Assembly: GCA_000828835.1 (NCBI GenBank)
Contig: AP014633.1
Coordinates: 930,001 to 994,000, forward strand
Direction: 5' to 3'
DNA length: 64,000 nucleotides
Origin: Thioploca ingrica
Lineage (GTDB): Bacteria; Pseudomonadota; Gammaproteobacteria; Beggiatoales; Beggiatoaceae
Part shown: positions 1-64,000 of the stretch, in pieces
How the letters are laid out: each line of letters begins with the position of its first letter
How positions within the stretch are numbered: the stretch's first letter is position 1
Translations under genes and position numbers: made by a program
Notes under the pieces: generated by a model
What the model saw: only the letters and a program-made list of their open reading frames with translations
Told to the model about the DNA's origin: nothing
Database searches by the model: none

Positions 1-145
1 TGTTATTGACAACTTATACATACTAACGTACTAAAAAACTGGTAATTTTTCTGCTTAGTTGCTTAAAGTATTGGGCTTATTTTGGAATAATACGGTCATA
101 TTTTGGCTAAATCACCTTTGTTATTAATTCGCCTTGAACTTGAAG

Positions 146-1225
146 ATGAAAATAGTTGATAGATACATTACCCAAACAGTATTATCTGGAACGTTAATCG
201 TATTATTCATTTTAGTGGGTTTATTTACCTTTTTTTCTTTTATTGATGAACTTGATGACATCGGTAAACAACGTTATGGTCTACAACAAGTCATTCAATA
301 TGAGGTTTTAAAAATTCCTCAACAGATTTATGACTTGTTTCCAAGTGCGGTTTTGCTTGGTAGTTTATTAGGGTTAGGAATATTAGCTAATCATAATGAA
401 TTGACCGTGATGCGAGCCGCCGGTTTATCTATCTTACGCATTGTAATCGCTGTCTTGAAAATAGGCTTATTACTCACTTTGTTAGCCATGTTAATTGGTG
501 AAATCCTGGCACCATTGAGTCAACAATATGCTTATCATAACCGAGCCGTTGCGCAATCAGAACATGAAAATCAACAAATTGTTTTTAACAATCGCTATGG
601 CTTTTGGGCTAGAGATGGTAATGATTTTATTAATATTACTACTATTTTCCCGGCGGGTGGTTTTGGTGGTATTGCCTTGTATCAGTTTGATGATCAACAA
701 AATTTGCAAACGGTTACTTATGCAAGAACAGCTTATTATCAAAATGGTCAATGGTTGCTCAAACAAGTAGAGAAAAATCATCTTCAAGCTAATCAAATCA
801 CCCGAGAGTATTTGGAAAATACGACTTGGAATGCGATATTAAAGCCAGAATTAATCAAAATTGTGGTTATTGACCCACATCAATTGTCTAGTTTAGAATT
901 ATATAAATATATTCAATACTTAAAACACAATGAACAACAAACCGCTCAATATGAATTCGCTTTTTGGACACGCCTAACTTATCCTTTAACAGCCATCACA
1001 ATGCTAATTTTAGCCATTCCTTTTATTTTTGGCTCATTACGCAATGTATCAGTAGGACAACGTACTTTGGTAGGCGCCTTGATTGGGGTGGGGTTTCATA
1101 TGCTTAATCAAGCTGCTGGTAATATTGGATTAGTTTATGGGATTAACTCAATTTTCAGTGCCTTGTTTCCTCCATTATTATTTTTTGTTGCGGCTTTGTT
1201 TTTGACGCAACGCGTAATCTTTTAA
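146..1225 (+). CDS. lptG: LPS export permease LptG (YjgP/YjgQ family)
   Basis: Inner-membrane permease subunit that, with LptF and the LptB ATPase, extracts lipopolysaccharide and passes it to the periplasmic LptC-LptA bridge. The product (359 aa) has the family layout: a first membrane helix after MKIVDRYITQTVLSG, two further N-terminal helices, a large periplasmic beta-jellyroll-like region (about residues 130-265), and three C-terminal helices ending in FFVAALFLTQ. An in-frame TTG at 134 would add four residues, but ATG 146 gives the usual LptG N-terminus. No lptF lies immediately upstream: all three plus frames hit stops within the first 35 bases, so any lptF ends at least about 110 nt before this start, whereas the two genes are usually adjacent. 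Confidence 0.93.
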   Translation: MKIVDRYITQTVLSGTLIVLFILVGLFTFFSFIDELDDIGKQRYGLQQVIQYEVLKIPQQIYDLFPSAVLLGSLLGLGILANHNELTVMRAAGLSILRIVIAVLKIGLLLTLLAMLIGEILAPLSQQYAYHNRAVAQSEHENQQIVFNNRYGFWARDGNDFINITTIFPAGGFGGIALYQFDDQQNLQTVTYARTAYYQNGQWLLKQVEKNHLQANQITREYLENTTWNAILKPELIKIVVIDPHQLSSLELYKYIQYLKHNEQQTAQYEFAFWTRLTYPLTAITMLILAIPFIFGSLRNVSVGQRTLVGALIGVGFHMLNQAAGNIGLVYGINSIFSALFPPLLFFVAALFLTQRVIF

Positions 1226-1672
1226 AAAAATTAAAATTAGAAAGTAAATTTTTAAAGATATTCAAGCGAGTTTCAATAGTTATAATTTTTTTAAATCAGT
1301 GTGTTACATCTGTCGCCTAACACACTCTACCGACAACGGGACGAAGTCATGACTAACCTCACCACCCGTTGTGCACCACCAACAAATAGTGACTGTATGA
1401 GCTAAAATCTAGCAAATAATGCGTTGTTTCAAAAAGTCAGACTTGCGGTTTTATTGCTCGTCAATGACTTGGTAATGAATCTACTGTCTCGAAAATTTAT
1501 ACGCCATTGTGTTTAATAATAATCGTTATACAATCAAAATTTGATATTAGGTAACAACAATCATTTGATTAATTCCTTAGTTGAATTATTGGCATTTTTT
1601 ATGCTAAAAGAATACTGCGATAATAATAAAAATTATTATAAACAACAGTATACTACATATACTAAGGAAAAA
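1226..1672. other. intergenic region with two hairpins
   Basis: I see no supported gene here. It holds the perfect 9-bp hairpin at 1298-1326 and a second inverted repeat, ACAACGGG at 1333-1340 and CCCGTTGT at 1365-1372, with a 24-nt loop. The plus frame open from TTG 1541 is taken as a leader in front of the real start of the next gene at 1673. Confidence 0.6.
1298..1326. repeat. hairpin, 9-bp perfect inverted repeat
   Basis: AGTGTGTTA (1298-1306) pairs with TAACACACT (1318-1326) around an 11-nt loop, about 75 nt after the lptG stop. There is no T-run after the stem, so a classical rho-independent terminator is not clear. It may be an mRNA-stabilising hairpin or part of a decayed repeat. Confidence 0.5.
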
Positions 1673-1954
1673 ATGAGAACTTTTATCTATTTAAGTCTGT
1701 TGTCAGCATTTTTATGCTTTACTCTATCAACCAATATCACGGCAGGTGAAAATTGGCAAGATGGCATTGTTAAATGGTTCAACGCCAAAGCCGGTTATGG
1801 TCAAATTATTTCTCAACAAGAGGAAGATATATTTGTACATCATAGTGTTATTGAAGGTTCACAGAAAAAATTAATGACACATCAAAGAGTACAGTATCAA
1901 GCGATTAAAGAACAGGGAAGATGGAAAGCCATTAAAGTTAAAATAATAAACTAA
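1673..1954 (+). CDS. predicted exported cold-shock-domain protein
   Basis: A 93-residue protein. It opens with a typical Sec signal (MRTF, a hydrophobic core LSLLSAFLCFTLS, then small residues before ENWQDG), and a single cold-shock domain fills the rest: GIVKWFNAKAGYGQI corresponds to the strand 1-2/RNP1 region and DIFVHHSVI to RNP2. Cold-shock domains bind single-stranded RNA or DNA and are normally cytoplasmic, so a signal peptide in front is unusual. I chose ATG 1673 because AAGGA at 1664-1668 sits 4 nt upstream; the open frame continues back to TTG 1541 without a recognisable domain. RNP1 is altered (AGYGQI where GFGFI is usual), so nucleic-acid binding may be weaker. The cleavage site, probably after TAG, is inferred. 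Confidence 0.78.
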   Translation: MRTFIYLSLLSAFLCFTLSTNITAGENWQDGIVKWFNAKAGYGQIISQQEEDIFVHHSVIEGSQKKLMTHQRVQYQAIKEQGRWKAIKVKIIN

Positions 1955-2430
1955 CCTTATCATATGTCATAAAAATGACACAATGACTAATTTCAGTCAA
2001 TCATAACAAGATCTCAAACCTTTACTAAAATTCGGTAGGAGTACCGTTCACGAGCGACTTTTTGTTTATTCTTTTAGAACCCAAGGAAAGAAAAAATAAA
2101 AAGTCATTTTTCATTTTGATTTAAGTTATTGAAAAATAGGAAACGCTTATTAAAATAGGCAATGTACCCTCCTATTTAATCGACTATACTAACTTAATAT
2201 CCGTTTAAGGTTATTTGAACTCAAAGTAATTTATATTAACCTTAATATAAGCTTGTTAAAAAGCGAATTGGGTAGTGCTAAACCGGTAGTGATGTTAGCT
2301 CTATAGGTGACAACAAGGGATTGCAATTTCTTGTTACACTAGAATCGCTCCCTATTTAGCACTATCGCTAATTTAAGTAAATTTACCCTAATTTTTATTT
2401 TATTAACGATATTGTTTAACAGTAATCGCT
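1955..2430. other. intergenic region with a long A/T hairpin and a dispersed repeat
   Basis: No gene is supported. An imperfect inverted repeat, left arm 2056-2074 and right arm 2087-2105 (3 mismatches in 19, 12-nt loop), follows the cold-shock gene and could end its transcript; the sequence after it is T-rich. The stretch also carries copy 1 of a dispersed hairpin element at 2275-2362. Confidence 0.55.
2275..2362 (+). repeat. dispersed hairpin repeat A, copy 1
   Basis: An 88-nt element bounded by an 8-bp terminal inverted repeat, GTGCTAAA (2275-2282) and TTTAGCAC (2355-2362). The same element occurs in reverse orientation at 22299-22381; shared blocks include GTAGTGATGTTAGC and GGGATTGCAAT. 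Size and ends fit a REP- or MITE-like non-coding element. No transposase is associated. Confidence 0.7.
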
Positions 2431-2928
2431 ATGTACTTATTAACACTCCTTCATAGTTTCTTAACCACTCTAAAAGGTTTTATCATTTTACTTCTCCTAT
2501 TTATAGGCATTGGAATCGGGTTTGGAACAACTAGCCTGCAACAATTAAATCAAGGCTCTCGACAGTTTGTTGATACTACCATGTTAAGTTTGCTAACTCA
2601 TTGGGATAATAGTGAATTTTTTACTTATGCCAGTGACAGATTGCAACAGCGGTTAACTGGAATACAACTACAGCAAATGAAAGGAGTATTTAATCAATTA
2701 GGTCATTTATTAAATTATCAGGGAGCTATCGGCGGGATATTTCACTCCCCAACCACTTGGTGGCAAGTGGGTGCTCGTTATAAAATACAAGCTAATTTTG
2801 AGGGAGGAAAACTGATTGCTTTAATTACTTTAATCAAACAGGAAGGCCATTGGGCCATTGGCCAATTTGATTATCGGTGTAATTTTTATCCCATAGAGAA
2901 AAAAGTGGGATCATTAATGCTTATCTAA
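2431..2928 (+). CDS. hypothetical protein with N-terminal membrane anchor
   Basis: I do not recognise this 165-residue protein. Residues about 14-34 form one hydrophobic helix (GFIILLLLFIGIGIGFG). The remainder, presumably periplasmic, ends in alternating strands (YKIQANFEGGKLIALITLIKQ) and a W-x-I-x-x-F-D-Y pattern that recalls NTF2-like or DUF4019-type folds; this is only a resemblance. It stands alone on the plus strand between repeat A and the convergent prk gene. Confidence 0.65.
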   Translation: MYLLTLLHSFLTTLKGFIILLLLFIGIGIGFGTTSLQQLNQGSRQFVDTTMLSLLTHWDNSEFFTYASDRLQQRLTGIQLQQMKGVFNQLGHLLNYQGAIGGIFHSPTTWWQVGARYKIQANFEGGKLIALITLIKQEGHWAIGQFDYRCNFYPIEKKVGSLMLI

Positions 2929-2974
2929 AATAAGGGGGTGGTTTCGACTTTTTATCGTTCTATTTGAGTAAAGA

Positions 2975-2998
2975 CAAGACCTTCAATTGAAGGCCTTG
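2975..2998. terminator. candidate bidirectional terminator
   Basis: A 24-nt near-palindrome (CAAGACCTTCAATTGAAGGC and four further bases; one mismatched pair) lies between the convergent ends of the small membrane-protein gene and prk. A short T-containing tract follows in the minus direction. Position and symmetry suit termination from both sides. Confidence 0.5.
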
Positions 2999-3012
2999 CT
3001 TAAATTAAACTG

Positions 3013-3891
3013 TTAAAATTCCATCGATTTACGACGTTTCTCCATCATTTCACTAATGATAGGACGAAATATAATTTGCATAGCAAAACCCATTTTGCCA
3101 CCCGGGACCACCAGCGTATTAGGACGTGACATAAATGAATCATGAACCATAGCTAATAAGTAAGTATAGTCTTGATCACGATACTTATTGAAGCGAATAA
3201 CGACCAGACTTTCATCCGCAGTTGGAATATTGCGTGCGATAAAAGGATTAGAGGTATCAACCAGAGGGACACGTTGAAAATTAATATGGCTGTGGGTAAA
3301 TTGCGGGGTAATGTACTGTACATAATCAGGCATCCGGCGCAGAATGGTATGTGTTACGGCTTCTGCAGAATAGCCGCGTTCCGCTACATCACGGCTAATC
3401 TTTTGTATCCACTCCAAATTAACGCTAGGCACAACCCCGACTAATAAGTCAACCCATTGTGCAACATTGACTTGTGGAGTAACTACTCCTCCATGCAAGC
3501 CTTCATAAAAAAGTAAATCCGTGTCAGGAGGTAGATCTTCCCAAGGTGTAAAGGTACCAGGTAACTGATTATAGGCTTCGGCTTCTTCCTCATTATGTAA
3601 ATAGTAACGTTTTTTCCCAGTACCCTCATGCGCGTATTGACGGAATAATTCTTCTAATTTATCAAGCAAATTCGCTTCTGGGCTAAAATGACTGAGATTT
3701 CTACCCTCTTTTTCAGCGGCAATAACCGCTTCTTTCATTTCTTCACGATTATAGCGGTGGAAACTATCCCCCTCAATAATAGCTGCTTTATATTTACCGC
3801 GTCGAAAAATATCTTCAACCGCTTTCTTAACGGTAGTTGTGCCCGCACCGGATGAACCGGTAACGGCAATAATAGGATGTTTAACTGACAT
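3013..3891 (-). CDS. prk: phosphoribulokinase (proteobacterial class I)
   Basis: Phosphorylates ribulose 5-phosphate with ATP to ribulose 1,5-bisphosphate, the step that feeds RuBisCO in the Calvin-Benson-Bassham cycle. The 292-residue length is that of the octameric proteobacterial enzyme and not the longer plant/cyanobacterial type. Visible features: P-loop GSSGAGTTT near residues 12-20, the EGDSFHRYNREEM segment, YEGLHGG, and the conserved C-terminal stretch VPGGKMGFAMQIIFRP. The start is supported by AGGAGG (complement of 3896-3901), 4 nt upstream. It is a monocistronic minus-strand gene; tkt and gap lie 22 kb away. Two inverted repeats at 3975-3991 and 4110-4125 lie upstream and are candidate regulator sites. 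Heterotrophs such as E. coli carry a related prkB of unknown role, so autotrophy is inferred from the wider context. Confidence 0.95.
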   Translation of the reverse strand: MSVKHPIIAVTGSSGAGTTTVKKAVEDIFRRGKYKAAIIEGDSFHRYNREEMKEAVIAAEKEGRNLSHFSPEANLLDKLEELFRQYAHEGTGKKRYYLHNEEEAEAYNQLPGTFTPWEDLPPDTDLLFYEGLHGGVVTPQVNVAQWVDLLVGVVPSVNLEWIQKISRDVAERGYSAEAVTHTILRRMPDYVQYITPQFTHSHINFQRVPLVDTSNPFIARNIPTADESLVVIRFNKYRDQDYTYLLAMVHDSFMSRPNTLVVPGGKMGFAMQIIFRPIISEMMEKRRKSMEF

Positions 3892-3974
3892 TTATCCTCC
3901 TACATTAACTAAAAAATTAAGCAAATAAACACCAATAGTAATTAACACGTGATTTGACCGAAACCAGGTTACTA

Positions 3975-3991
3975 CAATACTGTACAAGTAT
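3975..3991. promoter_or_regulatory. candidate operator upstream of prk (inverted repeat)
   Basis: AATACT-GTACA-AGTATT: a perfect 6-bp inverted repeat with a 5-nt centre, about 85 nt upstream of the prk start. LysR-type regulators such as CbbR bind short interrupted dyads near Calvin-cycle promoters, but this is not a clear match to a published box and no cbbR gene is in the window. Confidence 0.3.
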
Positions 3992-4109
3992 TACTGTTTT
4001 ATGCAAGGTATAAATTTTTACTCGGTCATAAAGGATTTTGGGGATAGCTTGAGATTTTATTAAAAAAATAACTAATCTAATACCATCTAATATTAATTGA
4101 TAGGTTGTT

Positions 4110-4125
4110 ACCGAAAATTTTCGGT
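4110..4125. promoter_or_regulatory. 16-nt perfect palindrome upstream of prk
   Basis: ACCGAAAATTTTCGGT is fully self-complementary. It lies in the gap between tgpA and prk, about 220 nt before the prk start. It could bind a homodimeric regulator or be the stem of a weak terminator for tgpA. Function unknown. Confidence 0.3.
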
Positions 4126-4237
4126 TATGAATAATCCCAATCATCATCATCAATTAGCTTTCGTAGAAATTAGGAAGTGAGCCTGATTTATCGTTAAGAT
4201 TTAGGTCGTTGAAATGGATAATTAAATATTTCAATAT

Positions 4238-6214
4238 TTATGGATGAAATCTCTGCACTGCCAAGCGTAATTGAGCGAGTGTTTGTGACTGACTACGATA
4301 ACGGGTTTGTAAGTAAAGTGCAATAATTTGATGAGTTGCCTGAGCTAAATCGGGATGCAGGGTGCTCACTCGATTTGCAAACGTTAATGGACCTTCACTG
4401 AGATGGCGGAGTAACCCTCGGCGAGCCAATTTTCGACAAAACCGTTGGTAAATTTGTTGCGCCGGATCATTAATTTTAATCGATGGACGTAACCATATCC
4501 AAGTAGCCAGTAAGAATAATAGGGTCATGGTGAGTGCTAATAATAGGATTATCATACCACGCCAACCAACGTTTTCTAATCCTAATTGACTTATTAATTG
4601 TTGCTGTCGAAATGAATTATAACCCACTATCCCCTGATTCCAAGTATTATTGATAATATCCCAACGATAGCGTAAATTTTGCCAAACCTGGATAACAATA
4701 GAATTCTCCGTTAAAAAACCACCTAACCGGTTTTCTTGAGTCGGTAAAATGCTATCAATTCCGGCTTCAATCCGCTCAGGTGCAATAGCCGCAGTCGGAT
4801 CAACCCGTACCCAACCTTGGTTAGGTAACCAGATTTCGCTCCAAGCATGAGCATCACGTTGGCGAACAATGAGATAGTTGCCGATGGGATTAACAATGCC
4901 ACCTAAATAGCCGGTAACAATGCGTGCTGGAATACCCGCTGCTCGCATTAACACAGTAAAGGCAGCGGCGTAATGTTCACAAAAACCCTGGTGAGTTTTA
5001 AACAAAAATTCGTCGATAGGATCGGCTATTAAAAGCGGTGGTGTATAGGTATACACAAAAGCTTCTTGATTAAAATATTGTAAAGCGCGCTGCACAATCG
5101 CTTGCGGTTGAGGGTTTTGTTGTAACCATTGTTTAGCTAGAGCTAGAGCACGAGGATGTTTACCTGGAGGTAAAGATAAACCTAAATGATATTGTTGATG
5201 GGTTAGTATGTCAGCACGATAATGAATATAGGAACTTAATTGATAAATTAACCGCTGATGTACCAAACTATTAGCCAGTACTTGATAGTCCATACTCAGA
5301 TAACCCTGAGGGGGCGCTTGAGCCGGCAAATCCAAAGCAAATAACCAACGTTGATTATGTGGTTCTAAAGTGATTGTGTAATTAATAGCTTCGCCAATGG
5401 GGTGAAGATCAAGGTTATTCATCTTGTTATCGTATTGAACTCCGCTTTGCCAATCGCGTCCGTTCGTCCACCACAGTACTGGACCACGCCAATAAAGAGA
5501 ACTCGGCGGTGGTATTTTGCTATGAAATTTAACTCGAAAGGCAACGTCATTAGAGAGACTGAGTTTACTCACTTGACCCAATGAAATACTATCACTTAAT
5601 CCAGTAACACCACTATAAGCATCTTTAGGCAAACTCCATAATGTTCCGGTTAAGCGCGGAAACAAAAAAAATAACACTATCATTAAAGGTAAAGCTTGTC
5701 CTAATAAAGTCGCTGATAAGCGGAGTCGCTGAACGGGAAGTAATTTATCGTTGTTATCACTTAAGCTAATGAGTGTTGCGGTTATTAACCAAGTCACTAT
5801 TCCTAGGTATATTACCGTAATAATGGCTTGAGAATAGAGAAAATGAGTGATAATAAGGAAATAACTTAAAAAAACCAGCAAGAAAGCGTCACGGCGGCTA
5901 TTCATTTCTAGCCATTTCAGACCACATAATAACACTAAGAAAGCAATACCAGCGTCGCGTCCAAACCAAGTCCCATAACTTAAGAAAATACCCAGTAACA
6001 CGAGCAATGCTAAGCTAAATTGTAAAGTAGGGCTAAAAGACCATCCCCGTTGTTGAAAAATCAAATAACGCCATAACAGCATGATAAAGAAAGTCGGGAT
6101 AATCCACCAAGCTAAGTGAAATAGATGCGGTAAGATAACTAGAATTAAGATAACGAGTAACCCGCTTAAGGTCGCTAAGCGAGGAAATAAAGTCAAATTA
6201 ACGGTTGGTGCCAT
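4238..6214 (-). CDS. TgpA-like membrane transglutaminase-domain protein
   Basis: A 658-residue membrane protein of the DUF3488/TgpA family. The N-terminal third holds about six membrane helices (from SGLLVILILVILPHL), the middle is a periplasmic transglutaminase-like core, one further helix follows (MIILLLALTMTLLFLLATWI), and the C-terminus is a cytoplasmic DUF4129-like tail (PAQQIYQRFCRKLARRGL). The Cys-His-Asp triad is visible in GFCEHYAAAF, RDAHAWSEIW and VDPTAA. Pseudomonas TgpA is essential and acts at the envelope, but its substrate is unclear. A TTG at 6265 would extend it by 17 residues into the upstream gene; I prefer ATG 6214, which leaves 14 nt after the upstream stop and gives a family-like first helix. 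Confidence 0.87.
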   Translation of the reverse strand: MAPTVNLTLFPRLATLSGLLVILILVILPHLFHLAWWIIPTFFIMLLWRYLIFQQRGWSFSPTLQFSLALLVLLGIFLSYGTWFGRDAGIAFLVLLCGLKWLEMNSRRDAFLLVFLSYFLIITHFLYSQAIITVIYLGIVTWLITATLISLSDNNDKLLPVQRLRLSATLLGQALPLMIVLFFLFPRLTGTLWSLPKDAYSGVTGLSDSISLGQVSKLSLSNDVAFRVKFHSKIPPPSSLYWRGPVLWWTNGRDWQSGVQYDNKMNNLDLHPIGEAINYTITLEPHNQRWLFALDLPAQAPPQGYLSMDYQVLANSLVHQRLIYQLSSYIHYRADILTHQQYHLGLSLPPGKHPRALALAKQWLQQNPQPQAIVQRALQYFNQEAFVYTYTPPLLIADPIDEFLFKTHQGFCEHYAAAFTVLMRAAGIPARIVTGYLGGIVNPIGNYLIVRQRDAHAWSEIWLPNQGWVRVDPTAAIAPERIEAGIDSILPTQENRLGGFLTENSIVIQVWQNLRYRWDIINNTWNQGIVGYNSFRQQQLISQLGLENVGWRGMIILLLALTMTLLFLLATWIWLRPSIKINDPAQQIYQRFCRKLARRGLLRHLSEGPLTFANRVSTLHPDLAQATHQIIALYLQTRYRSQSQTLAQLRLAVQRFHP

Positions 6215-6228
6215 AATAATGATTATAA

Positions 6229-7215
6229 TCAAGATAAGGCGTATAAAGCCAAGGTTTGTAAACAATACTCACGATGTTGTTGTCCACTATTCGGTTCAAT
6301 AGTGCAATGGGGCATTTTCAAACCATATTGGACATTCTGACTATCGGCTATCAGTATCCATAAGCAGAGTTGTGATAAACTGGCTTCTACATCATTTAAT
6401 GGACTAACCTCATCCCATAATAACCATAAGATGGTTGTACTAATCCCACCAAATTGTTTAATGAGCCAATCTTGTCCCCGAGCTACCGCTTTCCAATCAA
6501 TGTGACGGGGAGAATCTCCTAACTGATAGTCACGATAGCCAATAAAATCTTCACCTCTACCTTCACAAAGATATCCGCTTTCCCGATTTGAAGGTGTTTT
6601 ATTTCCAGGTAATTGCTGTTGTCCAAGGGATTTTGGATAAACGATGGCAGAAATATCTAAATGAATTGACGCCCACGCATAGAATAATCCCACTGGAAAA
6701 CAAGAATATACGGTAACTGGGCCTAAAAATAATCGCCCTCGCTGGGTACTTAACACGGGATAAATCAAATTTATCTTTTGGTTGGCAGGTACATCTATAA
6801 TTAACTCCCGTTCCGTTTGGCAATTTAATCCCATCCGCTGAGAAAAATGCGCTTGCCAAATTAAACTATAGCGAGCACCCAGTTCACGGTTATCTAGCCA
6901 TAATTCAAATTGCGCTGTTTCTCCTGCAAATAGTGGTTTAACTTTTCCGGCGGTGATGCAAAGTCCTAAAAGATTTCGCTGTGTATGTAACATAGATACC
7001 ATTGCCATACTACCCAATAAGAAAGTCAGCATATAACCCATATTGTTGTTGTAATTCATAGAGCCGACTAACATAACCAACAACATTAAAGCAAATAAAA
7101 AACCCACCCGGGTAGGTAAAATAAAAATTTGATGCCGATTAAGTATGACGGCTCCAGCTTGAGCAATGGAACGACGAGAAAAGAAATTTAACCAACGAGT
7201 TAATGATTTTTTCAT
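6229..7215 (-). CDS. DUF58 family membrane-anchored protein
   Basis: A 328-residue protein with two adjacent membrane helices (about residues 35-80) followed by a cytoplasmic DUF58 (von Willebrand A-like) domain; the signature is GEDFIGYRDYQLGDSPRHID then WK. DUF58 proteins are usually co-encoded with a MoxR AAA+ ATPase and a TgpA-type transglutaminase. Here the transglutaminase follows directly, but no moxR precedes the gene: the next gene upstream is the divergent hybrid kinase. The start is ATG 7215, with no strong ribosome site. Confidence 0.87.
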   Translation of the reverse strand: MKKSLTRWLNFFSRRSIAQAGAVILNRHQIFILPTRVGFLFALMLLVMLVGSMNYNNNMGYMLTFLLGSMAMVSMLHTQRNLLGLCITAGKVKPLFAGETAQFELWLDNRELGARYSLIWQAHFSQRMGLNCQTERELIIDVPANQKINLIYPVLSTQRGRLFLGPVTVYSCFPVGLFYAWASIHLDISAIVYPKSLGQQQLPGNKTPSNRESGYLCEGRGEDFIGYRDYQLGDSPRHIDWKAVARGQDWLIKQFGGISTTILWLLWDEVSPLNDVEASLSQLCLWILIADSQNVQYGLKMPHCTIEPNSGQQHREYCLQTLALYALS

Positions 7216-7340
7216 CGATACTGAACTGAATTTGATAGGTTGAGAGATGAGAAAAAAAACAATCTAACGCATTTTATAATTAATTATAATTTAAATATAA
7301 TGCCAACCGACCTTTTTTTCTGCCGCCTACCTTGGTAATT

Positions 7341-10300
7341 ATGCTGCTTTTAAAACAATTTAGTCACCGACATCAAACCACTATTTTATTTTCTTTTATT
7401 TTAGCATCAGCGCTTAGTGTACTCTCAATCATTACTATTGGATTACTTTATAATCATACCTTTAAAGTTCAAGAACAACAGTTATTAGAAATCGCTCAAA
7501 GTCAAGCTCGCCTAATTGAAGCCGTCACCTATTTTGAAGCGAGTCATAATCCGAATATGAATGTATTTACGATTTTGAATTTGCTTATTGATACCCACAG
7601 TCGCTATTCCAGTTTTGGTGAAACCACCGAATTTATTCTATTTAGGCAGGAAGCAAAACAACTGGTGGTTTTAATTTGCCATCATCACCAGGGGCTGAAA
7701 AAATGTGACCCGGTTAATTTTAATCAATCCCATTTCTCTGAATTAATGCACGACACCCTGTTAGGTCAAGCCGGCGTAACCCAAATCTTAGATTATCGAA
7801 ATACTTGGGTGTTAGCTGCTTATGAACCGGTATCGGCTTTCAATTTAGGGATTATTGTTAAAATCGATATTGATGAAATTCGTGCTCCATTTATTCAGGT
7901 TGCGCTCATCGCAGTCATCATCAGTTTTTTTATTCTGGGAGTGAGTCATTTCGCGTTTCTCTGGATTATTAAACCACTATTGGTGCAAACTGTAGAGACC
8001 GAAGGTCGTTGGCGTGCTTTTTTAAATCATGCCCCGTTATCGATTTATGTCAAAGAGAGTCAAGGACGTTATTTATTGACTAATCGACAACATCAAAACT
8101 TGTTTAAGATTAGCGATCCGAATTGGTTGGTTGGTAAAACTGTTTTTCAGGTTTTTCCGCCAGCAATTGCTCAGGTACTCCAGCAAAACGATCAACAAGT
8201 ATTAAACACGAAAACTCCTCTTATTATTGAAGAAATTATTCCTCATAGCGAGGGTGAATGGCATACTTATCTTTCGGTTAAATTTCCTATTGCTAATTAT
8301 CAAGGTGAAATCTACAGTGTGGGTGGTATTTCTACTGATATTACGGAACGCAAACAGGTGGAAGAAGCATTACAAAGAGCACATCATACTCTCACTGCCT
8401 TAACTGAATGTCGCCAAATTCTAATCCATGCTACCGACGAGATGACTTTACTTAAAGAAATCTGTCAAGTTTTAGTACAAAAAGTCGGTTATCGGTTAGT
8501 GTGGATTGGTTTTGCGGAAGCGGATGCTCAACAAACGGTACGCCCAGTAGCACAAGCCGGTGCGGATGAAAATTATTTAGCTGGTATAACAGTGAGTTGG
8601 GGTGATAACGAGTGGGGACAGGGACCAACGGGTCGAGCGATTCGGAGCGGTAAACCTTGCTTTGCTCAAAATATAATGACTGACCCACAATATGTACCCT
8701 GGCGTTCTCACGCACTACAACAGGGTTATAATTCTTCTATGGCAATGCCTTTAAAGCTCGATCATCAAGTCGTTGGGGCCATTAATATTTATGCACAAGC
8801 AACCGACGCTTTTAATGCTGAAACGGTGCAGTTGTTTGAAGATTTATCAGCTGATCTCATGTATCGTGTCAAAGTATTAAGGGATCAAGTTGAACACCAA
8901 CAAGCGGAATACGCTTTGCAAGCCAGTGAAAAACGGTTTCGTGCGCTATTTGAAGGGATGCCAGAAGCGATATTTATTGCCGATCCGGAGACGGGTGTTA
9001 TTGTTGATGCCAATCCAGCCGCTTCTCAGTTGATATTAAAACCTTATGAAGACATTATTGGGCTGCACCAATCACAATTACATCCGCCAGTGAGTCGAGA
9101 CTCGACTATCAAGAATTTTATTAGTCATTGTCGCCAAGTATTTCAATCGAGTCAAACTGTGTTAGTTGAAGAAATGGTTTACCGTTCTGACGGCAAGCAA
9201 ATTCCGGTTGAAATCTTAGCAACGCTGTTCCAAATTCAAGATAAAATATTGATTCAAGGCGTTTTTCGTGATATTAGTGAACGGAAACGAACCGAAAATG
9301 CGCTGCGAGAAAGTGAAGAACGATTTCGTAGCTTAGTTGAACAAGCCGCTGATGCCATTTTTGTCCATGATTTACAAGGTCGATTTGTGGATGTCAATCA
9401 GAGCGCTTGTCATAGCGTGAGATATACGCGTGAGGAATTATTAAATCTCACCGTTTTTGATATTGATATTACCGCAAGAGACCATTGGAATCAACTCGTA
9501 ACCACTTGGCAACAAATGCAACTGGGGGTTGCTCTCCTGCTGGAAGGCGAGTATCGACGTAAAGATGGCACCACTTTTCCGGTTGAAGCACGCTTAGGTC
9601 TCATCAGTCGCGAAAATGTTCACTATGTGGTGGCGATTGCTCGTGATATTAGTGAACGGAAACAAGCTGAATTAACCCTCAAAGCCAGTGAAGAAAAATT
9701 TCGCCAACTCGCGGAAAACATTGAACAGGTACTGTGGTTACAAACGGACCAGGAAATGCTTTATATTAATCCCGCTTACGAAAAAGTGTTTGGGCAAAGA
9801 TGTGAAGACATTTATAAAAACCCGAATCATTTCTTAGCCGTGATTGTTCCAGAAGATCGAGACAAAGTAATTAATACTTTTAAACAAGGCTATCTTCAAG
9901 GCAAAAATTTTAATCAAGAATATCGAATTTTCAGATCCGATGGCGAGATACGTTGGATTTGGGCACGAACTTTTCAATTTAAAGTGCCTGGTCTTCAGAA
10001 AATGCGGATGGTCGGTATTGCTCAAGATATCACTTCGCTCAAGCGGAGTGAAATAGCGCTTACTCAAGCGAAAGAAGCCGCAGAGTCAGCCAATCGCGCT
10101 AAAAGTGAGTTTTTAGCGAATATGAGTCATGAAATCAGGACACCGCTGAATGCGGTGATTGGTTTCAGTGAATTATTATCTGCTCTCGTCACGGAACAGC
10201 GGCAGAAAAATTACTTAGCATCTATCCAAACGGCGGGTAAAAGTCTGTTAACCTTAATTAATGATATATTGGATTTGTCTAAAATTGAAGCTGGACGGCT

Positions 10301-11531
10301 AGAATTGCAATATGAAGCCGTTAATCTCTATAATCTCTTAGAAGAATTAAAATCCATTTTTGCGCTTAAAATCGCGGAAAAAAAACTTAACTATCAAGTC
10401 GAAATTGATAAACAAATTCCGAGTACGCTCATGCTAGACGAAGTGCGGTTACGGCAGATCCTTTTAAATTTACTCGGTAATGCGATCAAATTTACTGATC
10501 AAGGGGAGATCAAGTTATCCGTTTATAGCCGCTATAAAACCGAGCAAATGCTTGATCTGAGCATTACCGTAGCGGATACCGGTATTGGTATTCCTCTAGA
10601 CCAGCAAGAAATTGTGTTTGAATCTTTTCGTCAACAAGATGGTCAATTGACCCGGAAATATGGTGGTACTGGATTGGGATTAGCAATTACCAAACGACTC
10701 GTAGAAATGATGAATGGCCATATTTCGGTTTCTAGTTGTCTCGGTCAAGGGAGCGTATTTACGATCACCCTTCAGGGCATTCAAGTTCTCAATTACAAAT
10801 TCAGCATCAATTCAGATAATTCCTTTGATTTTAATACGATCACTTTTGAAAAAGCGCAAATATTGGTGGTAGACGATATTGAAATCAATCGGTGTCTCAT
10901 TAAAGAATGGTTGTTCAACACGAATTTAGACGTGATAGAAGCCCAGACCGGCACTGAAGCCTTAAGCTTAGCTGAGCAATATCATCCCAATTTGATTTTA
11001 ATGGACATCAGAATGCCGGGAATAGATGGTTATGAAACGACGCGGCGATTAAAAGCCAATCCCACCACCACAACTATCCCGGTGATTGCCTTGACTGCCT
11101 CTGCGGTTAGAACTGCTAATGATAGTGAACTATTTGATGACTATTTACTCAAACCGATTCATATTAAATCACTTTTTTATGAATTATCACGTTACTTAAT
11201 ACTTAAAGATCAGCTCCAAAATCCGGCTAACCCGAGCGAGGCTAATACTAAACAATCCCTAACTGACTTAGCCATTACTTATCCGCTACCATTGAGAGAA
11301 GAGATAGAAAAATTAATCTCGCTAAAAGAAACCATCAATGCCGTGATAGATATGGACGAAATCAAAGCCTTTGCTGACCATATTCTTTCATTGGGAGAAA
11401 AATATCAGTTATCATCTTTAATTCACTATGGTAATCAGTTACATGAATCTACAGAAGATTTTGATATCGAACAAATTGATAATGCGTTAACTATTTTTGC
11501 CGACTTAATAAAACCCTTTTTAGAACATTAA
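7341..11531 (+). CDS. multi-PAS/GAF hybrid sensor histidine kinase
   Basis: A 1396-residue membrane-bound hybrid kinase. Order (numbered from ATG 7341): membrane helix about 16-37; periplasmic sensor region to about 185; second helix 187-210; PAS 222-338; GAF 360-505; three PAS domains at about 527-648, 658-774 and 785-902; HisKA with the phospho-acceptor His near 930 (MSHEIRTPLNAVIGFS); HATPase with N, G1 and G2 boxes (LLGNAIKF, DTGIGIP, GGTGLGLAI); receiver with acceptor Asp near 1222 (ILMDIRMPGIDG); and a helical tail with no obvious HPt His. TTG 7332 lies three codons upstream in frame; ATG 7341 is preferred. It heads a run of plus-strand signalling genes, and the next gene begins 15 nt after its stop. 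The signal sensed is unknown. Confidence 0.92.
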   Translation: MLLLKQFSHRHQTTILFSFILASALSVLSIITIGLLYNHTFKVQEQQLLEIAQSQARLIEAVTYFEASHNPNMNVFTILNLLIDTHSRYSSFGETTEFILFRQEAKQLVVLICHHHQGLKKCDPVNFNQSHFSELMHDTLLGQAGVTQILDYRNTWVLAAYEPVSAFNLGIIVKIDIDEIRAPFIQVALIAVIISFFILGVSHFAFLWIIKPLLVQTVETEGRWRAFLNHAPLSIYVKESQGRYLLTNRQHQNLFKISDPNWLVGKTVFQVFPPAIAQVLQQNDQQVLNTKTPLIIEEIIPHSEGEWHTYLSVKFPIANYQGEIYSVGGISTDITERKQVEEALQRAHHTLTALTECRQILIHATDEMTLLKEICQVLVQKVGYRLVWIGFAEADAQQTVRPVAQAGADENYLAGITVSWGDNEWGQGPTGRAIRSGKPCFAQNIMTDPQYVPWRSHALQQGYNSSMAMPLKLDHQVVGAINIYAQATDAFNAETVQLFEDLSADLMYRVKVLRDQVEHQQAEYALQASEKRFRALFEGMPEAIFIADPETGVIVDANPAASQLILKPYEDIIGLHQSQLHPPVSRDSTIKNFISHCRQVFQSSQTVLVEEMVYRSDGKQIPVEILATLFQIQDKILIQGVFRDISERKRTENALRESEERFRSLVEQAADAIFVHDLQGRFVDVNQSACHSVRYTREELLNLTVFDIDITARDHWNQLVTTWQQMQLGVALLLEGEYRRKDGTTFPVEARLGLISRENVHYVVAIARDISERKQAELTLKASEEKFRQLAENIEQVLWLQTDQEMLYINPAYEKVFGQRCEDIYKNPNHFLAVIVPEDRDKVINTFKQGYLQGKNFNQEYRIFRSDGEIRWIWARTFQFKVPGLQKMRMVGIAQDITSLKRSEIALTQAKEAAESANRAKSEFLANMSHEIRTPLNAVIGFSELLSALVTEQRQKNYLASIQTAGKSLLTLINDILDLSKIEAGRLELQYEAVNLYNLLEELKSIFALKIAEKKLNYQVEIDKQIPSTLMLDEVRLRQILLNLLGNAIKFTDQGEIKLSVYSRYKTEQMLDLSITVADTGIGIPLDQQEIVFESFRQQDGQLTRKYGGTGLGLAITKRLVEMMNGHISVSSCLGQGSVFTITLQGIQVLNYKFSINSDNSFDFNTITFEKAQILVVDDIEINRCLIKEWLFNTNLDVIEAQTGTEALSLAEQYHPNLILMDIRMPGIDGYETTRRLKANPTTTTIPVIALTASAVRTANDSELFDDYLLKPIHIKSLFYELSRYLILKDQLQNPANPSEANTKQSLTDLAITYPLPLREEIEKLISLKETINAVIDMDEIKAFADHILSLGEKYQLSSLIHYGNQLHESTEDFDIEQIDNALTIFADLIKPFLEH

Positions 11532-11546
11532 GGTGGTAATTAACAG

Positions 11547-12641
11547 ATGATTTTGCTCGTGGATGATAATCTCCAAAATCTGAAAGTATTAGGTAACATG
11601 CTGCAAGAGACCGGTTACCATTTACTATTTGCCAAAAATGGTATCCAAGCCTTAGAAGCGGTTAAACATAGAAAGCCGGAGTTGATTTTATTAGATATTA
11701 TGATGCCGGATTTAGATGGCTTTGAGGTTTGCCGGCAATTAAAACAAAATGTTCAAACTCACGATATCCCCATTATTTTCTTAACGGCACGAGCAGAACA
11801 AGAAGATATCATCAAAGGATTTGAATTGGGTGCCGTCGATTATGTGACGAAACCATTTAACCATAAAGAGTTAATTTCTCGGGTTAAAACCCATTTGGAA
11901 CTGAAAGCAGCCCGCGAAGCATTGGCGCTCAAAATTGAAGAATTACAACAAGCTAATCTCACTAAAGAAAAGTTATTGTCAATCATCTCGCACGATTTAG
12001 TTAATTTATTTAATTCACTCATGAATTTTTCTTTGTTATTAACCGAACCGGAAGAACTCAGTGTCGAACAAAAGAATAAATATCTGTTGATGATTTCTCA
12101 ATCTTCCAATCAAGGTTATCACCTGCTGAAAAATTTGTTAGATTGGCTTCGCAATCAAACCGGTAAAATCAAAGCCATTCCGGTGACCGTCAGTTTAAAA
12201 CCGCTGGTGGAACGAAATATTGAGTTCTTGAATTCATTAGCAAAAAATAAAAATATTACGGTATCTTCTGGGGTTGATTCAGAAGCGACTGTTTGGGCTG
12301 ACCAAAATATGCTCGATACCGTTATCAGAAACTTGTTGGCTAATGCCATTAAATTTACCCCTAACTCTGGTAAAGTAGAAATTACTTCACAACAACAAGC
12401 TTCAATGATGGAAATCTCGGTGGTAGATACCGGTATTGGTATCAAACCGGAAGATATCCAGCAGATTTTTCAAGGCAGTCATTATACGACGATTGGAACC
12501 GGTAATGAAAAGGGCACCGGTATTGGCTTGAACTTATGCAAAGAATTTGTCGAAAAAAATGGTGGCAACATAAGCGTTGAAAGTGGAGTGGGTAAAGGGA
12601 GTCGATTTTATGTTCATCTACCTCTTCCGACTCAACCTTAA
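11547..12641 (+). CDS. receiver-histidine kinase
   Basis: A soluble 364-residue protein with an N-terminal receiver (acceptor Asp50 in LILLDIMMPDLDGF, Lys102 in TKPF), a short coiled coil (about 118-140), a HisKA-like segment with His149 (SIISHDLVNLFN) and a HATPase domain (NLLANAIKF, DTGIGI, GTGIGLNLCKEF). The H-box lacks the proline usual two or three residues after the HDL motif. It starts 15 nt after the large hybrid kinase, with AAGGTGG as ribosome site, so the two are probably co-transcribed and may form a phosphorelay in which the receiver here takes phosphate from the upstream kinase. The pairing is inference. Confidence 0.9.
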   Translation: MILLVDDNLQNLKVLGNMLQETGYHLLFAKNGIQALEAVKHRKPELILLDIMMPDLDGFEVCRQLKQNVQTHDIPIIFLTARAEQEDIIKGFELGAVDYVTKPFNHKELISRVKTHLELKAAREALALKIEELQQANLTKEKLLSIISHDLVNLFNSLMNFSLLLTEPEELSVEQKNKYLLMISQSSNQGYHLLKNLLDWLRNQTGKIKAIPVTVSLKPLVERNIEFLNSLAKNKNITVSSGVDSEATVWADQNMLDTVIRNLLANAIKFTPNSGKVEITSQQQASMMEISVVDTGIGIKPEDIQQIFQGSHYTTIGTGNEKGTGIGLNLCKEFVEKNGGNISVESGVGKGSRFYVHLPLPTQP

Positions 12642-12660
12642 GGCAATCTCAATGGCATTG

Positions 12661-12683
12661 ACGCGCTAGCGCGTGGGAACGAG
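12661..12683. repeat. palindrome and dispersed repeat fragment
   Basis: ACGCGCTAGCGCGT (12661-12674) is a perfect 14-nt palindrome just after the receiver-kinase stop. The overlapping GCGTGGGAACGAG (12671-12683) recurs at 32964-32976 inside the repeat island, so this is a truncated member of a dispersed family. It may fold as a hairpin at the transcript end. Confidence 0.5.
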
Positions 12684-12864
12684 GAATAAGGTTAAACCGG
12701 AGCAGTAAGAACTAGCACTAACCAATCGTGTTTTTTGCTGAAATCAGCTAGGTAATGACTTGTTTAGTTTGATTAAGGCACTTATTATGTTCAATAGAAG
12801 CATAAATCTGAGCAAATATCTAGGCTTGATATTCAATCACAGAAGAATTTAAAGGTAAGGTAAT

Positions 12865-13704
12865 ATGTTTAATCCAACAGAACTCGTCATTGATGGCTTT
12901 GTTGAACAACTGGAAACCGCTTATCGCCGTAATTATGGTTCATTAGAAGTCGCTAATAGCTCGATTATTGCTTGGGCAGGACGCATGGCTTTGGAACATT
13001 TTGCTAATAGTGATGCCCTTTATCATAATATGGAGCACACTATCATGGTAACCTTAGTGGGACAGGAAATTCTTCGCGGTAAACATATTCGCGAAGGGGG
13101 AGTCTCACATCGTGATTGGCTTAATTTTATTATTTCCCTTCTTTGTCACGACATTGGTCATGTTCGTGGCATTTGTCGTGATGACCGTGATGGTTCTTAC
13201 ACGACCGGGGTTAAAAATGAAATGGTCACTTTACCGGAAGGGGCAACGGATGCCTCTATGTCACCTTATCATGTTGATCGAGGCAAACTTTTTATTCGGG
13301 AACGTTTTGGCGGTAATCCGGTGATTGATGCAGAAGTAATTGCCGCTAATATTGAATTAACTCGTTTTCCAGTTCCGGATGATAGTGATCATCAAACTAC
13401 TTTTTCCTATCCTGGTTTAGTACGAGCCGCGGACTTAATTGGACAACTGGCTGATCCGCACTATCTGCGAAAATTACCATCGCTATTTTATGAATTTCAA
13501 GAAACCGGGGTTAATGAACATCTGGGTTATCGCACGCCCTTTGATTTACGCAGAGGCTATCCATCATTTTATTGGGGAATTGTCAGTCGTTATATTCAAG
13601 ATGCTTTACATTATTTGCGTATCACTCAAGAAGGTAAACAGTGGATCGCTAATCTATACTCCCATGTATTTGCTTCTGAACATAAAGAATTTCATAATTT
13701 TTAA
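12865..13704 (+). CDS. HD-domain metal-dependent phosphohydrolase
   Basis: A 279-residue soluble protein with an HD superfamily core: YHNMEHT (metal-binding His), then CHDIGHVRGICRDD (the HD doublet with the extra His), and a later Asp in VRAADLIGQLADP. The opening MFNPTELVIDGFVEQLE and overall pattern match the HD metalloprotein family known from cyanobacteria (Npun_R2479-type), as I recall it. It lacks a GYP motif, so I do not call it a cyclic-di-GMP phosphodiesterase. Its place between sensor kinases and a GGDEF-EAL protein suggests nucleotide signalling, but the substrate is unknown. AAGG at 12854-12857 serves as ribosome site. Confidence 0.85.
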   Translation: MFNPTELVIDGFVEQLETAYRRNYGSLEVANSSIIAWAGRMALEHFANSDALYHNMEHTIMVTLVGQEILRGKHIREGGVSHRDWLNFIISLLCHDIGHVRGICRDDRDGSYTTGVKNEMVTLPEGATDASMSPYHVDRGKLFIRERFGGNPVIDAEVIAANIELTRFPVPDDSDHQTTFSYPGLVRAADLIGQLADPHYLRKLPSLFYEFQETGVNEHLGYRTPFDLRRGYPSFYWGIVSRYIQDALHYLRITQEGKQWIANLYSHVFASEHKEFHNF

Positions 13705-13836
13705 CCCTGAATAAAATTTCTCTCTATAAGAATTTTAGGCGATGAACCTCGTGTTGCTGGAGGTCAGATGGGGAGAAAAAGCGGTTTAATCCAGTTGGAT
13801 CTTAATGAGTTCGAATGATTGGCGAAATTATTTCCT

Positions 13837-16800
13837 ATGACGACTTTTTCTTTGACAACACAACCGTTTTTCATGTTTCATCATTCTCCTATCAAAGTCA
13901 ATATTTTATTAATATTAATTGCTATTATTGGAATAATCTTTTCTTTGACTGCTTTCTTTTATGTTAAGCAATGGGAACAAGAGGCGGTTATCAACGAACA
14001 AAAACAACAGGCTGATGAGCATATCCGGTTATTACGCCAAACATTTACCTCAATCGGTAGTATTTTAGAAACACTTCGTCTTTATCAAATGAATGGTCCT
14101 ATTAACCGAGATCTGTTTGCCGAATTAGTTCCACCCAAATTACTGGAAGAACTGAACATCATTGCCTTACAATGGATTCCATGTCTATCAGCCGACCAAT
14201 ATGCACAATTAAAAATCTCAGCACCAACCGCTCATACTGAACAGTTCAACCTTTGGGAACTCTCTAACAACAGTCATCAACCACAACCGGTCAAACCACG
14301 AGATACTTATTATCCAATCCAGTTTTCTGAACCCAGTTCCAGTCACAATCAAATTGGCTATGATTTGGCTTCCAACCCTGAACTGAATTTAGCTTTAAAA
14401 AAAGCCCGCGAGTTGGGTCAATTAACCCTAAGTGGAGCGACTCAATTACCTAACCAACCCGAAGGAGAATTAGGTTCTTATGTGTTTGTTCCGGTTTATC
14501 AAGCGGAGGATCACTCACATTTACTTGGATTTGTCGGTGGCGCCTTTTTATTGGATGAATTGATAGAAGGCGTATTACGCTTACCTAAAATCAAAACTAA
14601 AATTTTTTTAAAACTGTTTGATGCCACTTCTTCATCCCATGATATCCATAACCCAATGGTAGAGGTACCACAAGCTTTGTATGTTCCCGCTTGGTATCGA
14701 CATAATCCGCCTACCCAAACGCCCACTGAATTATTATCAACTTCTTTAGAAATTGGGGGACGAACGTGGCGAATTGTATTTTATAAAATGGTAGAGAATT
14801 TTTTTTATGAAATATGGTATGCTTGGCTAATATTGGGTATTGGCTTACTACTTACGACTGGATTAATCCGTTACATCCATTTTTTGCTAACTCATGCGCA
14901 TTGGGCAGAAAACCTAGTCGCTACCCGTACCCAAAGTCTTTCGGAAGCCAATCAGGCTCTGAATAAAGAAATTAAGGCACGTGAACAAATGACTTTGGCT
15001 TTAGAAGCCAGTCGACAACGCTTTCAAGCTATTTTTAATGAAGCCGCTATTGGCATTGCTCAACTGGATTTAACTGACCGTATTTTAGACAGTAATCGGG
15101 CACTGCAAAAGTTATTGCGATATCATGAAGAAGAATTACCAGGTAAACTATTAAGAAAATTGGCTCACCCTGAGGATACCAATATCGATATGTCTTTGTT
15201 AGAAAACATGTTAGCCGGTAAATATGATAGTTATCAGGTGAGCAAACGCTATATCTGTAAAAATGGTGCTATCGTCTGGACGACTCAAAGCAATTCGATT
15301 GTTCGTGATATCAATCAACCTTTTATCATTAGCATGATAGAGGACATTACGGAACGCAAATTTGCGGAAGAAGCCCGTCTCGAAGCCGAGAAGAAATACC
15401 GTGATATCTTTGAAAATGCGATAGAAGGTATCTTTCAATGTACTCCTGATGGTCGATATTTACGTGTTAATCCGGCATTTGTCCGCATGTTTGGCTATCA
15501 CTCGGCGGAACAAGTCTATACCGAATTAATGGATATTGAGCATCAACTTTATGTTAATCCTCAGCGGCATCGTGATTTTTTAAAGTTACTTGAAACCCAA
15601 TCTCATGTACAAGATTTTGAATATCAAGCCCGTTGTCGCGATGGTACCCTGATTTGGGTCAATGAAACAGTGCGAGTAGTGCGTGACCATCAGGAAAAAG
15701 TCCGCTACTACGAAGGAATTGTGGAAAATGTCACTGCACGTAGACAGACTGAAGATAAACTTCGCTACGATGCGACGCATGATCAGTTAACCGGACTATT
15801 AAATCGTGCCGCTTTCACGACCTATCTAACCCAATCGCTGCAAGAATTAAAGCCCAAGCTAGCTGACACCGAAGTCGTTGCTGACCAGCCTATTCCCTTT
15901 GCAGTCCTATTTCTCGATTTAGATCGGTTTAAAATTGTTAATGACAGCATGGGGCATTTAGTGGGTGATCAAGTTCTGAGCGAAATAGCGCGGCGTTTAG
16001 CGACTGAGATTTGTCAAGCCGATATCGTGGCGCGATTTGGTGGTGATGAATTTGCACTCATGTTGGAAAATATCCCCGATTTATCCACCCTGGAGCAACG
16101 GATTGCCGCTATTCAGCAACATTTAAGTCAACCCTATCTCTTAAACAATGAAACTTTTAATAGCACAGCGAGCATAGGCATTGCGCTGGCTTCACCGCAT
16201 TACCAGAATGCCGATGAAATTTTACGGGATGCGGATACCGCGATGTATGAAGCCAAACAATATGGGCGAGGTAAATCGCTGATTTTCCAACCGGGAATGC
16301 ACACGCAAGTATTGAATATTCTCCGGATGGAATCCGATTTACGGAAAGCCCTCGATCGGGAAGAATTTAAAGTATACTATCAACCGATTGTGTCATTAGA
16401 AACTTTACACCCGGTGGGTTTGGAAGCTTTAATTCGTTGGCAACATCCCGAACAAGGTTTTATTGGACCCAATCAATTCATTCCCTTAGCTGAAGAAATT
16501 GGGTTAATTAAAGAATTAGGTTTATGGGTACTAGAAACAGCTTGTCAGCAATTGCATCGTTGGCAAACTCAATTCGCTCAGTATGCTCACTTAGGCATGA
16601 ATATCAATGTGTCACCCATTCAACTCAAACAGCCTAAATTAGTACAGAAGATTCAAGATATTATAGAAAGATCCGGTATCGCTAATCCAACTTGTCGGTT
16701 AGAAATTACCGAAGGCGCCATGATGCAAGATCCCGACGCGGCGTTATTGCTATTGAATGAATTAAAAAACCTGAAAGTCATGTTGTATATTGATGATTTT

Positions 16801-17118
16801 GGTACCGGTTATTCTTCTTTAAGCTATTTACAACGTTTTCCTATCGATGCGCTGAAAATTGATAAAAGTTTTATCAAGGACATTGATAGTTCGATTAAAT
16901 CCGCGCAAATTGTGCAGGCGATTATTGCTTTAGGAGAAGCTTTTGATTTAAGAATTGTTGCCGAAGGTGTCGAAAATAATGTCCAACTCTCTTTACTGAA
17001 AGGTGCACGTTGTCATCATGTCCAAGGTTATTTTTTCTCGCGTCCACAAGATAGTGAAGCGATAGAAAAGTATTTGAGCAAGACCACTATTGCTATGGGA
17101 TCTAATTTTATTAACTAA
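13837..17118 (+). CDS. CHASE-PAS-PAS-GGDEF-EAL cyclic-di-GMP enzyme
   Basis: A 1093-residue membrane protein expected to make and/or degrade cyclic-di-GMP. Order (from ATG 13837): membrane helix about 20-43; periplasmic CHASE-like sensor 70-250; second helix 326-346; coiled coil; PAS 393-508; PAS 517-637; GGDEF 645-815; EAL 835-1085. The diguanylate cyclase signature is intact (LDLDRFKIVNDSMGH, RFGGDEFAL). The usual inhibitory RxxD site before it reads CQAD, so product inhibition is probably lost. The EAL side is intact as well (EALIRWQHP, NVSPIQL, ITEGAM, DDFGTGYSS, AEGVEN). TTG 13819 is an alternative start six codons upstream. Only 10 nt separate its stop from the next gene, so the two are probably co-transcribed. 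Confidence 0.92.
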   Translation: MTTFSLTTQPFFMFHHSPIKVNILLILIAIIGIIFSLTAFFYVKQWEQEAVINEQKQQADEHIRLLRQTFTSIGSILETLRLYQMNGPINRDLFAELVPPKLLEELNIIALQWIPCLSADQYAQLKISAPTAHTEQFNLWELSNNSHQPQPVKPRDTYYPIQFSEPSSSHNQIGYDLASNPELNLALKKARELGQLTLSGATQLPNQPEGELGSYVFVPVYQAEDHSHLLGFVGGAFLLDELIEGVLRLPKIKTKIFLKLFDATSSSHDIHNPMVEVPQALYVPAWYRHNPPTQTPTELLSTSLEIGGRTWRIVFYKMVENFFYEIWYAWLILGIGLLLTTGLIRYIHFLLTHAHWAENLVATRTQSLSEANQALNKEIKAREQMTLALEASRQRFQAIFNEAAIGIAQLDLTDRILDSNRALQKLLRYHEEELPGKLLRKLAHPEDTNIDMSLLENMLAGKYDSYQVSKRYICKNGAIVWTTQSNSIVRDINQPFIISMIEDITERKFAEEARLEAEKKYRDIFENAIEGIFQCTPDGRYLRVNPAFVRMFGYHSAEQVYTELMDIEHQLYVNPQRHRDFLKLLETQSHVQDFEYQARCRDGTLIWVNETVRVVRDHQEKVRYYEGIVENVTARRQTEDKLRYDATHDQLTGLLNRAAFTTYLTQSLQELKPKLADTEVVADQPIPFAVLFLDLDRFKIVNDSMGHLVGDQVLSEIARRLATEICQADIVARFGGDEFALMLENIPDLSTLEQRIAAIQQHLSQPYLLNNETFNSTASIGIALASPHYQNADEILRDADTAMYEAKQYGRGKSLIFQPGMHTQVLNILRMESDLRKALDREEFKVYYQPIVSLETLHPVGLEALIRWQHPEQGFIGPNQFIPLAEEIGLIKELGLWVLETACQQLHRWQTQFAQYAHLGMNINVSPIQLKQPKLVQKIQDIIERSGIANPTCRLEITEGAMMQDPDAALLLLNELKNLKVMLYIDDFGTGYSSLSYLQRFPIDALKIDKSFIKDIDSSIKSAQIVQAIIALGEAFDLRIVAEGVENNVQLSLLKGARCHHVQGYFFSRPQDSEAIEKYLSKTTIAMGSNFIN

Positions 17119-17128
17119 GCGATATTCA

Positions 17129-20100
17129 ATGTCTTATTCTAAACTGACTTTCCACACAGTAAATTTTAACCAGCTATTTCAAGCAGATACCCTTTACCAG
17201 TTGGATCAAGAATTTTTAGCTTACTTAAATCACCGTGATAGTTCTTTACACAGTCGGTTGTTGGCTTATCGTGAGGGGTCAACGACAGCCGTCAGTGAGT
17301 TAATATTAGCTGGTGCGCCCTGGTTAGAGGAATTTATCGCCGATTTTTTTGCTATTCAGGAGTCGCTCGCCAACTCACGCCAGCAAGTTCGCCAGTACAA
17401 TTCCCGGTTTGAATTTAAAAAATGGTTGGTGTTACGACGAGCGAAGCGGCGGTTGCATCAACCCGCGTTAGCAAAAAATTTTACTGAATTAAATGAATGG
17501 TTAGCACAAGCCTTAGTGGATTACCGATCGCTGAGCAATGAACCAACGAATTTGCCCATTAATCAGCCAGAGTTAATCACCGAAATAGCAGTTGCCCAAT
17601 TAGCGCAACATTATTTATCTAATCCAGACAACCATTCCGAAGCCATTGAACAACTCACGAATTGGTGTGTTGCTGCCTTAACCACGTCAGAAGGACAAGT
17701 TTGGGTACGGGATTGGGTCAGTTTTCGCTTACCACAACCGATTAATCATGCTCATTTAGTTCCCATCACCCCGGTTCCCCATGATCCACTGGGGCGATTA
17801 GAAGGTTCGGTGTCAACTCGTCGTCAGCGTCAGGGTTTTAAATTAACTGACCAGCGCATGTCGGCAGTGCAAGTACAAAATGAAATTCATTATTGTATTT
17901 ATTGTCACGATCACAATGGTGATTTCTGCTCTAAAGGCTTTCCAGAAAAGAAAACCGAACCGGAACGGGGATTAAAAACGGATCTGTTAGGTAATATTTT
18001 GACCGGTTGCCCGTTGACAGAAAAGATTTCGGAAATGCACCTGCTCAAGCGCCAAGGTTACCTGATTGCGCCGCTGGCGGTGGTGATGATAGATAATCCC
18101 ATGTGCCCAGCGACCGGTCATCGAATTTGCAATGACTGCATGAAAGCGTGCATTTATCAAAAACAAGAACCGGTGAATATTCCGCAAATTGAAACCCGTG
18201 TCCTGACGGATGTGTTGGAACTGCCGTGGGGTGTAGAAATTTACGATTTACTGACACGCTGGAACCCACTACGACAACAACAATGGCTGCCGAGACCATA
18301 CAACGGTCTAAAAGTTTTAATTGCCGGACAAGGACCCGCCGGTTTCACCTTAGCTCACCATTTACTCATGGAAGGATTTGCGGTCGTCGGCATTGATGGT
18401 CTTAAAATTGAGCCACTGCCTGAATCTTTGCTGGAACGACCCATTCGTGATTATACCGTTATTAAAGAAGAACTTGACCAACGAATTATGGCTGGGTTTG
18501 GTGGCGTGGCGGAATACGGCATTACGGCACGTTGGGACAAAAATTTTCTCAAATTAATTTATCTGAGTTTATTGCGTCGTCCCTATTTTCAAATTTATGG
18601 CAATGTTCGTTTTGGTGGCACGGCAACCGTCGAAGACGCCTGGGCATTGGGCTTTGATCATTTGGCTATCGCTGTCGGTGCGGCATTACCGCAAGCGTTA
18701 TCTATTCCGGGCAGTTTGGCACCGGGGATGCGTCAAGCCAGTGATTTCTTGATGGCTCTACAGCTAACGGGGGCAGCTAAAGCCAATAGTTTAGCCAATC
18801 TCCAAGTTCGGTTACCCGCAGTCGTCATCGGTGGTGGGTTAACCGCAATCGATACCGCTACCGAAGTTCAAGCTTATTACTTGGTGCAAATTGAAAGAAC
18901 CTTGTATCGTTATGAACAACTGGTTCAAGCCTGGGGAGAAGCCCAAGTTCGCGAACAATTTGATGTTGCTTCACTCGAAATTTTGGATGAATTCCTAACC
19001 CATGCCAGACAATTACGCACCGAACGCAAACAAGCCCAAGCGAACGGAACTGAACCCAATATTCAAAGCTGGTTACGTCAATGGGGCGGTGTTACTGTGG
19101 TTTATCGGCGCCAGTTGCAAGAATCACCCGCTTATAAACGTAATCACGAAGAAGTGATTAAAGCTTTAGAAGAAGGGATTTACTATTTGGAAGGGGTGGA
19201 ACCCAAAGCCGTGCGCTTGGATAAATACGGTCAAGTCCAATTTTTAGTCGGTTATCGGCGCTTACGGGATGCCACCGGACATTGGCAAACCACGGCTGAA
19301 GAAGTGATATTGCCCGCCCGTGCTATTTTGGTCGCCACCGGAGCGCAACCCAATATTGCTTACGAATTTGAACACCGCGGACACTTTCAACGCGTGGGTT
19401 TGCAATATCAACCCTATCACGATGTTGCCAGCACTTTACAAGCGCTACCACTAACAACGCATTGTAAAAGCAAAGAATTTGGCCCATTCACTTCTTACGA
19501 ACAAGATCACCATCGCGTGACTTTTGTCGGTGATACCCATCCGACTTTTCAAGGCAGCGTGGTGAAAGCGATTGCTTCAAGCCAACGAACTTATCCCGCG
19601 ATTGTCAAACTATTTGCTAACCAAATTAATGCCGTCGGCAGTGAAGCAGAATATCTCACTTTTCGCACTCAAATTCAAACAGCGTTTCAAGTAAAACTTG
19701 AACAAATACAACGCTATGCACCAAAAATTGTTGAATTAACCATCAAGGCGCCTTTGGCTGCACAAAAATTTCGTCCGGGACAATTTTTTCGCTGCCAAAA
19801 TTTGGAAACCCAAGCAGCCATCATAGACAATACGTCATTGCAAATGGAAGCCCTCGCGCTCCGTTGTGTGGACGTGGATCGCGAGCAGGGAACGCTTACA
19901 CTCATGGTCATTGAAAACAGTGCGAGTTCTTGTTTAGGTGCGACGCTGAAGCTTGGTGAACCACTGGCTTTGATGGGTCCAACCGGGGCAAGTACTAAAA
20001 TTTATAGCGGTGGTGAAACCGTGATGATGATAGGCGAATGTGCCAGCCTAGCTGAAATTCGCACCCTCGGTCCGGCTTGGCGAGCCGCCGGCAATCGGGT

Positions 20101-20674
20101 ATTGTACATTGCTTGTGTATCTGATGCCGCTGAGATTTATTGTCAAGACCAGTTAGAAGCTGCTGCGGATGTCATTGTTTGGATTACTAAAACCGGTGAA
20201 CCCGTGGCGGTGCGTCGTTCCCAAGATTATGCAGCGACCGGTGATTGCTTCGAGCAGTTACACTATTATGCCAGGGGACAATTATCGCCAGCTAACCCCC
20301 CGGCTATTCCTTTGCCAACGGTAACTCAGGTGCTGGTCAGCGGTGATTATCAGTTTGTCTCGCTGTTTATGCAGGCACGGGAAGGTATTCTACGAGAAGA
20401 TTTAACCCACTCGCCACCGGTGACCATTGCGGTCAATGGACCCATGCAGTGTATGCTTAAAGGGATATGCGCTCAATGTCTGCAATGGCAAATTGATCCG
20501 ACGACTCAACAAAGAACCAAGGCGGTATTTGCTTGTTCTTGGCAAAATCAACCGGTAGAAATCGTCGATCTGGCTCATTTAGCCGAACGTTCTCAGCAAA
20601 ATCGCTTGCAAGAACAATTAAGTCAGTTATGGTTAGATTATTTATTCGCTTATCATAAAGTGGAACGAATCTAA
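17129..20674 (+). CDS. fused NfnB-NfnA-like iron-sulfur flavoprotein
   Basis: A 1181-residue oxidoreductase combining two modules normally on separate chains. Residues about 250-830 resemble GltD/NfnB: two Cys clusters (C256, C259, C267, C294 and C326, C334, C337, C341) for 4Fe-4S centres, an FAD fold (VLIAGQGPAGF, about 396), an NAD(P) fold (VVIGGGLTAIDTATE, about 565) and VTFVGD. Residues about 860-1150 resemble NfnA/PyrK: a ferredoxin-reductase FAD domain (FRPGQFFRC), an NAD-binding segment, and a C-terminal 2Fe-2S motif at C1108, C1114, C1117 and C1136. Nfn enzymes exchange electrons between NADH, NADPH and ferredoxin by bifurcation; that activity here is inferred. The first 245 residues are helical and match nothing I recognise. 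ATG 17129 is preferred to TTG 17090, which overlaps the previous gene. Confidence 0.8.
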   Translation: MSYSKLTFHTVNFNQLFQADTLYQLDQEFLAYLNHRDSSLHSRLLAYREGSTTAVSELILAGAPWLEEFIADFFAIQESLANSRQQVRQYNSRFEFKKWLVLRRAKRRLHQPALAKNFTELNEWLAQALVDYRSLSNEPTNLPINQPELITEIAVAQLAQHYLSNPDNHSEAIEQLTNWCVAALTTSEGQVWVRDWVSFRLPQPINHAHLVPITPVPHDPLGRLEGSVSTRRQRQGFKLTDQRMSAVQVQNEIHYCIYCHDHNGDFCSKGFPEKKTEPERGLKTDLLGNILTGCPLTEKISEMHLLKRQGYLIAPLAVVMIDNPMCPATGHRICNDCMKACIYQKQEPVNIPQIETRVLTDVLELPWGVEIYDLLTRWNPLRQQQWLPRPYNGLKVLIAGQGPAGFTLAHHLLMEGFAVVGIDGLKIEPLPESLLERPIRDYTVIKEELDQRIMAGFGGVAEYGITARWDKNFLKLIYLSLLRRPYFQIYGNVRFGGTATVEDAWALGFDHLAIAVGAALPQALSIPGSLAPGMRQASDFLMALQLTGAAKANSLANLQVRLPAVVIGGGLTAIDTATEVQAYYLVQIERTLYRYEQLVQAWGEAQVREQFDVASLEILDEFLTHARQLRTERKQAQANGTEPNIQSWLRQWGGVTVVYRRQLQESPAYKRNHEEVIKALEEGIYYLEGVEPKAVRLDKYGQVQFLVGYRRLRDATGHWQTTAEEVILPARAILVATGAQPNIAYEFEHRGHFQRVGLQYQPYHDVASTLQALPLTTHCKSKEFGPFTSYEQDHHRVTFVGDTHPTFQGSVVKAIASSQRTYPAIVKLFANQINAVGSEAEYLTFRTQIQTAFQVKLEQIQRYAPKIVELTIKAPLAAQKFRPGQFFRCQNLETQAAIIDNTSLQMEALALRCVDVDREQGTLTLMVIENSASSCLGATLKLGEPLALMGPTGASTKIYSGGETVMMIGECASLAEIRTLGPAWRAAGNRVLYIACVSDAAEIYCQDQLEAAADVIVWITKTGEPVAVRRSQDYAATGDCFEQLHYYARGQLSPANPPAIPLPTVTQVLVSGDYQFVSLFMQAREGILREDLTHSPPVTIAVNGPMQCMLKGICAQCLQWQIDPTTQQRTKAVFACSWQNQPVEIVDLAHLAERSQQNRLQEQLSQLWLDYLFAYHKVERI

Positions 20675-20726
20675 CTGTTATCAGAAAGAATATTACCCAT
20701 TAAAATGAAATTGAAAATGTTCTTGA

Positions 20727-20812
20727 GTAGGATGGGTAGAACAAAGTGAAACCTATTTATTGGTAAGATGATTAACAATTTGATGGGTTTCGCTTCGCTC
20801 TACCCATCCTAC
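20727..20812. repeat. dispersed hairpin repeat B (two 30-nt arms)
   Basis: The left arm at 20727-20756 and the right arm at 20783-20812 are reverse complements with 4 mismatches in 30; the outer 14 bases, GTAGGATGGGTAGA, pair perfectly. Single arms recur at 34288-34303 (16 nt) and 60421-60450. It lies between the Nfn-like gene and the SQR-like gene, where it could form a strong transcript hairpin. Confidence 0.75.
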
Positions 20813-20852
20813 GAAATTTCTTGATTTCTATAAATTAAAGGAAAAATCGGTT

Positions 20853-21980
20853 ATGCATCAAATTGTTATTATCGGCTCTGGTTTTGGTGGTTTAACGGCA
20901 GTAAGAACTTTACGAAAACAAGGTTGGCGTGAGCCGATTACTTTAATTTCACCCCGTCCAGTTTTGTTTTACTATCCCAGCTTAATTTGGGTACCGGCGG
21001 GCTGGCGCAATGAAACGGATTTAACCCTGCCGTTAGCAAAATTTTTCCACCGTTATCAAGTGCAATATCATCAGGGTACCGTGACGGGTTTAGATCCGAA
21101 TGCCAACCAAATTAAAACTGATCAGGGTAGCCTCTCTTTCGATAGCTTGATCATTGCCTCTGGTGGACGTTTTCTTAAAAAATTGCCCGGGATAGAACAC
21201 GCTTGCATTCCTTGTGAAGGTTATGAATCGATTAAAGCTTACAGTGAGCGCTTAGCAGCATTGAGCAGTGGTACTTTAGCTTTTGGCTTTGCGGGTAATC
21301 CCAATGAACCGGCGGGAATGCGTGGTGGACCCATTTTTGAATTTCTATTTGGTATTGATACGTTATTACGACAACAACGCCGCCGCGATAAGTTTGAATT
21401 GATCTTTTTCAGTCCGGCAGCCGAACCTGGCAAACGTTTAGGAGCCGGTGCAGTCAAAGCCTTGTTAGCTGAAATGCAAAAATACCATATTCGCACCCAT
21501 CTGGGTCATAAAATGAAAGGCTTTACTGCCAGTACAGTGCAAACTGAAGGCGGTGATATTTCTAGTGATTTAACGATGTTTATGCCCGGGATGACGGGTC
21601 CAGCCTGGGCACCGAATAGTGGTTTGCCATTATCAGAAGGTGGTTTTATTAAAGCCGATGCTCAATGTCGTGTGCCTGGATTTAAAGGGATTTATGTCGT
21701 GGGTGATAGTGGTAGTCATCCCGGTCCAGATTGGTTACCCAAACAAGCTCATATGGCTGATTTACAAGCGGTTACTGCCGTAAAAAACTTATTAGCGGAG
21801 CATAAAGGACAATTGGTTCAACATGAATTTAAAACTGAATTAATTTGCATTGTTGATACGCTTAACAAGGGGATGCTCGTTTATCGGAGTCCAAAACGGA
21901 CCCTGTTGTTACCTAAAACTAAACTGTTTAGTTGGGCTAAACGCTTGTTTGAATGGTATTACTTACGAGCTTATCGTTAA
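20853..21980 (+). CDS. SQR-like FAD-dependent oxidoreductase
   Basis: A 375-residue flavoprotein of the sulfide:quinone reductase/flavocytochrome c family. It opens with a dinucleotide-binding fold (IVIIGSGFGGLTAVRTL) and ends its second FAD motif with GFKGIYVVGDSGSHPG. Cysteines lie at 118 and 121 (HACIPCEGY), 272 and 332 (ELICIVDT). In canonical SQR a catalytic Cys sits near residue 160, in the segment corresponding here to AGMRGGPIFEF, and it is absent; Cys332 could correspond to the second redox Cys. Sulfide oxidation is therefore uncertain; polysulfide or other quinone-linked substrates are possible. The C-terminal helix (LFSWAKRLFEWYYLRAYR) suits membrane association. AAAGGAAAA precedes the ATG. 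Confidence 0.82.
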   Translation: MHQIVIIGSGFGGLTAVRTLRKQGWREPITLISPRPVLFYYPSLIWVPAGWRNETDLTLPLAKFFHRYQVQYHQGTVTGLDPNANQIKTDQGSLSFDSLIIASGGRFLKKLPGIEHACIPCEGYESIKAYSERLAALSSGTLAFGFAGNPNEPAGMRGGPIFEFLFGIDTLLRQQRRRDKFELIFFSPAAEPGKRLGAGAVKALLAEMQKYHIRTHLGHKMKGFTASTVQTEGGDISSDLTMFMPGMTGPAWAPNSGLPLSEGGFIKADAQCRVPGFKGIYVVGDSGSHPGPDWLPKQAHMADLQAVTAVKNLLAEHKGQLVQHEFKTELICIVDTLNKGMLVYRSPKRTLLLPKTKLFSWAKRLFEWYYLRAYR

Positions 21981-22048
21981 AATCTGTTTTCGTTGTTGAG
22001 GTTAGCGGTTGAACTCTGACAGAGGATAACGGGTAATTGATGACGATT

Positions 22049-22192
22049 TCATCGGCTTGGATTTATTAATTTTATAAAAAGAAATAACCTAATGATTGCT
22101 ACCCAAAAGGCGCTAGCTACGATAGCAGCGATGATGATGATGGTGGCAAGCACCACGACTAGTATTAAATTTATCAAAATATCCTTTATCAT
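22049..22192 (-). CDS. small predicted membrane protein (47 aa)
   Basis: A short minus-strand frame encodes 47 residues beginning MIKDILINLILVVVLATI and continuing as one long hydrophobic stretch to FWVAIIRLFLFI, then a basic end (KLINPSR). GAGGAG (complement of 22204-22209) lies 11 nt upstream of the ATG, a good ribosome site at slightly long spacing. The repeated ATC codons could reflect a simple-sequence tract. No family is recognised. The plus-strand reading of the same bases is a Met-rich 36-codon frame without a ribosome site and is less convincing. Confidence 0.45.
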   Translation of the reverse strand: MIKDILINLILVVVLATIIIIAAIVASAFWVAIIRLFLFIKLINPSR

Positions 22193-22298
22193 TTTGTCTT
22201 AAACTCCTCAAAAATGAGTTGAATCAGTAAAATACTTGGGTAGCTTAAATTCAATATCCAAAAAAAGTGGATAGCCGTTGCTTATCCTCTATTTTGTC

Positions 22299-22381
22299 GT
22301 GTTAAAGCGGGAGTGATTTTGGTGTAACTTGGGATTGCAATCCCGGGTTGCCCACCGCTAACATCACTACCCATTCAGCAC
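22299..22381 (-). repeat. dispersed hairpin repeat A, copy 2
   Basis: An 83-nt element which, read on the minus strand, matches copy 1 at 2275-2362: it begins GTGCTGAAT, contains GTAGTGATGTTAGC and GGGATTGCAAT, and ends CTTTAACAC. Its centre is a self-complementary GGGATTGCAATCCC. Orientation is opposite to copy 1, with about 20 kb between them. Confidence 0.7.
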
Positions 22382-22480
22382 ACCTATTTTTTTATAAAAC
22401 GCATTGAATAGAATAACTTCACTCTGTAGATACGAGAGTGAGAGGATGACTATTTCAATTAACTATCGGTAACAATCTCT

Positions 22481-23488
22481 ATGTTTGGATTTAGTAAGAA
22501 AAATGTTGATTTTCAGAAAGATAATGTAAAAGAATCCCAACCTCCCAAACCGAGTTTATTAGCTCGCCTGAAACAAGGCTTGAGCCGTACTCGTGAAAAT
22601 TTAACGGCTGGATTAGCTAATTTACTGCTAGGTAAAAAAGCCATTGATGAAGAATTATTAGAAAAAATTGAAACTTTATTATTACAAGCCGATATTGGGG
22701 TAGAAGCCACTAACGAATTGATAACTCACTTAACCCAGCAGATCGCTAGAAAGCAATTAGCTGATTCGGAAGCTTTATTTCAGGCGTTGCGTGAACAGAT
22801 GCAAGCTATTTTACAACCGGTTGAGGCACCGCTGCTCGTGCCGGCTCATCGTGATAAACCTTTTGTTATCTTAATGGTCGGTGTCAATGGTGCGGGTAAA
22901 ACGACTACCATCGGTAAGTTAGCTAAACGTTTTCAAGGTGAAGGGCATTCCGTTATGTTAGCCGCTGGCGATACTTTTCGTGCTGCCGCTATTGAGCAAT
23001 TAAAAGCGTGGGGTGAACACAATAATGTCCAAGTCATTGCGCAACATAATCGAGCTGATTCTGCTTCGGTCATTTTTGACGCCTTACAAGCGGCAACTGC
23101 GCGTGGGATTAAAGTACTCATTGCCGATACGGCAGGGCGTTTGCATACTCAAAGCAATCTTATGGAAGAACTTAAAAAAGTACGACGGGTTATTAACAAA
23201 CTAGATCCAACTGCTCCCCATGAAACAATGTTGATCCTCGATGCCAGTATTGGTCAAAATGCGCTCGTTCAAGCGAAGCAATTTCATCAAGCGATTGGCT
23301 TAACTGGATTGACGCTCACTAAACTGGATGGAACAGCGAAAGGCGGAATTATTTTTGCGGTGGCTAAACAAATGGGGTTACCGATTCGTTTTATTGGTGT
23401 GGGAGAACAAGTTGACGACCTGCGTAATTTTGAAGCCGCCAGTTTTGTGGAAGCTTTATTTAGTGAACAGTCATCCCTGAACAACTAA
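22481..23488 (+). CDS. ftsY: signal recognition particle receptor FtsY
   Basis: SRP-receptor GTPase that docks ribosome-nascent-chain-SRP complexes at the membrane. At 335 residues it has a short acidic/basic N-terminus, the N-domain helices (about 30-115), and an NG GTPase domain with GVNGAGKTTTIGKLAKRF (P-loop), DTFRAAAIEQL, DTAGRLHTQSNL and TKLDGTAKGG, all intact. The N-terminal A domain is much shorter than in E. coli, which is common outside enterics. It is followed by ftsE and ftsX in the conserved gammaproteobacterial order. Confidence 0.97.
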   Translation: MFGFSKKNVDFQKDNVKESQPPKPSLLARLKQGLSRTRENLTAGLANLLLGKKAIDEELLEKIETLLLQADIGVEATNELITHLTQQIARKQLADSEALFQALREQMQAILQPVEAPLLVPAHRDKPFVILMVGVNGAGKTTTIGKLAKRFQGEGHSVMLAAGDTFRAAAIEQLKAWGEHNNVQVIAQHNRADSASVIFDALQAATARGIKVLIADTAGRLHTQSNLMEELKKVRRVINKLDPTAPHETMLILDASIGQNALVQAKQFHQAIGLTGLTLTKLDGTAKGGIIFAVAKQMGLPIRFIGVGEQVDDLRNFEAASFVEALFSEQSSLNN

Positions 23489-23497
23489 CAGTTAACC

Positions 23498-23555
23498 GTT
23501 ATCAGTTGGCATACTGCGAATAAATAATAAACCCTTAATGATGATAACTGATAAC
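23498..23555. repeat. inverted repeat between ftsY and ftsE
   Basis: GTTATCAGTT (23498-23507) and AACTGATAAC (23546-23555) form a perfect 10-bp inverted repeat around a 38-nt loop, ending 5 nt before the ftsE start. It could modulate ftsE translation or partly terminate ftsY transcripts. Confidence 0.4.
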
Positions 23556-23560
23556 TGAAT

Positions 23561-24232
23561 ATGATTACTTTTAACCAGGTCAGTAAACGTTATCCAGAAG
23601 GGCATCAGGCGCTTAATCAAGTGAGTTTTAATATTAAGCGCGGTGAAATGGTATTTTTAACCGGGCATTCTGGTGCGGGTAAAACGACTTTATTACGCTT
23701 GATCGCCTTGATAGAACGAAATACGAGCGGACAAATTGTGGTGAATGGTCAAAATTTAAGCCGCTTATCAACCGAATATATTCCTTATTTACGTCGTCGA
23801 ATTGGCATGACATTTCAAGAGCATCGACTCTTATTTGACCGAACCGTATTTGATAACGTGGCCTTACCTTTAGTGATTGCGGGTTATCGGCATCAGGAAA
23901 TTCGCCGTCGAGTCCGTGCCGCTTTAGATAAAGTGGGCTTACTGAACAAAGAAAAAAGTTATCCTATTACTTTATCGGGAGGACAACAACAGCGCGTTGG
24001 AATTGCACGGGCGGTGGTCAATAAACCGCCTATCCTCCTAGCGGATGAACCCACCGGTAATCTTGATCCCAATTTAGCAAAAGAAATTATGAATTTATTT
24101 TTACAATTCAACCAAGTCGGTGTAACTGTTTTAATTGCTTCACACGCTTTAGGATTAATTAAAAGTATGGGACATCGCACCCTGATTTTGCAGCAAGGCA
24201 ATTTGATTGGCGATACCTATCCACGCCGCTAA
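23561..24232 (+). CDS. ftsE: cell-division ABC ATPase FtsE
   Basis: ATP-binding subunit of FtsEX, which couples the cytoplasmic divisome to periplasmic amidase activation through EnvC-type partners. The 223-residue protein has Walker A ([13 protein letters not shown]), the Q-loop (MTFQEHRLL), the ABC signature ([15 protein letters not shown]), Walker B ([12 protein letters not shown]) and the switch His (IASHALGLI). The stop overlaps the ftsX start (TAATG), indicating translational coupling. Confidence 0.96.
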
Positions 24233-25206
24233 TGAAATCAACGATGCCACCGGAAAGAGAACCGCGTCACACGGCTAAACCACCCTCACCAACCACTGCC
24301 TGGTTTACTCATCATCTTTACGTTTGGTTTTATAGTCTGGGACAAATTGCCAGAACGCCTTTACCGAGTTTGATGACAGCCGCCGTCATTGGTATCGCCT
24401 TGGCTTTACCCACTGGTTTATATCTTTTGCTCGAAAATGTTCAAGATATTAGCCGTGATTGGGGTGGCGCTGCCCAAATTTCCTTATTCCTGAATAAAAG
24501 CCTCACTGAAGCTCAAGTCCATAAATTAGCTGAACAATTACTGCAACGTCCGGATATTTCCACCGTACGAATTATTCTGCCAGCAGAAGCATTAGAAGAA
24601 TATCGAGCTTTATCCGGATTTGGTGAAGCTTTATCCGCATTAAAAGAAAATCCTCTACCACCGGTACTGGTCGTTCAACCCGCAACCCCACAAACTGATT
24701 TTCAAGCTAGTGAAGCGGTATTAGATAGCTTAAGTCAATTGAAAGAAGTTGAGGTGGCACAATTTGATATGCTCTGGTTAAAACGTTTATATGCGATGAT
24801 ACAAATCATCCGACGTGGGATAGGGATATTAGCGACTTTATTATCCCTGGCTGTGTTGCTGGTGATTGGTAATACGATTCGTTTATCCATCTATAACCGT
24901 CGCGAAGAAATTGAAATTTATAAATTAGTCGGTGCGACTGATGCGTTTATCCGGCGTCCGTTTTTGTATATTGGATTTTGGTATGGTTTATCCGGTGGCT
25001 TGATTGCTTGGTTGTTAGTTAATTTGTCATTTTGGTTATTACAAACACCGGTTAAAAAATTAACAGCTTTATACTATAACCAATTTGAGTTAGTCACTTT
25101 GGATCTCTTTTCGAGTACGGTGTTATTATTAACGGGGGCATTACTTGGGTTAGCAGGTGCTGGCTTGGCGGTTGGTTATCACCTCAAAGATATTCAACCC
25201 CGTTAG
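24232..25206 (+). CDS. ftsX: cell-division permease FtsX
   Basis: Membrane partner of FtsE. 324 residues: a proline-rich cytoplasmic N-terminus, a first helix (SLMTAAVIGIALALPTGLYLL), a periplasmic domain (about 75-195), and three further helices within the FtsX permease domain (GIGILATLLSLAVLLVIGNT; FWYGLSGGLIAWLLV; LLLTGALLGLAGAGLAVGY). The start ATG overlaps the ftsE stop by one base. Confidence 0.95.
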   Translation: MKSTMPPEREPRHTAKPPSPTTAWFTHHLYVWFYSLGQIARTPLPSLMTAAVIGIALALPTGLYLLLENVQDISRDWGGAAQISLFLNKSLTEAQVHKLAEQLLQRPDISTVRIILPAEALEEYRALSGFGEALSALKENPLPPVLVVQPATPQTDFQASEAVLDSLSQLKEVEVAQFDMLWLKRLYAMIQIIRRGIGILATLLSLAVLLVIGNTIRLSIYNRREEIEIYKLVGATDAFIRRPFLYIGFWYGLSGGLIAWLLVNLSFWLLQTPVKKLTALYYNQFELVTLDLFSSTVLLLTGALLGLAGAGLAVGYHLKDIQPR

Positions 25207-25256
25207 TTAGCCAACTGACTCTGGTGCATCACTTCATAAATGGATATCGTTGCTTG

Positions 25257-25328
25257 TTACCAAGCTCTGCTTGGTAATGCCGGTACGTCAAGCTTAGCTT
25301 GATAAGATAGACGAAGCAGAGCTTGGTA
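25257..25328. repeat. dispersed hairpin repeat D
   Basis: TTACCAAGC (25257-25265) and GCTTGGTAA (25269-25277) form a tight hairpin. TACCAAGCTCTGCT (25258-25271) also pairs with AGCAGAGCTTGGTA (25315-25328), so two alternative folds exist. Related copies occur at 33009-33041 and 33107-33130. It lies between the convergent ftsX and DUF29 genes. Confidence 0.65.
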
Positions 25329-25345
25329 GCGAGCGAGCATTAATT

Positions 25346-25786
25346 TTATTGACCTTCTGGGTAAAAATTCTCATCTAAGATCTGTTCCAGAAGATAAGGA
25401 CACTTTTGTGGAAAAGTATTCAAAGATAACCGTGTCTCTTTAACGGCTAATTTCACGGCTTTGGGATAAGCATTCGCTACAGCATGAGAAAACAGGGTGG
25501 TTAAACTTGGATTTTCTTCTATTAAATCATCTAGTTCTGAACGTTGTTCATCGATTGAACGTTGCCAACTTTTACTGCGGTGATCCGGTTGATACTGCCA
25601 CTTCAACAGATGAGCTAGTAAAATTTTAAACCGACTATTCAATTCTCTTTGGTTATTTTTTCCCATGCTCTCCAATTCTTCAATGAGGTGTTCGACATCA
25701 ATTTCAGACCACCTCCTTTCTCGTAACAATTGAGCATTGTGCAAAACCCAAGCATAAAAATCAGTTTCATAATCCCTATTCATCAT
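25346..25786 (-). CDS. DUF29 family protein
   Basis: A 146-residue protein with the DUF29 pattern: YETDFYAWVLHNAQLLRERR, then IDVEHLIEELESMGKNNQRE and LLAHLLKWQYQP. DUF29 proteins are multi-copy in cyanobacteria and large sulfur bacteria; their function is unknown, though links to mobile or toxin-like loci have been suggested. The ATG at 25783 may be the true start, because AGGTGA lies 6 nt before it and only 3 nt before ATG 25786. A decayed relative lies at 46864-46980. Confidence 0.85.
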   Translation of the reverse strand: MMNRDYETDFYAWVLHNAQLLRERRWSEIDVEHLIEELESMGKNNQRELNSRFKILLAHLLKWQYQPDHRSKSWQRSIDEQRSELDDLIEENPSLTTLFSHAVANAYPKAVKLAVKETRLSLNTFPQKCPYLLEQILDENFYPEGQ

Positions 25787-25810
25787 GGTTCACCTGATTA
25801 AGTCAAGTAA

Positions 25811-25827
25811 GGTGGGCAATGCCCACC
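25811..25827. repeat. dispersed hairpin repeat E
   Basis: GGTGGGCAATGCCCACC: 8-bp arms around a single central base. Longer-looped relatives occur at 59107-59135 and 59383-59410. It lies between gap and the DUF29 gene and may act as a transcript-end hairpin for gap, though no T-run follows. Confidence 0.55.
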
Positions 25828-25866
25828 CTACCCAGCTACCCAATAAATAAGAAAGAATTTACCCGC

Positions 25867-26880
25867 TTACTTAGCATTCATCAAAGCAACTGTGGTATCT
25901 AACATCCGGTTAGAAAAACCCCATTCATTATCATACCATGACAGTACTTTCACTAAATTACCAGCGATAACCTTAGTTAAAGTAGAATCATAGGTCGAAG
26001 AAACGGTCGTGTGATTAAAATCCATTGAAACCAATGGACCATCATTATAAGCCAATATGCCCTTTAATTTACCTTCGGAAGCCGCTTTGAGAATTTTGTT
26101 AATTTCATCTTTACTGGTGGTGCGAGCCGCTACGAAAGTTAAATCCACCAGTGAAACGTTAATGGTGGGTACCCGTACTGCGAAACCATCTAACTTACCG
26201 TCTAATTCCGGTAATACTAAACCCACTGCCGCAGCAGCACCCGTTTTAGTCGGAATCATTGATTGCGTTGCGGAACGAGCACGACGTAAATCTTGATGGA
26301 AAACGTCAGTCAAGACTTGATCATTGGTATAGGAATGAACGGTGGTCATTAAACCATGTACGACACCAATTTCATCGTGTAATGGCTTAACCAGTGGCGC
26401 TAAACAGTTAGTTGTACAGGAAGCATTAGAAATCACCGTATCACTGGCTTTAAGCACGTTGTGATTAACACCATAGACAATAGTTGCATCGACATCTTTC
26501 CCACCGGGTGCAGAGATAATTACTTTCTTAGCACCGCCTTTGAGGTGAGCACTGGCTTTTTCTTTGCTGGTAAACAGACCGGTACATTCATGCACGACAT
26601 CAACACCGAGTTCTCCCCAAGGTAACTTGGAGGGATCACGTTCGGCTAAGACGCGAATTTTGTCGCCATTCACGACCATATTATCGCCTTCAACGGCAAT
26701 TTGTCCCTTAAAAGGTCCATGTACGGTATCGTACTTCGTTAAATGAACATTGGTATTAGCATTACCTAAGTCGTTAACAGCCACAATTTGAATTTCATTA
26801 GTCCGTTGTGCTTCGTATAGTGCACGTAATATATTACGTCCAATCCGACCATAACCATTGATTGCGACTTTAATTGGCAT
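25867..26880 (-). CDS. gap: glyceraldehyde-3-phosphate dehydrogenase (type I)
   Basis: Interconverts glyceraldehyde 3-phosphate and 1,3-bisphosphoglycerate; with tkt next door it probably serves the Calvin cycle as well as glycolysis. The 337-residue product has the Rossmann motif INGYGRIGR, the catalytic Cys155 in [13 protein letters not shown], and [12 protein letters not shown] near the end. Asp37 (AVNDLG) suggests a preference for NAD. ATG 26880 is chosen because GGGAGG (complement of 26888-26893) lies 7 nt upstream; an open frame five codons longer overlaps that site. It lies 90 nt downstream of tkt on the same strand. Confidence 0.97.
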
Positions 26881-26970
26881 TGACTTTCCTCCCATGAGTT
26901 AGGGTAGTTGTTGAAAAATTGATCACTAGATTGATTTTGTTAGCTACCCGTTAACCGGGTAACAACGGGT

Positions 26971-28962
26971 TTAAAGAACTGATTCCACCGCTTTAACGAC
27001 ATTATCTACCGTCAGACCAAACTCCTTAAAGAGCGCACCGGCGGGTGCCGATTCGCCAAAGCGATTAATTCCAATGACTTTACCGGCTAAGCCCACATAT
27101 TTAATCCAACCATCGGTTACACCAGCTTCTACCGCTACGCGAGCAGTGATTTTGGCCGGTAAAACGGATTCTCGATAAGCGTCTTCTTGGGCATCAAAAA
27201 CATCGGTACTGGGCATCGATACCACTCGAATTTTCTTGCCTTTGGCTTTTAATTGATTAGCGGCACCGACGGCTAACTCCACTTCTGAACCGGTAGCAAT
27301 AATAATAGCTTCCGGTGTGCCTTCACAATCTATCAGAATGTAACCCCCGCGTTCAATTAATTCAAGTTGCTCGACGGTGCGTTCTTGATGAGGTAAGTTT
27401 TGCCGAGAAAATATCAGACTGGAAGGTCCAGTTTGGCGTTTGATAGCCATTTTCCAAGCGACAGCGGACTCAACTGCATCACCGGGACGCCATACTGACA
27501 TATTGGGGATCAACCGTAAGGTAGCGGTTTGTTCAATCGGTTGATGAGTGGGACCATCTTCGCCCAAACCAATAGAGTCATGCGTGAAGACTAAAATACT
27601 CCGAATTTTCATTAATGCTGCCATCCGCAAAGCATTACGAGCATATTCAGAGAAAATTAAGAAGGTTGCGCCATAAGGAATAAAGCCACCATGTAAAGCA
27701 ATCCCATTCATGATAGCCGCCATCCCAAATTCACGCACCCCGTAGTAAATGTAGTTACCATCTACCTGCTTGTTAATCCCCTTACAACCCGACCACAGGG
27801 TTAAATTAGATCCCGCTAAGTCAGCAGAACCCCCCATGAATTCGGGTAAGAGCGGACCATAAGCATTGAGCGCATTTTGTGAAGCTTTACGTGAGGCAAT
27901 TTTTTCGGCTTTGGCATCGACACTCGAAATGAACGTATCCGCTTTTTCTAAGAAATAAGCCGGTAATTCACCTTTAAGGCGACGTTGCAATTCCGCCGCT
28001 AATTCTGGGTAGGTTTGAGTATAGGCGGCTAATTGGCTATTCCAATCGGTTTCCAGTTGAGTGCCTTTCGCTTTGGCATCCCACTTTTTATAAATCTCAG
28101 TAGGAATCTCAAAAGGAGCATACTTCCAACCAATCGTTTGTCTTACTAAAGCCACTTCGCTCTCACCCAGCGGCGCACCGTGACATTCTTCTTTACCTTG
28201 TTTATTGGGTGAACCCCAACCAATGATCGTCTTGCAGCAAATTAAAGATGGTTTATTTTTGACAGCACGCGCTTCTTCTATCGCTTCTTTAATAGCTTCG
28301 GCATTGTGACCATCAACTTTAGAAATAACATGCCAGCCATAAGCTTCAAAGCGTTTAGGCGTGTCATCTCTAAACCAACCTTCGACTTCACCGTCAATAG
28401 AAATACCATTATCATCATAGAAGGCAATTAATTTCCCCAGTTTTAGAGTGCCCGCTAAGGAGCAAGCCTCATGAGAAATCCCTTCCATCATACAACCATC
28501 ACCTAAGAATGTATAAGTATAATGATCGATGATCTCGTGACCAGGACGATTAAATTGACCCGCCAAGGTTCTTTCAGCGATCGCCATCCCGACCGCATTG
28601 GTGATACCTTGTCCTAATGGACCGGTGGTGGTTTCAACCCCGGGAGCATAACCGTATTCCGGATGTCCTGGGGTTTTAGAATGCAACTGGCGGAAATTTT
28701 TCAGATCGTCTATTGACAGATCATAACCGGTCAAATGCAATAACGAATAAACTAACATCGAGCCATGACCATTCGATAATACAAAACGGTCACGGTTAGC
28801 CCAGTTGGGATTAGCCGGATTATGCTGGAGGTAGTCATTCCACAACACTTCAGCAATATCAGCCATACCCATTGGTGCACCTGGGTGTCCAGAGTTAGCT
28901 TTTTGGACAGCATCCATGCTCAAGGCACGAATAGCATTAGCAAGTTCTCTACGCGAAGGCAT
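26971..28962 (-). CDS. tkt: transketolase
   Basis: Thiamine-diphosphate enzyme that moves two-carbon units between sugar phosphates in the Calvin and pentose-phosphate pathways. The 663-residue protein is full length: [17 protein letters not shown], the ThDP/metal motif [13 protein letters not shown]...NGIS, the pyrimidine-binding domain with [19 protein letters not shown], and a C-terminal domain ([14 protein letters not shown]). GGGG 6 nt before the ATG is a reasonable ribosome site. It probably forms an operon with gap. Confidence 0.97.
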
Positions 28963-29244
28963 TTATTTCCCCTTGTGTGGATGAAAATAACGTGAATAAC
29001 AACAACTTAATTCCTATTTTGAGGGGAGAGAAAAACAGCGTCCCTCCTAGCCAGGATTTGCTTGCGATTTAACTTATTTATTTTCCCTTAATTACATCCA
29101 TTCATCAATATATAATGAAAAATTTATATATATAAAAATAGGTTATTATATTAAATAATTATTTTAACTTGCTCACTTTGAAGAGAGGTGAGTTACTATT
29201 AAAATGTTTTTGTTGTTATCTAACCTAAATTAAGTGAGAAGAAT

Positions 29245-30561
29245 ATGGAAATATTAGCTATCCTCAGTGGAGGTATTGTTGTTGCTTTAATTGGCATCTG
29301 GTTTAGAAATCTTTGGCACAAACATAAGCAATTACATCACACTCTCGAAAAAACTCAGCAAGAATTACAAACAACTGTTGGACAATGTCGCCTAGAACAA
29401 GAAAAATGTCAACAACTGGATCACACTTTTCAACAAGAACAAGCGCGCGTTCAACAACTCGAATTAGTTTGTCAAGCTGAGCAAAACCGCCGACAACAAC
29501 TAGAACAGTCGCTAGATTCCGCCCAGCGCGATTTAACGGCACATTCTGAACAATATCGTTTAGAACAAGCACGTAGTCAACAATTAGAACATTCACTCGA
29601 ACAAGTGAAACAGGAATTAAATCGGGCTACCGAGCAATTTTATTCAGCACAAGCACAACAACAACAACTGGAACAGGATTTACAAGCTGAGCGCCTACAA
29701 CGTCAGCAAGTCACCCAAGAACTTGAAAAAGTTAAGCAAGAATTCAGTACAACCCATGAACAATTCCAAGCACTCCAAACGCAGCAACAGCAATTAGAAC
29801 AAGCTTTACACGCAGAGCAAATGCAACAGCGGCAATTGCAACAAGTTCTTGAACAAGTTAAACAAGACTTAACGACAACGGCTGAACAATTGCAATTAAC
29901 TCAGCAACAGCGGCAACAACTTGAACAAGCTTGGCAAACCGAGCAAATTCAGCGGCAACAACTCGAACAATCCCTAGCAGAAACCAATCTCCAATTAGCC
30001 ACGATACAACAACAATTATCCCAGCAAATCACGGTTGCTGAAAATAAAGGTAAAGTCGCCTTCTTTAAAATTGTGGCTAAACATAGTGGTAAAATACTGG
30101 ATGTTGAAGGCAGTCGTCAAGGCAACGGTGCTTATTTTTTGCAACAGGGTAGTGTTGATAGCGACAGTCAGAAGTTTTTATTTTGTGCAGTTGACGATTC
30201 CTATTGGATGGTGATACCTAAACATAGCGGCAAAGTTTTAGATATTTCTGGTTATCCTAAAAAAGAGGGAATCTATTGTCAGCAAGCGAGTTACCGAGAT
30301 ACGGATAACCAAAAATTGAAATTGCAGGAAATAGAAGCGGGTTATTGGTGTTTTGAAGTAAAATCGAGTGGTAAAGTATTAGCTATCAGTCAAGCTAGCC
30401 AAGAAGACGGTGCTCGCCTTATCCAACAAGTGATTGAAAATACCGATAACGAGAAATTTAAGTTAGAAAAGGTAGAAGAGATCGAAATTGCTGCCTTGCC
30501 CTATAAAGTTTACCGTACCTTACAACAGCGCGGGAATATTGTCTTAAAAACGCTAGAATAG
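29245..30561 (+). CDS. membrane-anchored coiled-coil protein with ricin-type beta-trefoil
   Basis: A 438-residue protein of three parts. Residues 4-20 form one membrane helix (LAILSGGIVVALIGIWF). Residues about 26-262 are a Gln/Glu-rich coiled coil with internal repeats of the type QQLEQ...QAEQ. Residues about 270-410 form a ricin-like trefoil of three units, each with an H/S-SGK-[IV]L-[DA]-I/V segment (KHSGKILDVEG, KHSGKVLDISG, KSSGKVLAISQ) followed by a degenerate QxW position (SQKF, NQKL, NEKF). A 28-residue tail follows. Ricin-type domains usually bind glycans; with a short N-terminus and one helix, the topology (trefoil outside or inside) is not settled. It lies 53 nt upstream of the actin-like gene, which hints at a shared function. 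Confidence 0.82.
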   Translation: MEILAILSGGIVVALIGIWFRNLWHKHKQLHHTLEKTQQELQTTVGQCRLEQEKCQQLDHTFQQEQARVQQLELVCQAEQNRRQQLEQSLDSAQRDLTAHSEQYRLEQARSQQLEHSLEQVKQELNRATEQFYSAQAQQQQLEQDLQAERLQRQQVTQELEKVKQEFSTTHEQFQALQTQQQQLEQALHAEQMQQRQLQQVLEQVKQDLTTTAEQLQLTQQQRQQLEQAWQTEQIQRQQLEQSLAETNLQLATIQQQLSQQITVAENKGKVAFFKIVAKHSGKILDVEGSRQGNGAYFLQQGSVDSDSQKFLFCAVDDSYWMVIPKHSGKVLDISGYPKKEGIYCQQASYRDTDNQKLKLQEIEAGYWCFEVKSSGKVLAISQASQEDGARLIQQVIENTDNEKFKLEKVEEIEIAALPYKVYRTLQQRGNIVLKTLE

Positions 30562-30614
30562 CAAAATGATCTTACTCATTCTGATTATTGACTTGAAGGG
30601 AATTCAATTAACTC

Positions 30615-31592
30615 ATGTTTAACTTAAAATTACAAAGAAAAATCCAACTTGCTATTGATATTGGTAACCGATTGCTGAAATCCTGTACAGCGAATGGCGC
30701 CGTTAAATCGCTACCCTCTTGGCATAAAGATCTCGAAGAGTGGGATACGCCTTTAGCTGATCAGAATTCAGTCATTATTAACTACTTACAAGGAAGTAAT
30801 CCGAGCCTCGTTAAACATACTTGGGCAGTTGGGTTGGTTGCGCAAGATTTTGGTGGTAGTCCAACTTTTGAAGCCGAAAAAGCTTTTTTAGCACCCAAAT
30901 TAGTTTTAGCGATGATCGATGGTGGTGGGGTATCCCAAATCACTTTGGAACGGTTGGTCTGTGCCTTACCTAACGAATTGCAACAAGACAAAGTCGAAGC
31001 GATTGTGAAAGGATTGACCGGTGTTCACCACATTAAACGCAATAATGAAGAATTGAAAATAGAAATCCAAAAAATAGAAGTTCAGCCAGAAACGTTAGGT
31101 GCTTTTAAATGGATGTTAAGTCAGAAATTATTTCAATATGCTCGGATTAATGGCATTTTAGATTTAGGAGGTAAAACCGGAATTGGACAATTATATACCA
31201 AAAATGGTTCATTAATTCGTGAATCCAGAATTATCGTGGGTGGAACCTACCAACTGGCTCAACTCGTTGCCCAACATCCCAAACTGATTCGTCAAGACAC
31301 CACGCCGCAACTCAGCTTAATCATGGATGCGATAGCCAATCAATCGCTCGCTTATGGGAATACTGGAATTAGTTTTGCGGATGAATTTCCCAACTATGTG
31401 GCACAATGGTTAGAAGAGATTCGTAATAAACTTAAAATCAGTTGGGCCAAATGGTTATCGGAACTCGGCGAAGTAGTTATTGTAGGCGGTTCTGCTGCGT
31501 TGGCAAAACCATTGGTAGAACAAACGGCTGGACGATTCAAAGTAGCCAAAGATCATCCACAATTTTGTAATGTGATGGGAATGTTACTATGA
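30615..31592 (+). CDS. ParM-like actin-family ATPase
   Basis: A 325-residue member of the actin/Hsp70/hexokinase ATPase superfamily, closest in look to the ParM/StbA plasmid-segregation actins. Phosphate-1 motif: AIDIGNRLLKS (13-23). Phosphate-2 motif: GILDLGGKTGIGQL (180-193). Adenosine motif: EVVIVGGSAALAKPL (286-300). Such proteins form dynamic filaments that push or position DNA or other cargo. Its stop overlaps the next start (ATGA), as in parM-parR pairs. No replication gene is near, so the window gives no sign of a plasmid, and a chromosomal cargo other than plasmid DNA is possible. Confidence 0.82.
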   Translation: MFNLKLQRKIQLAIDIGNRLLKSCTANGAVKSLPSWHKDLEEWDTPLADQNSVIINYLQGSNPSLVKHTWAVGLVAQDFGGSPTFEAEKAFLAPKLVLAMIDGGGVSQITLERLVCALPNELQQDKVEAIVKGLTGVHHIKRNNEELKIEIQKIEVQPETLGAFKWMLSQKLFQYARINGILDLGGKTGIGQLYTKNGSLIRESRIIVGGTYQLAQLVAQHPKLIRQDTTPQLSLIMDAIANQSLAYGNTGISFADEFPNYVAQWLEEIRNKLKISWAKWLSELGEVVIVGGSAALAKPLVEQTAGRFKVAKDHPQFCNVMGMLL

Positions 31593-31855
31593 GCGAAACC
31601 ACAGCAGAACTTTCTCTTACTCTCAACGGCAAAGACACCATAGCGATGGTAAACCAATTATGTGCCACCACTGGGATGACACCACCTTGTTTAGTGGCGT
31701 TAATGGTGAGAAGATACGGTCAAGATTTAGTCTCATGGATAGGTCATTCGCCCACTTTGCTAGCCAATTCAACAGAAACTCCCACCGATACTCCCAAACC
31801 GATCATAGAACTACCCACTGACCCAGGAGAACATTTATTACCGGTTGAACTCTAA
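31589..31855 (+). CDS. small ParR-like adaptor candidate
   Basis: An 88-residue protein overlapping the actin gene by 4 nt. Residues about 7-50 read as a beta strand (ELSLTL) and two helices joined by a turn (VNQLCATTGMTPPCLVALMV), compatible with a ribbon-helix-helix fold. Residues 55-88 are Pro/Thr/Glu rich and probably disordered. ParR proteins have this plan: an RHH DNA-binding part and a flexible C-terminal tail that contacts ParM. The assignment rests on position and layout, not on clear sequence identity. Confidence 0.6.
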   Translation: MSETTAELSLTLNGKDTIAMVNQLCATTGMTPPCLVALMVRRYGQDLVSWIGHSPTLLANSTETPTDTPKPIIELPTDPGEHLLPVEL

Positions 31856-31894
31856 TAAAATTAGTTTAACTGGCTAAAACGAGAGAAACATTCA

Positions 31895-32737
31895 ATGAAG
31901 TTTGTCAACCCGAAAAATGACGTTGCTTTCAAAAAGATTTTTGGTGATGAACAACATAAGGAAATTCTGATAGCCTTCTTGAATGCGGTACTGGAGCTTG
32001 AAGGTATGAAAACAATTCAAGATGTTCAGATACTCAATCCTTGGCAAGCACCCAAATTGGAATTCCTTAAATACACCCTGCTGGATATAAAAGCGATCGA
32101 CCAGCGGGGTGTCCATTTTATTGTCGAAATGCAGGTAGAAAATGTAGCTGGTTTACGGAAACGATTTCAATACTACCTGGCTAAAAGTTACAGTAGTCAA
32201 ATTGAACGAGGCACTGATTATCCTCGCCTCAATCAAGTAATCTTCATCGGCATTCTAGACTTTGAAGAATTCAATTCTAGCCATTATTTAAGTCGCCATC
32301 TGCTACTGAACCGAGAGACTCACGAACAAGAATTGCAAGACTTTGAATTTAACTTCATTGAATTACCGAAATTTACCAAAACCGAACCCGAATTAGAGAC
32401 AGCACTTGAGAAATGGGTGTATTTTCTTAAGTATGCCAGTGACCTAGAAGTGATTCCAGCCCATGTAGAAAATATGCCCTTGCGACAAGCTTATGAAGTA
32501 GCTAATTGCTTTGGTTGGAGCAGAGAAGAATTGGAAGTTTATGAATACTGGGGAATTAAAGCTCAGGATGAACGTGGCGCGGTACAACTGGCATTGCAAC
32601 AAGGATTACAACAAGGTATAGAAATTGAACAGCTAGAAATTGCTCAGCGAATGTTGGCGGATGGAATGAATCCAGAAATGGTAACAAAATATACACAATT
32701 ACCCATAGAAGTCGTGAAAAATTTACTCAAAAAATAA
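31895..32737 (+). CDS. Rpn family PD-(D/E)XK nuclease/putative transposase
   Basis: A 280-residue protein of the recombination-promoting nuclease (Rpn, PF12784-type) family. Signatures: FVNPKNDVAFKKIFGDEQHK at the N-terminus and LLDIKAIDQRGVHFIVEMQV, which carries the D...ExQ variant of the PD-(D/E)XK site. The C-terminus has Gln-rich helices (LALQQGLQQGIEIEQLE) and a short helical end (PEMVTKYTQLPIEVVKNLL), typical of the family. E. coli RpnA promotes RecA-independent recombination; related genes are very abundant in cyanobacteria and large sulfur bacteria. It lies 39 nt after the ParR-like gene and just before a repeat island. Confidence 0.88.
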   Translation: MKFVNPKNDVAFKKIFGDEQHKEILIAFLNAVLELEGMKTIQDVQILNPWQAPKLEFLKYTLLDIKAIDQRGVHFIVEMQVENVAGLRKRFQYYLAKSYSSQIERGTDYPRLNQVIFIGILDFEEFNSSHYLSRHLLLNRETHEQELQDFEFNFIELPKFTKTEPELETALEKWVYFLKYASDLEVIPAHVENMPLRQAYEVANCFGWSREELEVYEYWGIKAQDERGAVQLALQQGLQQGIEIEQLEIAQRMLADGMNPEMVTKYTQLPIEVVKNLLKK

Positions 32738-33254
32738 AGTGTAGCAGCCTCCAGGAAGGATAGCAAGTGTAGGGCGGATAAGCGTAGCGTCATCCGCCAT
32801 AACCCATGTCTCAATGGTGCATGACGCTTTGCTTATGCACCCTACGCGGCACTGGCCATTAAGTTAAGGATTCCCCCCTTTGAAAAAGGGGGAAGTAAAA
32901 TGTCTTAACTTAATAGCATTGACCCTACGCGGGCTGCGTGGGAATGCCGGCTTTGATGCTCCAGCGTGGGAACGAGCCAAACGAGCCACCTTCCAAAAAC
33001 TAAGTAAAGCTCGCTACCAAACTCGGAACTTGGTAACGAGCAAAAATTTTTATCTACTTGGTAGCCCGGATGAAACAAAGTGAAATCCAGGAGGGGAATT
33101 TTCAAAACCAAGCTCAGCATTGGTAATGCCTACTAGTCAAGCTTTGTTTGGTGAGTTATAGTATTTTTGTTTTTAGTTAATCATTTTGTATTAACGCACT
33201 CTATGCTAGCTCTCAATTTTTTACCCGATGACTTCTAATACTTTGGAAAGATAA
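32738..33254. repeat. repeat island (several dispersed families)
   Basis: A gene-free 517-nt stretch built almost entirely of short repeats. In order: family C hairpin (32769-32845, GTAGGG/CCCTAC ends); family F (GCCATTAAGTTAAGGA at 32855-32870, next to a C/G-run hairpin); GCGTGGGAACGAG (32964-32976); family D hairpin (33009-33041); a degenerate B-like arm (about 33066-33090); and family D again (33107-33130). The open frames crossing it are repeat-derived, and I do not call them genes. Confidence 0.7.
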
Positions 33255-34166
33255 ATGATGAATTTTATTAACGAGCAATGGGCAGAAACAGCGATGACTT
33301 GGGAATATGCAGCGGCAGCGAGTCCTGACCTAGTAGATATTCCTATTCAAGTATTTCCATCTCAATTACATGAAGAAGGAGAAACGCGGATAATTGGGTT
33401 AGATTTATCTGAAATAATCGGTACCCCTTACTCGGCTACCACCCCCAATTTGATGGCTAATTATCTACGTATCTGCCAAAATGATAAGATCCAAACAGTC
33501 GTACAAGCAAGTTCAGAAGTATTCTTTGTCATGCGTGGTAAAGGACGCACTGAAACAGATAGTGGGACTTTAACTTGGCAACCGGGAGACGCTTTTACTC
33601 TACCAATAAACCGTGGTATGACTCATTATGCTCAGGAAGATGCGGCACTGTTTTGGGTGCATGATGCACCGTTGTTGCAATACCTTGGAGCAATACCGGC
33701 AACGCCACGTTTTGAACCGATTTATTATTCTAAGTCTTATTTAGATCGGGAAATTACCCGTGTCCGCGAAGCCAGTATTCGTGAAAATCGTAATCGTAAT
33801 GGTGTCATCCTAGGTAATCCGGCGAGTGAGAAAAATCGTACTATGACACATACGATGTGGTCATTGTATAACTTGTTACCCAAAGGGGCGATGCAGAAGC
33901 CACACCGCCATAATTCTGTAGCCATTGACCTAGCGGTTTATGCCGAATCCGGCACTTATACTTTGATCGGTAAAGAGATTGATTCCCAGGGCAATATTAT
34001 TAATCCGGTCAAGGCTGAATGGAAGCCTAATACGGTTTTTGTTACACCACCCGGTTTATGGCATTCTCATCATAATCATTCTAATAGTGATGCCTATGTT
34101 TTTCCAGTTCAAGATGCGGGTATACAAATCTATATGCGTACACTAGATATTCAGTTTGTAAAATGA
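33255..34166 (+). CDS. bicupin protein, gentisate 1,2-dioxygenase-like
   Basis: A 303-residue two-cupin protein. The first cupin (about residues 75-140: VVQASSEVFFVMRGKGRTE then WQPGDAFTLP) lacks the histidines of a metal site. The second (about 215-290) has KPHRHNSVAIDLAV, TPPGLWHSHHNHS and the spacing expected for metal-binding His. This asymmetry resembles gentisate/salicylate dioxygenase relatives, where one cupin holds Fe(II). The substrate cannot be told from sequence, and no aromatic-degradation genes are adjacent. A second ATG follows immediately at 33258. Confidence 0.72.
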   Translation: MMNFINEQWAETAMTWEYAAAASPDLVDIPIQVFPSQLHEEGETRIIGLDLSEIIGTPYSATTPNLMANYLRICQNDKIQTVVQASSEVFFVMRGKGRTETDSGTLTWQPGDAFTLPINRGMTHYAQEDAALFWVHDAPLLQYLGAIPATPRFEPIYYSKSYLDREITRVREASIRENRNRNGVILGNPASEKNRTMTHTMWSLYNLLPKGAMQKPHRHNSVAIDLAVYAESGTYTLIGKEIDSQGNIINPVKAEWKPNTVFVTPPGLWHSHHNHSNSDAYVFPVQDAGIQIYMRTLDIQFVK

Positions 34167-34201
34167 CTCACTTTAATACTTTTTAATAATAACCGGAGCC
34201 T

Positions 34202-34303
34202 GCGTAGGGTGCATAAGCGAAGCGTCATGCACCCTTTCATGCGGTGGATGACGGCTTACGCCTTATCCACCCTACGCTTGCTGACGCGCTCTACCCATCC
34301 TAC
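34202..34303. repeat. dispersed hairpin repeat C plus one arm of repeat B
   Basis: 34202-34277 is bounded by a perfect 10-bp inverted repeat, GCGTAGGGTG and CACCCTACGC. Relatives lie at 32769-32845 and 60326-60407. The adjoining 34288-34303 (GCTCTACCCATCCTAC) is an arm of family B. GTAGGTCAGCAATCCTTTGC at 34319-34338 begins a further family that recurs at 47198-47217 in reverse. Confidence 0.7.
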
Positions 34304-34367
34304 ATTTCACTAAAGAATGTAGGTCAGCAATCCTTTGCCGATACCGGGGTAAATAAAATTCCATCCA

Positions 34368-34391
34368 ATGGCGGGAAAGGGTTCCCGCCAT
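34368..34391. terminator. candidate bidirectional terminator
   Basis: ATGGCGGGAA (34368-34377) and TTCCCGCCAT (34382-34391) form a 10-bp perfect stem with a 4-nt loop, followed on the plus strand by ACTTGTTTT. It sits between the convergent bicupin and lectin-like genes. Confidence 0.5.
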
Positions 34392-34411
34392 ACTTGTTTT
34401 GGCTATTGTTG

Positions 34412-34906
34412 TTAGTACCAGTTTGGACCTAAGGCACAGCGATAGAACAGAGAATTAAAAACACTGGTTTCACCATCAGGATCATTATAATTATTTGGCA
34501 AATTGTTAAAAAGGGCAAGGTTGTCACCAGTACGAGGTCCCAACCATACACCTACATTCATTCGGCACTTTCCTTTTTTTCGAGCATAATAATAATCATC
34601 AGCGCTAGCAAGTCTTCCACCATTATGCTTGTCCATACAGTCATATTGAGCGTCTTTGTATTGCGATGGTCCATACAATAGATAGGACAAACATAACCGA
34701 TTACCAATTAGCTCATAATCAGGTGGGCAATAATCTATAGTATTTCCTAGTACATCTGCTACTGCCTTTTCATCTGTGGTAAGTGGTGCTACTTCTTCTA
34801 CTGCTTGACATTCGTCGGTATCGTCGGTAGAAGAATTGGCGGGTACAGTGGCTAATGTGGCTAAGATTCCTGACAATAATACGCTGGTTAGTTTTATCGA
34901 TTTCAT
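34412..34906 (-). CDS. secreted protein with C-type-lectin-like domain
   Basis: A 164-residue protein. Residues 1-25 are a Sec signal (MKSIKLTSVLLSGILATLATVPANS). From about residue 58, a domain with CPPDYELIGNRLCLSY, a helix with Cys (KDAQYDCMDKHNGGRLAS), VGVWLGPRTGD and a closing FYRCAL has the cysteine and LAS/WLG pattern of the C-type lectin fold; calcium ligands are not obvious. It is divergent from the XRE regulator at 35079. Bacterial proteins with this fold bind sugars or proteins; no function can be given. Confidence 0.68.
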   Translation of the reverse strand: MKSIKLTSVLLSGILATLATVPANSSTDDTDECQAVEEVAPLTTDEKAVADVLGNTIDYCPPDYELIGNRLCLSYLLYGPSQYKDAQYDCMDKHNGGRLASADDYYYARKKGKCRMNVGVWLGPRTGDNLALFNNLPNNYNDPDGETSVFNSLFYRCALGPNWY

Positions 34907-35078
34907 CTTTAAATCTCTCCTAAGATTAGTCTAGTAGGAATGAATAACTTTCTACAAGAAAGTAGTCTATAATGAGTAAAATAAATCAAACCCATCCATA
35001 ATAAAAACAATTGCAAAATAAACCCCATTATCTAAAATATCCACCAATTCTAACTGGTTATTTACCTATTAAGACTGT

Positions 35079-35474
35079 ATGTGCGCCATGAAAGTTCATG
35101 AAAAAATTCGCTTTATGCGTCAATCCAAAAATTGGTCACAAGAGGAAATGGCTGATAAATTAGGTATGTCTACCAATGGATATGCGAATATTGAGCGGGG
35201 TGAAACGGATGTACCCTTTTCTCGGCTTGAACAAATCGCTAAGACGTTAGACGTAGAATTATTAGAATTACTCAGCTTTGGAGAAAGAAATATCTTTTAT
35301 TTAGTAACCGGTGATAATAGCCAATTTAATAATCATATTAAAATGCAACAAAGTGGTCATTTAGATGAATCAATAGAACTACAGCATGAATTAGAAAAAA
35401 TGTACCTGATACTTAAACAACGGGAAAATGAAATTGAATATCTAAAAGAGATTATCAATCTGATGAAAAAATAA
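35079..35474 (+). CDS. XRE-family HTH regulator with C-terminal coiled coil
   Basis: 131 residues. Residues about 5-65 are a Cro/C1-type helix-turn-helix (IRFMRQSKNWSQEEMADKLG, then NIERGETDVPFSRLEQIAK). Residues 95-130 form a coiled coil (LQHELEKMYLILKQRENEIE) that should mediate dimerisation. ATG 35088 is an equally good start; neither has a clear ribosome site. A close paralogue with the same layout lies at 58577-58984. Each copy stands within 3 kb of PD-(D/E)XK-type genes. Confidence 0.85.
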   Translation: MCAMKVHEKIRFMRQSKNWSQEEMADKLGMSTNGYANIERGETDVPFSRLEQIAKTLDVELLELLSFGERNIFYLVTGDNSQFNNHIKMQQSGHLDESIELQHELEKMYLILKQRENEIEYLKEIINLMKK

Positions 35475-35526
35475 AATTGATAACTTAAATAGAGATAACC
35501 AATAATTAAACAGCAACCGGTTAAAT

Positions 35527-36039
35527 ATGAGTGACTTCGTAGCAGAAATTGAAGAAAAATACCAAGAGAATGAAATTGAGAAAATGGGTTCATATAATCA
35601 CAGTCTCGTCCAAGCTAGAATAGCGGGGTTATTACTTAATACAAAAAATTATTCTGTTTTTATCGAATTAAGCTTAGACGCCGAAGCAATCGATTTAAGT
35701 CAGTTTGGGCTTAAGGCAAAAAATGAACTTAAACCCGATGTGTGTCTTTATCAGAATACGGGTGGTCTGAAAGAACGTGATGTTTTAAAAATGCGAGAGA
35801 TGCCGTTATTAGTGATTGAAATTATTTCGCCCCAACAAGGGATTGAAGAAATTTTGGCTAAATTTGAAGCTTATTTTACCCTCGGTGTTAAATCGTGTTG
35901 GTTAGTCGTTCCGTCACTGCGGGTAATCAATGTTTATTCACAGTTGAATCAATACCAAACATTTGATCGGAACGATAATGAAATTATTGATGAAGTTATA
36001 GATATTCGCTTACCTATCTCAAAAATTTTTGATCGGTGA
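35527..36039 (+). CDS. Uma2 family (DUF820) PD-(D/E)XK endonuclease-like protein
   Basis: 170 residues with the Uma2 core: MGSYNHSLVQARIAGLLL, an active-site Asp71 (ELKPDVCLYQ), then Glu98 in LLVIEIISPQQG, and FEAYFTLGVKSCWLV. Uma2 proteins are predicted nucleases, present in dozens of copies in cyanobacteria and some sulfur bacteria; biological roles are unclear. It is 52 nt downstream of the XRE gene on the same strand, so the regulator may control it. Confidence 0.85.
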   Translation: MSDFVAEIEEKYQENEIEKMGSYNHSLVQARIAGLLLNTKNYSVFIELSLDAEAIDLSQFGLKAKNELKPDVCLYQNTGGLKERDVLKMREMPLLVIEIISPQQGIEEILAKFEAYFTLGVKSCWLVVPSLRVINVYSQLNQYQTFDRNDNEIIDEVIDIRLPISKIFDR

Positions 36040-36076
36040 CCTTACTCACTGTCTGAATCAGAATTTCCAGGATGTG

Positions 36077-36126
36077 AGAATTAACAGAATGAATTATTCA
36101 GAGAATTCTAAAATTCAGTTAATTCT
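36077..36126. repeat. imperfect inverted repeat after Uma2 gene
   Basis: AGAATTAACAGAAT (36077-36090) pairs with ATTCAGTTAATTCT (36113-36126), one mismatch in 14, loop of 22 nt. It lies between the Uma2 gene and pdxA and could end the former's transcript. Confidence 0.5.
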
Positions 36127-36221
36127 AATTCTAACTTAATATTAGCAGAAAAAATGATGGGCGAATGCAAGACAGTGCGTTATGATTACTCCAAGTTAAT
36201 CTGTTGCGGAAGGAGTTTATT

Positions 36222-37226
36222 ATGACAAAGCCCACTATCGCTATTACGCTCGGTGATCCCGCCGGAATTGGCCCAGAAATCGTGGTAAAGTCTCTTTTAG
36301 ATCCAAAGGTTTATGAATTTTGTCATCCCTTAGTCATTGGGGATAAAACGGTTATTGCTCAAGCATTACCGCTTGTTAATTCAACCGCCATTCTTCAGGT
36401 GATTGATAATCCTTTAGCTGGAAAATATGAGTTCGGTACGATTGATTTAATTGATTTACGAAATCTAGACTGCTCACAACGGGTAATGGGCACTGTCCAA
36501 GCCAAGTGTGGTCGGGCGGCTTACGATTACATTAAAATGGCAGTGAAATTAGCGCTAAACGGAGAAGTTGCAGCTATCGCCACCGCTCCTATTAATAAAG
36601 AATCGCTGCGTGCTGCTCAAATCACTCAAATCGGTCATACGGAAATCTTAGCGGAGTTAAGTCACACACCCGATCCGTTAACCTTGTTTGAAGTCAGGGG
36701 CATGAGAGTTTTTTTTCTCTCCCGTCATGTTTCCTTGCGTCAAGCTTGTGATTTAGTGACCAAAGAACGGGTGTTAGAATATATCATTCGCTGCACTGAA
36801 GCCTTGCAACGCTTAGGTGTGACTCAAGGTACTATGGCAGTGGCTGGTTTGAATCCACATAGTGGTGAACATGGCTTATTTGGTGATGAAGAAATTAACC
36901 ACGTTGAACCCGCCGTGAAAGCAGCCCAAACACGTGGTTACCAAGTGGTTGGACCAATTAGTGCCGATTCAGTCTTTCACCAAGCTTTACAAGGTCAATA
37001 TAGTGCGGTGTTATCGCTGTATCACGATCAAGGTCATATTGCCACTAAAACGGTTGATTTTGAAAGAACAGTTTCCATTACCAATGGATTACCTTTTTTA
37101 AGAACCTCAGTTGATCATGGAACCGCTTTTGACATTGCCGGTAAAGGCATTGCGAGTGCAGTGAGTATGATTGAAGCGATACGATTAGCGGCGCAATATT
37201 CACCTCATTTTAAAGCACATATCTGA
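36222..37226 (+). CDS. pdxA: 4-hydroxythreonine-4-phosphate dehydrogenase
   Basis: Oxidises 4-phosphohydroxy-threonine in the DXP-dependent pyridoxal 5'-phosphate pathway. The 334-residue product begins [20 protein letters not shown] and shows the metal-binding histidines in QIGHTEIL and LYHDQGHI, plus SADSVFH and [17 protein letters not shown] 36222 is chosen: GGAAGGAG (36208-36215) lies 6 nt upstream, and the six upstream codons of the open frame overlap it. It is usually beside ksgA/rsmA; here a radical SAM gene follows. Confidence 0.96.
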
Positions 37227-37262
37227 TAATTTACGCAACTCGCTATTGAAGAAGAAAACCGA

Positions 37263-38207
37263 ATGAAAATTTTTGGTCCCATCCCCTCAAGACGCCTGGG
37301 ACGTAGCCTAGGTATTAATAATATTCCGCCTAAAGCGTGTTCTTACCATTGTAATTATTGTCAAGTTGGACCAACGTTACAAACTGAAATAGAACGCCGT
37401 CATTTTTACGGAGCCGATCATCTCGTTGAACTGGTTACCGAACGGGTCACTCAATTAAGAGCACAAGGCGAACTCATTGATTACCTTTCGTTTGTCCCAG
37501 ATGGTGAACCGACTCTCGATATCGATTTAGGTGAAACGATTGATAAACTGCGTCCTTTAGGAATTAAAATCGCGGTGATTACCAATGGTTCGTTAATTTG
37601 GCGCGAAGAAGTCCGCGACACTTTAAAAACCGCCGATTGGGTTTCTCTTAAAATAGATAGTGTTGATGAAGCGATTTGGTCTATCATCAACATGCCACAT
37701 CCCCATTTAAAGCTCGCTACTATTTTAGAAGGAATGATCAAATTTGCTCAGGAATATCAAGGAACACTGGTAACCGAAACGATGTTGGTTAAAGGGATTA
37801 ATGTCGACCCAGAATCCGCAATCGAATTAGCGGATTTTATTGAGCAACTGAAGCCCAGTAAAGCCTATTTTTTAATTCCCACTCGTCCACCGGCATTACC
37901 TTTTGTTCGCATTCCTAGCCAAGCAGAACTCAATCTTTTTTATCCCATCGTCAGCAGTAAACTCTCGAATATTGAATATCTTACTCATTATGAAGGCAAT
38001 ACCTTCACTTCCACGGGGGATGTTGCTGCCGATTTACTGAGTATCACTGCAGTTCACCCGCTGCGAGAAGAAGCAGTACGAGAACTCTTAGCTAAAAATC
38101 AAGCTGATTGGAGTATCGTTGCCTCTTTAGTACAAGCAGGTCAACTGATAATGACAGAATATGAAGGAAATAAGTTCTACACCCGTCACACCCGGGTGTT
38201 AGAATAA
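37263..38207 (+). CDS. radical SAM protein (COG0731-like)
   Basis: A 314-residue radical SAM enzyme. The 4Fe-4S motif is CSYHCNYCQVG (CxxxCxxC), preceded by the subfamily opening FGPIPSRRLGRSLGINNIPP; SAM-binding features follow (FVPDGEPTLD, ITNGSL). After the TIM-barrel part (to about 230), the C-terminus looks like a winged-helix domain (HPLREEAVRELLAKNQADW). Members of this group relate to wyosine-type enzymes but are mostly uncharacterised in bacteria. It starts 36 nt after pdxA and may be co-transcribed. Confidence 0.85.
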   Translation: MKIFGPIPSRRLGRSLGINNIPPKACSYHCNYCQVGPTLQTEIERRHFYGADHLVELVTERVTQLRAQGELIDYLSFVPDGEPTLDIDLGETIDKLRPLGIKIAVITNGSLIWREEVRDTLKTADWVSLKIDSVDEAIWSIINMPHPHLKLATILEGMIKFAQEYQGTLVTETMLVKGINVDPESAIELADFIEQLKPSKAYFLIPTRPPALPFVRIPSQAELNLFYPIVSSKLSNIEYLTHYEGNTFTSTGDVAADLLSITAVHPLREEAVRELLAKNQADWSIVASLVQAGQLIMTEYEGNKFYTRHTRVLE

Positions 38208-38268
38208 CTGTTGAACTCGTTCCCAAACATAACCCGTTTGACTTTTAATCTTCTGTGAGGCGCAAACA

Positions 38269-38895
38269 ATGGCGTTCACCGACTTTAAATCTATCCAACA
38301 AGTACAACAGAATTTTAGCATTAAATATACCGAGGAAAACTATATTGAATACGATGAGTTAGAACCTTCCAATACCTTCTTGGAGGAATTTACCTTTAGC
38401 CGACAAAATATCGATGTATTTTCTTCAGAAGCCGCTCGCTGTGAAAATGTTATCTATCCCGTCATTCGAGAAGTATACAAAAAATATGTCGCTCAATTCT
38501 CGTTATGGAGTCACAAAACCTTATCTTACGATGAAGTTTTAACTGGAACACCTGACTATCTTATCACCTCCAAGTCACCTCTGGGAAAAACGATTCTGGG
38601 TCTGCCGATTATTGTCGTCGTCGAAGCCAAACAAAATAATTTTATGGAAGGTTGGGGGCAGTGCTTAGCGGAATTGCTAGCAGCGCAAAAACTGAATCAA
38701 GAGGAAACTCGCCCGGTGCAGGGTATAGTGACCGATGGTGAAGTCTGGCATTTTGGCAAGCTGGTTGGCCAAGTTTTTATCAAGAACGAAACCGTTTTAG
38801 CGATTAGCGACTTGAAAAAAATTTTTGGGGCAATAAGCTATCTTATAAGAGATAGTCAAGTCGGTTGCGTCAGCGAATCCATCAACGTTAAATAG
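38269..38895 (+). CDS. PD-(D/E)XK nuclease-like protein (type I restriction-like)
   Basis: 208 residues. The core holds the nuclease motif: Asp96 in TGTPDYLIT, then Glu119-x-Lys121 in VVVEAKQNN, followed by GWGQCLAELLAAQKLN, where the conserved Gln resembles the motif in type I restriction HsdR and Mrr-like proteins. No helicase domain and no methylase or specificity gene is near, so it is a stand-alone protein. A frameshifted paralogue with the same motifs lies at 59463-60061 on the other strand. GAGG lies about 8 nt before the ATG. Confidence 0.78.
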   Translation: MAFTDFKSIQQVQQNFSIKYTEENYIEYDELEPSNTFLEEFTFSRQNIDVFSSEAARCENVIYPVIREVYKKYVAQFSLWSHKTLSYDEVLTGTPDYLITSKSPLGKTILGLPIIVVVEAKQNNFMEGWGQCLAELLAAQKLNQEETRPVQGIVTDGEVWHFGKLVGQVFIKNETVLAISDLKKIFGAISYLIRDSQVGCVSESINVK

Positions 38896-38945
38896 CCCAA
38901 CTAGCCTCAAGTAAATTGATCTTAGCTGGGCTATTAATGGTATGG
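38891..38945. terminator. candidate bidirectional terminator
   Basis: AATAGCCCAACT (38891-38902) pairs with AGCTGGGCTATT (38934-38945), one mismatch in 12. It spans the gap between the convergent nuclease-like gene and the subtilase and overlaps the former's stop codon. No long T-run, but the placement is that of a shared terminator. Confidence 0.5.
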
Positions 38946-38954
38946 TTTTTAAAC

Positions 38955-41384
38955 TTATTTAATAGTAAACCCATTTACTAAAGTTGCTGATTGAGCGTCG
39001 GGATTGGTAACAACCACATCGCTAACGGCTTTAATCACCCGCTCACCTCTTGGAATTTTTCTACTGATCTTAATATTGCACACTATTTCTTGAGGAGAAA
39101 CGGTGGTAGTGCTTAGTACAGTGATCCCTGGGCCAAAATCGACGGTTGCCCCGGGTTGGAAATGATTTCCAGTTAAAGTAACCATTAAAGTTTGATTTCT
39201 TGTCCCGGAGTTAGGTTGGCAACTATTCAATTCCGGTGGCGGTGCTGCTTGAACCTGGGTTAAAGCATCACTCACATCAATTTTGCCATATCCCCAATCA
39301 TTATTGGGTACACTCCCGGTGAAACCATCTATTCTTGCCCCCTGCTGTAAATAGCTTTTAATTATAGCGGGTGTTGGATTAATCCCTTTGTTGTGGGCTT
39401 CTTCTAAAAGTAAAGCAACTGAACCGGTGCCATGCGGACAAGCCATACTTGTGCCTTGCAGAGTGGCATAATAGCCAAGTGGTTCAATACGGTTGTAATA
39501 CCGATAGTAGTTATAGTTAGTGGGAGGGCTCAAGCTATCAAGAGCTGGTTGCGAAAGAGAAGCCACAATTCCTACGCCTGGTGCTGAAATAAACGGTTGT
39601 ATCCGTCCATCTCGGCTGGGACCGCGACTAGAAAAGAAGGCCAAATCTTCTAAGGTGAAAGGATCATAATAATCGACTGGAAATATTCCATAAGCCTGTG
39701 AACCATTAACATAAGTATCCCATAGATAACCATTTGCTGAGGTATGGTATATACGTGCATTCCATTGATTTTTAGTTTGATAAGCACCTATCGAGATCAC
39801 TTGAGAGGCAGTGGCGGGACTACCAATAGTCATGTGGCTATCAGATAAGAAAGGATCATTGAGATTTCCCCAAGTATGTTTAGTGGTTCCACTGTTGTAC
39901 CAAAAATAAGTTTGTGCCAAACTATCACTATAACCATGCCAAGCCTGATAATTACCGCTCCCAGACAAAGGAATAAATTCAACTACCCATTTACCGTTAA
40001 CCGGCCCTACACCATAAGCGTCTGATATTTCACAATAGATATTATTATCACCATTATTAGTATCCCAACCAATAACAGCAGGGAAATTATAACAGTATAC
40101 AAAGCCTTCGTTCGTATTGAATCCGCCATCAGTTCCATTGGTTTTCCATAAATTCTTATAAATACCATTAAAATTAGGTGGATATTTCTGGCCACTGGGG
40201 GTGGTAATTTGAATACGTGAGGTATCATTACCGCTGTACCACACATCAAAGAAGATATAATCTGATGCTGAAACTGAAGGTAGGTAAGAATTGGGTGGAT
40301 TAAAAACAATATCATTACGGGTAGAGAAATTACCAGCACCATGCAGAGGGGCACCAAAAGTCTCAAAAGCTGTTCCGCCATAAGTCGCGGCAGCGTTACC
40401 TGCCGCTACCACCACAATTTTGTTAGCGCCAGTCAGATCATCAATTCCTCGTTCTTCAGGCATTGAACCATCATGCGGACCATAATCGCTTCCCAAACTC
40501 ATATTAATGACGGCTGGTTTACCTAGAGTAGCGGCTTGTTGAAAGATCCAATTGATACCATCAAGAAGAGCCGTAGTGGTATTGCGATTTTTTTCATTAT
40601 CAAAGTCAAATTTAACCATCAGCAATTCTGCTTCCGGTGCCAGACCCGTAAAGTGAGTGTTATCAGCAGTCGGGGCTCGTCCATTACCCGCTGACGTCCC
40701 AGCAACATGGGTACCATGACCGTCGTTATCACGGTGTAAACAGGTGGTATAACCGCCTTGAATTTGAGTTTTATTCCATTGGGTACCATAAGTAAAGCCA
40801 GTGGGGTTGGGCGCTATTCCACCCACATCACTTGGATCGAGAGTATGGTCCCAAATAGCGACTACCCTTGTATTGCCTTGCTCATCGATAAAATCAGGAT
40901 GTTCAATATCAATTCCGGTATCGATAACACCAACAACCACACCTCGACCGGTATTAGCCAACCGAGGAAAATTAAGGTTGGGTAAGTTAACACCGCTTGG
41001 ACCAGCACTTTGATCCATTAACAATTTGACTGGATGAGCGGCTTCTAATCGACGTACCTCGGTGAGGGCAGCGATAGCGGGTAACTGGCTAATCGGTGCC
41101 ATTGCTGTCATGATGCCATGTGAAGTTATCGTATTGATTTCGACGCCAAGCGCTCGAAGGGCTGGCAATGCAGCTAAATCAGCTTCAATAAAGAAATGAA
41201 TTAAGGTCTGAGGTATTTCATCCGGTGATTGAGAAAATGTCTTGCCAAAATGATCTGTGGCAAAATATTTTCCTTGAGCATTTATAATTCGTTGTAAATA
41301 CGGATCTATTTTATTGTCATTACCCCAACTTGGGAAAGTAATGAAGGTTAAAACCAGTAAAATAAGACTATACTTTACTTTCAT
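38955..41384 (-). CDS. secreted subtilisin-like (S8) protease with C-terminal IPT/TIG-like domain
   Basis: 809 residues. A signal peptide (MKVKYSLILLVLTFITFPSWG) and an inhibitor-like propeptide (to about residue 120) precede the S8 domain, with catalytic Asp in VVGVIDTGIDIEHPDF, His in DGHGTHVAGTSAGNG and Ser in LQGTSMACPHGTGS. A large insertion (about 330-560) separates His from Ser, as in tripeptidyl-type or C5a-peptidase-like members. The last 90 residues (SGTRNQTLMVTLTGNHFQPG) form an IPT/TIG-like Ig fold. ATG 41384 is chosen because AAGGAGA lies 7 nt upstream and a signal peptide follows at once; the open frame 36 codons longer has none. No sortase or type 9 signal is visible. Confidence 0.9.
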   Translation of the reverse strand: MKVKYSLILLVLTFITFPSWGNDNKIDPYLQRIINAQGKYFATDHFGKTFSQSPDEIPQTLIHFFIEADLAALPALRALGVEINTITSHGIMTAMAPISQLPAIAALTEVRRLEAAHPVKLLMDQSAGPSGVNLPNLNFPRLANTGRGVVVGVIDTGIDIEHPDFIDEQGNTRVVAIWDHTLDPSDVGGIAPNPTGFTYGTQWNKTQIQGGYTTCLHRDNDGHGTHVAGTSAGNGRAPTADNTHFTGLAPEAELLMVKFDFDNEKNRNTTTALLDGINWIFQQAATLGKPAVINMSLGSDYGPHDGSMPEERGIDDLTGANKIVVVAAGNAAATYGGTAFETFGAPLHGAGNFSTRNDIVFNPPNSYLPSVSASDYIFFDVWYSGNDTSRIQITTPSGQKYPPNFNGIYKNLWKTNGTDGGFNTNEGFVYCYNFPAVIGWDTNNGDNNIYCEISDAYGVGPVNGKWVVEFIPLSGSGNYQAWHGYSDSLAQTYFWYNSGTTKHTWGNLNDPFLSDSHMTIGSPATASQVISIGAYQTKNQWNARIYHTSANGYLWDTYVNGSQAYGIFPVDYYDPFTLEDLAFFSSRGPSRDGRIQPFISAPGVGIVASLSQPALDSLSPPTNYNYYRYYNRIEPLGYYATLQGTSMACPHGTGSVALLLEEAHNKGINPTPAIIKSYLQQGARIDGFTGSVPNNDWGYGKIDVSDALTQVQAAPPPELNSCQPNSGTRNQTLMVTLTGNHFQPGATVDFGPGITVLSTTTVSPQEIVCNIKISRKIPRGERVIKAVSDVVVTNPDAQSATLVNGFTIK

Positions 41385-41710
41385 TTGATGTCTCCTTACC
41401 TTTAAGGTCTTGATAAAGGAATTTATACTATACCATAATTTAAAAAAAGTAAGACAACTTAGTATAACTAATCTACAACAATCAACACCCAAAAATAATC
41501 GTAGGTCGAACTAAGCGAAGCGTGTCCGACAAAAAGCTCGCGTGAGGCCACTGCTATTAATTTAAGGGATTTTTCCCGTTGATAAAGGGGAAGATTTATA
41601 GGGGGGGTTATGGTAGTGTCCCTAACCCCTATTTTTCAAAGGTAAAAGGTGGAAAAAACTATTTATATCAATTAATTAACGTTGGAATAATAACGGTTAA
41701 CAATATGAAG
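41385..41710. other. gap between subtilase and exopolysaccharide operon
   Basis: Holds the subtilase promoter region and fragments of dispersed repeats: AAGCGAAGCGTGTCCGAC-type sequence near 41512-41530, and an A/G-rich family F-like piece near 41561-41610. A 67-codon plus-strand open frame there is repeat-derived and not called. Confidence 0.45.
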
Positions 41711-43927
41711 CTAACGGTTAGTATAACTATAATATCCTGGTTTATTATAATAACCATATTTATTACTATAATAATGAGATAGCTTTCGAGTATTAATCTG
41801 ATTTAAAACAATGCCTAACACCGGCGCATTCACCTGATAAAGACGTTTCAGTCCCTCTTTAACCATTTGATAAGGCGTTACATCTGCCTTAACGACATAC
41901 ACAATAGCACTCGCTGCGGTAGCCAGAACAATGGCATCACTCACCGCTAAAGTGGGTGCACTATCAATCACAATGTAACCATAATGTTTTTCTAACTGAG
42001 TTAACAGTTCTTTAAATCGTCTAGAAGAAAGTAACTCGAGCGGATTGGGCGGAATGAGACCACTGTGAATACAATCAATGTTCCCATCCATGACGGGATG
42101 AATACATTCAGCCAGTTGTTTCGTTCCGGCGACTAGTTCAGATAAACCGGGTGCTTTATCAGTTAGTCCAAATACGGAGGCAATACTGGGTCGTCGCATA
42201 TCCGCATCAATGAGTAAAGTTTTTTCCATTTGCCCGAGTGCCAATGCTTGATTAATCGCAAAGGTGGTTTTGCCTTCACTGACCACCGAAGAAGTGACAA
42301 CCAATACCTTCCGAGGCGTATCTAGATTAGATAACATGATACCGGTACGAATGGTACGAACTGACTCAGCAAATTGAGAAGTTTGTTTCTCTAAAAACAT
42401 TAACTGTGGATGACATGGATCCTGTTTGGAAATTTTAAGTTTTGGTAAAGTACCTAAGAGCGGTAAACCCAGTTTCTGCTCGACATCTTCACCATTTTTT
42501 ATAGTGTTATCAAGATATTCTAATAAATAGGCGAGTAAGGTCGAAAATAAAAAGCCCAACACTAAACTGATAGCCACTATTAATTTCTTTTGTGGTTTGT
42601 AGGGTGTAGACGCAACCAAAGCCGGTTCAATGACTTGTCCAATCTTGGATTGCAATGCTTGTATATCTTGTGAAGCATCGGTCTCTTTAAAGCGAGTTAA
42701 AAAAAGGTCATATAACTGACGATTCACTTCGACTTCTCGCTGTAATACCGCTAATTGATATTCATTGCGATTAATATCTTGAATTTGATTTTCTTTCTCC
42801 TTGAGAGAGCGTTCTAATGCTTGAACATTGGCTAGAGCCACCTCATACTCTTTGGTAATTCCCGTTATCACCTGTCTAATTTGTTTAGTGGTATTGGCTT
42901 GAGCGGTGTTCAGTTCGGTGGTAGCCGCTATCATGTTAGGGTGTTTAGAACCATAACGTTTACTCAATTCAGAAACCTTTTTTTCGGCATCCAGTTCGAT
43001 TTCTTTTAAACGTTGTACTAATGGGTTATTGATAACAGCAGTAATTGATTCAAAAGCACCGCTTGCTTGACCTCGAAGTGCTTGGACTTGATTATAAGCG
43101 CTTTGGGTCTCAGCCAATTGTTGGTGCGCCTTAACTAAGTTAGAAGCCATCTCCTCGATCTGTTTAATCGCTACACTTTTTACGCCTTCCACATTAACCA
43201 AATTGTGCTCTTCTAAATAGGCTTGCAGTACTTGCTCAGAGTGACTCAGTTTCTGGCGTAAATCGTTGATCCGCTCGGTTAATAAAGTGGTCGCTTTTTT
43301 GGTCAAGGCTATCCGTGCATTGAGATCAGTTTCAATATAAAGATTGGCTAAGGTATTAGCAATATCCGCAGCTAATTGGGCATCTTTAGATTCAAAGCTA
43401 ATCTTAGCCAGTTGAGTATTGCGTACTGGTTCTATGCCCAAGTTAGCCGCTATCATATTAACGATGGCTTGATATTTTTCCTCTGCAGAAATTGGGGTTG
43501 CAGCGGATTCGTTCAGTTGAACCCACCAATGACGCCAATCCCAAAACCATACCGGCGAAGTGTCTTGATTAAAGGCCTTATGAGAAACTAAGTTAAGTTT
43601 ATCAACGACTTTTTCTACTAAGCTCCGTGATTTGAGAATTTCCAACTGAGTTTGGTAATAATCCTTATTAGCCGAACTAACCCCATAAACTTCTTCAATA
43701 CTAATAATTTTCGGTTGATCAAATTCGATCAGTAAGGTAACCGTAGCACGATAAATGGGTTGCAATGAGAAGGTGACTAAAGTTGTTAATAACCCAATTA
43801 ATAAGGTTAAGCCGATTATTTGCCATTTGTGCTTATTAAATACATTCCAGTATACTCGCAAATCAATTTCATCTTCCCCGCTGGCTAAGTTGGCTAATTG
43901 GGATGGTTGCAAAGTAGGCATTTCCAT
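41711..43927 (-). CDS. Wzc-like polysaccharide copolymerase/tyrosine autokinase
   Basis: 738 residues. An N-terminal Wzz domain flanked by two membrane helices (IIGLTLLIGLLTTLVTF; LIVAISLVLGFLFSTLLAYLL) encloses a long periplasmic coiled coil; a cytoplasmic BY-kinase follows, with Walker A' (VVSEGKTTFAINQALAL, around residue 550), Walker A'/B (LLIDADMRRPSIASVFGL) and YIVIDSAP. The C-terminus is a Tyr cluster (HYYSNKYGYYNKPGYYSY), the usual autophosphorylation tail. It controls chain length and export with the Wza-like protein encoded 13 nt upstream. A second ATG two codons in is possible. Confidence 0.93.
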   Translation of the reverse strand: MEMPTLQPSQLANLASGEDEIDLRVYWNVFNKHKWQIIGLTLLIGLLTTLVTFSLQPIYRATVTLLIEFDQPKIISIEEVYGVSSANKDYYQTQLEILKSRSLVEKVVDKLNLVSHKAFNQDTSPVWFWDWRHWWVQLNESAATPISAEEKYQAIVNMIAANLGIEPVRNTQLAKISFESKDAQLAADIANTLANLYIETDLNARIALTKKATTLLTERINDLRQKLSHSEQVLQAYLEEHNLVNVEGVKSVAIKQIEEMASNLVKAHQQLAETQSAYNQVQALRGQASGAFESITAVINNPLVQRLKEIELDAEKKVSELSKRYGSKHPNMIAATTELNTAQANTTKQIRQVITGITKEYEVALANVQALERSLKEKENQIQDINRNEYQLAVLQREVEVNRQLYDLFLTRFKETDASQDIQALQSKIGQVIEPALVASTPYKPQKKLIVAISLVLGFLFSTLLAYLLEYLDNTIKNGEDVEQKLGLPLLGTLPKLKISKQDPCHPQLMFLEKQTSQFAESVRTIRTGIMLSNLDTPRKVLVVTSSVVSEGKTTFAINQALALGQMEKTLLIDADMRRPSIASVFGLTDKAPGLSELVAGTKQLAECIHPVMDGNIDCIHSGLIPPNPLELLSSRRFKELLTQLEKHYGYIVIDSAPTLAVSDAIVLATAASAIVYVVKADVTPYQMVKEGLKRLYQVNAPVLGIVLNQINTRKLSHYYSNKYGYYNKPGYYSYTNR

Positions 43928-43940
43928 AGCACCTTCTTCC

Positions 43941-45218
43941 TTAAAACCAGCTTTCTTTCACAGTAACAATGTCACCGGGTCGGATAGTAGTGTTTAATTT
44001 AACGGAAGTAGGGATGGTGGTTTCATAACCTTCTCGAAGAATAAAAATTTTGCTCCACTGTGCCGAAGCAAATTCGGTAAAACCACCGGCTAAAGCAATC
44101 GCTTTTTCAACCGTTAACCCGGGCTCAAAGGCATATCCACCGGGTTTTTGAACTTCCCCATTGACAAAAACTTTTTTATATTCCTTGACTGTAATAATAT
44201 CTCCTGGTCGGATTCTCATATCGAGAGTAATCGGTGATGACATAGCGGATTCTTGTCCTTCATGAACGAGAGAAATATCCTCAGGAGAGGCTTTATCGCT
44301 GAAACCGCCGGCAAGAGAAATCGCCTTTTTAACCGTTAAGCCCGGTTTAAACGCATAACTCCCTGGATTTTTAACTTCACCATCGACGAAAAATTTTTGG
44401 TATTGTTTAATTAAAATAATATCGCCAGGTCGAATATAAGTCTTCAAATTAGCGCATAGCGGGACTGAGCTTTTGTTACCATTACGAATAATGAAAAACA
44501 TTTCATCATCAGCCATTTCGGTCAAACCACCGGCAAGAGAAATCACTTTATTGACCGTTAGACCCGGTACAAAAGCATAGCCACCAGGATTTTTGACTTC
44601 GCCATTGACGAAGACTTTACGATATTCCAACACAGTGACAGTTACTTTGGGATTAACTAAATAACCGCCTTTGAGACCGGTAATAATAATGTCTTCCATA
44701 TCTTTAATAGTTAAACCAGCCAACGCGAGTTCCCCTAAAAATGGATAAGAAATAGTCCCGGTTTCACTCAAATGACTCGTAATACTAAAATCTTCTTCAC
44801 CAAACACTTTAATACTAATTAAATCACCGGCGCCCAAACGATAATTAGATAATATTTCTTGTTGAGCAATCATCAGGGCAGAATTTTCTGCTTGACATTC
44901 TAGTTGAGCAACGAGTTCGATTGGCTCTGGCTTCGGTTGCACTGGCTCAGCGGGTAATTCTTTTTCTGGTAAGGATTGCGGTTGAATGGGAGATTTATCT
45001 TGATCCGGTAGAATCACCGTTAATTCCTTTTCCCGCAATTTAATCGGTGATTTATCCGCAAACCTGGGTTGATAAATCTGCGCCTGGGGTTGTTTAGCGA
45101 TAGCAGATAATTTCGGATAAGGTGAGAAATCCGCATCGTCAAAAATGTCTAAAGTAACACAACCAGTTATCAAAAGATAAATTGTTGTTATAAAAGATAA
45201 ATTAATAATCTGTTTCAT
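43941..45218 (-). CDS. Wza-like polysaccharide export lipoprotein with three SLBB repeats
   Basis: 425 residues. Signal peptide with lipobox LITGC (Cys20); a low-complexity Pro/Glu linker (50-100); the polysaccharide export domain (YRLGAGDLISIKVFGEEDF to about 200); then three near-identical SLBB units at about 201-246, 275-320 and 349-396, each with VNGEV/VDGEV, NPG-[GS]-YAF, PGLTV and [IA]-[SA]-LAGG. Wza and relatives usually carry fewer, more divergent SLBB units. There is no C-terminal amphipathic helix as in E. coli Wza, so the outer-membrane pore may be the separate barrel protein encoded upstream. Confidence 0.9.
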   Translation of the reverse strand: MKQIINLSFITTIYLLITGCVTLDIFDDADFSPYPKLSAIAKQPQAQIYQPRFADKSPIKLREKELTVILPDQDKSPIQPQSLPEKELPAEPVQPKPEPIELVAQLECQAENSALMIAQQEILSNYRLGAGDLISIKVFGEEDFSITSHLSETGTISYPFLGELALAGLTIKDMEDIIITGLKGGYLVNPKVTVTVLEYRKVFVNGEVKNPGGYAFVPGLTVNKVISLAGGLTEMADDEMFFIIRNGNKSSVPLCANLKTYIRPGDIILIKQYQKFFVDGEVKNPGSYAFKPGLTVKKAISLAGGFSDKASPEDISLVHEGQESAMSSPITLDMRIRPGDIITVKEYKKVFVNGEVQKPGGYAFEPGLTVEKAIALAGGFTEFASAQWSKIFILREGYETTIPTSVKLNTTIRPGDIVTVKESWF

Positions 45219-45287
45219 TGTTATTCTCCCTTCTTTTAGGGGAAGCTCAAGTTATACGGTGGTATGTCCATCATGATACCGGCTGAC

Positions 45288-46451
45288 TTAGAAAGCAGCT
45301 TTCAACGAAATTAACCAAAACATTCGGTTAAAATCATTTTCATCGAGGCTGGAATCCCGTTGAACAAAATTCAGTCCCAATTTCAAAGTTAACCATTTAC
45401 GCCAGTCATAACTTGTTGATAAATTTAATTCACTAACATTATCGGCGCGAGGTATTGAACCAATTTGACCACCAAACTCTTGTTTAGCTAAAGTGAATCC
45501 AACTGTAGTTGATAACCGTGGTCTCCAAAGTTGGGTCCAAGCTAAGGAAACATCTTGATTTAAAATATAATCTCCAATACCGGTGGTATCACTAGCATAT
45601 CTTCTGGCAGTCGTGTCTATAGTGGTTCGGGTTGCTGGTGTCCAACGCATACCGAGTTCCCAACTTATTCCGGCAAAATCTTCCCGTTCTGCCGCAGTGA
45701 AATTCTTCGTGAAATAACCGACTTTCGCTTTGCCAGTAGTTTTACTTGTCGCATACCAAGTAGCGCCAATTAAATACTGGTTAACTTGATTATCCTGTGT
45801 AGAATTGGGCTCTTGGTAATCAATCAAGCTGTGATTGGTTTCCAACAGCAACCGAATTTTAGGTGAGGTTCGATAGATAACTCGAGCAATGATATCTGTT
45901 TGATCAATATCACCTAATGAAAATTCGTCATACCGTTTAAGCGTTTTGCCGATTTGGGTTTCTATACGTGCTTTGGCACTGGGTCGTCCATAATTGAAGC
46001 GACCTTCAAGGTGACTTGAATGCCATTGATAGGGAGCACCAATATCAACACGGTCCGTTGTGCCGCGATCATCATGTTCATTTAAGTACTGTCCCTGTAA
46101 TCCAAGTTCGGCTCGGCGAGTGAGTTGCCAAAGGGTTTCTGCTGAGAGGAGCATATCTTCGTAGTTATCCGCTGCACTGCTCAGGTAACGTCCTATCTCG
46201 GTTTCCCATGTTAAATCATAGAGATAAGACGGTTTTTTACCTTCTAATTTGACTTGAGGTTTCCAAAGCGTGATAAAAGAACTGATTTCATCATTATGCT
46301 GCTGCAAGATATTGCTATCTTGTTTTAGGGTAAACTCAAATCCTGGAAAAACTCTCGCCGGCCCGAGTGCAATGCCTGGTATGGTGTCTTCAGCTAAAGC
46401 TGTAGAGCAAACTAAAGACAACATCAATGTTAGTTTGATTGGAGATTTCAT
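45288..46451 (-). CDS. outer-membrane beta-barrel of exopolysaccharide locus (BBP2/EpsL-like)
   Basis: 387 residues. Signal peptide (MKSPIKLTLMLSLVCSTALA), then GIALGPARVFPGFEFTLKQDSNI and a series of amphipathic strands with aromatic girdles (e.g. YDLTWETEIGRYLSSA, ATWYATSKTTGKAKVGYF), closing with LISLKAAF, a typical barrel C-terminal Phe. Similar proteins lie in exosortase-type exopolysaccharide clusters. ATG 46451 is chosen over 46478 because it begins the signal peptide and has GGTGA upstream. First gene of the operon barrel-Wza-Wzc; no glycosyltransferases follow in the window. Confidence 0.82.
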   Translation of the reverse strand: MKSPIKLTLMLSLVCSTALAEDTIPGIALGPARVFPGFEFTLKQDSNILQQHNDEISSFITLWKPQVKLEGKKPSYLYDLTWETEIGRYLSSAADNYEDMLLSAETLWQLTRRAELGLQGQYLNEHDDRGTTDRVDIGAPYQWHSSHLEGRFNYGRPSAKARIETQIGKTLKRYDEFSLGDIDQTDIIARVIYRTSPKIRLLLETNHSLIDYQEPNSTQDNQVNQYLIGATWYATSKTTGKAKVGYFTKNFTAAEREDFAGISWELGMRWTPATRTTIDTTARRYASDTTGIGDYILNQDVSLAWTQLWRPRLSTTVGFTLAKQEFGGQIGSIPRADNVSELNLSTSYDWRKWLTLKLGLNFVQRDSSLDENDFNRMFWLISLKAAF

Positions 46452-47213
46452 ATTTTCACCACAAGCTTTGTAAAACAACTGTGCCGGCGCGATAATGACA
46501 AGGTAAGATCAAAGCTACTTGAATAACCAATAATTCATTGTGAGTACTATTGGCTTAAGAGAAAAGCTTTTCTCAATTTCACCTTGTTAATCAATCGCGT
46601 AAAATGAGTTTAATATTTTCGCTATTTCTTGTTCCCGCTTTAGCGGTTACTCATGGAACGAAAAGCAGAAAACACGGTAACAACTTATTAAAAGAATTAG
46701 GATAATATTATTGACTCAAGAATTACTGGGTATGTTTACAAAACTCATGCCAATCTTCAGAAAATAAGATAAATCTCTATATGAAATGAGTTTTTTTAGT
46801 AAGGTGGGCAAAAGCAAAATATTGCTCATCAAGCTAAATTTTAACAACGTACAGGGTACACTGATGGCTTCTCTTTATCACCAAGACTTTTATGCTTGGT
46901 TACTGTAAAATATAGCGTTACTTAATCGCCATTATTTGGGATAAGAATTTTTTTATGAGTTGATCAATGTATATAATTGATGGAATTTGTTGTTATTATT
47001 GATTTTAATAAAATCTTTTGTTTATCTCGTTCACCAACTCCGTTACCTTACTCCAATGACAATTTAGCTTGGCTATCAACCGATTAAATACCCCCTTCCC
47101 CTTTGTCAAAGAAGGAAAATCCTTAAGTTGATGACAGTGGAGCGACCGGCCTACCAACTTGCTATTCCTCGCGTGGAATTTTTAACAATAAGTTTTAGCA
47201 AAGGATTGCCAAC
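46452..47213. other. gap upstream of exopolysaccharide operon, with a gene relic
   Basis: 762 nt without an intact gene. Contains a DUF29 relic (46864-46980), a CCCGCTTTAGCGG hairpin (about 46635-46650), and a family F-like piece (AATCCTTAAGTTGATG, about 47109-47124). The operon promoter must lie near its left end, but I could not place it. Confidence 0.5.
46864..46980 (+). pseudogene. DUF29 gene relic with internal stops
   Basis: Reading from ATG 46864 gives MASLYHQDFYAWLL, a TAA stop, NIALLNRHYLG, a second stop, then EFFYELINV. This follows the DUF29 opening (compare DFYAWVLHNAQLLRERR in the intact gene at 25346-25786), including DFYAW and the LL-pair spacing. The rest of the domain is missing. 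Confidence 0.6.
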
Positions 47214-47217
47214 CTAC
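47198..47217 (-). repeat. 20-nt repeat G overlapping the PIN gene end
   Basis: Read on the minus strand, GTAGGTTGGCAATCCTTTGC, matching GTAGGTCAGCAATCCTTTGC at 34319-34338 with two mismatches. It spans the stop codon of the PIN gene. Confidence 0.5.
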
Positions 47218-47699
47218 GCTGGTTGGAGTTGGGGGTCATAACAAGGTAAGCCGATATTATTGCAGACATTTTTTAGCGATCGGTCGGAAGTAACGAAAAC
47301 CAGTTTATCTGGTAATAAGCTAGCAATCGCTAGATGTAGAGCATCATTGGCACCGAAACTAAGTTGACCGGCATGTTCCAATAAAATGCTTTCGGCTTTT
47401 GAAAAAATGCCGGTGGGTAGCGGCACAATTCGGAAAGGTCCAGGTGTGCCATTTAGTAACCCGGTATCTTTATGCAACCGTTTGATGATTAAACGTACTT
47501 CAGGGGACCGCAGTTTCTTTTGCCGTGAATAACGTAGCAAAACGCTGTAACATTCTAATAGTGTTAGTGGCGAGATAAATATTGGATGAGATATTGATAC
47601 TAATCGCTGTATCTCTACACTCCCCGGTTCTTGATAATAATATTTAAACAAAGCATTGGTATCAAAATAGTAACTTCTCTCATCAGGCATTGTGGACAT
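47214..47699 (-). CDS. PIN-domain ribonuclease, VapC-like
   Basis: 161 residues. The four acidic residues of a PIN active site are visible: Asp13 (YYFDTNALFKYY), Glu49 (LTLLECYSVL), Asp119 (FGANDALHLAIA) and Asp139 (VTSDRSL). VapC toxins cleave specific RNAs and normally follow a vapB antitoxin. Here no antitoxin precedes: the gene starts 9 nt after the response-regulator stop and is apparently the last gene of a two-component operon. It may be a chromosomal PIN enzyme under phosphorelay control; this is inference. Confidence 0.85.
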   Translation of the reverse strand: MSTMPDERSYYFDTNALFKYYYQEPGSVEIQRLVSISHPIFISPLTLLECYSVLLRYSRQKKLRSPEVRLIIKRLHKDTGLLNGTPGPFRIVPLPTGIFSKAESILLEHAGQLSFGANDALHLAIASLLPDKLVFVTSDRSLKNVCNNIGLPCYDPQLQPA

Positions 47700-47708
47700 A
47701 ACTTAGTC

Positions 47709-48134
47709 CTATTCTGGAATAGCGGAAAGAATGCGCCTAATTTCATCAAGCGGGATAACTTGGCACAATTCACGAACTTTCTTGAGTAATGTTTCCATTT
47801 GTATTCCAGCCTTATCAAACCAACCATTGACTGTCAAGTTGATAGATTCTACTGCCTCATCACGCTCACCATGTGCTGTTAAAATAATCATGTCGGTGCT
47901 TATGCCTTCTTTTCGAGCTTGGCGGATCATGTCGAGACCTTTCATTTTGGGCATGAGCAGGTCTACAATGGCGACATCAAATTCTCCGGTGCGCAGTTTT
48001 TCAAGTCCTTCTTGACCATCTCCTGCAATTTCGACTTGAAAGCCCCTTTTGACAAAGTAATCTCGATAGGTGTTACCAATTTCGGTTTCATCGTCTACAA
48101 TGAGTAAACTATATTGGCGTTCGATTTCATCCAT
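47709..48134 (-). CDS. receiver-only response regulator
   Basis: 141 residues, a single receiver: acidic pocket LLIVDDETEIG, acceptor Asp58 (VAIVDLLMPKMKG), Thr in IILTAHGE and Lys in GWFDKAG, followed by a short helical tail (LDEIRRILSAIPE) and no DNA-binding domain. The start ATG 48134 overlaps the kinase stop by 8 nt (ATGGATGA), indicating coupled translation. It should take phosphate from the kinase; the output partner is unknown, and the PIN protein encoded next is the obvious candidate. Confidence 0.88.
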   Translation of the reverse strand: MDEIERQYSLLIVDDETEIGNTYRDYFVKRGFQVEIAGDGQEGLEKLRTGEFDVAIVDLLMPKMKGLDMIRQARKEGISTDMIILTAHGERDEAVESINLTVNGWFDKAGIQMETLLKKVRELCQVIPLDEIRRILSAIPE

Positions 48135-49320
48135 TGTTGAATTCCTCTGATTCTGAGAGTGGGGGAAAAGTGATATTGAAAGCGGCACCGCCACCAGGGC
48201 GTGGTGTGTAATTGAGTGTGCCACCGAGTGCTTCAATGATTTTGCGGGAAATATGTAATCCTAAGCCGGTGCCACGTTCAGTCGGTTTGGTGCTCTCAAA
48301 TGGCATAAATAATTTTTCTAAAAATTCTGGCGCGATGCCGGGGCCATTATCTTCTACTTGGATCTCGGTTGCACCAGTGATTGTGCGCCCAGTTTTAATC
48401 CATACTTGAGGATTGGCAAAGCCTTCCAGCGCGTCTTTGGCATTGTTCAACAAATTAATCAAAACTTCTTCTAGTTGAAATGGGTTCGCCCAAGCGATTG
48501 GTTCCGGAGGTGTTTCTGCTAGTGCCGCTGTTAATTCGATATTGTGGTGCTTAAATTGTGCTCCGAATATTGCTATTGTTTGTGCGACTACCTGATTTAA
48601 ATTAACTTTTTCCCGGTGCTGGCGATCACCGTTAGCAAATTTGCGAAAACTTTCGATAATAGTTTTCAGCCGATCGGTTTGCGCATAAATTTTGTCTAAC
48701 AGCGGTTCTAGTTCAGTTGGTTGAAATAAATTATCCTGAATATCTGCTAAAGCGGCGCTGGTTGCTGCACGGATAATTCCAACGGGTTGGTTAATTTCGT
48801 GGGCAACTGCGGTGGCCATGCTGCTTAGGTATTTGAATCTGTTGGATTCTCCAACTTCGGCTTGATAATCTTTTTCAATCTTTAAGGCATAAGAAATGCC
48901 TTTAATTAGTGCAAGCACGTAATGTTGTTCTGCAAGTTTTGGATCTAGATCGATGACTTTTTCATAATCTTTTGCAGCAAGCTCATATTTTCCTATCGCA
49001 TAATATAGGTATCCACGATTCAAATAAGGCCCTGCTAAATCTGGCCTCAAAACAATTGCTTGATTCAAGTCATTTAAGGCAAGCTCATATTTTTGTTGTT
49101 TTATGTAAATATTGCCACGGTTATTATAATAGGCAAGAGCGCAATCTGGTTCAAGTTTTATTGCTTCGTCATAATCATTTAATGCCAACTCATATTTGCC
49201 CTTGTTAAAATATAATACTCCACGATCCAGATATTCCTTTGCACTTTTGGGCTGTGACTGTCGCATCTTCCGTAATTGCTTTTGCTGCTTTTTCAATGCT
49301 CGACGTTTTTTTAAATTCAC
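48127..49320 (-). CDS. soluble TPR-histidine kinase
   Basis: 397 residues. A basic N-terminus, three to four TPR units (about 26-135; AKEYLDRGVLYFNKGKYELA and relatives), then HisKA with His174 (ATAVAHEINQPVGIIRA) and a HATPase domain (INLLNNAKDAL, VEDNGPGIAP, ERGTGLGLHISRKI). There is no membrane helix, so it should sense a cytoplasmic partner through the TPRs. The GTG start lacks a close ribosome site; ATG at residue 19 is an alternative. It is first in the kinase-receiver-PIN set. Confidence 0.88.
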   Translation of the reverse strand: MNLKKRRALKKQQKQLRKMRQSQPKSAKEYLDRGVLYFNKGKYELALNDYDEAIKLEPDCALAYYNNRGNIYIKQQKYELALNDLNQAIVLRPDLAGPYLNRGYLYYAIGKYELAAKDYEKVIDLDPKLAEQHYVLALIKGISYALKIEKDYQAEVGESNRFKYLSSMATAVAHEINQPVGIIRAATSAALADIQDNLFQPTELEPLLDKIYAQTDRLKTIIESFRKFANGDRQHREKVNLNQVVAQTIAIFGAQFKHHNIELTAALAETPPEPIAWANPFQLEEVLINLLNNAKDALEGFANPQVWIKTGRTITGATEIQVEDNGPGIAPEFLEKLFMPFESTKPTERGTGLGLHISRKIIEALGGTLNYTPRPGGGAAFNITFPPLSESEEFNNG

Positions 49321-49519
49321 GGTATTTTTTCTACCTCAATCGTTTTGTTTAGTAATAGTAGCGCTTAGTTTAATATTCCATACCGAAATCCCTATACAAA
49401 TTCCAACTCAAAACCGGGTACAATAAATCATGTTACCATTCCCTTTTTAACAATAAGAAGGTTAGAGTGGATTGATATCGGTGCTAAAACATCTTACTTC
49501 ATTTAAAGAGGATTCCATT

Positions 49520-49939
49520 GTGGACTCACCCATTGTTGTGGCTATTTTAGTATTTTTGAGTATTTACGCTATATTTTTATTGATTCGCTTATTTGCTGAC
49601 TTTTTTCTGGTGGGAATTGCTTTAGGCAGTGCGGTATTAGCTTATAACATAAAATATTTTTATCCGGAATTTTTAATGGTATTAGATGAGGTTAAAATAT
49701 TAAATTTGCTTGGAATTACTTTACCTAGAGAACACCCCACTGGCGGTGCTATTTTCGTTATTGCGAGTTTAATTATAATCGTTGCGGTGTTACTTTCCAT
49801 TCCATTTTTACCTTTTTCGGCCACTTATCGACAATTGTTGGGCATAGAAAATCCAATATTTGCGCGGAAAGAAGAAAAGGTGCGTGCTTGGATTCATGAA
49901 GAAATTCAACGTTATAATCAAAATCAACCAGAGGATTAA
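49520..49939 (+). CDS. hypothetical membrane protein
   Basis: 139 residues from GTG 49520, chosen because AGAGGA (49507-49512) lies 7 nt upstream; the frame is open back to TTG 49472. Two or three membrane helices (IVVAILVFLSIYAIFLLIRL; DFFLVGIALGSAVLA; AIFVIASLIIIVAVLLSIPF) and a basic/acidic cytoplasmic end (EEKVRAWIHEEIQRYNQ). Not a family I recognise. It ends 13 nt before hisH and may be co-transcribed with it. Confidence 0.7.
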   Translation: MDSPIVVAILVFLSIYAIFLLIRLFADFFLVGIALGSAVLAYNIKYFYPEFLMVLDEVKILNLLGITLPREHPTGGAIFVIASLIIIVAVLLSIPFLPFSATYRQLLGIENPIFARKEEKVRAWIHEEIQRYNQNQPED

Positions 49940-49952
49940 AAGGAATCTTAGG

Positions 49953-50594
49953 GTGAAAAAAGTTATTGTTATTGATTACGGTATGAGCAATTTACGTTCG
50001 GTCGGTAAAGCCTTAGAACATGTCGCCGGTAACCACTGGCAGGTTCAAATTAGTGATCAGGCAGAAGTCATCCTCCAAGCAGATAAAGTGGTGTTTCCTG
50101 GACAGGGTGCCATCGGTAATTGCATGAGTTTACTCAATCAAAACGGTATGGCGGAGGTGATTAAACAATCGTTAGCCACTAAACCTTTTTTGGGTCTGTG
50201 TTTAGGGTTACAAATGTTATTGACTCGGAGTGAGGAAAGTGGTGGTACGGCTGGTTTTAATTGGGTTGCGGGGACAGTCCGTCGTTTTACCGAACCCTTG
50301 CTTGATCCCGACAGTGGTGAACGTCTTAAAATACCACACATGGGTTGGAATCAAGTCAGTCATGCCTTACCACATCCACTATGGCAGGGAATTTCTGAAC
50401 AGAGTCGGTTTTATTTTGTCCATAGCTATTTTGTTACTCCAGAAGATCAGCAGGTTACGGTGGGGACGACTCGGTATGGTCCGATTGAGTTTACCTCAGC
50501 ATTAGCTAAAGAAAATGTGTTCGCGGTGCAATTTCATCCCGAAAAAAGCCAACAGGCGGGTTTAACTTTGTTAAAAAACTTTTTGGATTGGTAA
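49953..50594 (+). CDS. hisH: imidazole glycerol phosphate synthase, glutaminase subunit
   Basis: Glutaminase partner of HisF in histidine biosynthesis, supplying ammonia to form imidazole glycerol phosphate and AICAR. 213 residues with the class I amidotransferase triad: Cys in FLGLCLGLQML, His and Glu in AVQFHPEKSQQ; opening VIVIDYGMSNLRSVGKAL. GTG 49953 is chosen because AGGA lies 8 nt upstream and the family N-terminus begins there; the open frame starts 31 codons earlier inside the previous gene. No hisF or hisA follows. Confidence 0.95.
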   Translation: MKKVIVIDYGMSNLRSVGKALEHVAGNHWQVQISDQAEVILQADKVVFPGQGAIGNCMSLLNQNGMAEVIKQSLATKPFLGLCLGLQMLLTRSEESGGTAGFNWVAGTVRRFTEPLLDPDSGERLKIPHMGWNQVSHALPHPLWQGISEQSRFYFVHSYFVTPEDQQVTVGTTRYGPIEFTSALAKENVFAVQFHPEKSQQAGLTLLKNFLDW

Positions 50595-50600
50595 TGTCAT

Positions 50601-51830
50601 ATGACTGACCCAAACATTTACGATATGGTTATCATTGGTGGCGGTTTGGTTGGTGCAAGCCTCGCTAGTGCCTTACGTGCCACGTCCTTGCGGATAGCGA
50701 TTATTGAAGCCGCTCCTTGGTTTACCGAGCGTTGTTCACCGAGTTACGATGAGCGCGTGTTAGTGTTGAGTTATAGTTCCCAACGCATTTTTACTGGCAT
50801 GGGTATTTGGGACCAAATCGCACCCGCCGCTACGCCAATTCAGCAAATTCATGTTTCTGATCAAGGACATTTTGGTTTTACTCGGTTAAAAAATCAAGAT
50901 TTGGGTACAGCCGCATTAGGTCATGTGGTCACTGCTCGTCACTTAGGTCAAGTTTTGCAAGCCACTTTGAACGCCAGCCCGATTGAAATTTGGGCACCGG
51001 CGCAAGTGACACAGATTCAATATGACAATCAACTGATTACCGCTCAGATCAAAAAAGACGAGCAAATCCAAACGTTATCAACACGCTTACTGGTAGTGGC
51101 AGATGGTGGACGTTCGCCGGTGCGGCAACAATTAGGTATCACCAGCCACGAATTTGATTATCAGCAGACCGCTATCATTGCTAATGTGACGCCAAGTTCA
51201 CCTCATCAGCAGATCGCTTATGAACGCTTTACTGTATCTGGGCCTTTAGCCCTATTACCCTTGCCAGATAATCATTGTTCATTGGTGTGGACCAGAACCC
51301 CGGCGCAAGCGAAAACCGTTATGGCATGGAATGATTCCGCTTTTTTATCCGCACTACAACAAGAATTTGGATGGCGATTAGGACAATTTCGACATGTCGG
51401 ACAACGCCATGCTTATCCACTACGGTTAGTTCGAGCACAACCGCTCACACGTTCTCGGGCGGTCGTGATTGGTAATGCGGCTCATACGTTACATCCGGTT
51501 GCCGGACAGGGTTTGAATTTAGGTTTACGAGATGTCGCCAGTTTAGTCGAAACAGTAGTCAATAGCTGGCGAAACGGTGAGGATATCGGTAGTGCAACTA
51601 CTTTACAACGTTATGTCGCGTGGCAACAACCCGATCATCAACGTATCATTGACTTGACTGACCAATTGATCAATGTATTTGCTAATGCTTTGCCGCCGCT
51701 AGTGATGCTACGTAACTTTGGCTTGTTGATGATAGATGCTTTACCTCCTTTGAGAAAACAGTTTGTTCGGCAGATGACGGGTATGAAAAGCTATCCTTCT
51801 CGGCTATTACGGGGACTGCCGGGTATTTGA
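50601..51830 (+). CDS. ubiH: UbiH/UbiF/VisC-family FAD-dependent hydroxylase
   Basis: 409 residues; a flavin monooxygenase of ubiquinone biosynthesis that hydroxylates the polyprenyl aromatic ring. Visible: FAD GxGxxG (VIIGGGLVGASLASALR), the family DG motif (LVVADGGRSPVRQQLG) and GNAAHTLHPVAGQGLNLGLRD. The sequence suits UbiH (2-octaprenyl-6-methoxyphenol hydroxylase), but UbiF and UbiI share these motifs, so the exact ring position is uncertain. It begins 6 nt after hisH. Confidence 0.9.
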   Translation: MTDPNIYDMVIIGGGLVGASLASALRATSLRIAIIEAAPWFTERCSPSYDERVLVLSYSSQRIFTGMGIWDQIAPAATPIQQIHVSDQGHFGFTRLKNQDLGTAALGHVVTARHLGQVLQATLNASPIEIWAPAQVTQIQYDNQLITAQIKKDEQIQTLSTRLLVVADGGRSPVRQQLGITSHEFDYQQTAIIANVTPSSPHQQIAYERFTVSGPLALLPLPDNHCSLVWTRTPAQAKTVMAWNDSAFLSALQQEFGWRLGQFRHVGQRHAYPLRLVRAQPLTRSRAVVIGNAAHTLHPVAGQGLNLGLRDVASLVETVVNSWRNGEDIGSATTLQRYVAWQQPDHQRIIDLTDQLINVFANALPPLVMLRNFGLLMIDALPPLRKQFVRQMTGMKSYPSRLLRGLPGI

Positions 51831-51846
51831 ACGATCTACTACAGGT

Positions 51847-52005
51847 CAATGCCATTAAGTTAAGGATCAAGTCGACAACCACCCCTCGCTCCCCTCCCCT
51901 CCTTAGCAACAATGCCATTAAGTTAAGCAGTTGGGTGTTCGGGCGAACACGCAGGTTCGCCCCTACATAGGGGATATTTTGTAGAGGCAGACCGGTGTGT
52001 CTGCC
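51847..52005. repeat. direct repeats (family F) and two hairpins before the tRNA
   Basis: CAATGCCATTAAGTTAAG occurs twice, at 51847-51864 and 51910-51927. Then come two hairpins: GGGCGAAC/GTTCGCCC (51941-51948 and 51955-51962, 6-nt loop) and GGCAGAC/GTCTGCC (51986-51992 and 51999-52005, 6-nt loop). Together they look like a tandem REP-type cluster after ubiH. Confidence 0.6.
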
Positions 52006-52030
52006 CTTAACTTATATGAGCAAAATTTAC

Positions 52031-52060
52031 TTGCGTTTACTGATTAAATTGTGTTATCTT
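52031..52060 (+). promoter_or_regulatory. candidate tRNA promoter
   Basis: TTGCGT (52031-52036) and TATCTT (52055-52060), with an 18-nt spacer, lie 15 nt before the tRNA. Both boxes match sigma-70 only partly. Confidence 0.3.
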
Positions 52061-52075
52061 TTGCAATCCTCATGA

Positions 52076-52152
52076 GGGCCTGTAGCTCAGTTGGTTAGAG
52101 CAGCCGACTCATAATCGGCTGGTCGTAGGTTCAAGTCCTACCAGGCCCACCA
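52076..52152 (+). tRNA. tRNA with CAU anticodon (elongator Met or lysidine-type Ile2)
   Basis: A 77-nt cloverleaf: acceptor GGGCCTG pairs with CAGGCCC, the D-arm is AGCTCAGTTGGTTAGAGC, the anticodon stem GCCGA/TCGGC encloses loop CTCATAA (anticodon CAT), the T-arm has GGTTCAAGTCC, and the CCA end is encoded (52150-52152). The mature tRNA is either elongator Met or the minor Ile tRNA whose C34 is changed to lysidine by TilS. The general resemblance to E. coli ileX (GACTCATAATCG, GGTTCAAGTCC) leans to Ile2 but does not settle it. Confidence 0.95.
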
Positions 52153-52156
52153 CCTT

Positions 52157-53620
52157 TTACCTTCCCCATAATCTACTCTTTTCTCCCTCGCAACTGGGAA
52201 CTGAAAACTGAGTTTTAATATAATCTTCTAATTCCGTGAGTAAATTCAGTTGTTGATTATCTAAATGCGCTTGGCTGCGGAGTTGAGCGATTTCGTTCAA
52301 AGCTTGTAATGGTGTCAAGCGTGGCTGGTTTTTATAATCTCGCAAAGCCTCTGCCTCATTTTGAGGATTGATTCGTCGCCAATAATCTGCAAAATCTTGA
52401 GTTAACATCTTAGGTAGATTGTCAGGATAGTTTCTACAAAGTAACCGACTAGCGAGTTGGCGCATGGCAATATTTTCAAACTGAGTGACTAGCTTAATTT
52501 GCTCCGCTAGCGAAGCCGCATGAAATTGATGACAAAGCGCTTGTTCTTGCTCAGATAAGAAGCCATTTTGATAAAGAGCGGCTTCAATATCTAAATCGGG
52601 AATCCAAGGATAGCTGAATTCACGGTGATAGCAGATAATTTTATGAAAAAGTTGAGTATGAGATTGTAACCAATCTTGATTTTCTTCAACAATCGCTTGT
52701 CGCTCTGGACTTAAATAGCGCCAATAACGCTCGTGAGGCGGTAACACGATACCTAATTCACCCTGTTTTTTCCGCATAACCCACGTCGTTTCTGGAATGT
52801 TGTCTGGGGTGGTCTCTCGTAACTGAGGTAAATCTAACCGTAACCAAAGAGTTTGATTTTTATAGGGAATCGAATTGCCAATCAATAAAACTGGCACTTG
52901 ATATTGATTAACTGAGCCCAATTCGTTGCTGACCATCAAACCGACACGGTTACTACAAGCAATACTGTGAAAATTAATCGGTATTTCTTCGAGCCGTTGC
53001 CGGTCGCTTTCCTTATCAAAGTAGTCAGTTACGTAATGCCACATTTTAGTTTCGCTATAAAATCGCCGCGCTAATTCCACCGTGGCTTCCACATCAACCA
53101 ACGCATTATGTGCCATTCCCGTAGCCAAGTGGTTAGCCGTGCTCAAGTGTTCCAAACGTAAAGACAGTTTACCTTCTATTTCTGGCCAATTTAAGCTTTC
53201 TCTTTTATACAAATAGTACATATTGGTGATAGGCAACATATCCATCCGTCGACAACCTTGATTATATTGATGCGTGTAAGGCGGCAGCAAATTACGGTGA
53301 AAACAAAAGCGTAACAATTCATCATCAAACGTTAAGGTATTGTAACCCAGACTAATGGTTCCAGGCTGATTCATTAATTGGTGGATTTGTTTAATGGCCT
53401 CAAATTCATTTAACCCCTGCTTGGATTGAGTAATCGCAATCCGATGGGTTATGGTGGCTAATGGAGAGGGAATCACATCCGGCCGTAATTTGACCCCAAT
53501 TAAGTGCCGATCTATTTCTTGTAACTTCATATCGGTGCGAATGGCAGCAAATTGTAATACTTGGTCAAAAGCTTTGTTTAAACCGGTCGTTTCTATATCA
53601 TAGAAAAGATAACTCGCCAT
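52157..53620 (-). CDS. sbcB: exodeoxyribonuclease I
   Basis: A 3'-5' single-strand DNA exonuclease of the DEDDh group acting in recombination and mismatch repair. 487 residues, full length: YDIETTGLNKAFDQVLQFAA (Exo I), YNTLTFDDELLRFCFHRNLL (Exo II), and AHNALVDVEATVELARRF (Exo III), then the SH3-like and helical C-terminal parts (FHAASLAEQIKLV). It converges on the tRNA, with 4 nt between them. Confidence 0.96.
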   Translation of the reverse strand: MASYLFYDIETTGLNKAFDQVLQFAAIRTDMKLQEIDRHLIGVKLRPDVIPSPLATITHRIAITQSKQGLNEFEAIKQIHQLMNQPGTISLGYNTLTFDDELLRFCFHRNLLPPYTHQYNQGCRRMDMLPITNMYYLYKRESLNWPEIEGKLSLRLEHLSTANHLATGMAHNALVDVEATVELARRFYSETKMWHYVTDYFDKESDRQRLEEIPINFHSIACSNRVGLMVSNELGSVNQYQVPVLLIGNSIPYKNQTLWLRLDLPQLRETTPDNIPETTWVMRKKQGELGIVLPPHERYWRYLSPERQAIVEENQDWLQSHTQLFHKIICYHREFSYPWIPDLDIEAALYQNGFLSEQEQALCHQFHAASLAEQIKLVTQFENIAMRQLASRLLCRNYPDNLPKMLTQDFADYWRRINPQNEAEALRDYKNQPRLTPLQALNEIAQLRSQAHLDNQQLNLLTELEDYIKTQFSVPSCEGEKSRLWGR

Positions 53621-54164
53621 GTGGTGTGATCCTCAAGCATTGGTAGGGAAAAAATAGATAGAAATTAATAAAAACAGTTTGTTGACTAATATCTTGCACC
53701 TCGTTACCCAATGACACAAGACCAAACTCAAAAGTTTCGCACCATCGCCACCCGCTACGATCAAGGCGCCATTTATTTTCTCATTAGCGTTTTTATATAA
53801 TAAATTGTTATTTCTGATTTTTTATAACTTTGTAGATACTTTTGCTTTTTCAAAGAGGGGAATCCTTAACTTAATGACATTGATCTTACGCAGGCTATTC
53901 AGTATTAATTTTTTATTCAATTATTTATAATTATGAATCGAAACGACTATAATGGCATAAGCCATCTTGAATTTAGAGCAGATAGAGAACTAATATAAAT
54001 TAAGGAGAGACCTTTTTAACGAAGTGATTTCCAAATTGATATAATCCAGGGCACTCCTTAACAACATCCCCTTTAGAACTGGATTGACCACTCTTGTTAA
54101 TGCGTAAGTCCTACAAACTATCAAACAGTTAATTATCCTAAACTGAATCAATACTGTTTTACTT
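53621..54164. other. gap between sbcB and the ABC export genes
   Basis: 544 nt holding an IS5-type transposase relic (53711-53800), a family F repeat in reverse (GAATCCTTAACTTAATGACA, about 53870-53889), and an A+T-rich upstream region for the ABC operon. No intact gene seen. Confidence 0.5.
53711..53800 (+). pseudogene. IS5-family transposase C-terminal relic
   Basis: A 29-codon frame reads MTQDQTQKFRTIATRYDQGA then IYFLISVFI and a stop. FRTIATRYDQGA matches the conserved end of IS5-family transposases (RRIATRYDK followed by a hydrophobic helix). The rest of the gene and its terminal repeats are not recognisable, so this is a remnant. Confidence 0.6.
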
Positions 54165-54890
54165 ATGTCTGCTAGCGCTTCTACGTCTACGATTGTCTTT
54201 CAAACCCGCCAATTAACCAAAATCTACGACCTGGGTGAAGTCCAAGTCCAAGCTTTGCGGGGAGTGGATATGGAATTGTATCGCGGCGAGTTAGTGGTGC
54301 TATTGGGCGCTTCAGGCAGTGGCAAATCCACCTTATTAAATATTCTCGGCGGATTGGATATTGCGAGTGCGGGGCAGGTCAGTTATTTAGGACGTGATCT
54401 CACCCAAGCGACGGATAAAGAATTAACTGAATATCGGCGCTTTCATGTCGGATTTGTATTTCAATTTTATAATCTTATTCCCAGCCTGACCGCCTTGGAA
54501 AATGTCGCAGTGGTCACCGAAATTGCCCATCAACCTATGCGTCCTGAAGCCGCATTAGCCTTAGTCGGTTTGCAAGACCGTTTAGATCATTTTCCCTCCC
54601 AATTATCGGGCGGACAGCAGCAACGAGTCGCCATTGCCCGTGCCATTGCTAAAAATCCGGCCGTATTGTTATGTGATGAACCCACCGGGGCGCTCGATTC
54701 TGCGACGGGGATTGTCGTGTTAGAAGCACTCGCACAAGTCAATCAAGAATTAGGTACGACCACGGTGGTAATTACCCATAATGCAGAAATTGCGGACATG
54801 GCCGATCGCGTGATTCATCTCAGCGATGGCCTTATCTCTCATATTCATCGCAATTCGCACAAAAAATCGCCGCAGGAATTGCATTGGTAA
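54165..54890 (+). CDS. ABC exporter ATPase (MacB/LolD-type)
   Basis: 241 residues: Walker A ([18 protein letters not shown]), Q-loop ([11 protein letters not shown]), signature ([16 protein letters not shown]), Walker B ([14 protein letters not shown]), switch His (VITHNAEI). The sequence places it with ATPases that energise FtsX-type permeases (MacB, LolD, DevA groups). First gene of a three-gene unit; the permease begins 4 nt after its stop. Confidence 0.92.
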
Positions 54891-54894
54891 CCCC

Positions 54895-57258
54895 ATGACC
54901 GCCTTAGATAAAAAGTTATTGCGCGATTTATGGGGACTGCGTGGGCAAGTCATCGCCATTGCTTTGGTGATTGCCAGTGGTATCGCCACCTTTGTGATGT
55001 CACTCAGTACCCTGGATTCACTCCTATTGACCCAGGCCACGTTTTACCAGAACTATCATTTGCCCGATGTGTTTGCGGCGTTGAAACGCGCGCCTGACAG
55101 CCTTAAAGCCCGTATTCAGGAGATTCCCGGGGTGGAATTAGTCGAAACCCGGATCGTAGCCGCCGTGAATTTAGAGATTGAAGGTTTTACGGATCCCGTC
55201 ACCGGCAGTTTAGTTTCTATTCCAGATGCCGGAGAACCCTTGCTGAACCGTTTACATTTGCGCCAGGGACGATTGATAGAAGCGGGACACGATGATGAAG
55301 TGGTAATTAGCGAAGCTTTTGCTAATGCCCACCGTTTTTCACCCGGCGATACCCTACGCGTTACTATTCATGGACGACGCAAAGCCTTGACTATTGTCGG
55401 TATTGCGTTATCCCCGGAATATATTTATCAAATCAGCCCAGGCGCTATCTTTCCTGACTTTAAACGCTATGGGATTTTATGGATGGGGCGCACGCCATTA
55501 GCCACCGCCTATAACCTGGAAGGGGCGTTTAATGATGTGGTGCTCACCTTATCTCCCCATACGCAAGTCGAGGAAGTGATTGACTCGTTAGATGAATTGC
55601 TTAAACCTTACGGGGGGTTAGGCAGTTATGGACGGGAAAATCAACTCTCGTATCGTTATCTCAAAGAAGAATTCCACCAGTTGCGCCAGATGGCGACGAT
55701 GTTTCCCGTGATTTTTCTAGGGGTTGCTGCGTTTTTATTAAATGTGGTTACGACACGTTTAGTCAGTACGCAACGCGAACAAATTGCGGCTTTAAAAGCC
55801 TTTGGTTATAGTCAGTTTGCCATTACCATTCATTACTTGAAATTAGTCATCCTCATCGTGGTGGTAGGGGCGATACTCGGAATTGCCGGTGGGATCTGGT
55901 TAGGACAAGGTTTGAGTAACCTGTATATGGAACTCTATCGTTTCCCGTTTTTACACTATGAACTACAACCGCGTGTCCTCCTCAGCGCAATCGCTATCAG
56001 TATCGGTGCTGCGATGGTCGGTACATTGTTTGCGGTACGGCAGGCGGCACTTTTGCCACCCGCTCAAGCCATGCGCCCCGAACCGCCAGCCCGCTATCGA
56101 GAAACGGTGTTAGAGCGCCTGGGTTTAAAACCCTATCTTTCGCAACCCACCCGGATGATTGCCCGTCATATCGAACGTAAACCCTTAAAATCTTTGCTTA
56201 CCATCTTGGGGATTGCGTTTGCCTGCGCGATTATGACGATTAGCAATTTTCAACAAGACGCGATTGATTTCATGATGGAAGTACAATTCAATTTAGCCCA
56301 ACGTGAAGACGCGATGGTGACATTGGTAGAACCCTCCTCTTATACGGTTTTATATGAGTTACGTAGTTTGCCAGGCGTGCAATTCGGGGAAGTCTTTCGC
56401 ACGGTCCCGGTTAGATTGCGTTTTGAGCAACGCAGTTATCTGACCGCTATTCAAGGGGTAACAGCCAACAGCGAATTACAACGCCTGCTGGATACGCAGC
56501 AACGCGTGGTGACCCTGCCGCCGGAAGGCATCGTCTTAACGGACTATTTAGGCAAATTATTGGGCATTCAAATAGGCCAACGGCTCACAGTAGAAGTGTT
56601 GGAAGGCAGTCGCCCGATTCGTCAAATTCCCGTGGTCGGTTTTATCAATCAATATGTAGGTGTATCCGGCTATATGGACTTGCCCGCCCTGAACCGTTTT
56701 ATGCGCGAGGGCGAAGTGGTTTCCGGGGTGTATTTAACGCTGGATACTCAACAACAAGAGAACGTTTATGCAGCGATTAAAGAAATGCCGCGCGTTGCCG
56801 GGGTGGTGGTGAAAAAAAATGCGATTCAAAGTTTTTATGACACCGTCGGGGAAAGTATCTTGGTATTTACGTTTATTAATACGCTCTTAGCAGGCACGAT
56901 TGCTTTTGGGGTGGTTTATAACAGTGCCCGGATTGCGTTGTCTGAACGCAGCCGTGAATTAGCCAGTTTGCGGGTGCTGGGGTTCACGCGCGCTGAAATT
57001 TCTTATATTTTGCTGGGTGAATTAGGGATATTAACCGTACTGGCGATTCCACTCGGTTGTATCATTGGTTATGGTTTATGCGATTACCTCGCCAGTCACA
57101 TGGTGTCTGATTTATATCGCGTGCCCCTGGTGTTAAAACCACGCAGTTATGCGTTTGCTGCCACAGTCGTGTTAGTCGCTGCTACTCTTTCGAGTCTAGT
57201 CGTGCGCCGTCAATTAGATCATTTAGATTTAGTCGCGGTGTTAAAAACCAAGGAGTAA
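54895..57258 (+). CDS. FtsX/MacB-type ABC permease
   Basis: 787 residues with two FtsX-like units. The first helix (GQVIAIALVIASGIATFVMSL) precedes a MacB-like periplasmic domain (about 45-250); three helices follow (MFPVIFLGVAAFLLNVV to VGTLFAVRQAALLP), then a second copy: helix (KSLLTILGIAFACAIMTI), periplasmic domain, and three helices ending in AATVVLVAATLSSLVVRR. ATG 54895 is chosen; the 23-codon longer frame overlaps the ATPase. The arrangement is that of DUF214-type exporters of lipids or small molecules; substrate unknown. Confidence 0.9.
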   Translation: MTALDKKLLRDLWGLRGQVIAIALVIASGIATFVMSLSTLDSLLLTQATFYQNYHLPDVFAALKRAPDSLKARIQEIPGVELVETRIVAAVNLEIEGFTDPVTGSLVSIPDAGEPLLNRLHLRQGRLIEAGHDDEVVISEAFANAHRFSPGDTLRVTIHGRRKALTIVGIALSPEYIYQISPGAIFPDFKRYGILWMGRTPLATAYNLEGAFNDVVLTLSPHTQVEEVIDSLDELLKPYGGLGSYGRENQLSYRYLKEEFHQLRQMATMFPVIFLGVAAFLLNVVTTRLVSTQREQIAALKAFGYSQFAITIHYLKLVILIVVVGAILGIAGGIWLGQGLSNLYMELYRFPFLHYELQPRVLLSAIAISIGAAMVGTLFAVRQAALLPPAQAMRPEPPARYRETVLERLGLKPYLSQPTRMIARHIERKPLKSLLTILGIAFACAIMTISNFQQDAIDFMMEVQFNLAQREDAMVTLVEPSSYTVLYELRSLPGVQFGEVFRTVPVRLRFEQRSYLTAIQGVTANSELQRLLDTQQRVVTLPPEGIVLTDYLGKLLGIQIGQRLTVEVLEGSRPIRQIPVVGFINQYVGVSGYMDLPALNRFMREGEVVSGVYLTLDTQQQENVYAAIKEMPRVAGVVVKKNAIQSFYDTVGESILVFTFINTLLAGTIAFGVVYNSARIALSERSRELASLRVLGFTRAEISYILLGELGILTVLAIPLGCIIGYGLCDYLASHMVSDLYRVPLVLKPRSYAFAATVVLVAATLSSLVVRRQLDHLDLVAVLKTKE

Positions 57259-57264
57259 ATCACG

Positions 57265-58458
57265 ATGCCGTGGCGCAGATATGTTAAGTTATTTGTATTC
57301 TTGTTAGTCATTGTCGCAATCATCGGTTATGCCTTTATGCCTAAACCGATTCTTGTAGACATGGCGACTGTAACACACGGTCACTTGCAAGTCACCTTAG
57401 AAACCGATGGCAAAACCCGCGTAATAGATCGTTTTATCGTGTCGGCCCCAATTGCCGGTTTTCTACAACGCATCCCGTTAAAAGTAGGAGATAGTGTTAC
57501 GCCGGGACAAGTATTAACGCAATTAGAACCGTTACGCACAACCATGCTTGATCCCCGTAGCCGTGCTCAAGCTCAAGCGCGTATTTCCTCAGCCCAAGCC
57601 GCTTTACAAGTTGCGCAAGAAAATGTGCAGATAGCCGTTGCTGATGCGGAGTATGCCGCTGTGGAAGTTCAACGGCTAAAACACTTACAAAAATCAGATA
57701 GTGTCGCAAAAGACACGCTTGATCAAGCTGAAACACGGGCACGCCGCACCCAGGCCAGTCGCCGGTCGGCAGAATTTGCGGTGGAAGTCGCCCGGTTTGA
57801 ATTAGAAGCGGCCCGCACTGCCTTACGGTATTCAGCGGCGGAGAATGCGCCTACACCATTAGAAAAACTGGCCATCACTGCGCCCGTGCAGGGGCAGATT
57901 TTGAAAGTACAACAACAAAGTGAAGCGGTGGTCAGTGCTGGTCAAGCGTTAGTAGAAATCGGGGATCCGCAAGCGTTAGAGGTGGAAATCGAGGTCTTAT
58001 CGGCTGATGCCGTGCGAATTAAACCCGGCTCACGGGTGTTGTTTGAACGATGGGGAGGCAATGCCCCATTAGAAGGACAAGTTCGTCGTATAGAACCGGT
58101 TGCCTTTACCAAAATTTCTGCGCTGGGAGTAGAAGAGCAGCGTGTTTTCATTATTGCCGACTTTGTTTCTGCGCCTGAAATTTGGCAACGCTTAGGAGAC
58201 GGTTATCGGGTCGAAGCGCGGTTTATTTTATGGGAAGGAGATAACATTTTACAAATCCCTGCGAATGCGTTATTTCGCTATGAGAATGGCTGGGCGGTAT
58301 TCACGATTGTTGAGGAAACAGTACAACGACGCCGGGTGACAGTCGGGCAGCGGAGTGGGTTGATAGCGGAAATCGTTGAGGGGGTAAAAGCGGGGGAGAT
58401 CGTGATTACGCATCCGAGTGATGCGGTGAAGGAAGGGGTGAAGGTGCAGAGGAGGTAA
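57265..58458 (+). CDS. HlyD/MacA-type periplasmic adaptor
   Basis: 397 residues. N-terminal anchor helix (LFVFLLVIVAIIGYAFMP), biotinyl-lipoyl halves (APIAGFLQRIPLKVGDSVTPG and ITAPVQGQILKVQQQSEAV), a coiled-coil hairpin between them (about 95-195) and a beta-barrel/membrane-proximal C-terminus (AEIVEGVKAGEIVITHPSD). It links the ABC permease to an outer-membrane channel; no tolC-like gene is in the window. It starts 6 nt after the permease. Confidence 0.9.
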   Translation: MPWRRYVKLFVFLLVIVAIIGYAFMPKPILVDMATVTHGHLQVTLETDGKTRVIDRFIVSAPIAGFLQRIPLKVGDSVTPGQVLTQLEPLRTTMLDPRSRAQAQARISSAQAALQVAQENVQIAVADAEYAAVEVQRLKHLQKSDSVAKDTLDQAETRARRTQASRRSAEFAVEVARFELEAARTALRYSAAENAPTPLEKLAITAPVQGQILKVQQQSEAVVSAGQALVEIGDPQALEVEIEVLSADAVRIKPGSRVLFERWGGNAPLEGQVRRIEPVAFTKISALGVEEQRVFIIADFVSAPEIWQRLGDGYRVEARFILWEGDNILQIPANALFRYENGWAVFTIVEETVQRRRVTVGQRSGLIAEIVEGVKAGEIVITHPSDAVKEGVKVQRR

Positions 58459-58576
58459 ACAGTTTACTTTTTACTATCATTTGGACAAATGTGAAAGATT
58501 TGATAGATGAATCGTGGTTGATAGTGGGCCTTTGATTGCGCTGTTCGACAGTTCGGAAATCATTATTATTATAAAG

Positions 58577-58984
58577 TTACTCCTCTTTTCTCAACAGGCT
58601 AATCACTTCTCTTAAATCGATAATTTGTTGTTGAAGTAAAGCCATTTCTTTATCTTTTTGTTCAATAATAATCTGTAGTTTTTCATTCTCATGTTGCAGT
58701 TTAGCGGCTTCGCACGGATAAATATTAATAGCTGAGGAATTATCATGAGTATTATTGCAAGTACCCGTGACATTAAAGATATTTTTTTCATTCAACCCAA
58801 TTAAGTGCGATAACTCCATTTGAAACGTATTAGCAATTTGTTTTAGCCTTGAAAAAGGAATATCCGTTTCGCCCCGCTCAATTTTCGCATAACCGCTCAC
58901 AGCCATATGTAATTTAGCAGCCATTTCATCTTGTGACCAACCTTTGAATATCCGCATAAATTTGATTCGTTCCGAAATTTCCAT
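58577..58984 (-). CDS. XRE-family HTH regulator with C-terminal coiled coil
   Basis: 135 residues, paralogue of the protein at 35079-35474: HTH (IKFMRIFKGWSQDEMAAKLH, then KIERGETDIPFSRLKQIA) and a coiled-coil end (LQHENEKLQIIIEQKDKEMA). GERNIF/NEKNIF and the downstream linker also correspond. It is close to, and on the same strand as, the frameshifted nuclease-like gene at 59463-60061. Confidence 0.86.
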   Translation of the reverse strand: MEISERIKFMRIFKGWSQDEMAAKLHMAVSGYAKIERGETDIPFSRLKQIANTFQMELSHLIGLNEKNIFNVTGTCNNTHDNSSAINIYPCEAAKLQHENEKLQIIIEQKDKEMALLQQQIIDLREVISLLRKEE

Positions 58985-59462
58985 AATTGTTACTCACAGT
59001 GATGATAATAACTACTCAAATCCTCTTTAACATTAAAGATAAAAGCGTGATTATTATAGTCTTTACAACAAGATTAAATATTATAACTGGTTATAACTAA
59101 AGAAATGGTGGGCAACAAAAAACACCTTGCCCACCCTACCCGGCTTCGGCAATAGAAAGGTTGTCATTTTGTCGTTCTTGATCGCCATGTTTGGAAAAAT
59201 AATACTCGCTTTGAGAAACTTTGGTTTGTATCCATTCAATGGTGAACATATCTTGATCTTTAGGTAGTGATGAAACTTTAGGGATGGTTTCAAGGAAAAG
59301 AGTATTATAGTGCAAATCAACGAAACTAATACATTCTATGCTAGCTTGGCTACTTAGCTGATTATAACCAAAAAAAAGAAATGGTGGGCAACAACAACAC
59401 GTTGCCCACCCGACTTGGCTAGAGATGGGGAACGAGCGCAACGAGCAATGCTCATGCGTGTT
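58985..59462. other. gap with paired hairpin repeats E
   Basis: Two copies of repeat E bracket about 250 nt: GGTGGGCAA/TTGCCCACC at 59107-59115 and 59127-59135, and GGTGGGCAAC/GTTGCCCACC at 59383-59392 and 59401-59410, each preceded by AAAGAAAT. A minus-strand open frame of 101 codons crosses the bracketed part; its second half (from MFTIEWIQTKVSQSEYYF) is not repeat-like but has no ribosome site and no recognised family, so I do not call a gene. Confidence 0.5.
59107..59410. repeat. direct pair of hairpin repeats E
   Basis: The two hairpins described for this gap are in direct orientation with similar flanks (TTATAAC...AAAGAAATGGTGGGCAAC). They may mark the ends of an inserted segment or be independent copies. 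Confidence 0.55.
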
Positions 59463-60061
59463 TTACTCGTGTTCAGATGATTCGACAATATAATCCAATG
59501 CTCCGTATAGATGAGATAAGTTGTCAATGGTGAAGTTTTCAGAATCTTTGATAAATTCATCTGCCAGTAATTTACTGAATTGCCACAAATTGCCATCCGT
59601 CACGATGCCATACACTGGTTTGCGGGGATTCTCGTTCAATTTCTGCGCGGCCACTAATTCAGCAAGGCACTGCCCCCAACCTTGCTCGAAATCATTTTTC
59701 TTGGCCTCGACGATAATAATAATCGGTCTTTCCAGAACCGTCTTTCCTAATTCTGATTTCATGGAAATAATATAATCCGGTGTGCCACACAACACTTCAT
59801 CGTAGGCTATACTTCTCTGAATCCAGAATGAATACCTAGCAAAATACCTTTTATAAACTTCCCGTAATAGCGGTGAAATAATAATTTCGCTGCGAGAGGC
59901 TTCGGAAGTGAAAATATCTATATTTTTTTACAGAACTCGAAATCTTCTAAAAAGTTGTCAGAGAGTTGAATTTCCTTTGGCGATATAAAATTCTCTTCCT
60001 TATATTTTATTTTATATTTCTTCTGCACGTCGGCTATATTCTTGAAATCGCTGAATGACAT
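59463..60061 (-). pseudogene. frameshifted PD-(D/E)XK nuclease-like gene
   Basis: Paralogue of 38269-38895. From ATG 60061 it reads MSFSDFKNIADVQKKYKIKY and on to FLEDFEFCKKI, then meets a stop. The correct continuation (NIDIFTSEASRSE, then CGTPDYIISM, IIIVEAKKND, GWGQCLAELVAAQKLN) is in another frame. The break falls at a run of seven T (59923-59929; A on the coding strand); eight would restore the frame. Both nuclease motifs survive after the break. This is either a real loss of function or a homopolymer sequencing error. Confidence 0.85.
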
Positions 60062-60484
60062 AATTATTGTATCCTGAGAATAAAATTTTATTTAGTTTCA
60101 AAGCGTTAGTTATTGTGAATCTAGGTAGGGTGGGCTTCGCAAGCTCAGCTCACTAAGTCCGGTGTGAAATAATGTTAGCCCGCGTAGAATGCGGTGAGCT
60201 TGTGAACGGCATCAATCGTGCCATCCATTATCATCTGTAATCCTTCAATTTTTGCATTGATGCGATTGGTTCCTCACCGTATCCTACACCAGCGGTTCCC
60301 GGTCTCACCAAAATTTAGCTAGCCCGCGTAGGGTGTATAAGCGAAGCGTCATAATACACCTTTTTTCGTCAAGGTGGATGACAGCAGGCACCTTATTCAC
60401 CTTACGCTTTTAAAAACCAGCAGGATGGGTAGAGCGCAGCGAAACCCATCAAATCCTTTCCTTGCCAGCTAATGAATGGAAACT
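60062..60484. other. gap with dispersed repeats C and B
   Basis: No gene supported. Contains family C (60326-60407; GCGTAGGGTG against CACCTTACGC, one mismatch) and one arm of family B (60421-60450). Confidence 0.55.
60326..60450. repeat. dispersed repeats C and B (third site)
   Basis: Same family C hairpin as at 34202-34277, with a B arm shortly after it, as there, but in the opposite orientation relative to C. The recurring C-B neighbourhood suggests they can travel or persist together. Confidence 0.65.
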
Positions 60485-61108
60485 TCAACCACCTTGCCAA
60501 CGTTTTTTGACTTCCTCATGATGTAAAGTTAACCATTGCAAAGCAATTACGGCTGGTGCAAACCGGATTTTACCGGTGGCTAACATTTGCAAAGCGGTGG
60601 CGAAAGGCACGACGTGCACTTGAATATCTTCATGTTCTGCAGCAATCCCTTGAATGCCGCTGGCTTGCGTCGAATCGACTCGTCCACAAAAGAGGGCGGT
60701 GGTTTCAGTGGTACTACCTGGACTAACAAAGAATTGACAAATTGGAATGATATCCACAACGGGGCAGCCCATCTCTTCTTCGGCTTCTCGATAAACCACG
60801 GCTTCGGGCGTTTCACTGGTTTCTAGAATACCCGCGACAATTTCCCATAACCAAGCCCCATCAGCCTGTCCGATGGCACCGGGACGAAATTGTTCAATCA
60901 TCACCACTTGTTCACGAATGGGGTCATAAGGTAACACAGCGGCAGCATGACCCCGTTCTAATACTTCGCGCAGCAATTCTTGGCTCCACCCACCAGCAAA
61001 TAGCGTGTGTTTAAGTTTATAGCGAACCAGTTTAAAAAAACCTTGGTAGCACGTTATTTTTTCAAGGATTTCTATTTCTTTATGGGGAGAAGAAAGGTTG
61101 GACGTCAT
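60485..61108 (-). CDS. nudF: ADP-ribose pyrophosphatase (Nudix)
   Basis: 207 residues. Hydrolyses ADP-ribose to AMP and ribose 5-phosphate. The Nudix box is GILETSETPEAVVYREAEEE followed by MG, preceded by EQFRPGA and followed by QFFVSPGSTTE, all characteristic of NudF/TrgB-type enzymes. It lies downstream of the hvf genes on the same strand with a 127-nt gap, so it is probably a separate unit. Confidence 0.9.
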   Translation of the reverse strand: MTSNLSSPHKEIEILEKITCYQGFFKLVRYKLKHTLFAGGWSQELLREVLERGHAAAVLPYDPIREQVVMIEQFRPGAIGQADGAWLWEIVAGILETSETPEAVVYREAEEEMGCPVVDIIPICQFFVSPGSTTETTALFCGRVDSTQASGIQGIAAEHEDIQVHVVPFATALQMLATGKIRFAPAVIALQWLTLHHEEVKKRWQGG

Positions 61109-61235
61109 GGTGAGTGAGCCTATTTATTCTGCAGGTTAGTGATAATTTTGGGTATTCTACCGTAAAATTAAAAAATAAAAAAACCACCCCGATTATAAAA
61201 TTGGGAAGGTACAAACCCAAGTTTGCTAAAAAATC

Positions 61236-62006
61236 TTATATGCGACGAACACCTAAAACAATATCACGTCTTAGCCATTCTTGCAGAATTTCTAAGCCGC
61301 CTTGAATGACTTTTTGGGGATAAGGATGATTTAATAGCGTAGCTATTTCGGTCAGAATTTGTTGCCCAGTGTGGGAGGTGTCACGGAGGGCTTGCAGTAA
61401 GTAAGCACTAACTCGATTAAGTTGTATAAAACCCACTTTATCATCTTTGCTACGATAAATAAGCAGATAAGTTGGTTCTACCGGTGGTTCCTGCGGTTGG
61501 TAATTTGGACCCACTTTATGAACTGGAAATTGGTAGACGAAAGACCAAGCAAGTGGACTTAACACCGGGCAACCTCGAAGTAAATCGCCTTGGCTATCAA
61601 TACCGGTGAGCTCAATTTCCCGGTTATCAATGAACAAGGCTAATTCGACCCATTCATAATGCGCTAACTCATATAAAAAAGGCGGATCTTCAGGTTGTAT
61701 TTCGCACTCATTTTCCAAATAATGGAGAAATTCCTGCGGCAGTTGCGGAAACAACGGCGTAGTGGCTTGATGCTGAGCAAAATAATCTCGTATTAATTTA
61801 TGCCATTGTTCGGTGGGTAAAATTTGATGTAACACCGGGTAAGTGCTAGCCAAAAGTGATTGCACATTGTTATAAAATAACTTTCGGTAAATCGCCATTC
61901 GGCGCGGTTCAATACCGGTTGGTGCTGGATTATGGGCATCACGAATATGAGCCGCGAAGGCGTATTGCAATTTTTGAAAATGGGGCCGGTTAGCTATGTT
62001 AGGCAT
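61236..62006 (-). CDS. hvfC: HvfC/BufC-like RiPP partner protein (DUF2063)
   Basis: 256 residues from ATG 62006, whose first 8 nt overlap the hvfB end (ATGCCTAA). N-terminal DUF2063 domain ([54 protein letters not shown]) and a C-terminal winged-helix-like part. In related systems this protein acts with the DUF692 enzyme as a complex modifying a Cys-containing precursor. The longer frame from 62057 lies wholly inside hvfB and is not used. Confidence 0.88.
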
Positions 62007-62841
62007 AAGCAAACTCAGTTTGATGGCAATGCGTTTGATGAGCGACGATAGTATCAACTTCGGCTAATAAATGAGACAGCGGTGGAATATTAAAATCTCG
62101 TTCTAGCAAAGTTGGAAATACGCCAAAATGTTGATAAGCCACTGCAAGTAATCGCCAAACGGGATGAATAACATCGGCACCATGCGTGTCGATAATTAAA
62201 TCCTCAGTTTCTTGGTAGTGACCGGCAATGTGGGCATATGCAATCCGTTTGGCGGGTAACGCTTTGAGATAGCTTTCGGCATCATAACCGTGATTAATGC
62301 TGTTAACATAAATATTATTGACATCCAGTAACAAATCACAGTCAGCTTCCTCAAGGACGGCTTGAATAAAATCAATTTCTGCCATTTCTTGACCGGGTGC
62401 GGCATAGTAAGAGATGTTTTCTATCGCTATGCGCCGTTCTAGAATGTCTTGAGTGCGGCGGATTCGTTCAGACACGTAGCGTACCGCTTCCGCAGTGAAG
62501 GGAATCGGCATTAAATCATACAAATGGCCGTCATCGGCGCAATAACTCAGATGTTCACTGTAACACCGAATATGATGGATGGCTAAAAACTGTTTGACCC
62601 GTTGTAAAAACGCTTCATCTAACGGTGCTGGACCACCTAAATTGAGGGACAAACCATGCGCAACGAAAGGATAACGTTCGGTGAAATAGCGTAAACGTTT
62701 TCCCAAGCGCCCGCCAAGTCCAATCCAGTTCTCGGGGGCTAATTCCATAAATTGAATTTGCTCAGGTGATTGTTGTTCCAGCGAGTCTAACAAATCTCGC
62801 CGGAACCCCAGCCCCGCGCCATGTACGGAATAAATTGTCAT
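61999..62841 (-). CDS. hvfB: HvfB/BufB-like multinuclear iron oxidative enzyme (DUF692)
   Basis: 280 residues, a TIM-barrel DUF692/MNIO enzyme: [78 protein letters not shown] and DTHGADV, carrying the His/Asp/Glu ligands for the iron cluster. Relatives (MbnB, TglH, BufB, HvfB) oxidatively modify Cys residues in RiPP precursors. It lies between the precursor gene and hvfC. Confidence 0.93.
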
Positions 62842-62892
62842 AGCGGTTGCCTCAAAAATAAATTAAGCTAAGGGGTAGCGCTTGGAGTATTT

Positions 62893-63336
62893 TTACTTCT
62901 TACTTCCACATTTGCCTTCACCGCATTGGCCTTCTTTGCCTTTATTACCTTCAGCCGCTATTTTTTCAGCCTTGATCATTTTCATCATAGCTTGTTGTTG
63001 CGGTGTCATGGCCTTCATTTTAGCCTTTCTATCTTCGGCAGACATTCCTTCCATTTGAGTCATCATTTCAGTTACGGATTGTTTTAATTGTTCCTTTTCT
63101 GTTGGACTCATTGCATCGAGAAGTGCTTTGTCATCCTCAGTGAGTGCACCACACTTGCCTTCACCACATTTACCTTCACTGCCTTTGGCTTCAGCGACCA
63201 TATAGCCACTGGATAAATCACTCATTCCAAAAGGGTTATCTTGGGTATTAGCAATGGCAGTTTGTGCCAAGGAGACAGTGAAAACGGTACCCATAGCTAA
63301 GGCCAGCGGAGTTTTTCTAAAGGTTTCTTGAGACAT
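62893..63336 (-). CDS. hvfA: HvfA/bufferin-like Cys-motif RiPP precursor
   Basis: 147 residues. Sec signal (about 1-30; LALAMGTVFTVSLAQTAIA), then two Cys blocks: EGKCGEGKCG (54-63; Cys57, Cys62) and EGQCGEGKCG (135-144; Cys138, Cys143). In HvfA/BufA2 proteins the EGKCG cysteines are modified by the DUF692/DUF2063 pair to metal-binding groups, and the products are tied to copper stress. Here the blocks are separated by a 70-residue charged, Met-rich helical region (SPTEKEQLKQSVTEMMTQME; MTPQQQAMMKMIKAEK) resembling Spy/CpxP-like or DUF-type metal-responsive helices. GGAGAA lies 8 nt before the ATG. No DoxX-type gene (hvfD) follows. Confidence 0.88.
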   Translation of the reverse strand: MSQETFRKTPLALAMGTVFTVSLAQTAIANTQDNPFGMSDLSSGYMVAEAKGSEGKCGEGKCGALTEDDKALLDAMSPTEKEQLKQSVTEMMTQMEGMSAEDRKAKMKAMTPQQQAMMKMIKAEKIAAEGNKGKEGQCGEGKCGSKK

Positions 63337-63951
63337 TGTTATTGTTCTCCAATTAAGGGGTCATTTTCAATATGGTTTTATGACGAGGTCATTAATACCA
63401 TTTCTTATTAAAAAATTTTACTACCTTGTAAAAGATAGCTTAATTTTAACAGTTAATCAATTATTCGTTTTTAGTGGGTATTTTTTTATTAGACGTAATT
63501 GAACTTTCCAAAACAGCTAAAAAGTGGTTCAATTAAACCAAGTGTAGAATCACAAGTCTATTTTAATCCGATAGCTAAAGTAAAACAGCTGATGAGACGT
63601 TGGCTTATCTATTAATTTGTGATCATTATAATAAGTTAACAGCGAAAAATAGGTGATTTTGCTAGTTATTTTACAGCCTTGCTAGCATAGAAATTAAAAA
63701 ATTATCTATTGTGATATATTTATTATATATACTAATTATAATATATTATATTATTATCTTATAAAGCTATTTATAGATTGTAAAATACTATTTTTTGATT
63801 ATAAACTAGTAAAAATTTATTACTTTATTGCAAATAAAGACTAAACTAAATTGATAAAAATTGATATACTACTTTATGATTATAAAATAACTAACAATTG
63901 TAATTATAATTTATCATTATTAAGTAATAATCTATATTAAAATAATCCATT
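63337..63951. other. extremely A+T-rich upstream region
   Basis: Probably contains the hvf promoter at its left end. From about 63680 the sequence is almost all A and T: the line 63721-63780 has 6 G+C in 60. TATATA/TTATAAT-like tracts recur, so promoter boxes cannot be singled out. No gene seen. Confidence 0.6.
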
Positions 63952-64000
63952 ATGCCAGATATTAACATTAAATCATTTAATCAATTAGTAGAAATGCTAG
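63952..64000 (+). CDS. possible gene start, cut by window end
   Basis: An ATG opens a frame with no stop to the window edge (MPDINIKSFNQLVEML). There is no ribosome site before it (only A/T), and 16 codons are too few to assign a family. It is suggestive because composition changes sharply at this point from near-pure A/T. Confidence 0.35.
   Translation, partial: MPDINIKSFNQLVEML

What the first reader, a model, noticed from the sequence alone, without database searches (positions are those of the whole stretch)
17129..20674. NfnB and NfnA modules fused in one chain, with a new N-terminal domain
Two 4Fe-4S Cys clusters with a GltD-like FAD/NAD(P) module and a PyrK-like FAD/2Fe-2S module are on one 1181-residue protein, in the order B-A. 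About 245 N-terminal residues are unexplained. It could be a bifurcating NADH/NADPH/ferredoxin enzyme in a sulfur-oxidizing lineage, which would need such a step to make NADPH or ferredoxin for CO2 fixation.
Basis: partly seen in the sequence, partly recalled or inferred. Interest (0 to 1): 0.7.

Follow-up and report, generated by a model that had tools for sequence, protein, structure and literature searches.

The report
Nfn-like reductase with decayed NADH site
This gene encodes a large, never-studied enzyme built like the energy-splitting enzyme Nfn; the half that uses NADPH looks intact, but the half that should use NADH has lost its binding residues, so it is probably an NADPH-to-ferredoxin electron carrier enzyme rather than the NADH-linked enzyme first proposed.

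Summary
Architecture holds: one 1181-aa ORF (17129-20674, +) with an N-terminal domain, an NfnB/GltD-like module (model 202-831 on P. furiosus NfnI large subunit, Z 28.5) and an NfnA/PyrK-like module (848-1172, Z 15.1). All seven Cys plus one Glu of the two [4Fe-4S] sites and four Cys of the [2Fe-2S] site are invariant in 65 homologues. The N-terminal ~230 residues form a confident all-helical domain without a PDB or Pfam match, but already sit in a named NCBI model (PRK06567). B-A fused Nfn is published ('Pattern C'). Homologues occur in Coxiella-like endosymbionts, methanotrophs and Myxococcota, not only sulfur oxidizers. Ferredoxin gene fdxA lies within 4 kb in several lineages, directly upstream in two Acidithiobacillus. 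Best explanation: an NADPH:ferredoxin oxidoreductase derived from fused Nfn whose NADH branch is vestigial, with the [2Fe-2S] cluster retained for an unknown purpose. New variant of a known kind; function untested.

The parts
17129..20674 (+). whole gene, 1181 aa; stop of the upstream GGDEF/EAL gene is about 10 bp before the ATG
17129..17818 (+). residues 1-230: all-helical N-terminal domain (nine helices of four or more residues), no known fold match
   Evidence: AF2 pLDDT 89.6; no PDB match E<=0.001 and best VIA Z 3.2; found only on full-length family members
17834..18253 (+). residues 236-375: domain of the two [4Fe-4S] sites; C256, C259, C267, C294, C334, C337, C341, E355
   Evidence: invariant in 65 homologues; aligned to NfnB motifs
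18296..19624 (+). residues 390-832: GltD/NfnB-like b-FAD and NADPH domain (GxGPAG, GGGLTAID, YRR, GD)
   Evidence: Pyr_redox_2 E 4.5e-12; 5jfc_L Z 28.5
18401..18499 (+). residues 425-457: insertion relative to NfnB, with invariant L425, K426, E428
18866..19078 (+). residues 580-650: helical insertion inside the NADPH domain relative to NfnB
19670..19993 (+). residues 848-955: FNR-type barrel of the A half, a-FAD motif degenerate (N5 Thr position is R912, 19862-19864)
   Evidence: 5jca_S profile match E 3.2e-16
20006..20398 (+). residues 960-1090: nucleotide-binding Rossmann of the A half, Gly motif degenerate (GECASLA, 20033-20053)
20420..20548 (+). residues 1098-1140: [2Fe-2S] domain, C1108-x5-C1114-x2-C1117...C1136
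   Evidence: invariant in 65 homologues
20549..20671 (+). residues 1141-1181: C-terminal helices as in NfnA

Best explanation
A single-chain NADPH:ferredoxin oxidoreductase that descends from a fused Nfn (order B-A). NADPH reduces the b-FAD of the GltD-like half; single electrons pass through the proximal and distal [4Fe-4S] clusters to a small ferredoxin (FdxA type where present). The A half keeps its [2Fe-2S] cluster but, in this clade, its a-FAD/NADH site is vestigial, so the protein works like P. furiosus NfnII (a simple NADPH:Fd reductase) rather than like bifurcating NfnI. The helical N-terminal domain most likely docks the ferredoxin or client protein. Shown: architecture, conserved ligands, loss of constraint on the a-site, fdxA linkage in relatives. 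Inferred: cofactor occupancy, substrate, direction, role of [2Fe-2S] and of the N-terminal domain.
For: B-half fold and ligands intact. A-half site classes: T + GGGLGNA/GGGVGNA (19 sequences), S plus mostly AGxWGAA (14), degenerate (32, incl. P0001). At equal B-half identity the A-half FNR region is 0.64 / 0.48 / 0.38 identical while the [2Fe-2S] segment is 0.75 / 0.68 / 0.73; Rossmann part 0.61 / 0.42 / 0.32. Of 43 class-3 columns conserved >=95% in the A half, none lies in the Gly motif and 29 lie in 1106-1158. The tree (B half only) puts the degenerate class in one fully supported clade plus a separate Sulfuriferula pair, nested away from the intact class, so the loss is derived. fdxA within 4 kb in 6 of 50 genomes, 0.14 expected; 19 bp upstream in L077 and next gene upstream on A. 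caldus plasmid pTcM1. The complete host genome has no PF00175 FNR-type domain. NfnII precedent: PMC8097209.
Against: The host genome itself has no FdxA at E<=1e-15, so the partner there is unknown. No fdxA linkage was seen in the window's own family. R888 and Q890 in the FNR barrel remain invariant, so FAD may still bind. No biochemistry. Absence of PF00175 does not exclude a thioredoxin-reductase-type ferredoxin reductase.
Confidence: 0.55

Rival explanations
1. Still bifurcating, but the high-potential electron leaves from the [2Fe-2S] cluster (with or without a-FAD) to an unknown protein acceptor instead of NAD+.
For: [2Fe-2S] domain is the most constrained part of the A half in all classes; a whole domain is kept although its catalytic site decayed; invariant Arg468 can be placed, with a one-residue gap, on the b-FAD N5 arginine of Nfn.
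Against: No candidate acceptor in the neighbourhood; four Cys instead of Asp + 3 Cys should lower the cluster potential, which works against a high-potential branch; the Arg placement depends on the alignment (off by one in the ungapped alignment).
Confidence: 0.2
2. One reading: NADH/NADPH/ferredoxin bifurcating transhydrogenase (true Nfn function).
For: Architecture; class-1 homologues keep Thr and GGGLGNA; in the host family canonical NfnA and this gene never co-occur (6 and 18 of 36 genomes, none with both; hypergeometric 0.0095 by genome, 0.096 by genus).
Against: Thr and Gly motif lost, and constraint on the domain lost, in P0001 and its clade.
Confidence: 0.08
3. Electron donor to a client other than ferredoxin (for example an AprA-like flavoprotein, glutaredoxin/Fe-S metabolism, or a sulfur compound), with FdxA only one of several partners.
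For: A PRK08275 flavoprotein and fdxA share a cluster with the gene on pTcM1, KUB_Bin07, Sulfuriferula and G454, with a HEAT protein in the first three; grxD is adjacent in Coxiellaceae.
Against: These neighbours are absent from the window and from most homologues; FdxA is the element shared by both contexts.
Confidence: 0.15

Closest known systems
NfnAB / NfnI (P. furiosus 5JCA, 5JFC; T. maritima 4YLF, 4YRY)
   Same: both subunit folds, two [4Fe-4S] sites, b-FAD/NADPH half, [2Fe-2S] domain and C-terminal helix
   Different: one chain in B-A order; extra helical N-terminal domain and two insertions; [2Fe-2S] with 4 Cys; a-FAD Thr and Gly motif lost in this clade
P. furiosus NfnII (Xfn, 5VJ7), non-bifurcating NADPH:Fd reductase
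   Same: Nfn fold with altered NAD site (PMC8097209); 5vj7_A Z 27.8
   Different: two subunits, archaeal; there a loop blocks the site, here residues and constraint are lost
NCBIfam NF005128 / PRK06567 (putative bifunctional glutamate synthase beta / 2-polyprenylphenol hydroxylase)
   Same: best model, 631 bits, covers the N-terminal domain
   Different: below its cut-off of 1072 bits, as are all six further members of the wider family that were scored; the name is automatic and does not fit
'Pattern C' fused Nfn of Actinobacteria/Proteobacteria (PMC6405883); PRK12779
   Same: B-A order in one chain
   Different: described as about 200 residues longer than other fused Nfn, with a-FAD and NAD domains; P0001 is longer still and matches PRK12779 weakly (82 bits)

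Membership tests
Nfn (NfnAB) | NfnB fold with two [4Fe-4S] sites, FAD and NADPH site | tested here: met
Nfn (NfnAB) | NfnA fold (FNR-type plus [2Fe-2S] domain) | tested here: met
   4yry_C Z 15.1 over 848-1172
Nfn (NfnAB) | a-FAD strand ERxPxT with Thr to N5 | tested here: not met
   EALALR in P0001; the Thr column (912) is R; motif from PMC6405883
Nfn (NfnAB) | [2Fe-2S] motif DGTGMCGxC with Asp ligand | tested here: not met
   CMLKGICAQC
Nfn (NfnAB) | b-FAD N5 arginine | tested here: inconclusive
   Arg468 invariant; aligned, off by one
Nfn (NfnAB) | NADPH/NADH/ferredoxin bifurcating activity | not testable with these tools
   needs assay
NF005128 (PRK06567) | score above curated cut-off 1072 | tested here: not met
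   631 bits
Pattern C fused Nfn | B-A order in one chain | tested here: met
Pattern C fused Nfn | intact C-terminal a-FAD/NAD binding domains | tested here: not met
NfnII-like NADPH:Fd reductase | NADPH:Fd activity without NAD+ | not testable with these tools
   needs assay
Glutamate synthase beta subunit (GltD) | partner GltB large subunit in the same operon | tested here: not met
   none among the ten neighbours scanned

The most novel reading that the evidence does not exclude
A descendant of Nfn found in aerobes in which the high-potential branch was re-routed: the NADH/a-FAD site has died, but the four-Cys [2Fe-2S] cluster stays as an exit (or gate) to an unidentified acceptor held by a helical docking domain of unmatched fold, so NADPH oxidation could still be bifurcated to ferredoxin.
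Probability: 0.18. Interest if true: 0.75.

Novelty: new variant of a known kind. Interest (0 to 1): 0.5.

Why it matters
A conserved, uncharacterised Nfn descendant is spread over Proteobacteria, Myxococcota and small endosymbiont genomes. Natural intact and decayed versions of the NADH branch on otherwise alignable proteins give a ready comparison of what the A half does for bifurcation, and the protein is a candidate for the missing NADPH:ferredoxin reductase of a complete host genome without any detected PF00175 FNR domain.

Tried and rejected
Conserved operon: none among 79 loci; only the gene itself recurs widely. N-terminal domain as a known fold: Pfam, PDB sequence search, Foldseek and VIA gave nothing above noise; the VIA list is a second look at Foldseek hits, so a missed relative is possible. 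AprA-like flavoprotein as general partner: above its cut-off in one of 18 genomes searched. FdxA as partner in the host: no hit at E<=1e-15. NfnAB/P0001 mutual exclusion: significant by genome, not by genus. Literature: no held paper names PRK06567.

Full report
Observation. The ORF at 17129-20674 (+) is real, 1181 aa, with no internal stop. It begins about 10 bp after the stop of a GGDEF/EAL gene and is followed by a Pyr_redox_2 flavoprotein, ftsY, ftsE and ftsX. It is single-copy in its 4.81 Mb one-contig genome.

Architecture. An AlphaFold2 model from 65 homologues has pLDDT 90.9 and pTM 0.92. Residues 202-831 match P. furiosus NfnI large subunit (Z 28.5, 2.3 A, 442 residues) and 848-1172 match T. 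maritima NfnA (Z 15.1, 2.8 A, 260 residues). A profile search agrees (5jca_L 9.1e-22, 5jca_S 3.2e-16). C256, C259, C267, C294, C334, C337, C341 and E355 are invariant and align with the NfnB ligand motifs; PMC8097209 names a Glu ligand at the corresponding cluster of glutamate synthase and Gln in DPD. C1108, C1114, C1117 and C1136 are invariant; Nfn has Asp in place of the first (PMC6405883). Two insertions relative to NfnB (425-457 and 580-650) are family features.

N-terminal domain. Residues 1-230 fold alone with pLDDT 89.6 into helices. No Pfam family matches consistently, no PDB sequence, no Foldseek match at E<=0.001 and a best VIA Z of 3.2. It was found in 25 of 143 genomes of the class, always on open frames of 1056 aa or more. 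It is part of NCBIfam NF005128 (26 of 28 sequences), so it is uncharacterised rather than new.

The NADH branch is decaying in this clade. The column aligned with the Nfn N5 Thr (ERxPxT) and the Gly motif sort 65 sequences into three classes: T with GGGLGNA or GGGVGNA (19), S with mostly AGxWGAA (14), and degenerate (32; P0001 has R and GECASLA). Among pairs whose B halves are 55-65% identical, the A-half FNR region is 0.64, 0.48 and 0.38 identical in the three classes and the [2Fe-2S] segment 0.75, 0.68 and 0.73. Split further, the FAD barrel is 0.66, 0.55, 0.45 and the Rossmann part 0.61, 0.42, 0.32. A tree from the B half rooted on NfnB places the degenerate class in one fully supported clade plus a separate Sulfuriferula pair, both nested away from the intact class. 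So the loss is derived and happened at least twice, while the [2Fe-2S] domain stayed under strong constraint. This argues against NADH-linked bifurcation here. P. furiosus NfnII is a precedent for an Nfn with an altered NAD site that is a plain NADPH:Fd reductase.

Distribution. Homologues span the host family (18 of 36 genomes; named relatives are Thiotrichaceae and Thiomargarita), Coxiella-like endosymbionts, Acidithiobacillus, Ectothiorhodospiraceae, methanotrophs, Sulfuriferula, Myxococcota and a Chlorobiota MAG, and 18 of 397 phylum-wide genomes. That does not track sulfur oxidation or CO2 fixation.

Partner evidence. There is no conserved operon, but fdxA is within 4 kb in 6 of 50 genomes that have both (0.14 expected if placed at random, not corrected for kinship) and in further Coxiellaceae, Acidithiobacillus and Sulfuriferula loci. 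It is 19 bp upstream in L077 and the next gene upstream on A. caldus plasmid pTcM1, in a run GntR - PRK08275 flavoprotein - 4Fe-4S protein - HEAT protein - fdxA - homologue. Flavoprotein, HEAT protein and fdxA recur upstream in Sulfuriferula, and flavoprotein plus fdxA in G454. In several Coxiellaceae grxD stands between fdxA and the gene. The host genome has no FdxA and no PF00175 domain at the thresholds used; canonical NfnA is found in 6 of 36 family genomes, none with this gene (p 0.0095 by genome, 0.096 by genus).

Mechanism. Most likely NADPH -> b-FAD -> two [4Fe-4S] -> ferredoxin, with a vestigial a-site and a [2Fe-2S] cluster of unknown use. Cofactor occupancy, direction, the partner in this host, and the job of the N-terminal domain are inferred, not shown.

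Verdict. Architecture confirmed, fusion order already published, N-terminal domain already in a database model but of unmatched fold, bifurcation and CO2-fixation role not supported for this clade.

Noticed in passing
L012 (G027:C2:23939-47775): A same-family genome carries one full copy plus about 15 partial, in part stop-bearing, pieces of the gene on one strand: an array of decaying tandem copies.
   Followed up: no
L150:3809-11483 (plasmid pTcM1), L077, L094, G454:C9: A recurring set of a PRK08275 AprA-like flavoprotein and FdxA, with a HEAT-repeat protein in three of the four, near the homologue.
   Followed up: partly
whole genome G000: The complete host genome has no PF00175 FNR-type domain and no FdxA at the thresholds used.
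   Followed up: partly
window 12865-13704 (+): 279-aa ORF between a response-regulator kinase gene and the GGDEF/EAL gene, without any Pfam match.
   Followed up: no
L014 (G014): Homologue with an in-frame TAA within the matched stretch.
   Followed up: no

What the first reader, a model, noticed from the sequence alone, without database searches (positions are those of the whole stretch)
29245..31855. Possible new cytomotive cassette: coiled-coil/ricin membrane protein, ParM-like actin, ParR-like protein
Three adjacent co-oriented genes encode a membrane protein with a long Gln-rich coiled coil and a three-unit trefoil, an actin-like ATPase with all nucleotide motifs, and a small protein overlapping it by ATGA with a likely RHH fold and flexible tail. 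Plasmid par loci have the last two plus a DNA centromere. Here no iterons are visible in the 53-nt gap, and the extra partner is a membrane-tethered lectin-like protein. The actin may position or move a membrane or envelope cargo, perhaps for filament gliding or polarity.
Basis: partly seen in the sequence, partly recalled or inferred. Interest (0 to 1): 0.8.

Follow-up and report, generated by a model that had tools for sequence, protein, structure and literature searches.

The report
Plasmid-type actin pair on Thioploca chromosome

Summary
The three ORFs are real and correctly placed. The conserved unit is two genes: a ParM-type actin (30615-31592) and a small ribbon-helix-helix-like protein with a conserved C-terminal tail (31589-31855, ATGA overlap). 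The pair lies on chromosomes of two Thioploca species, two other Thiotrichaceae and at least three cyanobacteria (66-78% actin identity outside Thioploca), in unrelated contexts without plasmid genes. Its nearest outgroups are cyanobacterial plasmid parMR pairs (35-43%) with the same two-gene order. In Thioploca the actin is under purifying selection as strong as the neighbouring transketolase (dN/dS 0.05 against 0.04). The coiled-coil/ricin gene occurs beside the actin only in Thioploca, and look-alikes occur in relatives lacking the actin, so the 'three-gene cassette' is not supported. Best reading: a plasmid partition pair domesticated on chromosomes, transferred from cyanobacteria to Thiotrichaceae, independent of the cyanobacterial shape system FcmBC. 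Filament capping by the tail is inferred. The cargo is unknown: a cytoskeletal or positioning role like FcmBC/CorMR is slightly favoured over DNA segregation. Missing iterons prove little, since close plasmid relatives lack obvious ones too. Interest moderate: a new variant of a known kind.

The parts
30615..31592 (+). ParM-type actin-like ATPase, 325 aa, core of the system
   Evidence: ALP_N above cut-off; ParM PRK13917 E 2e-10; pSK41 ParM and CorM top fold matches; clade of 7 chromosomal homologues, support 100/98; dN/dS 0.05 between Thioploca species
31589..31855 (+). ParR-like small protein, 88 aa: RHH-like core (about 1-52), disordered linker, conserved C-terminal tail IELPTDPGEHLLPVEL
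   Evidence: Downstream of the actin in the chromosomal loci with intact downstream sequence, ATGA overlap in Thioploca, G028, Prochloron, Paraprochloron and Calothrix plasmids; alignment and model; RHH hits weak
31805..31852 (+). codons of the conserved C-terminal tail (last 16 residues), presumed actin-binding motif
   Evidence: Tail [LI]x[LF]PxD[PL]GxxLx[PA][IV]x[LF] conserved in 8 homologues across two phyla; binding inferred from ParR of R1 (PDB 4a62, named)
29245..30561 (+). Membrane-anchored Gln-rich coiled coil plus ricin-type trefoil; Thioploca-specific neighbour, probably not part of the conserved unit
   Evidence: RicinB_lectin_2 E 4e-18; beside the actin only in G000 and G001; same architecture without actin in other family members

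Best explanation
A chromosomally domesticated ParMR-type cytomotive pair. The actin should bind and hydrolyse ATP and form filaments. The small protein should dimerise through its ribbon-helix-helix core and grip filament ends with its conserved C-terminal tail, linking the filament to a cargo or surface. The pair descends from cyanobacterial plasmid parMR, became fixed on a chromosome, and moved between Cyanobacteria and Thiotrichaceae. On the chromosome it most likely serves a cellular role, such as cell shape or positioning of an internal structure, by analogy with FcmBC/CorMR. Shown here: homology, fold prediction, gene order, chromosomal setting, purifying selection, phylogeny. Inferred: polymerisation, tail-actin contact, loss or change of the DNA cargo, the cellular role.
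For: Seven chromosomal actins form one clade (100/98; 91/92 with more plasmid rows). Cyanobacterial plasmid ParM pairs with the same order are the next relatives. Neighbours are ordinary chromosomal genes, differing between lineages: tkt/gapdh in Thioploca, dnaK/dnaJ- and murG-like genes in a complete 3.84-Mb Paraprochloron chromosome, tldD- and recF-like genes in Prochloron, a symporter in G007/G028. dN/dS 0.051 for the actin, 0.107 for the small protein, 0.041 for tkt. Tail motif conserved across phyla. The plasmid partners' strand carries an Arg (Q-x-R-[IV]-V-L); three of four Thiotrichaceae proteins and UBA8803 lack it, Thioploca reading ELSLTL with net negative charge. Precedent: plasmid-derived chromosomal FcmBC controls cell shape (PMC12645912); purified chromosomal ParMs polymerise (PMC12270681).
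Against: Prochloron and Paraprochloron partners keep a basic strand (KKKQ[VI]TL) and may bind DNA; G028 keeps an Arg. Missing iterons do not separate the groups, because Calothrix and Allocoleopsis plasmid loci show none either. No filament, ATPase, localisation or knock-out data exist. RHH matches are individually insignificant. The clade is rare: 4 of 43 genomes of the order, 1 of 369 sampled genomes of the class (the window's own), 3 to 4 cyanobacterial genomes.
Confidence: 0.5

Rival explanations
1. It is still a DNA segregation system, now acting on the chromosome or on an unseen replicon: the small protein binds a centromere-like site and the actin pushes copies apart.
For: Nearest relatives are plasmid partition pairs; RHH-like core; basic strand in Prochloron and Paraprochloron; 23-bp tandem repeats upstream of the UBA8803 gene.
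Against: No repeats beside the window, G007 or G028 genes; acidic, Arg-less strand in Thioploca; no plasmid genes nearby. Absence of iterons is weak evidence because close plasmid relatives lack obvious ones too.
Confidence: 0.3
2. A true three-gene device in Thioploca: the membrane coiled-coil/ricin protein anchors the actin filaments or is their cargo.
For: Same strand, 53-nt gap and no predicted + strand terminator between the genes; arrangement kept in two Thioploca species; basic residues after the TM suggest a cytoplasmic coiled coil (inference).
Against: Not beside the actin elsewhere; similar proteins live without the actin in the same family; the ricin protein evolves faster (78% vs 96%, dN/dS 0.17 vs 0.05).
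Confidence: 0.12
3. A remnant or selfish passenger of an integrated plasmid with no function for the host.
For: A related pair on the G413 cyanobacterial chromosome lies among plasmid-like genes; a decayed actin fragment in G450 shows loss happens.
Against: Strong purifying selection; stand-alone pair beside core genes in several lineages.
Confidence: 0.06

Closest known systems
Plasmid ParMR pairs of cyanobacteria (e.g. Calothrix pCAL6303.03, WP_015201132/WP_015201131)
   Same: Two-gene order, ATGA overlap, actin fold and motifs, small protein with strand-helix-helix core, linker and tail
   Different: 35-43% actin identity; on plasmids with plasmid genes; Arg in the strand; different tail ending in a short ..GL/SF
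FcmBC / CorMR chromosomal systems of heterocyst-forming cyanobacteria
   Same: Plasmid-derived actin plus small partner on the chromosome, RHH-like region and invariant C-terminal tail; CorM is the second-best fold match
   Different: Our actin scores 21 bits against the FcmB model with cut-off 300 and is far from FcmB in the tree; the partner is shorter and lacks FcmC's MFQWSKK start and coiled-coil-like middle; present in cyanobacteria without an FcmB match (Prochloron, Paraprochloron, UBA8803). That CorMR and FcmBC are the same system in two genera is my inference.
pSK41 ParM (PDB 3js6)
   Same: Best sequence-profile (E 9e-13) and fold match (TM 0.71)
   Different: 16% identity in the fold alignment; Staphylococcus plasmid
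Chromosomal cParMR of Desulfitobacterium and Clostridium (PMC12270681)
   Same: Chromosomal parM with neighbouring parR-like gene
   Different: Other ParM lineages, in Firmicutes
Bbp, 'big bacteria protein' actin of giant bacteria (PMC10580974)
   Same: Extra actin in large-celled bacteria including Thioploca, spread by horizontal transfer
   Different: MamK/MreB-like by that paper's tree; ours is ParM-like and gives no MreB_Mbl hit

Membership tests
ParMR (type II partition) pair | ParM-type actin fold and nucleotide motifs | tested here: met
ParMR (type II partition) pair | Adjacent small RHH adaptor with actin-binding C-terminus | tested here: inconclusive
   Adjacent gene and conserved tail met; RHH only weakly supported; binding not tested
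ParMR (type II partition) pair | parC centromere repeats beside the genes | tested here: inconclusive
   None at the window locus, but the same scan finds none at several plasmid loci either
ParMR (type II partition) pair | Carried by, and segregating, a plasmid | tested here: not met
   4.81-Mb single contig, core-gene neighbours; Paraprochloron copy on a complete chromosome; segregation itself not testable
FcmB (NF052678) | Score above the curated cut-off of 300 bits | tested here: not met
   21 bits; separate in the tree
FcmBC / CorMR | Membrane-bound filaments controlling cell shape | not testable with these tools
   Needs imaging and mutants
Bbp | MamK/MreB-type actin | tested here: not met
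   No MreB_Mbl hit for the actin; fold closest to ParM and CorM
Three-gene cassette with ricin protein | Ricin gene conserved next to the actin in relatives | tested here: not met
   Only in the two Thioploca genomes; absent beside the actin in G007, G028, UBA8803, Prochloron, Paraprochloron

The most novel reading that the evidence does not exclude
A second, independent conversion of a plasmid ParMR machine into a cellular cytoskeleton, separate from FcmBC/CorMR, shared through horizontal transfer by cyanobacteria and giant filamentous sulfur bacteria. The adaptor in Thiotrichaceae has exchanged DNA for another cargo, and in Thioploca it has perhaps gained a membrane-anchored coiled-coil/trefoil partner.
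Probability: 0.35. Interest if true: 0.72.

Novelty: new variant of a known kind. Interest (0 to 1): 0.48.

Why it matters
If the pair acts as a cytoskeleton, plasmid sorting machines have been turned into cell-organising actins more than once, and the finished module can pass between phyla. It offers a clean comparison set (plasmid, chromosomal cyanobacterial and chromosomal sulfur-bacterial versions) to ask when an adaptor stops binding DNA, and a candidate for internal organisation of giant filamentous bacteria.

Tried and rejected
(1) Three-gene cassette: rejected as a conserved unit. (2) Iterons as a discriminator: plasmid loci such as Calothrix and Allocoleopsis also show none, so the test is uninformative. 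(3) Membership in FcmB or Bbp: scores and tree say no. (4) Phage origin: no match among 50,697 phage records; two distant hits in viral contigs at 36% and 26%. (5) PF06406 StbA_N search of the genome returned nothing and its control rang nowhere, so no conclusion was drawn. (6) Membrane anchoring by the short MFN/MFF actin N-terminus: hydrophobic moment inconsistent across species, left as speculation. (7) The Anabaena CorMR paper was not found in the library, so that system is known here only through PDB 9rmi and my recollection.

Full report
What is there. The window is bases 930001-994000 of a 4.81-Mb single-contig genome. Its same-genus neighbour G001 corresponds to the record 'Thioploca sp. 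SL_4_0', so the organism is a Thioploca, probably T. ingrica (my inference). The three ORFs, the 53-nt gap and the ATGA overlap are as reported. The flanks are chromosomal: ftsE/ftsX-like genes, gapdh and transketolase upstream, an Rpn-family transposase/nuclease and metabolic genes downstream (gene names other than the Rpn gene are my reading of the translations).

The actin. It passes Pfam's ALP_N cut-off, and its best NCBIfam model is plasmid segregation ParM, below that model's cut-off. An alignment of 14 relatives keeps the nucleotide-binding motifs. The AlphaFold2 model (pLDDT 90, pTM 0.85) is closest to pSK41 ParM, then to CorM of Anabaena and other ParMs, ahead of MreB and MamK. A profile search of PDB sequences gives the same order: 3js6 (E 9e-13), CorM (2e-5), then AlfA and ParM.

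The small protein. It lies directly downstream of the actin in every chromosomal locus of the clade whose downstream sequence is available. In UBA8803 the actin sits at a contig end and the small gene at the edge of another contig. Its plan is a short strand region, two helices, a linker of very variable length, and a conserved 15-16-residue tail. That is the plan of ParR-type adaptors (established knowledge). Direct RHH evidence is weak but consistent.

Relatives. Of 43 genomes of the order, four have an intact gene, two Thioploca and two of one other genus; a fifth has a decayed fragment. A sample of 369 genomes across the class gave only the window's own. Elsewhere the closest homologues are cyanobacterial: UBA8803 70%, Prochloron 68%, Paraprochloron 66%, and a partial Coleofasciculus copy. 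The next ring is cyanobacterial plasmid ParM at 35-43% and a 25-kb contig (G246, 53%) that carries plasmid-like genes and already shows the DPGxGL tail. No phage record matched.

Phylogeny. The seven chromosomal proteins form one clade (100/98), split into a Thiotrichaceae half (99/94) and a cyanobacterial half (98/85). With more plasmid rows the clade holds at 91/92. All outgroups but one metagenomic viral-collection contig are cyanobacterial, so transfer from cyanobacteria into Thiotrichaceae is the simplest direction (inference). Gene sharing between giant sulfur oxidisers and cyanobacteria has been reported repeatedly (PMC6390638). FcmB proteins lie far away, and Prochloron, Paraprochloron and UBA8803 have no FcmB match, so this is a separate lineage.

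Selection and setting. Between the two Thioploca species dN/dS is 0.051 for the actin, 0.107 for the small protein, 0.168 for the ricin gene and 0.041 for transketolase next door. The pair sits beside different chromosomal genes in each lineage. A two-gene unit that keeps nothing but itself across phyla is probably self-sufficient (inference).

The ricin gene. It is a membrane-anchored Gln-rich coiled coil ending in a three-unit trefoil. It neighbours the actin only in Thioploca, and is 78% identical between the two species where the actin is 96%. Proteins of the same plan occur in G012 and G030, which lack the actin. It may be co-transcribed and may have been recruited in Thioploca, but it does not define the system.

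Mechanism. ATP-driven filaments held at an end by the adaptor tail follow from the family (inference). What the adaptor's core holds is open. Plasmid adaptors have an Arg in the strand that would contact DNA; both Thioploca, G007 and UBA8803 have lost it, while G028 keeps one and the Prochloron group has a lysine cluster. I therefore lean to a changed cargo in Thiotrichaceae, with DNA segregation a serious rival. Iterons do not decide this, because close plasmid relatives lack obvious ones too. Precedents for non-plasmid roles are FcmBC, where fcmB and fcmC are needed for rod shape and FcmB forms membrane-bound filaments (PMC12645912), and chromosomal ParMs that polymerise in vitro (PMC12270681).

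Verdict. Observation confirmed; cassette idea not supported; the interesting part is the domesticated, phylum-hopping actin/adaptor pair.

Noticed in passing
L084 (G450:C435:6339-6524): Decayed fragment of the same actin family (83 aa, 54% identity, frame with stops) in an 8.4-Mb genome of another genus of the family, suggesting past presence and loss.
   Followed up: partly
L007:2838-2929: Four tandem copies of a 23-bp unit (CCTGCGGCTATGCTCAGGGTAAA) upstream of the actin gene in cyanobacterium UBA8803; could be a centromere-like array or an ordinary cyanobacterial repeat.
   Followed up: no
window:30615-31592, residue 187: The phosphate-2 loop reads DLGGKTG in the chromosomal clade and G246, against D[LI]GGGT in plasmid relatives: a clade-specific Gly/Lys difference (alignment).
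   Followed up: no
window:30615-30650: Thiotrichaceae actins begin MFN/MFFK and lack the roughly 20-residue N-terminal extension of the cyanobacterial ones; possible change in localisation.
   Followed up: partly
window:31895-32737: Rpn-family PD-(D/E)XK transposase/nuclease directly downstream; absent at this place in the sister Thioploca genome (L005).
   Followed up: partly
L069, L072 (G012, G030): A family of TM plus Gln-rich coiled coil plus ricin-trefoil proteins in Thiotrichaceae, function unknown, found without the actin.
   Followed up: partly
L085:4947-6169: A parMR-like pair (36% actin identity) with the small gene overlapping, on a 70-kb IMG/VR 'viral' contig that may be a plasmid.
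   Followed up: partly
G874: One cyanobacterial genome carries four high-scoring members of this ParM family on four contigs, suggesting several coexisting plasmids with related partition systems.
   Followed up: no
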